Positions 1 to 64,000 of a DNA stretch of 64,000 nt are shown here, piece after piece. The stretch is from Lepidurus packardi. Its lineage: Eukaryota > Arthropoda > Branchiopoda > Notostraca > Triopsidae. Location: contig JAKZAN010000131.1 in NCBI GenBank assembly GCA_023053545.1, forward strand, positions 1-64,000, given 5' to 3'. The translations under genes were made by a program, and so were the position numbers. Numbering within the stretch: the stretch's first letter is position 1; each line of letters opens with the position of its first letter. The notes below the pieces were generated by a model that ran no database searches, was not told the DNA's origin, and saw only the letters and a list, made by a program, of their open reading frames with translations.

Positions 1-210
1 CCAACCCCAACCCCAACCCCAACCCCAACCCCAACCCCAACCCCAACCCCAACCCCAACCCCAACCCCAACCCCAACCCCAACCCCCCCAACCCCAACCC
101 CAACCCCAACCCCAACCCCAACCCCAACCCCAACCCCAACCCCAACCCCAACCCCAACCCCAACCCCAACCCCAACCCCAACCCCAACCCCAACCCCAAC
201 CCCAACCCCA
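1..210 (+). repeat. C4A2 telomeric repeat, chromosome end
   Basis: About 35 tandem copies of CCCCAA run from the first base to position 210. The array is perfect except for one unit near 83-89 with seven C instead of four. The C-rich strand reads 5' to 3' into the chromosome, as at a left end. The C4A2 unit is known from Tetrahymena, Glaucoma and Paramecium, so it fits an oligohymenophorean ciliate. Unique sequence starts sharply at 211, which marks the telomere addition site. Confidence 0.98.
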
Positions 211-695
211 TTGCCCATGCTGGCTGTGGCATTGCTTGCGAAAGAACTGCAGCTAGTTCTAAGTATAAGATGCGAATAGTCAATATGGAAATAACCAGAC
301 AAAACAAGAGTCATAATTATTGACCAGAAGATTATTATTTTTGAAACCATGTACTACTTCATCCAAAATATACAGAACCTGTACTCACATCTGTATGCTA
401 AACGCCCGTCTTTTGCTGCCAACATACATCAGCTATCTCTACACTTCCAGTACCCGCAATCACTCATTCAATACACAATTAGATATTAGTAACGCTATTA
501 ACCCCACCACCAAATAGACTCTTCTCTTCTCATTTCTTCTTTTTCTTCACCACCTTCTTCTACTCCTCCTCCCCGCTGTCCTGTCTCTAGCCACTCCCTA
601 TGCTCTTTAGCAATTGCTTCATCTTCCCAAGGTCCTCCCGGATTGCATCGTCTATGGCTGAGAGCCGCAAGCCTATATAATCTATCAAGATGTGG
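211..695. other. Subtelomeric spacer with no supported gene
   Basis: Between the telomere and the first gene I see no long frame with coding character. A short inverted repeat (AGAACT ... AGTTCT around 246-263) could form a small hairpin next to the telomere. The region must contain the 3' untranslated end of the leftward PHD gene. There are no subtelomeric satellite repeats. Confidence 0.6.
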
Positions 696-1599
696 TCACG
701 TACTGTAGGTAGTCAGCAGCTGGTCCAGCGAAGGCATAGGCTCCCGATTTCGGCTAAATATGTCCACGTATTCGGAATTCTGATTGGAGTACACCTTATT
801 CTTTTCCTCGGCTTGCTTCTGTCTGTCAGTCTTAGTCTTATAGACGCCGCTCTGCTTCTCGTACGAGTACAAGTAATCTTCGGCAGGCTGAACCTTCGTT
901 GGTCGATATTTTTTGCCATTAGTTTCGGTCTTGGTATTTTTGACCTTATTAGCGCAGTTCAAACACTCGTACCGCCCGTTCTCACGTTTGATGATATCTG
1001 CATCCTTGAGCCTGTGCTTCTTCTCGCAGGAAATGTGATTCTATACTCTTCAGAGCCCAAACACACTGCCCGACTGCCTCTCCGCCGGTCAATATCCTCA
1101 GGACCCAAGTAAAAGACTCAAGGATTGAGCCACCAAAGATAGAATGAGATGTTTTACCCAGCGGTCACAGGTATCGCAGCCGATCCAGTCGAAGTCGTCT
1201 TCGTTGTTCATCTCGTCGTTGTCGTAGATCTGCTCGCAGAACTCACAAAACTGGTTCTTGTGGTACTGGGGCATGCACTTCTGGCACAGCGTCCGGTAAC
1301 GCGATGACCCTATTTTGCATTTCACCCGCTTCAGCATCCTCGTATCCCCACACTTCACGTTAAAACACTTCTTGCTACTCTTACCGCCCCGCTCCGCCTC
1401 TTCTCCCTGCTCACATTCCTTCTCCTCTGCCTCCTCATCCGATTCACGAGGTACTACCACGGCCTCTACGACTTTTTCTTGCCCGTTAGGAACTGTGTTC
1501 TAGGATGCAGGAGGATTGTGACGGGCCCCTGGAGCAGGCGATGTGGGACATGAGCGGGGGTTCCGGGGTCGTAGTGTGCTTTATCTGAGACTGAACCAT
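696..1599 (-). CDS. PHD-finger protein nearest the telomere
   Basis: Predicted chromatin reader of about 252 aa in three exons (1599-1494, 1465-1158, 1040-696), with introns of 28 and 117 nt. The middle exon has two CxxC-type pairs (KCFNVKCG, LCQKC). The PHD finger then reads CEFC ... GCDTC ... W-N-H-I-S-C ... YECLNC. The 117-nt intron sits exactly between the Trp and the His of the Cys4-His-Cys3 motif, and removing it restores the motif in frame. The tail is basic and Lys-rich. PHD fingers of this type usually bind histone H3 tails. The N-terminal exon and its start are the least certain part. The stop is TGA at 696. Confidence 0.75.
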
Positions 1600-1916
1600 A
1601 GATATTGATCAAATTTAATAAGAGAAGCCCAGGGCCAATCCCTGTAGAAACAGAGAGGTCCGAGGGAGTGGAAATCCCTCCAGAACATCCGTGGTGTGCG
1701 GCAGACGAGAGTCTGGGTCATGGACGGGATTTTGGGAGAGACGATGAAAGTGACAGTAAAGAATGATTTACTTAAGGGGCTGGTGAGGGGCGGGAGGGGC
1801 TTGTGGATGGTCATGGTGAGGGGAGGGTTCAATATTGAAGTCGGGAGTGAGAAAGGATTCTTGGGGGTTGAGAGCGGGAGAAGGGTGTGCAGGGTCGGTC
1901 ATAGGGCAGTAGGGAT

Positions 1917-2241
1917 TGCAGAAACGAGTATGTATATTAATATTTAATTACCAAAGGAAAGCTACTAAATTAATAGATCAGCCAATCTATATAGGGAACG
2001 ACTGCCTCTCTCCTAATTTAAGGGTGCCTGCTTTTATCCCTCATAATAATTATTCGAAAATCCACTTGCGAATAGCACGCCCACGCTTTTAACTAACAAC
2101 CACCGCCAGAACTGCTCCCAATAATCAACCCATCTCCATGTCCTCGGCTGTAACCTCTCCTCGACCAGCCTTGGTTGGTCCTGCCCTGAACAGTAGCAGT
2201 GCGTTGTCGAAGAGGCCAATGCTCCGAACAAATGTGGCCAT
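1917..2241 (-). CDS. Possible small membrane protein, exon structure unresolved
   Basis: An ATG at 2241 opens a coding-like frame (MATFVRSIGLFDNALLLFRA) that meets TGA after 38 codons. The +1 frame continues with a Trp-rich hydrophobic segment (VDYWEQFWRWLLVKSVG). A 37-nt GT-AG intron (GTTGAT...TTGTTAG) joins the first frame to the second with consistent phase but removes the Trp-rich part. A different intron of length 3n+1 would keep it. The 3' end given here is the next TGA in that frame. The product resembles small mitochondrial membrane subunits in character, but no family is recognised. Confidence 0.35.
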
Positions 2242-2815
2242 TATATTTTTAGCAAGGAAGGGAAAGCAGTTTTAGTGTTCAGAGAGGGCAACTAACTTAT
2301 GAGTTAGAAGATAGTGTAGGATTCTAGCAGCTACATTTTAGGAAGGGTAACTATTGATGAAAGTGCTAGTAATTGTTGGGTAGTATTGTTGGGATTGTTG
2401 TTGATATACTTTACAGATAAAATAGTAATTTAGTATGGCTCATAATAGGGTTGCCCAAGTTGAACTACGATATTTGTCTACTGGCTAGATCTGCTTGCTC
2501 GTTGTCTAACACTGTCTGGTCCCGGCATCAACGAAACCCCCGTCTCCTACCACCTAAAGCAATGGAGTCCCAACCCCTCTTTCCCATTCCCATAACCCCA
2601 TTCCCGATATTCATTGCGCAAGACCCAAGTAAATAATAGCCTATTAAACAATCTAGCTGTTTGCCGACCCATTCGATATTTCCCCACTGTTTGGCAGCAA
2701 AAAATATATCAATCTCCACGGAATGCAAAAATCAAAAACACACGCATTTCCCCTTAAATTATCGTAATATACAAATACCCTCCCTTCTGCCAATATATAA
2801 GGCCCTTCTCCCACT
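2242..2815. other. Intergenic region with promoter-like TATATAAGGC
   Basis: I see no coding frame of good character here. This is the divergent spacer between the small leftward gene and the rightward PZP protein. The decamer TATATAAGGC lies near 2794-2803, about 12 bp before the ATG at 2816. The same decamer lies next to the start codon of the coiled-coil gene at 36998. I treat it as a candidate core promoter element. Confidence 0.45.
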
Positions 2816-4441
2816 ATGGACATGCATGAACACATCTACCACAACTTCGAAGTCGTGTGCTCTGTCTGCAGGTCTTCCGACGACCCTCTGGTCTCCTGCG
2901 TCGGGTGCCAAGCCCTCGTTCATCCCGACTGCTACTCCTCTGCCCTCCCTGCATTACCTGGTCTTGACGTCTGGATGTGCGATCGATGCCGTCTCTTGAA
3001 AAAGACTGCCGTCAGTCCTCACCAGCTCGGCTGCATGTTCTGTCCCCGTATCGATGGAGTACTCAAGCTTTGCGTCTGGAACCCATTCACGATGAATTCT
3101 GGCTTCAAAAAACTCCAATCCAAAGGTCCTGCACCGACTCTTCCTACAACCCACTTTGCGAACTAGGAGTTTCTGGCTCACATCTACTGCGTTAACCTGA
3201 TCGCTTAGATATTCTATACCTCCAAGGAGGAAGACCCCAATGTCTAGGACTAGCGCCGCATTGTCAATATTTGGGAACCTCTCAATCTCCTAAACCGAAT
3301 GAAGACTTACTGTGACATTTGCAAAAACACATCGATAGGGTTTGCTGTCGGCTGTGATATGCCTGGCCGTAAAAAGTGTGCTGCAAAATTCCATGTGACT
3401 TGTGCTGCCCAAAAGGGCCACCTTTTTGCTATGAAAGCAATGCAAGTAGCTTTTGTGGATTCGGGCTACGAGTATAACTTTGAACTGTTCTGCGCCGACC
3501 ATCTGAAGGCAAAGCTCAAGTCGGCCAACATGAAGTCCGTCCTGCGCAACTAGCAGATTCCTTTCTAGACACGCCTTGAGGTAGAAGAGGGCATCTCAAG
3601 ACTGATGAAGCTACAGTATTAGAGTGGAGCTGCCGGATTATTAGAATCTGATAAAGCGAGGAGGAGTGTCAAAACCTAGATAAATGTGGCTATAAACCCG
3701 GAGAGCCAGGAGATGAGGCCGTCTGAATAAACCTCGGAGGTGAAGGGGAGCAGCTCCTCACTGGAGCTGGGAGTTAGAATAAGGGGTTCAAATAAGTTGA
3801 TGAAGGGACCTCTAGAGGCCAAGCAAGAGTACATGGAGCTGAGGCAGAAGATCAGGAAGCCTGCAGAGTACTTAAAAATGAATCTATGTCAAAGTGAAGG
3901 CAGAAAAAGAGGGCGTCCGAGCAAAGAGAAGACCGAAGCTCGCATCAAAATACAGTCAGTCGAAGCCATCAGTGTCTATTCCTCAGAACAACCCGACTCC
4001 AGTAACCCTCAGCAGCCTTAACTCTCACCCAAAAGAACCTTTGCGGAAAAAAGAAATAGAACTCGCTCAGAGAGCAGCACTCTCAATCGTATAATCAACG
4101 CTCGTCCTGACCCAATACCTCAGAAAACTACCCAACCCAAACACACGCACTACACAACTACGAATAGGACCGAGGCTGAGCTGAGCAGCACCATTGAGGA
4201 GGAAGAGAACTCATCTAATCCTTACACAGACTACCGGAAACACCACATCAAGTCTAATGTACTGTATATTGGGAGCAAGATCTGCAAATACAAGCACTAT
4301 GACATACAGATTAAGATATCGGATCTGAAAATCTACAGCGAAGTCAGAGAAGGACTAGAGGACGAATACCCCCTGGAGATCGGTTACGCCTGCGATGAGC
4401 TTACAAGAGACCTCGACTTACTTAGTTTCCTTTTCATCTGA
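2816..4441 (+). CDS. JADE/BRPF/AF10-type PHD-knuckle-ePHD protein
   Basis: A single-exon frame of 541 aa. PHD1 is near residues 15-65 (CSVC ... CVGC ... HPDC ... CDRC). A zinc knuckle follows (LGCMFC ... HIYCVNL), then an extended PHD at about 165-240 (CDICKNTSIGFAVGC ... FHVTCAA). This PHD-knuckle-PHD arrangement is found in JADE, BRPF and AF10/AF17 proteins, which read unmodified H3 in acetyltransferase or DOT1 complexes. An AT-hook-like GRKRGRPSKEK lies near residue 362. The C-terminal 150 residues are Ser/Lys-rich with a small folded-looking end. No bromodomain or PWWP is present, so it is closer to JADE or AF10 than to BRPF. The stop is TGA at 4439. Confidence 0.88.
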
Positions 4442-4547
4442 ATTTTTCCAATGCTGGGATAATAATCGACAATCTATGCTTCTAAAACTCTCATTTATGT
4501 ATTTTGCGACGAGTAAAGTTAATATTCCACATGCTTCACGCATTGAG

Positions 4548-5459
4548 TCACATTCTCCAAAACTAGACATTGCCATCGTGCCCTGCTGACACGACTCCAC
4601 TCTTTTCGTTTACATCAATGGCGCTAATGGCTTTGAACTCAGCCAGTCCCGGTGATAACTTCGATTGGTACTGGCTTTTCAGTAGATTGTAGATATAGAC
4701 GTATCCGTCTTCGGAACCTGTGATTATGTGACCGTCGGACGGTGTGAACTCCAGCCCGATGCTGAACTATTTGCAGGCATGTCCCTCGTACTCCTTTAGC
4801 TTGGCGCCAGACTTCCTGTCCATGAGATAAATAATTCCATTCATACAGGAGGCCGCCAGCATCGACTCATCATTCGATATCGCAAACTTCAGAATTCCTT
4901 CTTTGAAGTAGTCTTCCGTTACTTCACCCTTTCTGATATCGTATGTCCGAATGTACCCGTCCAGACTTGAGGCAATGATTTCATTCCGCAGCACCTTTAG
5001 GTGGGTGACTGAGTCTGTGAAGCCCTTGATGATGTCGATGGGCGCGAAGGAGTTGCTGCGCGTGTCCCAACACCTGACGCTCATGTCATAGGATCCGCTG
5101 ACCACTACATTATAGTCTGTGTTGTACTGCAGACAATTCACACACCCGGTATGTCCTTGATATTTCCTCAAAGGCTTGTCCTCTGTTACATCGGTTAGGA
5201 TGATGACTTTGTCTCCTCCTCCTGTCAAGAAACGGGCGTCGTCTTTGGAGATATCAATGCAGTGGATGGCGTAGTTATGGATGGCCTTGTATGTTTTGAT
5301 GAGGGTGTTGTTTAGGGGATTGTAGAGGCAGGCGCTTCGGTCCTCGGAGCCAGTCATGCAGTACTCTCCGGTGTGGTTAAACTTGACACAGTAGACAGGC
5401 CCTCGATGGCTCTTGGCGAGGACAGTAGCAGTTTTGGGTAACCTGTCGGCAGTGATCAT
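4548..5459 (-). CDS. WDR83: WDR83/MORG1-type WD40 protein
   Basis: A 303-aa, intronless beta-propeller. From the N-terminus it contains GPVYCVKFN, YCMTGSEDRS, LTGGGDKVIILTDV, KYQGHTGCVNCLQ, VVSGSYDMSVRCWDTR and a YDIRKGE segment that follow human WDR83/MORG1 closely. Length also matches (human 315 aa). WDR83 is a seven-blade adaptor that associates with spliceosomal complexes and has scaffold roles in signalling. A TAG codon at 4767-4769 falls in KGHxNxE-Y, where relatives carry Glu. A second TAG sits in the last blade just before FWRM. The frame ends in TGA at 4548, about 105 bp from the end of the convergent PZP gene. Confidence 0.93.
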
Positions 5460-5595
5460 GTATCTACAATAAACAGTTCAAACAAACTAAAGAGTAAAAA
5501 GTATCTGGAGACGAGTAAATCTCCTTTTGTTTACATAAAGCACATCAATAACATAAAGACAGCCACACTACATTTTAACCATAAAGTATCTCCGC

Positions 5596-8500
5596 ATGCA
5601 GTCCAAGTCCTCCATCGTCGACTACATCTTGGAAAGAGGCACCAAGGACTACGCAGAACTCACCAAGAACTCCAATCCCCCAGAATCCACCCATGATACC
5701 CTCCTAACAGGTCCTAGGAAGCTGCTCGATTACCTCTTCAGCACCCAATCGCGAGCCAAGTAATGACTCATTCATTACCATTCTTTCTTCCTTCACCATG
5801 CCAAGACATGTCAAGACAGCTGGGACGGGCCCCTCAATCTCTGAGCTGAAGCATGCGTAGATAACAACTCAATTCAGCGTCATGTCCCATAAGTTACACG
5901 AAGACCTGGGACGCAAGAACTTACACCTAGAAGACTAATTGTTTCAAGTTGAAAGTGTCTGGATCACGAAAAAGATCCCCCTCTTCTACCAGTACTACTT
6001 TTTGAAGTTTTGCTACACTAATACGCTGCCACGCCTAGAGAGTATTCTGGCAGAGTAAAAGTCCGCAATGAACAAGGAACTAGACCCTTACACAACCATC
6101 AAAAGAGCTATTGAAGCTCGTGAGAGTTGTCTGAGTAACATTCGTCGTGAAGCCCTCAAGCTGGAGAAGGCAGCAATCGAAACAGACCTACACACGATTC
6201 TACATGAAATGAGCGAAATAAACAAATTGAGGCTGAGGAACTAGCTAGAGTCGAGTTCGAAGCTCAAGATGATGACAGGGCCTGACGGGGAGATATCCCT
6301 CCTGCGCAAGGAAGGTAAGGGCCAGATGGAGTTATTCTTCGAGTCTCTATCGCATCTGCGTAAACTGACTATCTATGTTGTGGAGTCCATCAGACGTTGG
6401 AAGAGTTCTGTCTATAATCTGACTGCCGACCCCAAAAGATTCAGGGAACGCATCATATTCTTCCACAACGAAGTCAACTATCTTCTAAAATGTCTTGGTG
6501 ATACGCGGTTCCTTAGGGATTGTGAAATCGCTTCCTATCTATCGTTTTCAGAGGGGTATGATCCATTCATTCTGCATCCCTTGATGGTACTGGAACAGGG
6601 ACCCAAACAAGCACGTCCCAGTGATGTGGTCATGCTGACTCTGCTCAAGCCCCAACCTGTCGAGATGTCCAAAATAGTGGCAACACTCGAAGTCATGGCC
6701 GAAGAGGAGTTCGAGGAAGATTCCCATACTCGTATGCTCATGTAAAAGAAGAGTGAAGGAGAGCTATAATTCGCGAAAAATATGAACAAAGAGAAGCAGC
6801 CATCGAATAATCTTAAGAAACCTATAGTAAGTAGTAATAGACAAGTCAGACAGGCTCATGCCAAAAGTGTCATTCAGCTACCAAGGGCTTTGAAGTAGAC
6901 CTCCCTACCCCCCAATCTCAAAAAACAGTTCGATAAGGAGGACCAAAAATAAAGAAATCAGTTCAAAGGGGCGTCTCCAGCAAAGAAAACTCTGCCACAA
7001 TCTGATCGCAACCTTGGAGTAGTTTCAGTATATGGTCAGCCGAGACCAAGACAGCAAAGCGTGCAGGCCATTAGCCACGTACTGCCCGCAGAGGGGAATA
7101 GAAATCACAAGATAGAGTTGGCACGGAGAGTAATTGAGTTGGAGGAGGATTACAAAGATGCCCAAGCCGAGTATTTAGCAGCCAAAAGGAGTCTCAAAAA
7201 AGGATCGACAAGTTATGTATAAAAACCTAAAGACAAAGTGATTCCCCTGGCTAATGTCTCCTACAACCCTGACCCAGTGGCTAAACTCAGAAATAATTAC
7301 GACCCCAGGATATTCAACAAGTATGTTGAGGATAACATGCGCCTGCTTAAGGAAACAGAGGCTAGAAAGTATCTGTACAAGCACAGGGTACCCCCCGAGG
7401 GATACGTGAACCCATCGTCCCAGATGTCCCCACGCATAACAGCCAACAGCTATCCACAGGAATTACCACTGCAGAAAGGTTACGAAACTGTTTCGAATAC
7501 CCCCCTTTACAAAAACCCGATGAAGAAATCGGTGATTGAAATTTCGAATGATGGGATTATGAGGAAGGGTCACAATAATCAGGAGAAAACCATCAAAGAA
7601 GCATCACCAAAGCCGAACAAGACTCTGGGGCAGATCCTTGAAAGATCCCAGGAAAAGCAGTACCAGAATAAACTGTAAACCAAACTGGGAAGTTCAGGCA
7701 TTCGCATAGATAACAACCAATCAGCTTAAAGGAAAGTTTTATTGAAAGCAGAAGAAAACCTAAACTCCAACACAGCTCTATCCACTTCTGGCGAGGACAA
7801 CCTCTACCAAATGCAAAGGAAACCCGAAATCATAATCTTGCGGCAATAGCCCGAGAAGATCGAGGAAATCAAACAGTTCTTGTACACCAAAATCAAACAG
7901 GAACTCACTTAGTAGTTCACCAAGCAGGAGAAACAACTCAATCAAATGCTCGAGGAGGAAAGGAGGCGCAAACTGGCAGAAATCGAGGAGCAGCGTCGAC
8001 AGTAATAGATCAGGAAGAAGTAGGAGCAAGAACGCCGGCGTCTCTAGCAGTTGGAAAGGGAACGGCAGAAAATCAACTACGAGATCAGGGTAGAGCCGAT
8101 CCAGGTCTCCTTCTAGTCACTGTAGGACTTCCTAACCCCCATCATGGAGCTCAAACAGTTGACCTTCAACACTCTCTTCGACACTGACATTCATAAGTTT
8201 AAGAAGCATCTTTCAGAGACGTTGTACTCGATTTGTTTTAGGCTCTACCTAAAAGATTAAATGCTCGGTCACATTTTCCTGACTCTTGACGACTCCGACA
8301 TGTTCCGCCGTAAGTTCGTAGTCAGCTACTGCTCTCTGATCGAGACTCAGTACTTCATCAGCTCATTCCATCATGCTTTGGAGCATGTCTGGGCGCATGA
8401 CCCGGTCGAAGAGATTTCGATAGTCACCCTTGACAACTAGGAAAACACTGGGGGTAAGTAGGTGGTCAAGGACGTGCTGGAATATGCCAATAGGAATGGC

Positions 8501-9613
8501 CTAGCATTTTCGAAGCAGCTGTACTCGAACACCCAACAATTGGTCATGCTGTTCTCACGCAACTTGTAAAAACTACCCCTGCAGAACTTCAACAACAGGA
8601 GCACTATCCACAACAGAGGACTGAGCTGCAAAGTCTAATTGCTGTCCACAAATATTAACTTGAGGGAAGGCTCCCCTTCTAAAATTGATCTTAATCTGGA
8701 GTACAATACAAGCTACACGTTCCTTCTGGAGGAGTTATTCAGAAGATACCTGACCCATTAGGAAGTGATCGAGCTGCGATAAAACACGTCCAACGTCCGG
8801 AGACTCAAAGATATCTTCCAGATCATCCTGGAACTCGAGACCAATAAACCCAAAATCAGCCAACTTACTGTCGTTGAGGGGACCACTGTCGATGATCTTA
8901 ACGATAAAATCCGCAATCAGACCAGAAAACCCCATGACCGATATTTCTGGAAAGAGCATTTCGATACCTCTGTTTCGAACAGGCTCTTGCTGGCTATTCT
9001 CGACACATCGCTCAGACTGCCTTTCCCAGTGGGTAGCACTTCTCTGAACGACAAGCCCTACATGAGACTGCAGGTCGACCAGCAAGTGCTGCACCTGACT
9101 TCTTCGATCAGTCCCAAAGATACTATGCTAGTGTTCCCAACTTCCGACCCCAAAATCAAAATGTTTTTCATGAATGGTACCCTGTATAGACAGATGCGTA
9201 TCGAACTGTTCATGTTCCTGCACCTCGCATTTGGGAACATCTACAAAGATGAGTAGAAATATGTACACAGTCTCTGGATCCCACAATTCAAAATCACAAA
9301 TGGCGACGACGATACGCTAGACAGGGGACGGATGCAGAATCGACTGATTTGCAGGGTGACAGACTTCAGTATGGCGATGAAGAAGTCGATATGGGTGGGA
9401 GAGGAGGTGTACTTCTGCAACAGGGAGTACGTTAAGAACTGTATCAGCCACGTGCCGAAACCAATGGACGAGGTGTACCTGAGTAACGCTCCCTTTATCT
9501 TTGGACTGCTGCATTCGGACATCGAGAAGGAATCGGTAGGGGTGCCGATCTACGCGAGGCTAGTGGACCGGGAGAACATGATTAGCGAGAAGTGGGCCCA
9601 CAGGAAGGGCTGA
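5596..9613 (+). CDS. Large protein of unknown function with central coiled coil
   Basis: A 1323-aa protein in two exons. The 46-nt intron at 5760-5805 (GTAATG...CCAAG) is required because the first frame meets TGA at 5764. The N-terminal half is mainly helical, followed by a low-complexity basic region. A strong Glu/Arg coiled coil lies around residues 715-800; here TAA and TAG codons sit in runs such as RRQEEIRKKEEQER, natural only if read as Glu. The C-terminal 500 residues look globular. They include a beta-rich end (around 8987-9613) with hydrophobic patches (MRIELFMFLHLAFG) and no recognised catalytic motif. I do not recognise the family. A cytoskeletal or ciliary structural role is possible but is inference only. 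Confidence 0.85.
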
Positions 9614-9733
9614 TAAATAGCATGCGTGTGATAAAAACATTTCATTTCTGTCTTCAAAATTTCTCATTTTGTATCCCAAGATCTAGAGATTAACAACCAT
9701 AACTATTTTACAGGCAGTAGACCATATGAAAAA

Positions 9734-12251
9734 TCAGGCAATGTACTCGGAGTCCAACCCCTGACACAACAAGAACTGCAAGTTCGTTAGAATCTATCCA
9801 GCTATTCTGGTTCTGCTGGGCGTCAACGCGTTATCCCTCACCTACATCTCCAATATCGTTATCTTGAGTCGTTGGTTATTCTCTATTCGGAGCTCAGTCA
9901 ATAGCATTTTCTTCATGCTGTGGATCAGGAACCCCATCTTACAACTAGTTGTCCGGCTATTTCTGCTGAACATTCCCGAAGGGAAGTACTTCTGGAGCCA
10001 TTCTACCTCTCCTACTATTTTTTAGTTCTTGGATTACATCAATTAGAGACATTTTAATATAAGAGATTATTACCATTCTGAGCGTCTTGGAAACTAAGGC
10101 TCCTGCCGACTCCCACTTCAATACGTTGTCGAATAGCTCCGAGTCCGCCAGACCTGTTTCTAAGAAACCGAACAGAAGCATCGGCAGTCTAAACTACCAC
10201 TTTCGGTTGTCTTCAGAAAAACTACGCAGCGTGCAGAGAAGAGGCTGTATGTGATCCCTGTTTTCTAGGCCCAACAGGTTCACAAATATGTGGTGAGTGT
10301 ATTCGCTGGCTCCCGCACCCACACTTTCGACAGGTTTGCTCCAAATCTATAGATCTACACGACGCAAATATCATACTTGATCACAATCGATTACCTGAGT
10401 TTGAGTTGTCGAATTTGACTTAGATGCGGGTGGGTTCTTTGAGCTTATACCTGAGCACGTAGGTTATGCGGTTAGTCGATGGGTGCTGCTTAATCAGACA
10501 ATAAACCTTGAGTTCTTAGGTGATTAGAATCGGTTGCTCGGAATTAGAGTTTTTCAGCAAAAGAGCTTTTTTGATGAGGTCTAGATGAGTCATTAATGAG
10601 TTGGGGCGAAGGAGTTTCTCCATCCTCTACGGCTATCTGATCGAGTAATAATTATACTACGATTCTGATATTGGCTTGGGATTGACTAGGTTATTGACTG
10701 GAGTTGACGGTTTTTGAGTCTTTTTCTGGTTGCTCTTAAGTCGATATTCTTCGCCTAGTTCTTGATAATACTCGTCTAGTTTCATCTTCTCCCGGCGCTC
10801 ATTCATGAGCTGTTTCATGTAATCGTTCTTAGACTTGAAGTCTATTTCCTTACGGATTTAGTTGGCCTGTCTCTTCAGAGTCTTTTGTTCGTGTTTGAGC
10901 GCCCTGACCTTTTGTTCTAGCTCTTGTATGTGAGGGTTCTATAGGGCGATAGACTAAGAGGAAATATCAATCGGAGGCGAGACTATCTTAGATTTAGGAT
11001 CAGTCTATTCAGGTATCCTCTCGCGGGTTTTGACGGTTATGCTGGATCTCTGCTGGGAGTTCTCCACTTGACTCATTTTACACTTATAAGGTAGACTCTA
11101 GTTAGCAGCACTCGACCTTTCCATGAGTTACGACTTTTCGACATCTTTGAGGAGGGAGGGCGTATTGTTGAGTTGCTGGTATTCTCGGTGTGCCTGGGAC
11201 TTCGCCTCTTCGAATTTGGTGATATACTCGTTGAACATTTCCTCGGTGTTGTCCTCCCTGTGTAGGAACTCCTCCAGCTTCTGCTCAAATTGTCGATCGT
11301 ACTCGTCCAATTCTGCCTTGAACTGTTTCTGGCTTATCTTCATCTGTGCCAGTGTTTTCACTTTGAGCAGAATCGCGTTCAGATGTTTTTTGGTCTCGTC
11401 TTTCTCCCAAGGATCCAATACTGATTCCCATTTGGACTCTCCGTTCTTCAGTCTTTTCTCAGGGATGCGTAATACTGAGTTGTTTGACTGCTCGCTACTC
11501 GTGGGTCTGGAGAGTCCTCGTTTCATCCCTGTAAAGTTTTAGAAGAATTTCTCGTAGTCTCCTGGTTTGAAGTATATTTATTTGCTATCAAACTTGTGGC
11601 CTTTGGCTTTGAGCTGATTGTATAGGTTGACGAAGGGGCTATTATGTGTGTCCCGAGGCGTGTTAATGATCCATGCCGCCCAATTGACAATGCATTCAGA
11701 GACGAGTTTGAACATACTCATGAGTACGCTCTTGAATTTGATCGCACTTTAAGGAGTCTTCAGAGAGTCATCAGGTACGTACTTCTTGAAGTCTGCCTAT
11801 TTCTGTGAATCCTAGGCGATATCTTTGAGAACAGGCAGGATTTTGGCGGCTGTTTGGTGGATAAAGTCGTGGTTGCCTGTTTAGAAGCACTCTTTCAGAA
11901 ACTTGGGGAGGAGCAGGTGAAAATTGGTCAGTAAAGACAATGAGAAAATAGTAAACAATAATTAAAGAAGAAAAGTGTCTGATAGAAACGGCTAGACAGG
12001 ATTAAAGGTCTGGGTACTCTCAAAGCATTGAATTTGGTCGAGACTTTGTAGGAGTCCTTTTGGAGGGTGTACAAGATAGCAGAAATGGAGTGTGTGACCG
12101 TAGACTTACTCTTCCTTCATATGTAATCGGGGTAGTATTGGATTAGACGGATTAGATGTTACTGTGGGTCCCTGAGTTCGTCAAGTACTGGACTGAGTTG
12201 GGAGTAGTTGTCGGGGTTGACCAGGATCTTGGCAATGGAGGAACTGTTCAT
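9734..12251 (-). CDS. VHS/ENTH-like alpha-solenoid protein with coiled coil
   Basis: A 755-aa protein in five exons. Predicted introns are 12115-12162, 11902-12017, 10355-10394 and 10028-10073. All are GT-AG and phase-consistent. The N-terminal 150 residues are helical repeats reminiscent of VHS/ENTH domains of membrane-trafficking adaptors (STVTHSISAILYTL, ALRFLKECF, IHQTAAKILPVLKDI). A middle acidic/basic coiled coil follows (QKQFKAELDEYDRQFEQKL), then a helical C-terminal half. The domain call is by pattern only; a generic armadillo-like fold is the alternative. The first intron is a multiple of three and contains the only in-frame TGA of that stretch, which supports its removal. Confidence 0.7.
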
Positions 12252-12499
12252 AGGCTGGGATGGAGCAAAAACAGAATGGTAGATGAAGCGCAAACGGTAT
12301 TTTAGTTAAGTTTTGCTAATGAATAACACGGACTATACAGTTTTTGGACTGGTTACGCGCACGCTGGAGATATTCATACCTCTCCAAAAAATACCATAGA
12401 CGTATGCAGTTTACACTCACAAGATCATTAATTGAGCTCAATTGTTTTGTGCGTATTTGCTTGCACCACCTTCTGAGTTCTAGTTGGCTTTTCCCATCG

Positions 12500-12820
12500 T
12501 CACCCGTTGATCTGGTATCGATCGTACAGCCCGATCTTGTCGAAATGCCTGTCTATTGAGAAGTACCCGAATAAGTTCACTACTACTCCAGCTAGCCAGG
12601 GCACTGCCATAAGCCCAAATGTCAAAGGTTTCAGCTGGAACTTTGTCTTGATTGCGTAACCTATGGGTGCTCCTAGGCCTATCACTTCGGCTGCTCTTCG
12701 GTATGTAGCTACTTTGTCGTATTTGTTGCGGATGTATAACTTATCGGCTTCTTGGAGGTTGGGATGGAAACTTAGAGCAGCGAGGCGGCTGCTGTCAGGG
12801 GCGCGATATTTTTTGACCAT
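12500..12820 (-). CDS. Small two-helix membrane protein
   Basis: A 106-aa single-exon frame that ends in TGA and contains no reassigned codons. The N-terminus is basic (MVKKYRAPDSSRLAALS). Two hydrophobic stretches follow, at about residues 45-60 (VIGLGAPIGYAI) and 67-90 (LTFGLMAVPWLAGVVVNLFG), then a charged tail. Size, basic N-terminus and paired helices resemble accessory subunits of the mitochondrial inner membrane, but no family is recognised. It sits alone between two unrelated genes on the same strand. Confidence 0.65.
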   Translation of the reverse strand: MVKKYRAPDSSRLAALSFHPNLQEADKLYIRNKYDKVATYRRAAEVIGLGAPIGYAIKTKFQLKPLTFGLMAVPWLAGVVVNLFGYFSIDRHFDKIGLYDRYQING

Positions 12821-13022
12821 GCCCTATTTGTGTTTGTGATTGTGATTATAGCGCGTATTGATTATGCCGGATTCGATAGTTCTTCGGAAGAAGTGTCCGA
12901 CCAGGAAATAATGATTGGTATTGGTATGGGACTATTTCCTCTGACCCCGCCTCCGACCCAAAATAACTTCTATTCATAAGGTCAACGTGGTTCTTTTACT
13001 TCATTATCAAATTAGACTCATA

Positions 13023-14231
13023 TCATCTTCTTCTGTGCTCATTGTTGCTGTATCTATTCGGCCCTTGCGCATTCTTCTTCGTGAACTCCTCTTCCAACTG
13101 CTGCTGTCGAGATAGGTCTCTGTAGAATGACTGGCTCATGTCACGGATACCCAGAGCCTCCATCTACTTACTCAACTTTGAATCCTATTATACGCTGGCC
13201 AGCAAAGCCTTCTGCAGCTCCATCTCCTAGTTCTAGAAAGGATCCACCTCTTGGCCCTAGCGAGGCAAGTAATCTGCTGGATTGAACCTGGGTCTGCTGG
13301 GCTACTCTTGAGGTATCACGTTTCTGGCCCTCTCAGCAGGTTGGTTATTTGTAGGCATATAGTCCGCGGGGTTGAATTTCGGCCTACCTACTTCTTCTCT
13401 AGGGGCATTTACGCTCCTCAGATTTTAAACAGGTTGTATGCTTGGTCTGGATATTCCCGTCGGCTTGGTAAAAATCCCTTTCCTTTCTTTTGGATCTAAT
13501 TATCTTTGGGGCTAGACGACAATTCCTCTTGTTCCTGCTATGGGAGCTCTAGACGGAAGAATCTCTTTAGACATTCTCGGAGGTTCCACTTTTGGAGCCA
13601 GTTCGGCGCGGTTGTTCGTTACTATCCTTTAGGACGGCCGAGGGTTGTTATAGACATTAGTAGACGGCGGTGGTGCGGGTTTGGTGTTTCTCGAGGATCC
13701 TCGGATCATGTCATTGTTTGCTGGCTTGTACATAAATGCTTCAGGTTCTTTTTCTCTCCTTTACTGAGGTAGCCGTTGCGGTAGCTGCACAGGGTTCGAA
13801 GGAACATAGGTAGGTTTAGGCTCTACGCGCTGGACTACTGGTTCACATGTGACGATGTGGATGTCATATTCCTTAAGCATTACATTCTTATTGCACTTGG
13901 GACATAGTTTAGTCCTGGAACCGCATGTCACCACATGCCGATCATACTCAGTAGAAGCGATATTAAGCTCACAGAAGTCGCAGTACTTGGGCCTATTGGG
14001 ACACTTATTCTCGTGGCTGGGCAGATCCTGCTGGGAGAACTCTTTGGAACACATCTTGCATTTTTGTTTGGTATGGAATTCCTGTTCGTGCTCGTCTTTG
14101 TAGTTAATGTCGATGTACTCGTTGCACTTTTCGCACTTCTTGATGTTCCTGCGACAGTAGCTGAAGTGGCTGTTGATTTTGGATTCGGGGTAGTGCTTGC
14201 CGCAGTTTTCGCAGGCTTAGGTAGGCTCCAT
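13023..14231 (-). CDS. TRAF-type zinc-finger protein with Pro-rich repeat tail
   Basis: A 402-aa single-exon protein. The first 170 residues hold a ladder of Cys/His zinc fingers of TRAF/XAF1 type: CENCGKHYP ... H ... C, KCEKC ... H, KCKMC ... H ... C, YCDFC ... H ... C, LCPKC ... H ... C. The rest is basic and proline-rich, with near repeats RPKFNPADYMP and RPRFNPADYLP, and ends in a short charged helix. Proteins of this layout (XAF1, TRAFD1) act as adaptors in animals. In ciliates they are usually described only as TRAF-type zinc-finger proteins. Start chosen at the ATG directly before the first finger. Confidence 0.85.
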
Positions 14232-14546
14232 GGGCGGGGACTGGTTAGTTAGTTAATTCAATTTAGGGTGTTTGAATTATTATTATCATTATTCTCAAGT
14301 TCTGCTGGATAATCGTTTCGTCTTTGATAGAAAATAGCGAGTGTGTTTTGGAATAAATCATATCATCCCTATAGGTATTATGCCTATGAAGATAATCGAC
14401 CAAGGGCCATCGCCAGTCACGCATCGAAGTCTAATTAAGATCTATTCTGGGTTTATGGTTATGCATGCTTTGACCCTAGAATTCATTAGACTCTCACCTT
14501 ACAATCAATTATCTGGATCATTAATACTTCGTTGTTCCCTTACTTC
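14232..14546. other. Divergent intergenic spacer
   Basis: This 315-bp spacer separates the leftward TRAF-type gene from the rightward MESH1-type gene. It is AT-richer than the flanking coding sequence. I see no convincing gene in it; frames running into the MESH1 gene in other phases are shadows. It presumably holds both promoters. Confidence 0.5.
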
Positions 14547-15164
14547 ATGCAAAACAATATTGCTCAGATTACGAAAGCCGCACTCTTTGCAGCCAACAAA
14601 CACAAAAATCAGCGCAGGAAGGACTCCGCCAAAACCCCCTACATCAGCCACCCTCTCGAGGTCTGCGATATCCTCGCTCGTTCGGGGGTCACAGACACTG
14701 CTGTCCTGTGTGCCGCGCTACTCCATGATACAATTGAAGACACCCAAACTACGCGTGAAGAATTGGTTCGATAGTTCAGCGAAGAAGTGGCCAAGATCGT
14801 TGAGGAGTGTTCTGATGACAAGCGTCTTGGGAAGGTTGAACGCAAAATACAACAAATCATCAAAGCAGAACATGCATCATAAAAAGCCAAGCTCGTGAAA
14901 TTAGCTGACAAGATCGCCAACAACTTGTCCCTGATAACCGAGCCCATTTGGTAGCCCAAGAGAGTACTGGGCTATGCTTTATGGTCTCATGAAGTTTTCG
15001 AGAAAATCAAGGGCCTCCACTAAGTGTTAGACGGGATGCTGACGGATTGTCTGACAAAACTGGGAGTGTACAGCATGGACCAAAACAAGAGACATTAACT
15101 TTTAGAGGAGTATTACTCAGACATGAAAACCCAATAATAAAAATCGTCCAGATGGCGCCGATGA
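14547..15164 (+). CDS. HDDC3: MESH1-type (HDDC3) HD-domain hydrolase
   Basis: A 205-aa single-exon protein matching metazoan SpoT homologue MESH1 (179 aa in human) along nearly its whole length. Diagnostic segments are [34 protein letters not shown] (the HDxxED metal motif) and [16 protein letters not shown]1 is a manganese hydrolase that removes the 3' pyrophosphate of (p)ppGpp and can also dephosphorylate NADPH; it acts in cytosol or mitochondria. The C-terminus carries about 25 extra residues. The start was placed at the ATG at 14547, just before the first conserved helix. All metal and substrate residues I can recognise are present, so an active enzyme is expected. Confidence 0.93.
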
Positions 15165-15190
15165 TATTTTTAATTGATTCATTAGTAACA

Positions 15191-17395
15191 TCATTCCATA
15201 GAATACTGGGTAAGTGAGTTTATGTGCAGATTTCGCAAAAGATCACCCAGTACCCCCTCGAAAATTGCGTCCTGTCGTTTCTTCAGTTCTTTCCAAGCCA
15301 GGGTGTCTTTATCCTCGCAAGGTCCTAAGTTCTGACCCGCCTTCTCCAGCCCCATCATTCTCTTGAGGTCATCATCTCCCTTTTCGAAATCAGGGTAGTC
15401 GTTCTTAATCGAACAGAATCGGAACAGATTTTGGAAGTACGAGCAATTCTCGGAGAACTTTTCCTCAGCTTTACAATATTCTAAATGAAGCTCATTCAAG
15501 AATTTATCATAGTTTCTCATACTCACAGACTGATTAGGCTTTCCTATCCCTCTATGACATTTTAGACTATCTAATGCCTTCTTTTCCTACTCTGCTACGA
15601 GTCTCCGAAACGCATGCTGAACTTCCGAAGGAGGACTGTTAGACGCTGATAAGAACTTTTGAAGCCGAGTACACTCCCTCAAGAGTGTTTTTTTGTTTTG
15701 CACTAAGTTCCAGGTCGGTCTTATGGATACATACTGCAGGTTGTCCAGGGACTCTTCGGGAGTAATAGGTGCAGTTTCAGGCATGTTCGAAATCTTCTTA
15801 GTTAGGTAGTAAGAGCTTACCGGTCTATTCAACTTGTTCAGCTGGGTATAAATTGGGTCAATGTTAGGCCCAGAGGACTCTTTTCGATTATTCTGGCTCG
15901 AATTCTGCGAACGAGTAATATAGTTGCTGGGGTTTTGGGGTTTCTGTTTCTCGGTAACTATTATCGGAATATTGTTCTTTTGCTGAAAGTCCTGAATTTC
16001 GAATACATCAAGTTGGTGTCTCTTTTTCTACAGTCTCATCCGTCTCGGGCGCTTGAAAACTGGCTGCTCCCCAGCATCGCTATCGGCTTCGCTCTTCTCC
16101 TTCACAAGGATGTTATCACTGATCTATTGTAAGGGAGTATCGCATTTGCTCGATTCTTTGAATGAGATTGTTTTTGTCTATGTCCCGATCTTGCTCGATT
16201 TTAGTGATTTGTTGGCTGCGTCTGAACGATTTTACTGAGCAGGAGGCTGAGAGCTGACGTGGATTGAAGGTTTAGGTGTTGTGCTCTGGCTGCTCTTTTT
16301 GCTTATGAGTTTTTCTGGCTTTTATTATTTTTGGCTGACTGACTTTTGGGAGTCTTCTCTTGGTGGGGGCGGATCCATAATCTTGGCTATAGGTTTTTGG
16401 CTATACAGTCTTTTCATAATGGGTTTAGGAGGATGAATAATCTGTTAGACATCATCGAATGAGACGGTTGGCTGACTCACAGTAGGCTTGCGGGTTTGTT
16501 TGGTTCTGGATTTCAAGAAGGGTTTTTTCTCTACCTCTCTTGGAGTTCCTACCTCTCTGACGACCTTGGCAGAGATAGGCATTTTCTTTAATGGCTTGAC
16601 CTTTTCATGAAGGATCTCCCCCCTTTTTCTTTTGATTTCAAAAAATTTTATTTTGCGAATCGGTTCTGGCTCGTCTTTCTATGAGGAAATCTTCATGCTC
16701 TAGATGGCTATTTCAGACTCGAAAAACCTATCAAGACTACGCATGAATTCGATTTAACTAGATAGGTCTAGAGAACACAACGCTCCTAGGTCTTTCGACG
16801 AGAACTCTTACAACAGCTATACGAACCGTGGCTTCTCTAATAGTTTCTCAATAAAAATGCGTTTCTAGCGGAATTCGTATCTGGAGAAGAAAAGTTCAGT
16901 AAACAGACGCGAATGCTACCTCCTTAAGGTTGGAGCTTGATTAAGTTATATCTAGACGTATTCAGGCATCTTTTTCTGAGGAACCTTCTTGAGGTCTTTC
17001 GCATGCTTCTAGTTGTCTTTAATCCTCTGTGCTCGAAGTTCGGGGTGAGAATCAGAAGGTTCTGCTTTCCTGTGGCTTTTATTGTTTCTCTCTTTGTATC
17101 TGTGGTAGTTTAAGATCGCGTCAATCAAAGGCTTTAGTCGTAGGTAGGTGTCTCGTATGTGTTAGATGTTGTATTTGATGTAATCTTCTACTCCTTTTCT
17201 TTATAGCCAATTTTCTTTGTGCTTACTGTCATTGGACCGTATCTGGGGACAGGCTTTTTGGAGCAGTTTCAAAGAACAAATCTATTTGGTCTGTCTGGCG
17301 TATGACGCCAAAGACCTTTCCTTAGTACGGTCCCTTAGGGGAAGCTTGAAGATGTTTTAGGGAGAGAGGATGGAGGCTAAGGGAGGACCGAACAT
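15191..17395 (-). CDS. Basic low-complexity protein of unknown function
   Basis: A 734-aa single-exon frame. The N-terminal 230 residues are helical and basic. The middle (about 260-520) is Lys/Ser/Pro-rich and probably disordered (KPLKKMPISAKVVREV, PPPPREDSQKSVSQK), with a basic cluster FKRPRRMRLEKKRH that would suit nuclear import. The C-terminal 180 residues look folded and helical (ESLDNLQYVSIRPTWNLVQNK ... FSENCSYFQNLFRF). I recognise no domain. A nuclear role is inferred only from basic clusters. Confidence 0.8.
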
Positions 17396-17606
17396 CACGA
17401 AAAAAGGGAGTGATATATTTGATTTAAAGAATAAAATAGAGATGTGAAGAACAAAAGGTTTCTTCGTAGAACCAGAAGGTTAATCCAAGACTCTCATACT
17501 CTGCACTAGTTTTAATTAAATATTTGGATTTTCCTTCATCTTTGAAGGGCTATCGACTATTCTCGCAGCCCATCCCATTTTCATTACATCAATAGGGTTA
17601 TACTTT

Positions 17607-18376
17607 TCATTCCAGCTGGGGCTGCACGTTCTTGTCGCCCACTGACTTCTGTCTCTCTCCAGCTTCCAGAGTCTTCACGAACCGGGCCGGGGTTCCTTGC
17701 CAGAAGGTGTTCTCAGGAATCAGGCTCCCTGCAGGCACGTAGGAGTTGGGACCGATCACGCATCTGTACAGTTGTTATCATTAATAGGTTGTACCCTCTT
17801 TCGAGTTGTGCTCCTTCCTGAATCACGCTCTTGAAGCCGATGTGTACATTATCATCCACTATGCACGAAGTAAGGTGACACCCCTGCTCGATCGTTACGT
17901 TGTTGCCTATAGTTGATTATTTGTTTTTGAGTACCAATATTCAAAGAGGCAGGGAAGGCCTCTTCAGGCACGTCTTCAGCACATTCCAGTACCACATTGT
18001 CGCCAACACGGGTGCTGTTGCCGACCCTCACAGCGTGATTATCTCCCTTGACGACGCAGCCGAAGCCGAAATGGGTATTGGCGCCGGCAAGTACGTCTCC
18101 GATAAGGTTGGCGTTGGGAGCAACATAAACAGTGCTGGAGAGGACAGGTGCGCGTTCATAGAGATTTAAGATATTACGATGTCTGTTGAGGGGTTCGAGA
18201 CAGGCAACATCATTGGTGAGTTTGCTGCCTTTGCGATCGAGACCTAGGGATTTTTGTGATGATTATTGGTGATTATGGTTACTGAGTCCTGCCTCGCGGA
18301 AAGACCTGCCGACTCCGTTGCGGATGACTACTGCGGCATCGCCAAAGAATCCAGAAATGTAGCGGAGAGTGTTCAT
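17607..18376 (-). CDS. Gamma-carbonic-anhydrase-like hexapeptide protein
   Basis: A 223-aa left-handed beta-helix protein in four exons, with predicted introns 18244-18282, 17907-17934 and 17764-17794. The family signature is clear: LDRKGSKL, ERAPVLSSTVYVAPNA, LIGDVLAG, VVKGDNHAVRVGNSTRVGDN, then CVIGPNSYVPAGSLI and WQGTPARFVKTL. These proteins form the carbonic anhydrase domain on the membrane arm of mitochondrial complex I in plants and ciliates. The three zinc-binding His positions of active enzymes are not kept: LVHVAK is replaced by LECAED, and IGHxxxxH by IEQGCHLT. It should therefore be a structural (CAL-type) subunit rather than an active enzyme. Confidence 0.88.
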
Positions 18377-18621
18377 GGTATTAGTCAATGACCTGATTAT
18401 ATTAATTTATAGTGGCAGTCTAAACATTCTCTCAGGCACTATACCCACTGTCAGACCCGGACACCATCGGATCTCAAATTTAGAATACTACGAAAGGGTC
18501 CCGAAAATTGACTTTAGGGCTAGTTTCACGCGTTTCCTAGTCATGGCAGCCCAAAAACAGCAAACAAAGTCTATTAAATCAGCAGCTTCATAAGTCATGT
18601 TAATTCCTGTGTTTTTTCCAC

Positions 18622-20277
<1,656 letters not shown>

Positions 20278-20496
20278 TTTGAATATTCTTGGGAAACCGA
20301 ACTACTAAAACAAAAGAATAGAGTATTAGAGTATTGGCTAACCACTATGACTCTACTTTGTTCATATCCTAGAGTGTTAACTCAAATTACCACAGGCGAA
20401 TCCTCAAAATTCTAACTCATAATTTATAAGGATAAATTAGACTTTTAACCTCAGACAAATATCTCTCAGATCCTATTCTTTAGCACTCCATTCCTC

Positions 20497-22338
20497 ATGA
20501 AATCTTTCCCCGGTGACGATGGTCTCAAATACGACTATCCCACTACCCAGCTCCTCAAACTCCTCTGGGACATCGCTATATACCAATTCATCCTCATTGG
20601 TATCCTCATAGTCATCCGAATCTTTAAATGGTTCACCAACAAAAAAACATCTCAACATCAATAGGCCGGCTCTCAGGAAGCACTCCTCGAACAGCCAGTC
20701 CAGCAGTCCAATGGTACAATCCCCCTCGATGTGTTCGAGCTGGTCTCCAATATTCTGTTCTATGCCATCGTGATTGTTCTGTCTTTCATGATTGCTCTCA
20801 TTTGTGGGTTCCAATCTGCCGAACGTTCTTATATAGTGAAAGTGCTGTCTGCTCTAGGGAACATTGTGCTGGGAATCGTGTTGCACTTCTTATGGAAGAT
20901 GTTCACGGCCTCGTCTATCAAGTAATACTTCGCAAGTTGCTCTACTATCAAAGGTTCTAGACTGATTCTGAACTTCTCTGTACTAATTATCTGGATCACG
21001 TTGGTGGGACTTATGTCCTACGCACTTGATGGGGTCTGTTACTGCATCTATAATGATACTTACGGCGCATTCGCTAACAAACTACAGATTTCCACTCAAT
21101 TCACAAGACGTATCCAGTTTGAACGCTAAGTCTGTCCCGATAAAAAGATTTGTCATGTCTATGCCACACTCCCCGAAACTACTGATACTGCTGTCTTCAT
21201 CAATGTTCATACTGGAGTCGAGGTCTCTCAGTTGCGGATTGAGCTGATCTCGCCTAAAGATTAGATAATCACAAGCAGCAAAATATACCAGTTCAACCCA
21301 GACCTGGATGAGGAGTATGCACAGAGAAAGGTATGGAGTGTGCTCTTTACTGGGCTTCAGCCCTATACTACTTACTCTGTGCGTGTGTTCACTGAGTTTG
21401 ATAACTACACCACTAACTATAGGACCATGACTGCTTTCGCTGACCAGATCAACAGTGTAAGTATGGCTATTGGAGGTGATATTGGGCTAACTCCTGAGGG
21501 GAGACAGATGTTTGAAATGATGAGTGCTTAAACTCCTGACGTCATCTTACTGGGTGGAGACATAACCTATGACAATGCAATGTCGTACTGCTACTACAAC
21601 TGGGATACTTTTTACGGTTTCCTTGACAAAGTAAACGAAGCCCAGAATAGACTCATCCCGTTTATTCTTGCCCTCGGTAACCATGATATCGGATTCAATG
21701 GTCTTGCTAAAGTTAAAAGACGTGTGGACGAAAAAGGTCCTTGGTGGTTCGCGTATCATCCTCAACACTTTGACTCCGAAAGTAACCAGGATGTGCCGGC
21801 CATCCATAATAGAAAGACTTACGGGTACCATATTATCGGATCGACAGTATTCGTGACACTGGATAGTGGGTATGTGGAGAGTTATGAGAGCCAAGCAGCA
21901 TATCTCGAGCAGATCGCCCAGAAATTTAGTAGCCTCAACTATTCGCTGGTCGCATTCTATCACGTTCCCCTTTACCCTTCGTGTTTCCATGAGCGACCAA
22001 CCCACGGTCAATCCTAACAGGCACTTATTTTGAGCCATACACTCTACGAACCTTTGTTCATTAAGTACAATTTTACCCTGTGTTTGGAGAACCACGTGCA
22101 CAAGTTCAAGAGGAGCAACCCCATCAGCGGTGTGGTGTATATTGGAGACGGTAACATCGGAGTGGATGAGACTGAGTGCCCATAGGAGGATCGGAGGTAT
22201 GACCAGTTAATGAACAAGACTGAGTATAAATGGAGTAACCACTTCTGGATGGGCAACTTGACGAATAAGGCGATGTCCTTAAAAGCAGTTTCTAGAATGA
22301 ACGGAACTCTGGACAACTTCGTCTTGCCCTTGCGATGA
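20497..22338 (+). CDS. Membrane-anchored metallophosphoesterase (purple-acid-phosphatase-like)
   Basis: A 613-aa single-exon protein. Four hydrophobic helices occupy about residues 20-190 (LLWDIAIYQFILIGILIVI, FELVSNILFYAIVIVLSFM and two more). A short beta-sandwich-like domain follows (ELISPKDEIITSSKIY, YTTYSVRVFTEF), then a calcineurin-like catalytic domain. The phosphoesterase motifs are in order: GGDIG, LLGGDITYDNA, GNHDIGF, FYHVPLYP and ENHVHKFKR. The first Gly of the usual GHxH motif is Asn, but the metal-binding His residues are kept. The order beta-sandwich then phosphoesterase resembles purple acid phosphatases. The catalytic domain probably faces the lumen or outside of the cell. 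Confidence 0.88.
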
Positions 22339-22489
22339 TGAATAGGCTCTAGACGATGCCTCGCATATTTTTGTGATAGTTTAGGTTTATGTTTGCGCAG
22401 TTAAATTTGAAGGCGTAGAGCTTTATAATTCAAAATGTTTCGGTAGGCTAGTTATTTTATTTTAATTATCCGCAGGGAAGACATTGAGC

Positions 22490-23030
22490 ATGGACGGAGA
22501 ACTTCAAGAGCTTTTCGAATTCTATAATAGCATTTCGCAGACACCAGTCGAGAACAGAACTGCCAATACCTACCTCTCGAAATCACCATGCCGCCCGAAA
22601 AACCCTACGCAACTTTCCCAGTACTCCCAAGATCGGCACTATGGCTAAACACAGAGCAGTGTTGTCTCGTTTGGACGCTCCCAGAGGCAAAAGTATGAGG
22701 AGCCATAGCCCACAGCAAATCACTCTGAGACATAGCAGCAACAGGGAAGCGGGGATCCGTTTACAAAGCATGAAATCAAGCTTAACAAAAAATTCAGCTC
22801 GGTACTCTAATTAATGAGAGCCAGTTATGATTGGATATGAGATGTTGAGAAACTTAGATGAACTGAAAGATGAAGAGCTGGAGGAATTAGGGAAGGAGTT
22901 TGCGATCAAGAGAAAAGACCGAAAGCAGCTGGTGAGCCACATTAGATTCGTGCAGGAATATATTGACGGTGGCAAAATTCCTGATTGCTACGCCAAACAA
23001 TTCAGCAAAAATAACACCCAAGAAACCTGA
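22490..23030 (+). CDS. Small protein of unknown function
   Basis: A 166-aa protein in two exons; the predicted 40-nt intron is 22802-22841. The N-terminal 100 residues are polar and probably disordered (Ser/Gln-rich, SSVVSFGRSQRQKYEEP). The C-terminal 60 residues form charged helices (LRNLDELKDEELEELGKEFA ... QLVSHIRFVQEYIDGGKIP). The intron is needed because the first frame ends in TGA 40 bp later, while the second frame has strong coding character. No family recognised. Confidence 0.7.
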
Positions 23031-23200
23031 GTCTTAGGCTACCCGCATGAAAAATCTTAAAACCGCCAAGGTCCTAATATTTATGGGTATATTAGGGTCA
23101 CATACACTGCAGAAGGCCTCAGATCCCAAGCCATGATTAAAATCTAGGTTCTGTTAGTAACTATAATAAACATATTATTCATAAAAAGTATCGGTTCTAC

Positions 23201-23721
23201 ATGGCTTCTTCGCTGCCCGTCTTCAAACCCATAAGTAACTACCTCCTATAATCCCGCTTCTGATCCCTAGAACTATGTGTGAAATATGACCCCGCCATCA
23301 TCGGTATCGTCTACAAGCGTAAAGAAACTGATACCAAGAAAAGAATCTATACTATACTCTTACGCAAGTTGGTGCTCAACGAAGACACCATGGAAGCTGC
23401 CAAGCAACTGTACCTCGAGCATCCACAGTTTTTGAGCGAGAAGTATATCCCCGTCCAGCAGGTACTCATCTGGCCTTAACGCTGCTCCTCTCCTCCTTAT
23501 ATAAAATCGTTTAATGGCAACCTCAGATATCTGATTTAATAAAGAAGATCCAGAAAGCACTGCAGGACGGAGAAGAATACGATGAGGAATACTAGGAGAT
23601 GCATCACATGAATCAACGCCAGCTCGTCAAGAACGGGGGCCATAAGGCTAAGCACCAATACGATTTTGAGGATGACTACGAAGATGATGACCCCCATGCC
23701 CACCTGAACAGGAGCACTTGA
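23201..23721 (+). CDS. CEP19: CEP19-like centrosomal/basal body protein
   Basis: A 139-aa protein in three exons; introns 23235-23270 (36 nt) and 23462-23526 (65 nt). The core reads KLCVKYDPAIIGIVYK ... KKRIYTILLRKL ... LYLEHPQFLSEKYIPVQQI, with the spacing of human CEP19 (FQPPAIILIYE ... RKRIMPVR ... YLEQVS), then an acidic tail. CEP19 sits at the mother centriole/basal body and recruits RABL2B for IFT entry. The human protein is 163 aa, so length agrees. Confidence is limited by the short length of conserved sequence. Confidence 0.75.
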
Positions 23722-24000
23722 TCTGCAGGAGGATGAGACTTTTATAGGACAATTATATTGGCGAACACTTTTTGCCTGGACTCGGGAATGAAGGAGTGGT
23801 GGGCAGTTCCAGATTTCCGATAAAGAGTAGACGCAATTAATAAACTATCTGACGAAAATCTATGAGAATCAATGTCGGGACATTGGTTTGTTAATAGATA
23901 TTCACATCGTTAATTCAAAGCTTAAGATTTAATAAACCATCAAGGAAAAAAGTACATTTATTCCTCAGCAATAAAGAAGCCCATCAAAAAAGACGGTCCA

Positions 24001-24911
<911 letters not shown>

Positions 24912-25040
24912 TGCTCTTGGAGTGATCATATTCCTTATATCAGTTCTTTTGCTAAGTATTTGTTTAATTCTCTTCGTCTAAGACCCTTACTGGTCCTATT
25001 TATAGTTCTTGGAACTGTTTTTTGGCAGTAAGACTGTGTT

Positions 25041-27493
25041 TCAGACTATTTGTATGGGTACTCTCCCCACATATCGAGCTGCGAATTCTGGAGGATATGA
25101 CTTTAAATCTATTACTAACATCATTAGTTGTGGAAACCCCGCTTTTATGATGGACTCCATCCCTTATACTGAAGGAGTCAGTCCGTCCAGGACGAACCCG
25201 ACTACTGAAGGCATCTTGGTGGTACTTAGTGCCTTGAGGCCCTAGGTTGTTAGATCACTTCTCCCCAAGAAAGCATATTTCAGGTTATTGAAGACCAGGT
25301 CACTGTTAGTCAAATGCACCATGGCTTTATCTGTAATTTCATTTTAGGAAGCATAAAGTATTTCGAGGGCGTTCAGAAAATCTTGAGTCAGCTTGACAAA
25401 AAAGCCATCACTGATGCGAGTCCTTCTTATATCAAGAATCCCGATGAAGGGCTGTTTGAGGATGGCTTAAGCACAGGAGTCATCAAATAGCGTGTTTGCT
25501 AGGTATTCAAAGAAAGAAAGCATTAAAACAATATTTTACCGATGACGAGGTTTTAGAAGTTGGTATAGGTAGTCTGGAACAGGCTATTAATTCCGACGCA
25601 ACTTATCTTTTGATTCTCATGAAGCTGCAGTTCCCTCAACTTCTTAAGTTTCATGGTGGACAGGTATTAGAGGGCTCGGTCGTTGAGTCTATTCGAACTT
25701 AATAGAAGTGATTGAAGTTTTGGCAGCCGAAGCTTGCTGAACTACCTCATTCCTTCCTCGTCGATTGAACAAGCGTATAGAAACAGGACTTAGAGATTGA
25801 TGAGGGCATCTGGTTTAAGATACCCGAATCCCCTGCCTGTGATCCCTCTGTTGTTTCCGAGTTTAAGTTCTGTGACTCCTGAGAGATCCATCTGTGCTAG
25901 ATGTCTGAAAGACTCATCTGTGATCAGATTCCCCGAAAGATCCAACACATTCAGTTCCTTTGTAGTTTCCCAATTACTGAGTCCCTGAATGCTTTAGTCA
26001 GTCAAAAAGGCGTGGTCTGACAAGAAACATCAATAAAGAGGATAAAATTACTCATTATAATCTTTTGGATTGTAGGAAAGGTGAACCTGATGTCTTTGAG
26101 TCTATCGTAAAGCCGTACCTGTGCAAGCATGAGCACCGCCATTTTGCTTGGGTTTCTCATGGCCAGAACCTACAAACTCTCATCCGTCACACTTAGTTTA
26201 GCTATACTTGATGTTGAGAAGTGTAGTATTACATAGACTGATGATTCTGAGGACTTACGGGTTGAAGTGCATGAATACCATCTTCAAATCAGTGTCGTCA
26301 AGCTCATTTCCAGCTATTCCAATAAACTTGAGATGTTGGAGCCTCCCCAGGAATTCGATCCCTTGAGAAGTTATGAGGTTTTCCCCCAACCCTAAGACTG
26401 TCATGTTTTAGTTCGCGAACTCCAAGAAGGAGAAATCCTCGATCTTGTTTTCTTCGACTGTGATGTTAACTATATTTTTGTATTTTTTTAGGATTTATCC
26501 TACACTTTTGCCTGTCAGCAAGTTAGAGTCTAGTCGCAACATTTCCAAACTGGGTAGGCTCATCTGCCTTATGAGAGAAATCATGATGTCGTCTTTCAGA
26601 AAGCATTGGCTCATGAAGAGATGTTTGAGTTTGGGAAGTTCTCCCTGATTGAGTTTTGGAGTTACTAGCATATGATTTCCTTCTAACGTAATCGCTTGAA
26701 GCTAGGGAGCCCCCATCCGACTAATCATAGTCAGGACGTCAGCGTCAAGTTTATTGCGTGAAAGGTCGAGACTGTATAGCTGCGGAAGATACATAGTAGA
26801 CAAGGGTATGATATTATCGGTACTGAGCCCATTGCCATCGAGTGAGAGAGTTCTTAATTGAGGTAGTTTAATTCTGGAGAAATGTTAGAGTTCGGTCCGA
26901 GTTAGAAAGGCGTCACCTAAATACCGTAAAGCAAGTGGTATCATTTTATGAACCATTGAGTTTATGTGAATAGAAATATGCATTACTTATCGCGAGAGTC
27001 TATAAATTTGAGAGGTCTAGACCGCTGAATCGGCTCATCCAGAGTTCGTTCAGAGGATTCCCCACGAGATGCAGCTAGTTCAGATTTTATAGGTCAAAGT
27101 TGAAGAAAGAAGGGCTCATCCCGTAGTTCATGGTGTTTCTGATGATTGACAACTTCTGCAGCCTCGGCATGCGAATCTTAGAGAGTTAGTGGAAACGATC
27201 CTGGTGACTCAGATAGCACAGCTCGACCTTGAGTGTTAAGAGGCTGGGAAACTCAGCGAGAGTGGCCAGGATATCGAGAGTCTAATTGGTAACACCGTGT
27301 TCTGAAACCGAGTGAGAGGAGAAGGAGTCTTTTGTTGAGTATTACGGATGGTCAGGTTGGTTACCGTGGCGTAGTCTGAGGAAACTAGCTGAGTAAAGGC
27401 GTGAATGTCATAGCCCCTTAAAACTAACCCGAAGGAGGAGCCCATAGAAAGCAGGGCAAAGAGGAGAAGCATTAGATAAAAGTCTATTACCAA
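25041..27493 (-). CDS. Secreted or membrane leucine-rich-repeat protein
   Basis: A 736-aa protein in six exons; predicted introns are 27302-27345, 26917-26986, 26207-26258, 26017-26051 and 25499-25539. It begins with a typical signal peptide (FYLMLLLFALLSMGSSFG). The rest is about 20 irregular leucine-rich repeats of roughly 24-29 residues (for example LYSLDLSRNKLD, LNVLDLSGNLIT). Spacing is closest to the RNI-like class. No transmembrane helix or kinase follows, and the C-terminus ends within the repeat region. Large LRR families are common in ciliates. A ligand-binding or adhesion role is plausible but inferred. Confidence 0.85.
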
Positions 27494-27577
27494 GAAGGAT
27501 ACCTTAAGATTTATTAATAAATAAAGGAGAATTAAGAAAGTATATATGTGAATTGCGCTGGCTGATGTGTTTTCCGA

Positions 27578-30020
27578 TCACATAATCCGATATGTGTTCT
27601 AATGGTAGCCCATGCTGTCGAACAGTTGGCTCATGTATCCATTCATCACCGGAGGGCCGCAACAGTGGATCATCGACACCTTCTCTGCACTCAAGTTTCT
27701 CTCGCAGAACTCCCTATCGATATTGCTCTGGAAAAATTGTTCAGGGTCTCTCAAATTGTTCTCGTCAGGGAATTTGAGTTTCAGATTGAACAGGTCTAGC
27801 TCATACTTCTTAGAAATAAGGTTCAGATCTAGTAGCCATGAGAATACTTTGAACTCCTCTTTAGTGGTGAAAGAAGCATACAAAGTAAATACACTGCCAG
27901 AATAGAAACTTGGGTACTTGATATTGTAAGGATTGGCCGCACTGTACTACCTTCCTTATTTCTATGCTGCGATGAAGATAGCCTTCTTCAGCAGCAAGTC
28001 GAATAGATCTATAAAGGGGAGGATGCCTGTTCCGCCTGTGATTATCACGTTGTGTCCTGGCTTAATGTCTAATTGTTCACCGTATTCGCCCTCAATATTG
28101 ATGCGGGCTCCGGCTTCAAAGACTTCTCTGGATACCTTTCCATTGGGATATCTTTTTATCATCAGGGGGAGCTCTGATGCGTACCTTTTGGCCTGGAAAT
28201 CTGAAAAGATGCTTGGCTAGAACTTCTTTTTGTAAAACTATAGAAGGCGAACTCTGAAGTCAATGTTGCACTATAGCTGGCTCAGAATGAGTGTGTAAGT
28301 TCTTGTCTGCCTTGTAGTTAGCAAAATAAATTTACCCAGATGACTTTTAGGGTTCATGGGATTGGTCTAGATCTTCAGCCCAGACTTTTAAAAAATGATC
28401 TTGAAGTAGTTCGGGATCATTTCTGATACCTTTTTTATCTTCCAGTCAGAGTTTTAACTTGCAGAGCCATAAGATATGACGGAGGCATCCCTCCGACCGA
28501 TGACTCGGGATTCCAAGTATCGCAGAGCATGCACACTGTGGAGATGAGGTCGTGTGTTGGGTTGATATTCTGACGAGCAACCCCCGTAGATGTATTTGCT
28601 GACATCCTGTCCGATAAGCCCCTTGATGAGGGCCTGGCCTCCGGGATGTTGGAATTGGGTAATGTCACAAACATATTCCTTGAAATAGACAAATCTGACC
28701 GAAGGGTAAGAAGCGATAATTTCGTGGCGGTCTTTGTGTAGATGGATTAGATCGACAAGGCCGTCGTAACTGTGACTGCTTAATGACATGGTGAGAAGTA
28801 TCTCTTCTTCTCTTTAGGCAAGTTTCGGATTGCGCTTGAAGATGTTTGTGAAAAAGGAGTGTCCGCGCCTGTAAAGAATCTCTAGCGCAGTGAGCCATGT
28901 AAGAGTGATGGTGAAGCATATAGCTATGACCGCCAGAACGCGGGAAAAATCTTGAAAATAGGTCAGCCACCCCAAGATCAGCTGTATTTTGATAATGATG
29001 AAGACCGAGTATCCAAACATCGAATGCACTTTGACTATTCTTAAGTAGGTTCGAGAGTCGATATCAATCAGTGCTTTTCTTCTCTGGACGACTATGCTGA
29101 TAAGGAGTTGTGCGACTAGACAAAGCAGGAGCGAGAAACCGAGAACCATATGCACTTTGTGGAGGGTCGTCATGATGTCGAAGTTGAATAGAATGTCTCT
29201 GCGATTCAAGTAAACGAGAGAACTCACAACCAAAACAGTCACTACTATGTTAAATAGCAGAATAATGGAATGAATGCTTTGGTGCAGGCTTCGTGTCTTG
29301 AAGTAGCGGGCACTGACGAAAGAGATATCAGACAACAATCCCCAGCATATTGTCATGATGATGCCATGGTAGATTATAAAGGGGGACTTGGAGGGGCTTT
29401 GGGAGTCAAGGATGCCAGTGAATCCATTTATTAGTGGCCATTTGAAGCAGCGAACAGGATTGGGAGCATGAGAATGTTCCTGAATTTGGGGGGAAGTAGT
29501 GGGAAAGGTGCATATATCGACAACATCTCCTTTGTGCAGGACTTTGTCCTTGAAATCTGCAGTCTATAACTTTCTTCTAAAACTACAGACAAGTCTGTGG
29601 GATTCAGCGACGATGGTTTTTGACTCGAGGTCATCAGTTCCGGGGCCAAACTCTGGATTCCCGAAGATATCTAGTTGTGGGGTAGTATGTCCAACAGTCC
29701 TGCATAAGTAGACACGATTATGTCAATGTTTAAAAGTACCATCGGTCGGAAAGCTAGAAGTTGCTCGTGCTGTTGTTAGGGGAATCGCAGAGCCAGAGGT
29801 CATTATAGCTCATGGATTTTCCGAGTAAGATCGGCACAAAGGAGATGGGGTTCTGGACCTGCTCAATCTGGATGGCAATATAGGAGTCAGCGAGAAATTC
29901 CCATCTGAGAGTGATATTAGTGCCTTGTAGATATCCCGTGTTTTGGAAGGTTGAGCAGCTTACCAACAAAATGCAAAATATGAACGAGAAGGGGAGGTTA
30001 GATGGCACCTTTGAGGTCAT
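27578..30020 (-). CDS. DOMON / cytochrome b561 / cytochrome b5 / FAD-NAD(P)H reductase fusion
   Basis: An 800-aa redox protein in two exons; the intron is 29700-29739. After a signal peptide (FSFIFCILLVSC) comes a DOMON-like domain (about 25-190). A b561 membrane core of about five helices (195-380) has conserved heme His residues (IIYHG, LHKVHMVLGF, VKVHSMFGY). A cytochrome b5 domain follows (about 410-500; CDITQFQHPGGQAL, and a second His in HLHSVHALRYLE). The C-terminal third is a ferredoxin-reductase module with the FAD motif RTYT, the NAD(P) motif GGTGILPF and CCGPPVMN. The order suggests electrons pass from cytosolic NAD(P)H through FAD, b5 and b561 to an outside acceptor such as ferric iron. 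Acceptor identity is inferred. Confidence 0.9.
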
Positions 30021-30155
30021 TATTTGTTCTAGGAGTTAAAAGAGAGAAAATATCCTTAGTAAACGAAACCCACAAAAATTAATCAATCAAATCCGGTGCT
30101 AAGCCATATCTTAGTCCAGATCATATCCAATTTACAAAAGCGAAACCTCCATTCT

Positions 30156-31552
30156 ATGGATAATACACCCCAGGAACCAACAGCTGGAACTAAACATATC
30201 AATAAATCGATAATCCTCCTCCTCTCCTACGAGTATCTCATACAAGGAATCATCTACACCTTCTGCTCTAGTTTCATTCTAAGCTATCCTACTACCCCTT
30301 CCTACCACATCGTCTCACTCTTTACCGCAGCCCTTCTGCCTGCATCCTTTAAATTCATAATTGCCCCATTCGTCTAATACTTTACCATCCCCAGCTATGG
30401 GCGTCGGAAAACATGGCTAATAGCCAGCAACATATTCTACGCCCTATGTGTTGGTGCCATGGCTTTACATACAAGAGAATAACAACAGGTTATGGCAGCC
30501 ATTCTACTAACCTTATCAGTGATTGGAGTCTCTACGCAGGATATAACAGTGGATGCTTTAGGCGTAAAGTAGTTGGGAGATGGCAATTTGGTGAGTATTA
30601 TCCAACTAGTGTTTCTGAAGTTGGGTGAGATTTGCGGTAGTCTTGTTTTCATCAAAGCGATATCGACACCTTTCGCCTAGAAACTTGGAAGGAGTACGCC
30701 TCTAATGAGCACAGGAAGCTTCGTGGCGACAATAGCCGGTATCATACTCATCGGAAACATTTTCGTGCACTTCCTTTTCAAAGAAACAAGTAAAACACTA
30801 CTTTTAACATGACTACTCTGTTCGCAGCACTGCCATCCGAAAAACAACGTAGATCCCTTTGCGACACTATTAGAAATTATAGGATATTCCTGACTCCCTC
30901 CAGCAAGTACTTCCGCCAAATCGTGATGTATTTGCTGGTTTCTGAAGGACTCCTCTACTTCGAAGGGGGCTACTCTGTTGAACTCTTACTCCATGGGTTC
31001 AATAAAGAGACTCTGACAGAGATTGGAAACATGCTCATCCTCCCCAATCTTCTCCTCGTATTTATTGCTAACAGATATCATATCGGGGCCCGACCCTATC
31101 GTAATCTGGGGATAGTCATAGTCGCACAGTTGGTGGTGTCGAGTATCGGCTACCTAGTGAAGCCTAGTTCTTTTGGCGGAGTTATGTGTTTGAAATTCGG
31201 GATCGAGTTACTCTCGAACCTGAGATTCGTGCTGTATGTAATGATGGCCAACCGTTTTCCTTTGAGACCCCTAACTGCAATGAATCTTACGATGCTAAAC
31301 AGCTTTTCGAACCTGGGACGTAATACTTCTCTAGCACTAAAACTAATCGGAGTGTTTGGGTACTCCAAGATGTGTATATTTGGGTTCATATTGCAAGCGG
31401 GAATAATGTGTTTCTATGGACCTGTGTGCCTCTGGGTGAAATTGGGCAGCGTCTAAGAGCACGACGGCATCCCAGAAGGACAACAAGATAAACAGTAATG
31501 TGTAGCCTACAAATAGTTTGAAGATGAGTAAAATGTGCAATAAATACAGTGA
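30156..31552 (+). CDS. SLC33A1: SLC33A1-type acetyl-CoA transporter (MFS)
   Basis: A 452-aa polytopic membrane protein in two exons; the intron is 30790-30827 (38 nt). Diagnostic segments of the AT-1 family are APFV-E-YF...YGRRKTWL (human APLVDAVY...FGRRKSWL), TQDITVDALG (human TQDIAVDGWA) and IGARPYRN. About 11-12 hydrophobic helices are visible. AT-1 imports acetyl-CoA into the ER lumen for protein and sugar acetylation. Human SLC33A1 is 549 aa, so this protein is shorter, mainly through a short N-terminus and short loops. A TAA at 30375-30377 sits at the family Asp, consistent with Glu. Confidence 0.88.
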
Positions 31553-31591
31553 TTATGGTTAAAGGAGTGATGTGATTGTTATAGTTGCTGA

Positions 31592-32920
31592 TCAGAGTTT
31601 GGGCCAGGGAGGCAGTGTCTATCGAGTGATTATCTTATCGAATTTACTCAGGAATTGTTTGAACTAAGCTAGTTCGTGAAACTTGCTTTGGGCCTTCAGT
31701 AGAAAGTTGGAGTATGAGTAGTTGTGACGAGGCAGTTTCTGCTAGCTTTTGTTGATAATGTAGACTGCCATCCCCGACAGTGACTGTTTCCCCATGTCCC
31801 AGATCCCACAACCCGAAAATCCATTTAGAAGAGGACAGGTAGTCTTGATGAGGGCTGGACGAATAGGATCATGCCTGCCGAAGTCGATCTTTTTAGACAC
31901 GATCCCTTTGAGTAATGTTGGAGTCATCTGCAAAAACCCGAAAACGCTATCAGAGTATTTGTACTTGCCGAAGCCCAAGGCACATACATCGGATCCCAAG
32001 ACATGATTGCTAGTCTATCCATAGGGCTAGAAGCGTGAATCAGCCATTTATGTAGTATTCTGCAGAGTAAGCTAGATCCAGTCAATATAAGGGGATATCG
32101 CAGTGACTCGCGCATTCAAGGATTATGTATAAGGATGAACTCGTATTCTTAGATCTGCAGTGTCTGGCTAGAGGACACTCTGACGATTAAGGACATGCTT
32201 GACTGTAATGAATCGATTCTCGGATACCCGGATAGCTGTAGCGTAATCACCCCTATCATGAACGTAAGCGGTATTTTTTAAAAGGGATCGCAGAGACACC
32301 GGTACATAGTCTAGGATCTAGGGAGTAGAGCCAGCGTGAATTACCCGAGCCAGCTAAGCAATGGAAACGCAGCAAATGCAGGACTAATTAACGGGTAAAA
32401 GTATTCCTAAAAGATGGGTAGCTTTGGAGTACACTTTCTACAACTTAATTGGCTTGTCGTCGAAGGCTGGTTCGCATATGTGGTAGATATTTTGGTACAT
32501 TTCGCAGATGGTAGACACATACGCAATCCGGCATCCAGTCTCGTCATACAGGTCCTAGCCATACATGCACATGGATTCATAGGTTTACCACTTGGCTCCT
32601 CCTGTGGCTGGTGTGCATGCGTTGATAAGAATTTGGGGGATCTCGGTAGTAGGAGTCTGTGCGGTTATTATTTTACAGAGTACAGATAGGCTCTCAAAGT
32701 ATCTGAGCAGGGGAGGTGCAGAGTATTTTGAGGTTCTGGGGAGTGAACAAGTATGGTCTAGGATGGTGAGTCTAGTGGAGTTGTGGACATGATCGATAGT
32801 AATATTGATGGCTAGCTGTTTGGAGTCTGGGGTCAGCATAAGGATATAGACCCGATCCCGGTTAACTTCTTATAAAGACTAGATAGATTACAAAGTAGAT
32901 TCTATAAAAATACAAGCCAT
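31592..32920 (-). CDS. TYSND1-like trypsin-fold protease with PTS1-type tail
   Basis: A 442-aa single-exon protein. The second half shows a chymotrypsin-fold triad: His in SENRFITVKHVL, Asp in PYIDWIELTL and Ser in LNGFSGCGIWD (GxSG). TYSND1, the peroxisomal protease that trims PTS1 and PTS2 proteins, has a similar layout with a long, divergent N-terminal half and a late triad. The C-terminus is PPWPKL, and PKL fits the PTS1 consensus ([S/A/C/P]-[K/R/H]-[L/M]), supporting peroxisomal import. Other DegP-like trypsin relatives are possible. The start is the upstream in-frame ATG at 32920; a second ATG at 32839 is also possible. Confidence 0.75.
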
Positions 32921-32961
32921 AGGTTTTTGATGTTCCTGGATTTTGATGCAAATGATGTCAT

Positions 32962-33743
32962 TCATTGGGGTTTTGAGACCGTGAGTTATTCCAAACGAGG
33001 GGGCTGTAGTTTGGCTTCAGGGTTGAACACGATAGGAATATCGACCAGACACTTGAAGCTGAGTCTCTGCAGTTCCAGGAACAACTCGGAGTGTTTTTCG
33101 GCCTTCATGTACAGTCCGATTGCATTGATCCTACGGATGCCGAGAGCCCGGCATATTTCTCCTAACATTTAGTTGGATTTCATCATGAGCACATGCGTAT
33201 TCTTGAGCATCGTAGTTTTGGTCAGTAATTATTGGTATAGTTCGTATTTGCTGGCACAGTGTTACAACAAGGGAAAAGGATGATGGGTAAGAAAGAAGAA
33301 TCTACTTCGGATCGAAGAAAACCATCACGACTTCAGGCGGTGATTTGTTCACTATCTTCTTCACGATTGCATTGAGTCCTACCATGCAGTAACGAGACCG
33401 GAGGGCCTCTACTGTCTGGATATCTTCGTTATGCATGCTGATCAGCTTCTTCCCGATGTTCTTTTTATAGATGCTTTCGCGATGGATGTTCTCATTAGGC
33501 ATGACTTCGGGTTCCTGTCGGAGGACTGTCACATATTGTAGCAGCAGTTGACGGGCACGTATAGAGTCCTCGTAGTTGAGGAGTTAGCTGAAGGATTGAA
33601 AAGGATGAGGAGTACACACGGAATGTGAAGGGCTGGATGAAGGAAGTCTTGACAGTTTTTTTAAGTGCGGGGTTAGTATTGCTATTTTTATTGGGGGTGG
33701 GTTTGGACTCGTTGGGCTTTTTGGGTTGGGAAAGAGTCCTCAT
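32962..33743 (-). CDS. L7Ae/Pop3/Rpp38-like RNA-binding protein
   Basis: A 232-aa protein in three exons; introns 33588-33615 (28 nt) and 33251-33305 (55 nt). Removing them gives one continuous frame with a basic N-terminus. The L7Ae-like core includes YCMVGLNAIVKKIVNKSPPEVVM, then MMKSNEMLGEICRALGIRRI, then an end strand. Spacing matches Rpp38/Pop3 (VVGINEVTKALE ... LA ... CR..GVP), subunits of RNase P and RNase MRP that bind kink-turn RNA. Similarity is at pattern level only; another L7Ae relative is possible. Confidence 0.65.
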
Positions 33744-33836
33744 GTGTTGAAAATTGTGGGCGCAATGCTGGACCCTAGAATAGTATTAAATTAACCTCAA
33801 TTAAGCTATCCATCCTGCATCAGAAAATAAAATTAC

Positions 33837-34904
33837 ATGAAGTAGCAATCCGACACCCAAGACCAACAGCCAGAAGAAGCCTAGCCCATTTCAAGGACCG
33901 AAGTTCTGAGACTGCTCGAGAATACCAAGGCTAGCCAAGTCAAGAAAGTCGCAGAGACCTATTTCACTCTCAAGATCAAAGAAGTTACGGCAGACATTTA
34001 ACGCCACTTCTCCCAGATCTTAGATTTCGTCCAAAACATCGAAACCAGAGATCCAGCAGAAGAGATTCTGAAAGCCTATATATCCACTGAGAATGAAGCC
34101 AGGGATCCCGAAATGGGTCTCAAGGTGAGTCAGGCGGTCTGTGACCTGAGAACCAGGCTGAGAGACCAGGAAAGCGAAGAAAAGAAAACTCATCTCTTCG
34201 ACAAATACTAACAGTTTCTGTGCGATTTCAAGGTGGGAGCTAACTTCTCTCTCAAGGACATTAAAAAACGAATTGAGAACTACTTCAATACTCAACCTCT
34301 CCGTCCTACAAAATCTAAGCTTTTTTCTGACTCTACAGTACTCGTGGACGAAGATGCAAAGAAGATGGTGTTGACCTTTCTAAAATAAGATCTCACTGCT
34401 CCAAACACAGTAAAAAATATCGCTCTACTTTACAGAGCCTCTTAGAGTAACTTTGATGTGAGCCATTTCCATGAAAGATGTGATGGCATCAGGAATACTC
34501 TGACAGTGCTGAAGAATGAGTTCGGAAAGGTGCTAGGAGGCTTCAGTCCTGTGGCCTGGGAGTCGAATCTTGGCTACACAAATGACAGATCCCATAAGAC
34601 CTTTTTATTTTCAGTCAATATGAAGGAGAAATTCTACTTCAACGGAAAGCACAGCACCTGGAATAGCAGTTCCTTCGGTCCTGCCTTCGGTTATGGTAAC
34701 TACGGACACGACTTGTGTATTTGCCAGAAAGCCAGCACCAACAAGTCCAGCTATGCCGAATTCCCACTCTCTTTTAACAGCAGAGACCTCAAATACAAAT
34801 GTAACCAGGAGACCTGGGAGCTTTTCACAGGCCAGAAGCTAGGCAACAGTTTCCTGACCAGCGATTGGGAGGTGTGGATGGTGGAGTTCTCGCAGCCTAT
34901 TTGA
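33837..34904 (+). CDS. TLDc-domain protein
   Basis: A 355-aa single-exon protein. The N-terminal 190 residues are charged and helical. The C-terminal 165 residues form a TLDc domain: LLYRAS-E-SNFDVSHFHERCDG, TLTVLKNEFGKVLGGFSPVAW, FLFSVN, GPAFGYGNYGHDLCI, SYAEFPLSF and WEVWMVEF. TLDc proteins (TLDC1, OXR1, NCOA7) bind V-ATPase or act in oxidative-stress protection. In ciliates the domain occurs in large families with mostly unknown roles. Confidence 0.88.
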
Positions 34905-35011
34905 GATGGTAGCAGGACATGTCCTTGAAGCTTGATTACTAAGTTGTTTAGATCTTGGTAAATCTGTCTAATAGTCACTAATTTATTTTTGCGTGCCTTA
35001 ATTCCGACAGA

Positions 35012-36241
35012 ATGTCAAGTTTTTTCGGCAAGCTACTCGGCCATGGCAAACAGGATGACAACAGGCTCCTCCTATACATCGGTATTGACATGAAGCAGTC
35101 AATTGAAATTGAGGATCAGGAAGTTGGTCACTACATGGCAGCTCAGGAAGACAAATAGTTCATCTACATCCTCATCAAACATAAGAAAACCGACACTATC
35201 GTCCTAAAAAGGAAGCTCAACAAGTGCGAGCGATTCTCGGAAGCGATCAGATAGGTACCTGCGGACTCGAAGGGCTACTTGGTGATCGGACACTCGAACT
35301 CGAAGCATACTGAGGGATCGAGGATGGGGCAGACTATGCCTAGATTAGATGATGAGGGCACCAAGTTCATCAGAACTGGCATTCTATCCAAGTATAGCAG
35401 CAACAGCAATAGTTTCGAGGAATGCCACTTTCGACTGCACCCCGACTACCTCAAATACCAAAAACTGCGAAAGAAAGGTAATCCTACCAAATCCATAGTA
35501 AGTATTTTGACGAATACAGACAAAATTAACTTCATTCCTCTTGAAAATGCGACTCTCGAACTAGTGGATGAGTCCAAATGTGTATTCTCCATTCATGAGA
35601 AGTTCAAGACCATCAAACTACGTACAACGTCCAAATAGGACATGCGAGGCTGGTGGATGAGCATCAACGAAGCCATCAAGATCAAATACGAGCAGCGCTA
35701 CGTCAGCAATCTCTCAGCAAAAATTGTCAAGCACCAGCAGGAAAAGATTAAGAAGTATCATCAGTCCAGTAAAAACCTACTCGAACAATAAAAGCAGGTC
35801 GTGCTTGACTCACGCGGTAGAAAAGCCTTGACCGAGTACTTCCAAAAAAACATGGACAAGGCTGATGTGGCAGAGGATGTCAAGTTGTTGGCCATAATGT
35901 ACAAATACTCGTATTACTGCGATCTTCTGCGTGATGAACAGCAGGACGAGGCAAAAATGGTACTAGATGCCTTGAAGACCGACTTGAAGGAGAGAGCTAG
36001 CTACTTGATCCAGTGCAATATATTAACCGGCGAAGGGGGTGACATCGACAGCAAAGGAATTTCGGAACTTTATCGGATATTTGACGGGGTCGGAGCCTAT
36101 CTTGGAGGCCGGTACCATAGTGTGCTCCTGAACGGACGGTACCTGATAAATGCAGTGTTACAAGGAGGAGTGGCCCAATACTGCGCTGTGAACAAGATGC
36201 GGCTGACATCAATCACAGGACGCCTCTCCCGTGGAACATGA
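35012..36241 (+). CDS. PH-domain protein
   Basis: A 409-aa single-exon protein. After an N-terminal domain with LLLYIGIDMKQSIEIEDQ comes a pleckstrin-homology-like domain at about 150-230 (YQKLRKKGNPTKSIVSIL ... FSIHEKFKTIKLRTTSKED ... GWWMSINEAIKIK). It ends in the invariant-Trp helix. A basic coiled coil (LSAKIVKHQQEKIKKYHQSSK) and a helical C-terminal domain follow. PH domains bind phosphoinositides or proteins at membranes. No catalytic domain is attached. Confidence 0.72.
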
Positions 36242-36427
36242 ATTCATCCAACATCCATATTTATTCTAATCTTTACGTTAAATCGAATTACTATGTTGAT
36301 TGCTTTGCCTCTATGGCGTTAGACACGGCTCAAATCATCAAAACTGGGTGTTAGGCCTTTCTGAACTATCCGTCAATGTAATTCTTAAGTGGATTTAGTA
36401 TTCTTCTATCAGTGCTGTCCTTCTAAT

Positions 36428-36826
36428 TCAAGATCGGACCTTGTCATAGGAGTAGGTATAGACCTGGGGTGCGTTGTCTACTCCATCCTTGATGTCATAT
36501 TTCATGGCCTATGGTTTCATCTTAGGAACGCATACGCCCGATATGTCGTTTTATTATACCATGTAGTTTGCATCATTATTTTTCTTGGTCCTGCTTTGAG
36601 GCACTACTGATACAGGCAAGTACCTGGAACTCTGAGGCGTAGGGGTGTTTTCCTTGCTCTTAACTACAACTTTAGCATTGTTTTGCTGGACCATGGGCAA
36701 CATGGACTCGGTTGGGTCCATCTCAGTAAAGGCACGAGCCTTGATGCTGGTATTGGACCTGATGTTGTTCCTGGACGGAATACCTGCACGAACTTGGGGT
36801 TTTTATTGGGCAACTACGCATCCCAT
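36428..36826 (-). CDS. Small protein with MGC acylation-type N-terminus
   Basis: A 132-aa single-exon frame beginning MGCVVA, the pattern for N-myristoylation at Gly2 with palmitoylation at Cys3, which would tether it to membranes. The rest is polar and probably disordered (SNTSIKARAFTEMD, KSKENTPTPQSSRYLPVS). There is a Tyr-rich end. No domain recognised. The frame ends in TGA and contains several TAA/TAG codons. It lies between the rightward PH and coiled-coil genes. Confidence 0.6.
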
Positions 36827-36987
36827 TGTTTTTGAGGGCAGAGAAAAATAGAGGAAGAGTGTTTTAGATTCAGAGAATAATAAGTGTGATAGGGTTTGAT
36901 TCGGAATGCAGTATAACACGAATTATCTGCGTCTGGACCAATAATATAGCAATTTGGCAGCACAGCCACCCTTTCGTTTTAAATTAG

Positions 36988-36997
36988 TATATAAGGC
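36988..36997 (+). promoter_or_regulatory. TATATAAGGC motif before start codon
   Basis: The decamer TATATAAGGC abuts the ATG at 36998. The same decamer occurs near 2794-2803 upstream of the PZP gene. It resembles a TATA element; its distance from the start codon would imply a very short 5' untranslated region. Functional role is inferred. Confidence 0.35.
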
Positions 36998-38146
36998 ATG
37001 GAGACGCATACTCCCAGCAGTCAAATGGCCAAAGCTATGGGCTTCGTCGACGAGGCTGACCAGGACACTCAGGCTCTAGAACTCCGCCTCATCGAGCAGA
37101 AGTACAGCACTCTCCTCGAGGACAAGCAGAGGATGGAGAAATAGTACAGTCGAGAGATCGAATTCGAAAACAGACAAGTGCAGAAACTACGCAGGGAGCT
37201 CTAAGAACTTAACAAGGAAATCACCCTGGTCTCAGAGTCCATCCACTAGATGTCTGCATAAAACACTATACAAAAATAGCTATCAGAGGCACGCCAGCGT
37301 GAGACCCAGAAGCTTAAGAGAGAGTAGGAGGAGCTGTAAGTCAAGATCGAAAAGCTAGTTGAAGAGATCGCGAGCATCAACAATACCTACGAAACACTGA
37401 AGCATGAGAAAGACACGCTAGATGTGAATGTGAATGCACTTAGACTCGCCCACCATGCCAAACTCGAGACAATTAGTAAACTTTAGAAAGAAGTGGCCCA
37501 GCTCGAACTTGAAAATAGAAGGATCTAAAGAGAGGCTGCGATTACCCAGAAGAACCACGCACAGACGATGGTCGACATCGAAAAGAAGGCAGCCATCAAT
37601 GCTTAGCTGAATCTAAAACATCAGTAGAGTGTTAATTTGGCACAGTCCATCCTCACGCGCATCATGGAAGTGGAAGAAGGCTGCATGAGAGCAAAGAGAG
37701 AAGCAGAACTAAAGTAGTGTTAGTACATCAGTGAAGTAGAGAAGAATAAGAAACTGTAGGTTGAGCTACAGGAAAAGTAAGAGAGGTTAAAGCAGAAGGA
37801 GGCAGAGAGAAAGACTTTGAAGAATGAGTAAGAAGAACAGAAAACAGGGATCAATGGGTTGGCAGTAGACGCACAGGAATTGGAGGTGGAAATCGATCGC
37901 AATCTGGAAATGGCAGCAGAACTGAGTGCAGTGCACGAGGAACTCATCCAGACGATCTACAAGTTCACAGAGCAGGACGACAAGCTGAGATCGATGCTAG
38001 AAAAACGGGCACAAGTCCACGACATCATCCGCAACAGCCGTGCCGAGCTAGAGGAGACCAACCAACTGGTGGAAGACTTCAAAAGCAGGAACCGGGGGGA
38101 AGATCAAGACGACTAGCAGGGGGAATCTAGCTAAACCCACAACTGA
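36998..38146 (+). CDS. Coiled-coil protein
   Basis: A 382-aa single-exon protein that is almost entirely heptad repeat from residue 25 onward (LRRELEELNKEITL, LEVKIEKLVEEI, LLQ-type heptads), with a short acidic tail. Many heptads contain TAA/TAG codons that read naturally as Glu. TATATAAGGC lies directly before the start codon. Proteins like this are typical of basal bodies, axonemes or the ciliate epiplasm, but no named family is recognised. Confidence 0.8.
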
Positions 38147-38180
38147 TTTTCTAAATTAAAGAAAAGACACAATCTATTCG

Positions 38181-38981
38181 TCAATTGGAAGTACAGAGAT
38201 TCAGAAAATTATTAATGTAACAGATCTTGGAGCTGTTGGTGTCGCGGTGCACCATCCGCGTAGAGTACTCCGACTTCCGCTACTGGCTCTTGATTTTGGT
38301 GCGTGCTACGTTCGCTGACATCGGGCACTTCCTTCGAAGCTCACTGGAACTGCTCCCTTGCTGTTTTTATTTTTACCCGTATTGCGTGTAGTACTGGATT
38401 ATTCGGGGAGCAGGTGCGCTCGTGTCCGGCAGGAATGAGGGTCTTACGATACTGTTGTATAGTTTGGTCTTGACCTCTTCCAGCGCCCGTGTCTCCGTCT
38501 TAAACTTGGAGTACGGCTTCATAAACGACAACGGCACTCTTTTGCTGTAGCTCTTGCGGTTCATTTTGATCCGCTCATACTCTGCATAGGAGTGCTCGAA
38601 GTCTCCGTCAAACATCTTGGAAGTTGCCTCTATTCCTGCCCTTAACAGATGGTCGTTGAGGGAATGCTTGCGTCCTGTGCTAGCGTTGGTCGGCGGCAGT
38701 ACCATACTTTTTCTGGACTAGGGATATTTATTATACTTGGAGTCCATGCGGTGATCCAGTTGTGAATCGCAATCCAGTAGAAACTCGGTAGCCTTGAAGA
38801 CTGAAGTGAGAGTAAGCGAGGGTTGTAGCTCTTCTTCTTGTTTGTCAGTGAATACATTTTCCTTGCGCTGAAGGACATCGCGGTAGGTACTGTCCTGGCT
38901 GGGAGCCTGTTCGGAAGTGATTGGACGGATGTCCTCAAGTTTGTGTAGGAGGCGTGTCTTGATGCGGGACTTGCGATGCAT
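38181..38981 (-). CDS. Basic protein of unknown function
   Basis: A 266-aa single-exon frame ending in TGA at 38181, with no recognised domain. Basic and helical segments alternate with Pro/Ser-rich stretches (MHRKSRIKTRLLHKLEDI, FEHSYAEYERIKMNRKSYSK, PSFLPDTSAPAPRIIQYY). It faces the convergent coiled-coil gene with only about 35 bp between the two stops. Confidence 0.72.
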
Positions 38982-39145
38982 GTGTTTGTAAGTGTAAATA
39001 CTGGTGTGTGGTAAGGGAGTAATAAAAAAATAATGGCAAACAGCTCTGGCTCAATAATAAATCTTGAGTTTCAAAAATTGAAAATTGAAGGACCCATCCC
39101 ATAAAAATATAGAAAACACAGATATACCCAAAAGATAGAGACCCC

Positions 39146-39889
39146 ATGGCACTCAAAAGACAACGAGATCAGTCTGTCGCCAAATCTACCAAACGCCCCA
39201 AACTCCAGAGCATGCCCAGTTTCTCTCCTCACCTCGAGAATATCGTGGATCTCTGCAAAAACCAGGACACCATCACGTACAATCCTCATTCCAACCATCC
39301 ATTGTCAAGTGAGTACAAATCCCTCCGCAAATAGGACAGAGTCTACACAGTAGGCGAAACCCTACGCCTCAACGCACGAGTCCTCAAAGATCCTCACTTT
39401 ATCGTACGACTTACAGGCATCTTCACAGTGCCGCCTACCATCGAACCGTTTCCGATCATTCGGTTCAACGTGTTCTACACCATCAACGAGTTACCCTTGG
39501 AAGTGCGACAATTCATTTCCCAAAATGAGGTATGCGAATGCGAGAATGCCGAGTTCTACGGCTACGCAGAATCCATTTTCGGGCCTTGTGTCGTCACCGA
39601 TAGTTATGACAAATACTCGGAAGACCTCCAAATGGCCAAGTCTAAACTCAAAGGCCCTACCTATTTGACCAGAGCGAAGTATGACTGCCAGGCCAACCAG
39701 TTCATTCCGCGAATCGAAGAATGGGCTCGAGGCTGCATATGCAATAGGCCTTTGAACATGGATCTGGAATACGTGCAATGCGATGGGTGTGATTTGTGGC
39801 TGCACGCGGCCTGTGCGAGGATCAGTGTAGCTCAGGCCAAGAAGTCAAACTTCTTCTGTGACCCATGCAGGAAAAAACGTACAAGCTGA
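39146..39889 (+). CDS. BAH-PHD chromatin protein
   Basis: A 247-aa single-exon protein. An N-terminal basic stretch (MALKRQRDQSVAKSTKRPK) is followed by a bromo-adjacent-homology-like domain (about 65-185; VYTVGETLRLNARV ... FIVRLTGIFT ... RFNVFYTINELPLEVRQ). A C-terminal PHD finger follows (CICNRPL ... YVQCDGCDLWLHAAC ... FFCDPC). This arrangement matches plant EBS/SHL-type histone readers in size and order. It is the third PHD protein in the window. Confidence 0.82.
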
Positions 39890-40000
39890 CTACATTCTAT
39901 ATTGGACGATTTGATAGGGTTTTGACTAGATTTTTCTGGGTAGAAAGTCCAGTAATTAGGCATTGTGAATGTCGAAGCAGGTCACATGTAGATGGTGTCA

Positions 40001-40339
40001 TCACTGCTGCTGGCTGGGTTTGCCGATATTCTGGGCGACTAGGCTCATGGGATCTGCGGGAGGAATGGCGGGAGGCGGGGCGGGAGGGTATGAGTGTCTG
40101 GGAGGATGACGGTTGTTGATGCCAAGTGCACTGAAGGCGTAGTTGACTGCGACTGCACCTAAAGTGACACCGATGACGAGTCCAGTGAATCTGACTGCAG
40201 TATTTTTCCAGGACATAGAAACTGGAGTGTTGTGTGATATTTTCAGATGTATAGTAGGCAGAAGATTGGTTGATGTAAGAATATTCTTTGCTACCAAACG
40301 TAATCTATCTCGATAAGAGCCAAACCATGGAGTTGTCAT
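40001..40339 (-). CDS. Small single-pass membrane protein
   Basis: This frame is 112 aa from the first ATG (40339) or 71 aa from the ATG at 40216, which starts MSWKNTAVRFTG. The shorter form is more natural. One hydrophobic helix (TGLVIGVTLGAVAVNYAF) is followed by a proline-rich tail (PPAPPPAIPPADPM) and QQQ before two tandem TGA stops. No family recognised; size and layout suggest a small organelle membrane protein. Confidence 0.55.
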   Translation of the reverse strand: MTTPWFGSYRDRLRLVAKNILTSTNLLPTIHLKISHNTPVSMSWKNTAVRFTGLVIGVTLGAVAVNYAFSALGINNRHPPRHSYPPAPPPAIPPADPMSLVAQNIGKPSQQQ

Positions 40340-40355
40340 TCGGACACATCAAATA

Positions 40356-40740
40356 TCACTCGAACACAAAATATTTTAGTTTTCCCTGCACATTCAAAAC
40401 ACTTACAATATCATCTTTCGTTCCAGGCCCTATCTTGTCCCAATATTAGTCTCACCATCCAACCCTTTATCGATCACCGACACTCCGTGCACCCTGCAGC
40501 TCTTGGCCTCCTTAGCCAGAATCGCCCAATGATATCATCATGAGCCTATGCATGGAGTCGAGGGGGAGTTCAGCGCGGAGGGAGTTCAGCTCACACAGAG
40601 GTGGAGGGGTGTCTGAGTAAAGCAACCAATGAATGAGTAGGTGAGGAACAACTACATTGAGCAGGGATGGAGGCTGCTATTTATAGGTTGTATTGTTGAT
40701 ATGCATTGGGGTTGTGAAGTGTGGAAGTTGCTTCAGCATG
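40356..40740 (-). CDS. Possible small gene, exons tentative
   Basis: The minus strand holds coding-like segments that can be linked by GT-AG introns: NAYQQYN...SIPAQY, then TPPPLCELNSLRAELPLDSM...GDSG, then PGTKDDIVSVLNVQGKLKYF with TGA at 40356. A 43-nt intron (GTAGTT...TACTCAG) and a 48-nt intron (GTGATC...GATAG) would join them. I could not find a start codon in the right phase, so the 5' end and perhaps one border are wrong. Product unknown. Confidence 0.3.
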
Positions 40741-40920
40741 AATATATATTCTTTGAATTGAGTATCCTAAATTCAGTTTTATAATTTACAAGTATGGCCC
40801 CATAAGCTGTTGGACTTATCCCCCTGTCCTGGAATTTTGAACCTTATATAAATTGATGATATATAAATGTATATGGGATGACTATTCTTTATACGCATTT
40901 ATATTTTAGCAAAGTTTTAG

Positions 40921-41415
40921 ATGCCCTTCCATCCCCACATTCGTGCACTCAAAAATTCCCTCTCTTTCTATATCTTTGGCTTCATGTTACTATCTCCAAC
41001 CTTCGCCTACTTCATCTCTCTACACTATAACATCATCAACTGTTCCCAGCCCATCTCGACCCTCCCATCATTCTCCTATTCCTCATTTTCCATCCCCAAA
41101 AATAGAACTCTAATTTTCTTACTCAATCCCATCCAACTTCAAATCCACAGACAACCTAGTTCTAAACACATCTAGGCATTTTCTGATCAGGTTTTGAATT
41201 AGGAAAGTGTTTCACTGCATTTTATAAGAGTCTAACTGGCAATAGGGATCTTATTGCAGAAAATGAGAAATCGGGACAGGAGGGTCGTATGGATAGACAG
41301 GTCTTATAAGGGTAGGGAGCCTGAGGGCACTCGTGCGCAAAGTGATGAAAAGCGGACAAACCCAATATTTTGTGTGGAGAAGGAGGACGAAGATATTTTG
41401 GGGGAAAAGGACTGA
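40921..41415 (+). CDS. Possible membrane protein of unknown function
   Basis: A 164-aa frame from an ATG that follows an AT-rich leader. One long hydrophobic helix lies at about residues 14-36 (LSFYIFGFMLLSPTFAYF). A second apolar patch and a basic-then-acidic C-terminus follow (MRNRDRRVVWIDRSYKGREP). With only TGA as stop, a frame of this length can arise by chance, so confidence is moderate. Confidence 0.4.
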
Positions 41416-41800
41416 GTGATAAACGGTATATATGGTCCAGATGATTCAGTAATCAAAGCAATAATTATACGTCATCTGTCAGTTGATATTAATGGGGAGT
41501 TCCTGGGCTTATAATGATCAGGCGATTAATAAAAGCAGTGGCAGTGGTTCATAAATAAAATAGCAAGGGGATCGACGCCAGAACCCCTAGAAATAAAAGG
41601 AACAACTAATTCTTTACTCGAAAGTTGAATAGTAATTCTGATCATCAGTAATTGTTTAATCGTCCTCCATGGCTGTTGTCTTCTCGGTCTCCGGTATACT
41701 CCTTCATTTTATCTCTTTAAACACCATCGCCCAATGTTCCCATCTATAATATTCAATTTAACAAATACATTCACCCTATACCTACAACAACCTTAACCCC
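41416..41800. other. Intergenic region with short hairpin
   Basis: No coding frame of good character. A short stem (AGGGG ... CCCCT near 41570-41592, loop about 13 nt) could be an RNA hairpin but lacks the features of a tRNA. The region is AT-rich towards both ends and must hold the promoter of the Myb gene. Confidence 0.4.
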
Positions 41801-43259
41801 ATGTCTCTCGCTCTTTCTTCCGACCCCCAAATCCACGCCAATACTCCTTCCCTTGGCCCCTTGTCTCATACCCTTCCCTAGGACTCCCCAAACAACCCCT
41901 TCCGAGATTTCCTGGCGACAGGGACTCAAACCGAGTGGCGATTGCCTGGCCTGTCCACCCTGACCCAGACATTCAACATTGTGGACCCCATAATCATAGA
42001 GGGAGTTTCCGAAGCAGAATACTGTGAGAAACTTCTTTTCAGGTAAAATATTTTTAAACGGAAGTACATATCTTGGATAGATAGGAGAGCGGAATTAGGA
42101 AGCTGAAGTGGAAAGCTGAGCACAAGTACGTTCTAGTGTGGGTGGCACACATGTACTGCCTGAAAAAGGGCATCCAATAGTACAGGATGGTAAGGAAACT
42201 TTATTGTGGCACTTTCACGATTATTTTGACAGAAAACACGACAAGCATTAAAGACTGAGGATTATGTTATTGGGGTGTAGAGGAGGGCGTTTGATTTTAT
42301 GATGAGATGTTTGGAGGAGTTTTGCTAGTGTGGTAGGCTAGTAGTTACAAAGCCATCAGAAAAAATATTAATGTGTTGTTAAATGCCAACACATAAATGT
42401 GTGTGCATTGCATGTCATCATCAATCACCTGTTTGACTTTATTTTACACCCAAGAATACATAAAACTCTTTTAAATCTCAGTTTATATCTGAAGACAGAA
42501 ATAGGTTTTGAATGCTATTCCGTAGGGAGTTTTCCCACCATCCACTTTTACTCATCAACCATTTTATCTCTTATTTCGCAGGACGATCGAGATTGGTAGA
42601 ATGTCTCCCACATCATGCAGATCCCCAAGGACTATCTCAAGACTAAGTGGACTGCTATCCATAAACATACTACTTTCCGTTTCAAGTGGCACCCCCAGGA
42701 AGACCACGTCCTCTTCACCTTCTTCAGTAAACCACAATATCACCAGAAGTGGACCCAGCTCGCACTCAAAATCCATGAGCTATCCGGCCAAGGAATCCTC
42801 AGAACTTGCAAGGATGTCCGTGAACGCTGGTTTAACTATCTCAATCCCACAGTCAAGAGGTAAGATAATTTCTCAATCACAATGGCTATTAGAGGTGAAT
42901 GGACGACCGATGAAGACAATCATCTACTATCCTTGATCCGAAGACAGGGGAAAAGGTGGTCATAGCTGTCGCGGATCATGGGGAATCGGACTGAAAACAT
43001 GGTCAAGAACCGGTTTAGGTACCTTGTGAAAACCCGCGGCATGGACGAACTGGAATTCGACTCGCTGACCCAGTGCAAGAACTAGGACGAGAGTAAGTTC
43101 GCAACGGAGCTGAAACCACAGGGGATTTAGTATATGGAGAGCAGCAGCCATTGGGACGCTAAGAGGGATGAAGAATTAGAAGGTGAATCATTGTTCATCT
43201 CTGACCTGGAAGACTATGGCAAGTCGATGGACGAGAGTCTGTTTTTCGGGGAGCTGTGA
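41801..43259 (+). CDS. Three-repeat Myb transcription factor
   Basis: A 367-aa protein in five exons; predicted introns 42043-42080, 42190-42232, 42341-42581 and 42860-42892. A divergent first repeat (KWKAEHKYVLVWVAHM ... DRDWENVSHIMQIPKDYLKTKW) is followed by R2 (FKWHPQEDHVLFTFFS ... KWTQLALKI ... RERWFNYLNPTVKR) and R3 (GEWTTDEDNHLLSLI ... RWSELSRIMGNRTENMVKNRF). The last intron lies exactly in the R2-R3 linker and its removal gives NPTVKRGEWT, the normal linker. Such Myb proteins bind DNA and control the cell cycle or conjugation genes in ciliates. The 241-nt third intron is unusually long here and may hide an extra small exon. Confidence 0.85.
42341..42581 (+). other. Unusually long intron in the Myb gene
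   Basis: A predicted 241-nt GT-AG intron, five times the typical length in this window. It is AT-rich and ends in a pyrimidine tract (TTATTTCGCAG). I cannot find snoRNA box C/D or H/ACA elements with confidence. It may contain a missed small exon. Confidence 0.5.
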
Positions 43260-43307
43260 GACTGATGTGTGCGGCACCAACCAGGAACTCCCAGGAAGCT
43301 ACCATAT

Positions 43308-43330
43308 CTCTCTCTCTCTTTCTCTCTCCA
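43308..43330 (+). repeat. (TC)n simple repeat
   Basis: A pyrimidine tract of TC dinucleotides interrupted by one extra T lies about 50 bp after the Myb stop codon. It is a short microsatellite in the 3' untranslated or intergenic region. Confidence 0.8.
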
Positions 43331-43465
43331 TTATCTCTCATGACTACACATTTCTCAATATTACCATATTATTCCCATCTGCTGTGACCTTTTGAATATT
43401 TATTTGAGTTTCCAGTATTGCTTTGTTAGAGTCAACAGAAAATATAATATACTGTAGATCGTAGC

Positions 43466-46400
43466 TCAAACAACATCCTATTTCAATTCTAGAATCTGGC
43501 ATACAGTGTCAATCGGCCTGTTGCCCCCCAGGCTGTTGAATCGGATGTTCGAGTTCTGCTTCCCGAACCCTACGAATGTCTGCTCCCCTCCTCGGTTGTA
43601 CTCCTACAGTCGCTAGGTCACCTGCAGGAAGTCCTCGATCCCTGTCTTGAAGATGCTCTTTCGAGAATATCGCTCATATTTGGGGTCTGATAACTCTTTG
43701 TTGGCCTGCAGTAAGCTACATACCAAACCCTCAAGTTTAAAGCTTAGAGGCAACAGCGCTTGTTGATAGGGCTCGAAATGGTAGTCACCGAGTGGCATAA
43801 TACCTGAGTTTTTGTCAGCGAATCTGGCGAGAGCTTCAACGAACTCTAAGAAATGCAGAGATCGAAGCACATTCGACTCTTCGATTTCGAGCATTCGACT
43901 ATAGTCAAAGCACATTCTAAGTTCATCCTTAAGCTCACCAGTTGTGTGCTCCTGGTCTCCCACCTTGGCATCCAAAAATATCTAGTGAAACTCTTCCAAC
44001 TTCATCCTTTTTCTGCTGAAGTTGTACTTGGAGAAGAGTTTTTCGAGGAAGGTTTTGTAGAGTTTGAGTAGACGGTCGTTATCCTCATTCCAATACCTCT
44101 GGGTTCTCCAGCTGCTACCGAAACTGTACACTTCGTGATAGTTGCTCAGCTTCTTGACCAGTCTTTCCAGACCAGAGGCATAGGTGAACTTAACTTACTC
44201 GCCTTCTTTGTTAATGAGTTTTGTATTCAGATACTTTTCCTCAGCAATTCTGATCAACAGCTCCAAAAAAGTAGCCCTGGTGAGTCTTTTTGTTGGGTCC
44301 TTCTGATGCTCGTTGGAAGTGCATGCGATAAATTTCATAGTCTAGTGTCCTTAAGAATGATGGTAAGAAGGAGGAGTTTGTTACGAATATGGAGGGAGTG
44401 AACTTCAGAGAGATATAGCCCATGTCCTTGGCAAATGAGACACCCTTTTCGAGAGTAATTCCGTAGTTATCTTCTCCCATGAAGCAGTCATTGGATAGAA
44501 GCATGAACACATTCCTCAGCACCAGAAAGTTCTGTCTGAATACGTCCAATGCTGCTTTCAAATCGGGTTCTTTCCTGATCAGCTTTGTCACCTTGTTGTT
44601 CTGGAGATCGAATCTGAGGCATTTTTCGATCAGATCTTCACTGTTCTAGTTCTTCCAGCCTTTGAAAAAACTGGTAGCAAAATTAAACCCTGTCTCGATC
44701 ACCTTCTTTTAGGAGGCGCGAGGATAGATTCCAAAAGTGTAACTGTAATTCTCGTTGAATGCAGCGCACTCGAGTGTGTTGACTGTATAATTGACATAAT
44801 GGATCCGAGGTGGTATTGTCTTTCCCGAATTGCTGATAATGTTCTAATCAGCTGTCCTGTACATAGCTGAGGTAAAAGTATCCTCGAGCAGTCCTTCAGG
44901 GCTGAATACGAATAGAACAGTTCCAAGAGGCATCATCTTGATGCACTCGAACGTGTCCAGAGACTTCTTGATCATCTTGACAGGTTGATAGGCGCTGAAG
45001 GAAAAGTGGATATAACATTCTTCCTGGTTTTCTTGCGTCTCAATCTCAATAGATGTCTAAAAATAGGGTTACGACTCTTCCCAGTCACTATATTGCATAG
45101 AACATTAAACTTACTTCCTGCCATCCTTCGCAGATCCAGCACACATTATGTTCTCCTGTGTACATGATTTCGTGCAGTTTAGCATCCTGCTGATACCGTA
45201 CTCCTGAAATTCTACGTACACCGTTTTTTGACTTGATAGGGACGGGTAAAGGCTTCCTGTCAGTTGGCTTAATGAAACCGTCAGAATTCACATAACCGAA
45301 ATTCCCTTAGAAATGGACACCTATAAGGGAGCTATTGTCCTGAAAAGCATCCGCGATGGCTTTGGCCTCGACTGGGTCGAAGTTGCAGTGCGATAAATCC
45401 AGATGCACAAGGTTTTTGTTGGCCTAAATGATGGTCGTCAGAAAGATAGTATTTTTAATGTGACCGCCAAGTGTATTCCAGCTTAGGTCCAGAACCTTAA
45501 GGCTCTTGTTCCTGGAGAGTCCATCATAGAAAACACTCACACACTCAGGACTAAAGCTGCACCAGTGAAGGTAGAGTTCCATCAGGATACACTCAGATTT
45601 CGACAGATGCTTAGATATCTCCTAGCAGCTCCTGATACCGAAGAAGTTTAGACTCAGATTGAGTACTTAAAGAGTCTTTGGATTCATCGAACTGATGAGC
45701 AAACAACAGGTTTTATCGGTGAGGTTGTTGGACTCTACATTCAGATATCTTAGCTTGGAGGTAGCCTGGCTCAGAGTCAGCGATAGCTCACGGACACCCA
45801 GCAACCCGATAGAGTTATAACTGATATCTAGGGACGCTAGGCTGCGTACTTTCTTGAGAAACAAACATGCAGCCTATTCGTCCAAGGAGTTATAGCTGAT
45901 ATTGATTTCTGTGTAGTTGCCGAGCAGTTCGAGGATGTTCGAAATTGCCTTGACCATCTTAACTCCCGCAAGGCCCAGCCGACTAAGGTCTAGCGTCTGG
46001 TCGCTGCCCGTCTATTTGATGATTTGAAGAGTCCTTGGGGCGAGGTTGGCCCTCACGAGTTCGTTAAGAATCAGGCCAAACACATTCTATGGGTCGTTAA
46101 TAGCCTGAGCACCCTATCTTTCCTTCATCCTTTCGATGCTCTTGTAATACTTGTAGTACTAATTTTTCGACTCTTTGCTGACAATCTGTGTGGTCCGGAA
46201 ATCCTGATCTTGTGCCTCCCCATTGTGGGATGAGAACGATACATGTTCACCACTATTCTGGTCAAAATCCCTCTGTTTCCTTCTCTGCTGTTATCTGTCG
46301 CGAAGCCTCTGCATCTGAATACTGCCTCGAGCTGTGAGGGTGATCATTAACTTTGGTTTATCTTGATTCTGGGAGGGTGTCGCTAAGGATTTGAGTGACA

Positions 46401-46497
46401 GTCTTCTTGCTGGTTCATCAGTTATCGGTGTTTCTATAGTCTTCTGAGCAGGAGCCAGTTTGGGGAGTGAAAGTCGCTGTCTAGATTGTAATTTCAT
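43466..46497 (-). CDS. Large leucine-rich-repeat protein with helical C-terminal domain
   Basis: A 976-aa protein in three exons; introns 45057-45114 (58 nt) and 44342-44384 (43 nt). The N-terminal 170 residues are polar. An RNI-type LRR block covers about 180-410 (LDLSRLGLAGVKMVKAI, YTEINISYNSLDE, LASLDISYNSIGL). A middle domain and a helical C-terminal domain follow (FIACTSNEHQKDPTKRLTR, FLELLIRIAEEKYLN). No signal peptide is present. LRR proteins with this long helical tail occur in ciliates and other protists with cilia and are often axonemal. The exact family is not recognised. Confidence 0.8.
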
Positions 46498-46617
46498 AGA
46501 TTTTCAGAGAGGGTTTCAAGGAAAGTAAAATAAAATCATTTTTTTCGACTGAGTGGTTAATCCCAGACTTACTGGGATTTTATTTGGGAATATGTATATA
46601 TGTCGGGGAAGCGATAA

Positions 46618-48552
46618 TCAAAAAGCTTTAGAGCCACTTGTGCCGTAATATTGTCTAACCTTCTTATCGAGTTCCTCTCTGCTCTTCTGGAGAGCTGCCA
46701 GTTTTTCCTGCATAGAATAGGGAACTGATGTCGCTTTCTTCTCCTGGTTGACGGATTAAGTATCGAAATCAGTCCCGAATAGTTGTCCATACTTCGGATC
46801 CTTCAGCAAAGCAGTACATTCATCCAATACTTTCTTGAGATTAAACTCTTTTTTCTCAGGACTCATGAGTGTTTGCATGAACTCATACTCACTAGCACAA
46901 CCTTCGATGTTTCTGTCCATGTTCTTCAAAAAGATGACCCAGAAGAGTGGCAAGACAGATGGCCTGGCCTTACCACTTTTAAGAAGGAAACCCATGACCT
47001 AAGTCCACTCTGCATCAATGAAATAGTCTAGGAACAGAGAGTAGAGTGCCTTCCTGCAGAACATCTAAAAGTTGATATTGAATCTGTTCTGGATGACAGC
47101 ATAGAGCCTGGGAATCAAAATGATGCTAAGTTCTCTCATAAATTCATCGGTGCTTTGGCTGGCTAGCTTGATGAAGAAGTAAGATAACGAGGCAGCCTCC
47201 TTCCCAGAATACTGCCTGTGCAGTTGTTGGATAAGCTGACATGAGGATTGCGGGTACTCGTCAAATACGTAGTCCTTGTCAAAGATTCTCCTGAGTAGCT
47301 AAACTGACTCTTTTACTTCGCTGCTCCACTCCTAATCTGAAAGTTATTCTTCATCCTTGCTATCCTCATCTTCTCTACCATGTGATGCTTGTCTCGCTAA
47401 TTCGTGTAAATCTACCAGAGGAATGACTATAGCTTCTTAATGGGGTCCCAAATGTCTGCTTTTAGCAACTGAGTTGACCTCTAGATTCTGGGTGTTTTAC
47501 TCATCCTTTTCTACATTTATACAGAGTCTATCCTTCTTGAGAGCTATTTTTCTCCATCCCTTTAACTCGTGAAATTTGAAGGTGAGGGCAGGTTTGGTGC
47601 ACAGTATTAACTACCCATAGGAAGTGATGTCGAAATGATAGATAGGACATTATTTCATCTAGATAAGATATGTAGTAGTTAATTCCTGATAGTTGATAGT
47701 TCTAATGGAATGATTAGAACACTGCACCATGAGATTCTACTTAGTCGACGTCACATTGGAAACCTTTGCGTCTAAGGTAACTTTGCTTCTTGTATTGGTT
47801 GTAAAATCTAGGATATAAAGACCTTTGAAATTGCCATGAACGGTCGCTAAGGATGTTTTCTGATGGTAGTTAAGTTTCGGATCGTCGAAATTCTCCTGTA
47901 GTCTGAAGATTTTATGAGACTCTAGGGTTTTGATGTCGATAACACTAATTTGAAAGTCCTATTGGCCATTTATTAAGGATATTGAAAGGTGGTGTTGTTA
48001 CTTTAGTCAGCACACATAAAGAATAGTCGTTAGCATTGAGGAAATCTGCACTTAGGTATTTGTCGTGGTGAGTCTTAATGATCTGAATTCGGTAGGGTTT
48101 ATTGAGCTCAACAAGGTGCAGACTTCCTGGGAACTGTAATAGAGCTGATCGAAGTTCGGGATTAAATTTTAGCGTCAAAAGCTAGGTATTTTCCTGAATA
48201 CGCGAGAGTCTGCTGACTTTATTGGTTGTCAGGCAAATCTAGGATAGAGTGGAGTCATCGTTGAAATGCACCAGAATCTAGGGGTTTCCTTCTAGATGTG
48301 TGGAATAGAGGATTGGTCAGGAGTATTACTTTTCCATGTGAACCGGCTAACTGGACGGTCAGTTATCACACGATGATGTTTTCTCCTGATGTCGACTAGG
48401 TGAAGCATGCCTTTGGAGTCTTGAAAGACTAATGTATTCTTTTCCTCGTCAAACTCGGCATATGTGGGATGGCAATCAACGCTGAGACTAAGTCTAGCTG
48501 TTTCTGGAAGGACTTGGGTGTTGTGTGGGGTAGAATTGACACTTTTCTGCAT
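46618..48552 (-). CDS. WD-repeat-like protein with helical C-terminus
   Basis: A 617-aa protein in three exons; introns 48292-48329 (38 nt) and 47959-48001 (43 nt). The first 320 residues show beta-propeller-like repeats (LVFQDSKGMLHLVDIRR, LLTLKFNPELRSALL, SLCVLTKDFQISVIDI, GLYILDFTTNTRSKV) without a full set of WD motifs. The C-terminal 200 residues are helical (LLRRIFDKDYVF, LSYFFIKLASQSTDEFM) and end in a short coiled coil. Propeller plus solenoid architecture is typical of scaffold or coat proteins. No precise family assigned. Confidence 0.72.
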
Positions 48553-48715
48553 GGACCAGTATTTTAAGTTTAAATGTTAACAAATAATAAACTTCTATTA
48601 ACTTTATCATTAAGGGGTTAGCTGGGGGCTTGCCTAGAATGATAAGAGTCTCCCGAACTAGTGAATAGAATGTACCTCCCTAAATAATGTCTCGATTTGA
48701 CCTTACTGCTCAATA

Positions 48716-51277
48716 ATGTCGTGTGATACTAACTTCGGGTTCCTCCTAAAATTACGTGAACCACCCAATCCTCTCTATATTCTGTCTTTCAAGGACCCCA
48801 TTCTTGCTCGTTTCTTCAGGTCCTGGACTACTATCTAACCATTTCGGAAACGGTGTCATGCAGTTGGTCCCTTTTAATGGTCATTCTGGCTGAATGGTTC
48901 GGTCTAATCAGAGAAGTTCGCAAAGGAGATCGTAGGAAATCTGAGGCTACTTAAATGGTTACATCTCAAAGATCTCGGACTAGACCGCCTGGAACTATCT
49001 CAGTATCTGAAGCAGAGCTCAGAACTTGGTGACTTATTGAAATATCACTACGAGGGCTATTAGATAGTATAGGAGGACATCAATGACTATGCGAGGGGCG
49101 ACTTGGTATTGTTCTATCATAGGTAGAGAACTGCAGATGTCATTGCTGAGTCGGTTGCACACGAGTTCGAAGGACTCACCCACGAAGTAGTATCCTTAGA
49201 TCCTGAGTAGGTTTTGATCAATAGTGGCTTGAGTCAGAACCAAAAAAGACTTCGACCGATCCTCTAACACTTATGTAGTTTCTATAAGGATAAGCTAAGT
49301 GCCTAATTATGTTCTCCACTCAACATTATGCTAAAGAATCTGAGTCCTTTTGATGGAAGGTCTGTTTGTTTGGAGGTAATAGGGTTGCGGAAGTATTTCT
49401 ATCAATTGTATGACAAGTTTATGCATTGGCTGGAGATTGGACTGAAGCTGTGCGTCAAATCCACAGAGGAAATCGAGCCAGAGCGTCTACCTAGATTCTA
49501 AAAGCGTGTCATATAGCGCATGGAGGCACAAAAGGTGTATGAACCATAGATATCCTACATCGTGAACAAAAAGTTCATGCTGCTCTTGGGATCCACGAAA
49601 ATGGACTAATAAATACTCTATTAACTGTAATGCTCATGGTGCAATCTGGCCAATTATTTGGAGTAGCGCGATAAGACCCAACTCTTTAACAGTAGAGAAG
49701 CCTGTGAAGAACTTCAAAAGAAAATTAGACGGGGCATTAGGTGGAAGTAGTTCATTTTCAACGAAGAGGGGCAGAAGATACTGTTGTTATGTGGTCGGGA
49801 GGAAGGCCAGAAAGCAGTAGCCATTTTGAGAGATTACGTGTTCCGGAAATGCCTAGTCCCTCTCTCCTATGCATTCAAAACTCGCGAAGCCTATGAGTAC
49901 TTCAAAGAGTAGCAAAACTCTGATAAGTTATTTGAGAACTTAGTATTCAAACAAAACTAGCCACTGCCTGGAGAAGAGATAGAAGAAGGGTCCTGTATTA
50001 TCACACTTTCAAGTACCAAGAACCATGAAGACCAAGTCATAAAAAGACTTGAAGCCTATGAGGCAAACTTCTATAAAGTGAGAGTGACCATACCCATTAA
50101 AAGAGAAGTAAGTCTTTCGGAAAGGAAGTCCATTAGAAAAATAGAGAGACCTGGTTCTGGGGTGTACAAGGGTTGTGTCGACAGCTAGTTTAACTACCAA
50201 GTTGGATTGGGTACTGTGAGAATTGTAGCTGAGTTAGATAGCTGCCTTTACGACAGAGTTATTGTTCCCGTCCACCATGATGGCACGTTTTTCAGTGATA
50301 TTTGTTCTAAGCTGCTCCAACGTGAAAACGTCCCAAAACTAAAGAAGACTCGGCCTTAGTTCAAGGATAGGGTCAATACTGAGTGCAACTAGTGGGAGTC
50401 ACCGCGATAAATCCTGTTGTTTTACGTACCTGCAACAAGTAACTAAATACGATAAGACCTCAAAAAGATCATCGACATCAGAAAATCTGATGCTTCAGCC
50501 GGTACCCTCTGGTTTCTTACCCCTGAAGCCCTTGAAGATCTGTCGACCATATAAATTCTATACGTGATTAGAGGATATCTAATGCATAACTGGAAGAAGC
50601 AGCCTTTTTTAAGAAAGTTTGGATTCATATGTTCAGGTTCCGAACACACGAAATCATTCAAGAATAAGCTGATTCGTTCCATGCAAGGGCATGCCAAACC
50701 TAGAACCCCGCCCCTCACCAGTAATCTTCTTGACTGGGTTTCAGAGTGCCAGTTGAAGGTCTATAGAATGACGGTTTCTCTGAAAAACTTTCCATTCTTT
50801 TGTCTTCCGATCGTAGTGCAGAGACACCTGAACATGCTTTCGATGAATGAATCAGAGACCTTAAAGCCAAGACTATTCGTAGTAATACCACCATCGGATG
50901 CAGTAAATGTCGAATAACTAGTTGTTCACTGCAGGGAAAAAGTGGTCATCAACGCCACTAGAATGATATCCTTACCTTTGGACTAATACTGGAAAACTCT
51001 TAAAAATAGTCCTGGGAAGAACCTTCTCAGGGACTTTATACAGCTCAATTTGGAGGAAGATACTCGAAGTACGGAGAGTGTGATCACAACGATGTACGTG
51101 AAGGCAGAGAATCCTGTAGAAATCTGCGGGAAGGTCTACCGGGTGTAACCAGACTAACTGTGTCCTTTGCACACTTCTGAACCACCCCTCAAATTTGAAA
51201 TAAGGAGGGAAAATGTCTCAGTCAATCTGGTGTGTGGGCACCCTGATTCACTCCTGAGACTGCTTCGAGTGCCATGA
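48716..51277 (+). CDS. 853-aa protein of unknown function
   Basis: A long single-exon frame with many TAA/TAG codons, ending in TGA at 51275. The N-terminus (MSCDTNFGFLLKLREPPN) has no signal peptide. The protein mixes helical blocks with alpha/beta segments such as FMLLLGSTKMD and KILLLCGREEGQKAVAILRD, which could be KH-like, but no GxxG loop is clear. The C-terminus carries two Cys/His pairs (LCPLH, LVCGHPDSLLRLL) that might be a degenerate zinc site. I do not recognise the family. The start at 48716 is the first ATG in this frame; an earlier ATG at 48687 is in another frame and soon meets TGA. Confidence 0.8.
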
Positions 51278-51407
51278 TTTAGTATCCGATGAATATGATT
51301 GGCCCGATTAAACTAATCGGAATTCTGTTTGACTATCAATATATAATACTACAGTAACTTATTCAGATAAATTACAAAAAAAAAAGCTTTCTGGATTGCC
51401 ACAAAAC

Positions 51408-51667
51408 ATGACTACCGGACCCCTCTACGTAATCATCTGATCCTATTCCTCTGTCCTCCGTAGCCCGACATTAATATACCCCAATACTACACGATCCTCA
51501 TCCTGCAGCTCATCATGATCGCAGTCTTGTTAGGCTTCCTCGTGCTGTGGCATGTCAGACACCACGGCACCAAGAACCCAGGGCTGGAGATGGAGGAACG
51601 CTTCCTGCAGTCCATGCAGTATGAAATGCGGGAGTACGCAGCCCCTCCCAACCGATAACATCATTGA
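51408..51667 (+). CDS. Short single-pass membrane protein
   Basis: A 74-aa protein in two exons. Exon 1 codes only seven residues (MTTGPLY). A 35-nt intron (51429-51463) follows, and its removal is needed because the unspliced frame meets TGA at once. Exon 2 gives one hydrophobic helix (YTILILQLIMIAVLLGFLVL) and a charged cytosolic-type tail (HVRHHGTKNPGLEMEERF). Topology is probably N-out/C-in. No family recognised. Confidence 0.65.
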
Positions 51668-51841
51668 TTACACCTTTAATTGAATCCCATGAATACTTCG
51701 AACTTAATCATCGCTAGAGGACCAGCTACTTGAGGACTGCATCAGGTTTGATCAGTTACTCATGACTCCTACTTTAAATTTACAATTTTTACTTATCTTG
51801 AAACATACCCACGATTTCACAGACTAAACAATAGATTCTAC

Positions 51842-54823
51842 ATGGAGCCTAAGTAAACTAACAAGGTCAAGTACTCAGTCTTCGTCAGGATCCGTCCCTC
51901 GCTCAAACTTGCTGCCTCAGCTCCTATTTTCAGGTCTGAACGTACCAAATATGTTAAAGAATTCCGAGAGAAGTCCATAGTCACCTACTGTTTTGATCAT
52001 GTCTTTGATTCTGAGAGCACAAACCAAGACATCTACGACAAAGGTTGTGGCAAGATGGTATCCGCCTTTCTTAACAAGCAAGTCAGTACTACTATCCTGG
52101 CCTACGGACAGACTGGTTCTGGCAAAACCTACACCCTTTTCGGACACAAAAACCAGAGCTAAAATGGGATTGCAACCCATATCGTGGATGAGGTGCTCCT
52201 GTATTGCCAGAATAACAACAAGAAGATCCTTTGCACCTTCATCCAGATATACAAAGAGAAAGTGACTGACTTAATCAGCAACAAGCCGATTCTCCTCAGA
52301 GACAATAGTAAGGGCGATCTTGTACTCGAAAACCAAACCGTCTGTGAAGTGTCTTCCAAGAAAGAATTCGCTTAGTTTTATGCCCAAGCCAACTAAAATA
52401 AAATATTCGGTAGCTCTTATGTCCACAACGAATCTTCCCGCTCACATGTCATGTTCTCTCTGAGGGTTAACGGCGCAAACCTTAACATCGTCGACCTCTG
52501 TGGTAGCTAGGTTCTGACCTACCAGTTTGACCAGAAACAGCGAGACGAAACTAACAGTATCAACCTTTCGCTGTTTACTCTGAATTCGGTGATCAGCGAT
52601 CTGTGCGATACCAACAATTCTAAAAAATTTATATCGTTCAGAAACTCTGTACTCACTCGACTCCTCAAAAGTAGTCTGGTCAATACAATGACTGTCACGC
52701 AGGTCTGTCTCTTTTGTAATATCTCACCTGAGGCGGAGCATCGCGATCTCAGTGCCAGTACTCTACATTTCGGACAGCTTGCTATTAAGGTAGATCAAGC
52801 AGACAACATAAAGTAAGAAACAGTCAACAGAAGTCAACAAAAAAGAGATCTGAAGAAGGTTGATAATATTTTGAGCATCACTCCAGTTCCTTACAGAGGT
52901 CTTTTAAGATCCAGATGGCAATGGGAAGCTTAGAAGGTAAATATCTGTGGGAATATCACGAGAGTGTTGAAAATGCAGTCAAAGGATACAGCAACAGATA
53001 ATGTTTTGTTGCTACATGCTTATGGAGGAGGCTGTTGTGGCTAGGACTGGGACAATCTGGTGTCTTACCTTCTAGAGCCAGGTTCATACAATCTCTTCTC
53101 AGTGGATTTCCCAGGTTTCGGCTACTCAGATGGTAAGAAATTCAGCTCAAGGGCAGAAAAGTTTACCACTAAAGGAGAATCCATCGAGTTCCTACAATAG
53201 CTATTTAAATATTTTGGGTTCAATCCCAAGAATAAAGTCACTCTCATCGGATATGATCTTGGAGGTGCTATCGCCTTACATGCTGGTCTGGTGGCGCCTC
53301 TAGCCAAGTGTCTCACGAGCATCTGCGTCTTCCATCCAACATGGACCGACTCCATCGATCGTCTGTCGGCTATAACATCTCCGACGCTAATCTTGTGGGC
53401 AGCAACTTAGACGTTCCATCTTGTGAGTGCTGGCGAGAAAATGGCTAAGACCATCAAAGGGTCGATCATGCATAAATACAATATAGGGCCTTATACGAAC
53501 TAGAAAGCAGCTGGCTACTTTGACATGTACTTTGAGACCGTAGCCAAATCATTCTTGGAGTTCTTGTAGAGTTTAAATCCTTAAAAAACATCAGACAGAA
53601 GAGGAGAAGTAATTGAAGAGATCATTGTGACTAATGTTAGTAAGCAAGAGGAAGAATTGAGTAAGGCTCGAGCTTCAGTTCAGTAATTTTTGAGGATGAT
53701 AGAGCAAAATACCCACAACCAGGTCTACGAGTCATTATGGAAGGGTGGCAGTGGTAAACCCAAAGCTGTAAAACTTGCCTCAGACTTGCCCCTCCTCGAC
53801 TTACAGTCCATAAGTTTGGAGCTGCTCAAAAGATACTAAATCTGGTCTATTTGCCCATCGACAGATAACCTACGAAATGGTTTGCCCTTACTGCCGGCTG
53901 GTCGGCAGGTCCAAGTTAAGACCAATATCCATCTCTCAGTGTTATAAGGCCCAGATAATTATCTTGCATACTGGCCTAAGGGAGAGCTCGGGATCACCCA
54001 CAAAGCTTATATTGCAAGAGATCAGACGGAGGAAGAGATATACTAAAAGAGACGGGTGAAGGTCATTGTCGACAACTATAAATCATCGAAATAAAATAGG
54101 AAAAGCGTAATTGAAGTACCCCTTGCTGACGTAATCAGGCTGAATTCTGCCACTATTTTCAGACGGAACAACATGGGAGACCTTATCTTTGAAGATTCAG
54201 TTACGTGCAAATATTCCTCAGCATTCGTGAAATTGAAAATGCTCGAATGCTGTAACGCTATCCGTCCTCTGGTCGAAAAGATGGACTTCACTCAGAACAA
54301 TATGGAGTTATTGAACTTGCAAATGGAATGTACCCGTAGGATACAACAGCTTATCAATCTCCGACACCTGGTTCACTAGGGCATAGACAATACCAGGTTC
54401 ACAGGTATCGATGTCGGCAAACTCGCATATTATGGCCAGGGGAACTGCCACCACTTGGCTAGTGTTGCTGCTGCCTTTTTGCTGCCTTTCGGCAAGATTC
54501 TGGGCTGGGATGTTATTTTTAGAGCAGGTTCTTTCTTCAAAACAGGGAGAGAGCTCGACGCATCGGGTATGCCTCTGGAAGGTTGGGACGGAAGACCAAA
54601 AACAAGCGTAGAGGATCACACGTGGCTCGAACTCGTCTACAAGCCTTCCTACTACATGTGTGTGTTCGACCCCAGCTTCGACATCTGCAGTGCATAGCTG
54701 GACCGGATCTATAGTTTATAAGGCAAGATGCACATTTCAGACCGACTACACTGCAATAGTCTGGAGCCCCCAGTTCCTGACAAACTGTACAGTGCCACTG
54801 AATGCTTGAGCACTGGCTACTGA
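51842..54823 (+). CDS. Kinesin motor fused to alpha/beta-hydrolase and transglutaminase-like domains
   Basis: A 993-aa protein in one uninterrupted frame. Residues 1-320 are a full kinesin motor: P-loop GQTGSGKT at about 89, switch I NESSRSH near 197 and switch II DLCGSE at 223, where the Glu is a TAG codon. Residues about 375-575 are an alpha/beta-hydrolase fold: LLLHAYGGG at 392, nucleophile elbow GYDLGG with Asp472 instead of Ser, and a candidate acid Glu523 (TAG) in WAATE. A linker leads to residues about 780-990, where GQGNCHHLAS (Cys869), DHTWLEL (His926) and FDPSFD (Asp943) form a transglutaminase/papain-like triad. I know no described kinesin with this architecture. A motor that carries modifying enzymes is inference. 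No coiled-coil stalk is obvious, so it may be monomeric. Confidence 0.9.
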
Positions 54824-54913
54824 TCTAATATCTCTAAATGACATCTGATCTTTCCGATTGACATACTTTAAATAACCCTAACCGGAGCATATCTTTAATA
54901 TTTGGAAACTGCT

Positions 54914-55735
54914 TCACAGTGCATGACCCACAACCTTATCGCACATGCCCTCGATCAGCATCAGGATTGTTTCTTCGGTCCGGTTCCGGGAATTCTTCTC
55001 GTGTTCCAACTCTTCGCCCACGAATTTCAGAAGTTCTCCTAAGGTTTTGTAGATACTTGTTTCCGAGTCCTCCCGCTGTTCTGCCAGACTCTGCAGCATG
55101 TTCGTTAACTGATCTAGGTCCCCAGATATCTACTCCATTACTTCCTCGTCTACCTGCTCGCGTGTCCTGGCTTCCTCCTCGATCATGTCTTTGAGTTTCG
55201 GGAGATCTCCTTCCAGCGTCGACTTAATCTCCTGGATGCTTTTGGTCCTATTTTTAGTTTCTAAGGCTACACTATTCCTGATTTGGCCAAGCCTCTATAC
55301 AATAGATTTAGCGATTCGTGCCTCTGAATCTTTCCTGAAGTTCATTTCTTGTTCGATGCTGTCTGAGAACTTCTCCTGGTATTTCCGATGCACTGGCTCA
55401 TAGGACCTGCGCAAACCTAGTCTGGAAGAGCCCCCTGATTCACTCACATCGATATTTCTCTCTATTTTGACGAGCTATCAACCAATGCAGTTCTATTGAT
55501 ATTAACACAATAGTACATTTTCTTTGAGTTCGCTGAAGTCAGCCGTAGAGCGTTACTCAAGGTCCTCGAGTCTGTTCTAGATATCCTAGATGCGCTGCTC
55601 GATTGTTTGGTACTTCTGCTGCCGCTGGACTTCGATGCCACTTTTGATGCCATTTAGCTTATCGAAGATCTTGCTGATTCGCTCGTCATGGGATGACCTG
55701 GCAAGATCGTAGGTTGAAATCCTCGGGGATGTCAT
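54914..55735 (-). CDS. SF-assemblin family striated-fibre protein
   Basis: A 259-aa protein in two exons; the 42-nt intron is 55475-55516. After a short head (MTSPRISTYDLARSS) the protein is a continuous coiled coil of charged heptads (ISKIFDKLNGIKSGIEVQ, RIEDIENRLEDLEER, YEPVHRKYQEKFSDSIEQ) to the C-terminus. Length, short non-helical head and long rod fit SF-assemblin, which builds striated basal-body rootlets (kinetodesmal fibres in ciliates). Several Glu in the heptads are TAA/TAG codons. Confidence 0.75.
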
Positions 55736-55849
55736 GGCTCCAGTTTTACGATAACTAATTATATGATGATAGTTTTACGCGACTCCGGATTTTATCATTG
55801 AGCAGTTTGAATTTTAAAATCCTTTATCCCACTTACCTAAAGTTAGGCC

Positions 55850-58800
55850 ATGGCTGATCCTTCTACTCTGTCTTTCGGGCTCACCAGTCCTTATGAACTA
55901 GCCCTCAAAACCCAGGAACCCTTAAACTCTCATGACTTCAGTATGTTCTGCATCGGCCATAATGCCTTCGTGCTCAGAAACGGCAACACCTTTAATTGCC
56001 TCATCTATTAGCAGCCCAATCGATAACTCCTTGTTAAAAAATCTTCAATCTTCAATCTCTAGAACAAACGAATAGTATCGATTAGCGTGTTGGGTCCCGA
56101 TCCATCTCTGGTCCTCGTGCTCACCAATACTGAACTTCTCGGGCTTAGCCTCAATAAATCTACCTTGTAAATCCAGGCGACTGTTTTATTAACAGTAACT
56201 AACCAAAACTACGAACATGTCTGTGCTGTGTCGGCCACTTCAGTCTTCCTCGTGACTTCGAAGTGTGAGTTAGAGCTTTTCGAGTTGACCAACGCTTGGC
56301 AAATGACTGCAAGTCCAAACCCCATGTTGGTGAAGGGGTCCGTCAGTATTCCTGAGGTTAGTAACGGAAAGATCAAAAAGATACTGATTGTACCCAGTCC
56401 CCAGAACAACAAGTACTTAGGACTAGTTGTCACTCAATACCAGGGTTCGGATTTCCCCAAATAAACCCTGAGCGTTGTTGAAATAAACTGCGCCAAAAAA
56501 GAGGGGTCATCGGCAGATGTGTTAAGCTGTGATAATTTCGATGTGGAAGATGTGCGAGTCGAGGGTTTCCTCATACTTTCTAGTTTCCGAGTCTATGTGC
56601 ACTAGGAAAAGAAGACTGAATACCTGGAAGCATGCCTCAACAACCAGTTAGTTGTCATCTGCAAGTTTGTCAAGAAGTATATGATCTGGGAGGCTGTCTA
56701 CGACAAGAAAATCAAATAAGATGTCTTAGACTTCAGACTGGGATTCGCCACGCCACACTCCTTCTATGTCGTCCAAAAGCTTCATATTGAAATCCATGAA
56801 CTCAGTCTCAACGAGGACAAATCGTCCAAAATGACTCTGCTCGAGGCTAAGTTGAGGGACTTCATCCCCGATGAAATGAGTCTGCAATTACCTTTTCTGG
56901 GGGTATGCACAAGCAAGTCAGGACAGATGATCCTGAACAAGCAGAAAAACAACTCAGTATGTCTGCGTCACACCTTCAGCATGGATCCATTGTAAAAACT
57001 CAGTCAGGCAGTTACCCTCATGACACACCAGAAGGATCTCGAGAAGGAGTTACCAGTTATTATCGATTTCATATCCAAAAAAACAGGTAGTACCAAGAAA
57101 GAAGTCCAGAAACAGTTATGGTTAAGGTGGCCGCGTGTGCTGGAGAAGAACAGCGAGTTCATCAAGAAACTCCTAGCTGTCAATGACCCAGTCTATATCG
57201 AAGAACAGATCAAGTCCCTGCTTCAGTAAAGCCCCCTCAAAATCTAGTTGGTCGAGGATCTCCTGTTGAAGTGCAAAAATATGTACAAAAAGGAGATTAC
57301 CAAGGCATTTAACTGTAAGTCAGCTCTCGCCTTTATCAAATGCAACTTCAGACTGAAGAAGATGCGGCTTCATATGGGCAGCTGCAAAATGAGTCTTATC
57401 ACTTACAAGGAGTTTGCAGAAATTTAGGAACGCAATATCGCCAAGGAAATCAAGCTTTACTTTGAGGAGTTCAGGAAGGCTGACCTACAGATTGCCCTAA
57501 CCTTGTTCGGCAAGCACTTCTTCGCCACATATGAGTAGAATATAATCTATGCCTTTGAGAGGATACGCGATCTGACCTATTTTGTGTCCAATTTCAACTT
57601 CTTGTTTCCCCTACCCAAGAACCCTCAGATCTGGGAGCTCAGGATGGACAAGAGAGAAACTGAAGTCCAGCTAGAAACGCTCAAAAAGTGGCACGCAGCA
57701 GCCAAAAGCAAAACTCCAGAACTGCCCACGTGGGAGGAGTCTCTCAAAGAACTCAAAGCTGGTTGTAGAGGCTACATGATGGACAACGACATATTCCCGG
57801 ATCCTGTGCCTCCCCAAGATGGTTCTGTGAGCTCATATGAGGATGCTTACTACAGCTTCTTCACTGCGTTAATCAAAGTAGCCAAAACCGACGCATAGGA
57901 GACATTTAGAATTCTGGATATTCTTGCTATAGAGAACGAAATTCAACAAGAAATCAAAGACAAGCTAGATGTGATTCTGGAACTATACTTTTTGATAGAC
58001 TCCCCGAAGGTAGATCTCAAGACCATGTTAAAACTGACGCCAGAGGGATTCTTCGCGTATCTGCTGGAACTCTAAATCTACGATAGCTTCGTAGGAATCG
58101 TCAGGGAATGTTTCGATGAGCTCGAAGCCCATTCTCTGTGTGAGTCTTTCGCGAACTACCTCAAAAAATATTTCACCTCCCACACAGTGCTCTGCTCGCA
58201 CTTCGGCATGATTCTCAAGGCTGCCCAGAGCATCGAGCAAGAAGACTTCGAAATGATTCTAGAGACTCTGATCGACTGCATCTACGAGACGATGCTGATA
58301 ACTCAGGCGTAATATGTGCAGAACTACATAGAGACCTATTTTTTGTATCAGGGAATCAAGAGTTCAACCCTGAAGACTAAACTGTTGAGGCTCGAAAATA
58401 TCATCGCCAGAGAGGATCTTTTTTCGAATCTCCACTCTAATCTGACTCTACTGGAAATCGAGTACGGGGACAAAGTCATACAACTCAAGATCGAGAAGTA
58501 CTTCTCAAAACCTGATCTCCCGAAGTTCATGAAGTTCGTTGATGAGATCGTCTACTTACGTGAGGAGTTTTATCTGTAAATACCCATCAACAGACTCCTG
58601 AAGGATCTACTGTGCTCCGTCATCAACTGCGTCAAGAAATGGGGAACACTAGTATCACAACTACTCACCCATAGGATTCTCAGCAAGGTGCTAGAAGCCA
58701 AAGCTTTACTCGAATAACAAATTTTTATCAGAAGAAACTACCTGTATACTCATTTCCCAGACTTTGCCAGCATCAAATCCCATATGGAAGAACTCATGAT

Positions 58801-60073
58801 CCAGTATGGCGAGCCTAGTTTCAGATCGATCTAGACATTGCGACTCGAGTGGTTTTCGATGGTTCACTGCCTTCCCAATCACTGTCCCAGCAAGTGCATC
58901 GACATAAACACTACAGAAGCTTGCTTTGACCTCTATAAGTTCATCGACCTCCCTGAACTCTATTAGCTTCTTCCTCAACAGTCCCAGAAAACGCGGCTCG
59001 TAGAACTATTCTTCAAACTAAACTCTCATGCGACCTAGATGGGTTATACAGAAAAAAGTGTACTTTCGGAGATGGCCCTCAAGCAGATCCTGAGAGTTTG
59101 CGAACAGGCTCTTGAGGAAAGAAACTTCTAAAGATTCCTCTAATGCTTTTAAGAACACCTGACTAAAAAGAGAGACACCGACAACTTGGACTTGAGACTA
59201 CTCTGGATCAAGTTCATGGGTTACTATGCACAAGAAAACTATTGGAACTCACAAGGTAAGCAGTTCCTTAAGCGATGCCTCTTTTCGATTGTGGACTTCA
59301 AAGAGTCCATGCACCAATTCTTTAGTTTCCTGAACTAAGAGAATGAATAGATGTTCGAGTCAGACCCAGAGATAGCAATCCGAATGTCCAACAGTTTCCT
59401 CAAGGCTAAAGGACAGAAGTGGGCCCTGCATAAAATTAAAGTTATCGAGCAGAAGATAAGCAAAAACCTACAAAAAGAACTCAGCACTGTAGAGTTCATG
59501 TTTAGGCACTTGTTGCTCGTCGACCATATGATAGCCTTCTACCTGCTTAAACGTAGCCTCAAGGAAGTGGACATCGACAACATCTATAAAATCGTCATTC
59601 TGACCGTTGAATCAGAGTATATAGTGTATAAGGCCGTCATAATGAACTCTCTGCTGGATGCTATCTGCCAGATCTTTGTGCTGGCTTACCCTAATGAGAC
59701 GATGACTCTCTCCGAGATCACCCACCACAAACTATTGTCGCTGATTCTAAAGCTCAAACCTAATGCGAAGGACGAATCTAGTCGCAACCAGCTGACATTC
59801 TACTAAACCATAATAGCCAACACTGTCCGACTTAAATAGTTTTATGAGAAAATCGGGGACAAGAAGGTCGTAGAAGATGTTTTCGACGCGTCATCACGGC
59901 GCATCGACGACGTACTGAATACCTTGGAGGTGTTCAATAGCACGATACTTCCAGTTTTCAAGCTTTCTGCGAGCGAGGGGAAGGACAACACCGAGAAGGC
60001 CTACAGCAATCATATCCAGATCGGAGAGTGCCTAGTGGAATCAGAGGTGGATGAAAGTCAGCTGACACATTGA
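55850..60073 (+). CDS. Large propeller-solenoid protein, nucleoporin-like (Nup133/Nup155 type)
   Basis: A 1407-aa protein in a single exon. The first 400 residues are beta-strand-rich and propeller-like (FCIGHNAFVLRNGNTFNCLI, LVLVLTNTELLGLSLNKS, VFLVTSKCELELFELTN). The remaining 1000 residues are alpha-helical repeats without recognisable catalytic motifs. This two-part architecture and length fit scaffold nucleoporins of the Nup133/Nup155 group, but vesicle-coat or other propeller-solenoid proteins look alike at this level. The absence of any intron over 4.2 kb is notable because shorter neighbours have several. Family assignment is tentative; the gene itself is certain. Confidence 0.85.
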
Positions 60074-60239
60074 TAGCCACTCGAATGGAGAGACACCTAT
60101 ATCATTTTATATTTTAAGGTTTAAGATAGTGAGTGAGTTTCGTTTGGAAGAGCCGACGACTGCAATAATAATACACAAAAGCACCCGAAGGTTATTAGAT
60201 CCTCAGCCTGGTTTTTTAAACAGAGCAGCAATAAACCCC

Positions 60240-61781
60240 ATGAACCAGGAACACGCCAAGGCAAGGCATTTCCGCAAGAAATTCAACCTCCAGATTAACA
60301 CTCAATAAGAAAACCACAGCCTCTCCAAGACTCCTGTACCATCTGGCAAGAAGCACTGCCTCGCAGACATACAGCCCCCGCGCATCTACTCTTGCCAGAA
60401 TATAGACAAGAAGCACTTCCTCTTTCCTGACTACGAGCGCAGGCGATAGATAGATGAGACAATCAACAAGCTCTGCAAGCTCGAAAGCGAAAAATCAGCT
60501 CTTCTGCAATAGCTTTAGAGACTCAGGTAAGGCGCCGTGAGTGCCATCATCGAGAAATAGTAGGTGATCGAGAAGTTGAAGGAGAAAATAGAAATGGTTG
60601 AGTACGGAAAGGACTTTGAAGATGATGAGAAGCTGAGGGAGAAGTACCAACTCGAGATCAGGATGTAGTAGGCGAGTAGGGAGCTCAGAAAACTGCAGGC
60701 AGACTTGGCAGTGATGCGGACCGAACACGTAGAAAGCATATAAAAGAAAGACGCCCTGATCGTCTAACTGGGGGAGGAATTGGAGGCAGCCAAACTGAGG
60801 GTGCGGTAGCTGTAAGACTAGGAGAAGAGCCTATCAGAAAAATTATTCAAGGTAGAATCGTAAAATCAGGAGTTATACGAATCCTTAAGCAGATCTAAAA
60901 TTGGAATATCGATGCTCCAGTAAAGCCTAAGATCAGGGAGTATTGGGCCAAGCGCTATAGATCTTGACAATATCTCCAACTTTCAGCTGTCCGAAAGGAT
61001 GGCGACTGAAGAGTCAGGCCGGCATCTCACAGAACGAGAAGAAGAAAGCGATGAGGAAGAAGATTACCAGCAAGAATTGCTGAGGCTGCGCGCGCGAAAT
61101 TAAGAGCAAAGAGAGTTGCATCGGATGGAGTTGGAGTATATTAAGAGCTTCTATGAAAAAAAGCTGGAACTCTCCAAAAAACGATTTTAGGACGACATCC
61201 ATGAGATGATGGGAGAGGTTTACGAGAGTGAGGAAAACAGGGATCATGTGCCTTCATAGGATAGTGGATCCCTCAACAGAGGTCAAGATAATGCCTGCGA
61301 CAACTACGAGTACAGAGTACTCAGGTAAGAGATCTAAGACAACCAAAGAACTGGTCGGAATTAAGAAGAAGTCGGCAGCATGTGCTCGAGAAGCAAGAAC
61401 CGCCTACATACTAACTAGAATTGCGATCTAAAGTCGGAGTTCAGTGAACGACATTTCCAGTACCAGCCGAGACTGTTCCATTAGGACAAATTGATCACCC
61501 AGAACAGTACCGACTATGATGTGAGTGTGCGGCATCTACGGGTACTGCATCAGAATAGCCTTGGGGAGCTAAGGTCGCAGGGCCGGAAGAGTGGTGCTAT
61601 GAAGCATTCCGTCGGAACCAACACACCTACATAAAATGAGGCCTGGGCATTCAGTGCGGAAAATGAGTCTAAGCTGACTAGTTTTTTGAATTGCTTCCGG
61701 AAAAAAGAGGTCGGGATAGTGGTGGGAAGCGCACTGTTGAGTGCAGGGATCCTGTTCGCAACTCTTCGGAAGAACAACTGA
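60240..61781 (+). CDS. Coiled-coil protein with C-terminal membrane anchor
   Basis: A 513-aa single-exon protein. A basic N-terminus (MNQEHAKARHFRKKFNL) leads into long coiled coils (about 75-215 and 275-335), then a polar region. A C-terminal hydrophobic helix (VGIVVGSALLSAGILFATL) is followed by RKNN, the layout of a tail-anchored protein of ER, mitochondria or vesicles. Such proteins (golgin- or tether-like) link membranes to each other or to cytoskeleton. No specific family recognised. Confidence 0.8.
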
Positions 61782-61962
61782 AGTCTTGGCTGATATTTTT
61801 AACTACATCTTAGGTGAGTCCTTTAATAAAAACACTGCACTATGGAGTAACCCTGTCTCGACTGTTTACCTTGGGCTAAGATTGGACAGAGTATGTTTTG
61901 AGTTTCTGGCATTTGATTAGACATTTAATATTCTGCAGAGTTGTAAAAAGATCACCCCCATT

Positions 61963-63123
61963 ATGTCCCAATAGAGCGAATTCTTCCTATATATCTCTCT
62001 TGTCTCCAAGTTCTATGAAAAGGTCACTGCCACCCACTCGCGCCGCGAACACCTCAAGACTCTCCTCCAAACCTTCAAACAGGACCTTCATTCTAAACGC
62101 CTCCATGAAGTCCATGACTCTTCACCCCGCCACACCTCCAAAATTAAACTCAATAAGAAGCTCGATACAATCCTCCCAGACTTCCACATCTCCTGTCTCT
62201 TCTCCGATAACAACAACTTCTATAGAGTCCTGGGCTTCTCCTACCTCCTCAATATAGTTACCAGCAATGACCCGCAGCTCATAAAGAGTCTAGGTGAGGA
62301 GATGTCGAATGGAAACCGGGAGCTGGCAGCACAGTCGGAACCCAGCAGCAGCTCCATATTTCTGCAGACAGTCGCTCTCAAGAAAATTCTACTATTACTG
62401 GAATACTTTAAGACCTCAGGCAGAAGTAACGTGAGCGTGCGAAATCGGCTCTAAACCATCGCCAATGAGGACAAAGAGATCTTCGCCAAGATGATCAAAA
62501 TACTAATCATTACCCGTAAGCCCAGTCTGGGACAGTCTCTGTCTGAGGACAACCCTGCAGATAGCTTATTGCCGCAGTTCGCTGATTTACTGGATGTCAG
62601 TATCACTCTATATGAAGTCGAGTAGAACACTTACTTCAGGAAAACGTACGGGAAGGGACGCTTCTAAGTACTGCTGGGATTCGAAAACAACTCTAGGATT
62701 TACTTCAACCTCACCAAAAAGACACCTACACCTGACAGTAATCCATTCGAGAGGTCAATAAAGGATTTCGATAATGGAGGGTCCTCGCTCACTAAATCTG
62801 CCAGAGACACAGAGAAAAGCACGGGCAAAAAGATAGTGTCGGGGAACCAGCTGTTGGTTAGTCCAACGGCCAGATAAAATTCTTACCGCAAGATTGAGAT
62901 CAGCAGCTCAAGAGAGATGCCAATAGAAGTTCAGACTTAGACGTAGATTCCTTCTCGCGACCAGCCAGTCGAGACAGGCATCTTCGAGTAGCTGCTTCGG
63001 AACATCAGCAAGAACACAGAGGCGCTGGCGAAGAACAAGAAGATTAACACATCGAACCCCGTAGACGATTCGAAGATCGTTGCGAAACTGAAAAACTCTA
63101 TATCCCAATTGAGCAGACGGTGA
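61963..63123 (+). CDS. Otubain-like (OTU C65) protein lacking the catalytic Cys
   Basis: A 386-aa single-exon protein. The otubain core is visible at about 60-260: LPDFHISCLFSDNNNFYRVL followed by GFSYLLNIV (otubains: LGDGNCFYRAFGFSYLEA), then helical segments, then a region matching ADLLDVSITLYEVE. The active-site Cys of GDGNC-F is Asn here, and no HYxILY-type His motif is found at the end of the domain (ENNSRIYFNLTKK). It should therefore bind but not cleave ubiquitin. The C-terminal 130 residues are polar and probably disordered. Confidence 0.75.
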
Positions 63124-63192
63124 ATGTTTATATTAGAAGCCAGCCAATTGTTCTGCATACAGCATAGTAGATTCCTTTAATTTTTAATTGTG

Positions 63193-64000
63193 ATGAGTCT
63201 CTGGTCTAAGTTCAAGGCTCTTATTCCCAGACCCTTCAAGGCTCTCCAAAGGACCCTCGATATCGAGCAGGAATGGGCCACCTTCAAAACCCAAATGCGT
63301 CCCCACCGTTTTAAAGTCTTCCTGGTCGGCACCATTGTCAGCTACCCCCTCTACCGATAGCCTCTCCATAAATACCTAAACCACCTACGCATCAGCTTCA
63401 TGCAGGCAGCCGAACAGAATGTCTCTGATACCAACCGTCCAGCGCATAAACTGGCAGAAACATTGTAAATATCCCATAAGTTAGTCTGACTGGTGATCGG
63501 CACTTTTGATCGATTTTAGCGTGAAAAACATTGTTGACTCGATTCTACATGACAACAACGTGAGGAATGAAGCATCCAAATTCGTCAACGATCTTTCAAA
63601 GAGAGACCCAGTCAAAGAGGGTGTTCTCGAACTGCTTGTCAACACTCTCCAGAACCCTTAGTTCGTCGAAGGGGCAAAACTACTCGGACATAAAATTGTA
63701 GTCGAAAACGCGAACGATAAACAGGTTGAAAATTAAGTAAAGGAGCTGGTGTTGCGGGTGCTTAAAACATAGTAAGTCAGGCAAGAGGTTACTGATGTCA
63801 TAACTGTGGTCTTCAGTTCGGAGGCAGCTACCCAGGTTCTCGTCAGACTGTTGGTAAACGCCGTCTCTGACCAACAAGTCAGGGAGGCTTTGAACGATTC
63901 TCTGAAACTGGCATTCAGGGAGCTCTTGAACGACGAGGAGACAGTCTTACAGCTAAAACTGTTCGCGTAATTCCTGCTGCGGGAATTCTAGAAGGACTCG
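63193..64000 (+). CDS. Amphipathic helical protein, truncated by the window end
   Basis: Two exons are visible, separated by a 40-nt intron (63480-63519); the frame is open at the last base, so the protein continues beyond the window. About 256 residues are seen. The N-terminus (MSLWSKFKALIPRPFKAL) is basic and amphipathic. A hydrophobic patch (FKVFLVGTIVSYPLY) could be a membrane helix near residue 48. The rest is repeating amphipathic helix (VKELVLRVLKT, VREALNDSLKLAFRELL). No family recognised; a mitochondrial or membrane-surface protein is possible. Confidence 0.75.

Follow-up and report, generated by a model that had tools for sequence, protein, structure and literature searches.

The window, by which we mean the whole 64,000-nucleotide stretch of DNA that was analysed, contains on its plus strand at 51842-54823 a single open frame that combines a kinesin motor with two enzyme-like folds. 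Translated with NCBI table 30, the code of peritrich nuclei in which TAA and TAG encode Glu and TGA is the stop, this frame yields 993 residues followed by one terminal TGA. An internal TGA does not occur under this code, in agreement with an earlier note that had described one frame without a stop, and 21 codons are TAA or TAG read as Glu. The preceding stop of the frame is a TGA at 51749-51751, hence the open stretch comprises 1024 codons with the stop counted, and the ATG at 51842 is the first in frame, located just ahead of the kinesin motor. The frame is real. The code assignment was examined by aligning the 51842-54823 protein with 10 further kinesin stretches from the assembly, using the 12 columns with a majority residue of at least 60%. 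Of 19 TAA/TAG codons, 14 fall into Glu columns, four into Asp columns and one into a Gly column, while none falls into a Gln column, and these counts support code 30 in the assembly. Two peritrichs are named in PMC4967479, only as analysed. The contig carrying the window (C120) belongs to an assembly of 344 contigs in which two organisms seem to be mixed. On the multi-megabase contigs C1-C6 most of the kinesin matches are short, resemble exons and lack TAA and TAG, and on contigs C80 and above, which are about 50-100 kb in size, kinesins are mostly long frames with internal TAA/TAG.

Several other genes surround the frame. A leucine-rich-repeat protein (PF13516, E 9e-13) is encoded on the minus strand at 45085-46497. 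Five further open frames nearby, 370-1407 aa long, four on the plus strand (48716-51277, 55850-60073, 60240-61781 and 61963-63123) and one on the minus strand (46618-47730), have no Pfam match at E<=0.001. A coiled-coil-like gene, perhaps of the SF-assemblin kind, lies on the minus strand at 54914-55735 and apparently consists of two exons, separated by an inferred intron of 42 nt (GTA...TAG) near 55475-55516 with an in-frame TGA inside.

The N-terminal part of the 51842-54823 protein (residues 12-330; 51875..52831, plus strand) is a kinesin motor with a neck-linker-like stretch, identified by PF00225 and by matches to kinesins in the PDB. PF00225 matches residues 33-314 with an E-value of 2.9e-60 and 204.4 bits, compared to a cut-off of 29.3. 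The P-loop GQTGSGKT (residues 89-96; 52106..52129), the switch I motif SSRSH (residues 198-202; 52433..52447) and the switch II motif DLCGSE (residues 218-223; 52493..52510), in which the Glu is encoded by TAG, can all be read in the translation on the plus strand. Thus, the complete kinesin motor described earlier is present, and by its Pfam match and these motifs the protein is a member of the kinesin superfamily. The best PDB match is 7z2b (E 2.4e-29); in these pairwise matches the top chains are kinesin-8, Kar3 and kinesin-2, with E-values within two orders of magnitude of one another. When the own genome was searched at E<=0.001, 34 of 35 matches lay inside residues 1-345, and among the best candidates scored the only locus matching past residue 345 was the gene itself. 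Aligned to the other kinesins of the assembly, the motor is divergent past switch II and in the stretch where YRDSKLTRLLQDSLGGN is usually found. This divergence, including that in the 'SKLTRLLQDSLGGN' segment, would be in line with a motor that no longer walks and instead anchors the tail to microtubules in a nucleotide-sensitive manner, and a long coiled coil after the motor is not evident when the translation is read. The P-loop and both switch motifs are intact, however, and we regard a pure anchor as possible but rather unlikely. In our main reading the motor would be active.

The motor is connected to the following domain by a short linker (residues 331-360; 52832..52921, plus strand) that lies between the domain matches and whose modelled part has low pLDDT. 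Codon-bias profiling did not separate the linker from the conserved coding parts and is taken as proof neither for nor against a continuous gene. Just downstream, the sequence reads as a possible, unproven in-frame 42-nt GT...AG intron at 52937..52978 on the plus strand. It starts and stops at codon boundaries and its removal would delete residues 366-379, including M378. This segment could be an intron, because the minus-strand neighbour seems to hold one of equal length. With or without splicing, the reading frame is not interrupted and the domains remain connected, so that the earlier claim of an intron-free gene stands for the continuity of the frame, while this one short segment may be an exception. 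A more radical possibility is that the kinesin ends near 52830-52960 by way of an undetected intron and that a separate gene for the hydrolase and the last domain follows, the open join being fortuitous. The short linker with a frame that is not coding-like, the inferred intron of about 42 nt in the neighbouring gene, and the finding that none of the four relatives (0/4) found for that stretch shows the kinesin join could be taken in favour of two genes. Against this, the region has no in-frame TGA, and a terminator, a promoter and a start would all have to fit within about 35 codons of open frame. Furthermore, the hydrolase lacks an in-frame ATG ahead of its first strands: M378, the only in-frame ATG among residues 284-533, is placed inside the first hairpin of the hydrolase model. 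We therefore consider two separate genes very unlikely.

Behind the hydrolase, a connecting region (residues 591-779; 53612..54178, plus strand) with a low-confidence model leads to the last domain. An independent database protein of 332 residues, P0037, aligns to residues ~389-713 and hence contains the hydrolase and the beginning of the third region as one frame. The longest contigs of P0037 and of P0023, a fragment of the last domain, are equal in size, which suggests, though it does not prove, that both are located on one contig. The join of kinesin and hydrolase has been seen in this window only. Residues 340-993 gave no hit at E<=0.001 among proteins of ~546-1737 aa (7994 candidates scored), a size range outside of which the fragments lie. 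A scan of viral_contigs for relatives produced no pattern match, and a scan of genome_contigs produced 46 pattern matches with no relative among them. An assembly chimera or misjoined contig could be suspected since the assembly seems to be a mix of two organisms. Yet the reassigned codons are common to both sides within one frame, and P0037 reproduces the join between hydrolase and third region, making such an artefact extremely improbable. We infer that motor, hydrolase and last domain are encoded on one mRNA.

The middle domain (residues 361-590; 52922..53611, plus strand) is a capless, CIB-like alpha/beta-hydrolase fold, based on Pfam, the model and structural comparison. A profile search returned an alpha/beta-hydrolase Pfam match above the cut-off (E 1.5e-10) and the structure nearest to the predicted model is the CIB-like 3bdi. 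The fold proposed in the earlier note is thus recovered, and in the model it is a canonical member of the alpha/beta-hydrolase superfamily. Catalytic activity of the classical type is a different matter. Aligned to GASMGG of 3bdi, the motif GYDLGG places Asp472 (53255..53257, plus strand) at the usual position of the Ser nucleophile, and Asp occupies this position in 5/5 sequences in the alignment of hydrolase relatives. Among the three sequences that reach beyond residue 526 there is no conserved His past this residue; the place of the catalytic His is deduced from the fold, as the printed 3bdi alignment ends before it. The only His past residue 526 in the 51842-54823 protein is His544, which is replaced by Phe in P0037 and by Tyr in P0040. 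The local alignment of P0039 with the protein begins at residue 387, leaving the first hairpin outside. Because of the Asp at the nucleophile position and the missing conserved His, the domain is probably not a classical hydrolase, and a reading of it as an active hydrolase is not upheld.

The C-terminal domain (residues 780-973; 54179..54760, plus strand) resembles the transglutaminase superfamily, as seen in 35 fragments and in the predicted model. Using the last 147 residues as query, 35 proteins were obtained from 54 candidates with E-values from 8.5e-59 to 1.4e-12. These relatives are 56-93% identical and 82-213 aa long; a 43-residue core is covered by 32/36 rows, which form 21 groups at 95% identity. 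The three residues that had been pointed out earlier are found at exactly these numbers in the alignment (all on the plus strand) and are strongly conserved. Counting the 51842-54823 protein, Cys869 (GQGNCHHL; 54446..54448) is kept in 34/34 rows reaching its column, His926 (VEDHTWLE; 54617..54619) in 16/17 and Asp943 (VFDPSF; 54668..54670) in 13/13. The single exception at His926 is P0036, the weakest relative, whose alignment spans only 27% of the query and whose end does not align. The fragment ends are informative with respect to the genetic code. For 31 of the 35 fragments the next expected residue past the end could be assigned: 20 Glu-majority, five Asp or tie, three Ser, two Lys, one Asn and no Gln. 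Five fragments stop right before columns with Glu in 14/15 or 16/16 rows, and the other fifteen Glu-majority ends precede mixed columns, with Asp or Gln in part of the rows; some ends may equal contig ends. Fragments ending before Glu columns suggest that several sources of these sequences, probably many, also read TAA/TAG as Glu.

There is no Pfam match for the third region at E<=10, the last-domain profile has no match among PDB sequences, and PF01841 against the family stays under the cut-off (best E 0.066, 11/36 members). In the assembly PF01841 has six matches at E<=10, on C1, C4 and C6, and none on the contig of the window. The third region thus indicates a conserved domain family without a Pfam model above the cut-off. 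Among the 50 structural neighbours listed (VIA), 48 are by title transglutaminases, PNGases, N-acetyltransferases/amide synthases, LapG or vasohibins, with middling Z; the two not placed by title are 7n6g_6E (central pair C1) and 6j8o_B ('a hypothetical protease'). Within the model, residues 211-412 are those covered by at least one fifth of the neighbour rows. The modelled fold may be that of the transglutaminase superfamily, and the earlier assignment is backed by conservation and, with middling strength, by the model and its neighbours, though not by Pfam above the cut-off. The superfamily includes crosslinkers, proteases, PNGases and acyltransferases, and owing to this mix of activities a 'transglutaminase' activity is just one option. 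The transglutaminase-like domains of the ciliary proteins CEP76 and CC2D2A are regarded as inactive, and conserved pseudo-enzyme scaffolds occur in cilia. Together with the lack of a conserved His past residue 526 in the middle domain, this raises the question whether both folds are catalytically silent, protein-binding modules and the motor transports cargo as kinesins usually do. The Cys, His and Asp are, however, conserved with their surroundings across divergent fragments, for which a dead site would have no need, and we find a silent tail unlikely. It is probable that the last domain is a cysteine enzyme of the transglutaminase superfamily.

Taken together, we give an even chance to the reading that the gene encodes a divergent kinesin of a peritrich-type ciliate, with a tail made of a non-classical hydrolase fold and a probable cysteine enzyme, acting on microtubules. 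One gene would thereby produce a motor with a conserved two-domain tail module. The non-classical hydrolase fold would probably serve in binding or positioning, and the last domain with its intact Cys-His-Asp would probably catalyze amide-bond cleavage, deamidation, crosslinking or acyl transfer. Through the motor this activity may be delivered to microtubules or kept there, with tubulin tails, proteins of the axoneme or cortex, or cargo as candidate targets. The fold of the last domain, its catalysis and its substrate are inferred. A more specific version, a self-propelled enzyme in which peritrichs fused kinesin to a transglutaminase-superfamily cysteine protease or acyl-transferase that edits tubulin tails, or axonemal and stalk proteins, along microtubules in a vasohibin-like manner, with the degenerate hydrolase presenting the substrate, seems quite unlikely. 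If a kinesin indeed has a built-in conserved Cys-His-Asp domain, transport and protein modification would be united in one molecule, which is directly testable.

Kinesin tails are generally seen as cargo binders. A search of titles and abstract starts in the literature found no published fusion of kinesin, hydrolase fold and transglutaminase-like domain. Odd kinesin architectures by themselves are not rare, since 105 domain architectures, most of them confined to a single organism, were described across 45 genomes, with 1300 of 1624 kinesins having no other identifiable domain (Wickstead et al., 2010; PMC2867816); in its main text the words hydrolase, transglutaminase and catalytic are absent. 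What is unusual here is a tail of two enzyme folds, the last of which is strongly conserved with its three residues in many sources. Like other members of the kinesin superfamily (PF00225), the protein has an N-terminal motor with P-loop, both switches and a neck-linker-like stretch next to it, but the motor is divergent and the tail consists of two enzyme-like folds. The CIB/ABHD14-like capless alpha/beta hydrolases (3bdi, 1imj) have Ser at the elbow, whereas the domain described here has Asp, no conserved His past residue 526 and a position fused behind a kinesin. With regard to PNGases, one PNGase-like sequence was compared to the last-domain profile and gave an hhalign E of 0.015 with a probability of 3% over 20 columns; a PNGase-like sequence is located on contig C4. 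The vasohibins VASH1 and VASH2 are tubulin tyrosine carboxypeptidases, and PMC6642083 gives the VASH2 triad as Cys158-His193-Ser210 and pairs VASH2 with SVBP. The third residue is thus Ser in VASH2 and Asp943 here, while the spacing from His to the third residue is 17 in both. As this spacing is shared and a tubulin carboxypeptidase is among the structural neighbours, tubulin tails would by analogy be an attractive, if unproven, substrate. In contrast to vasohibin with its SVBP partner, the protein described here has a built-in motor.
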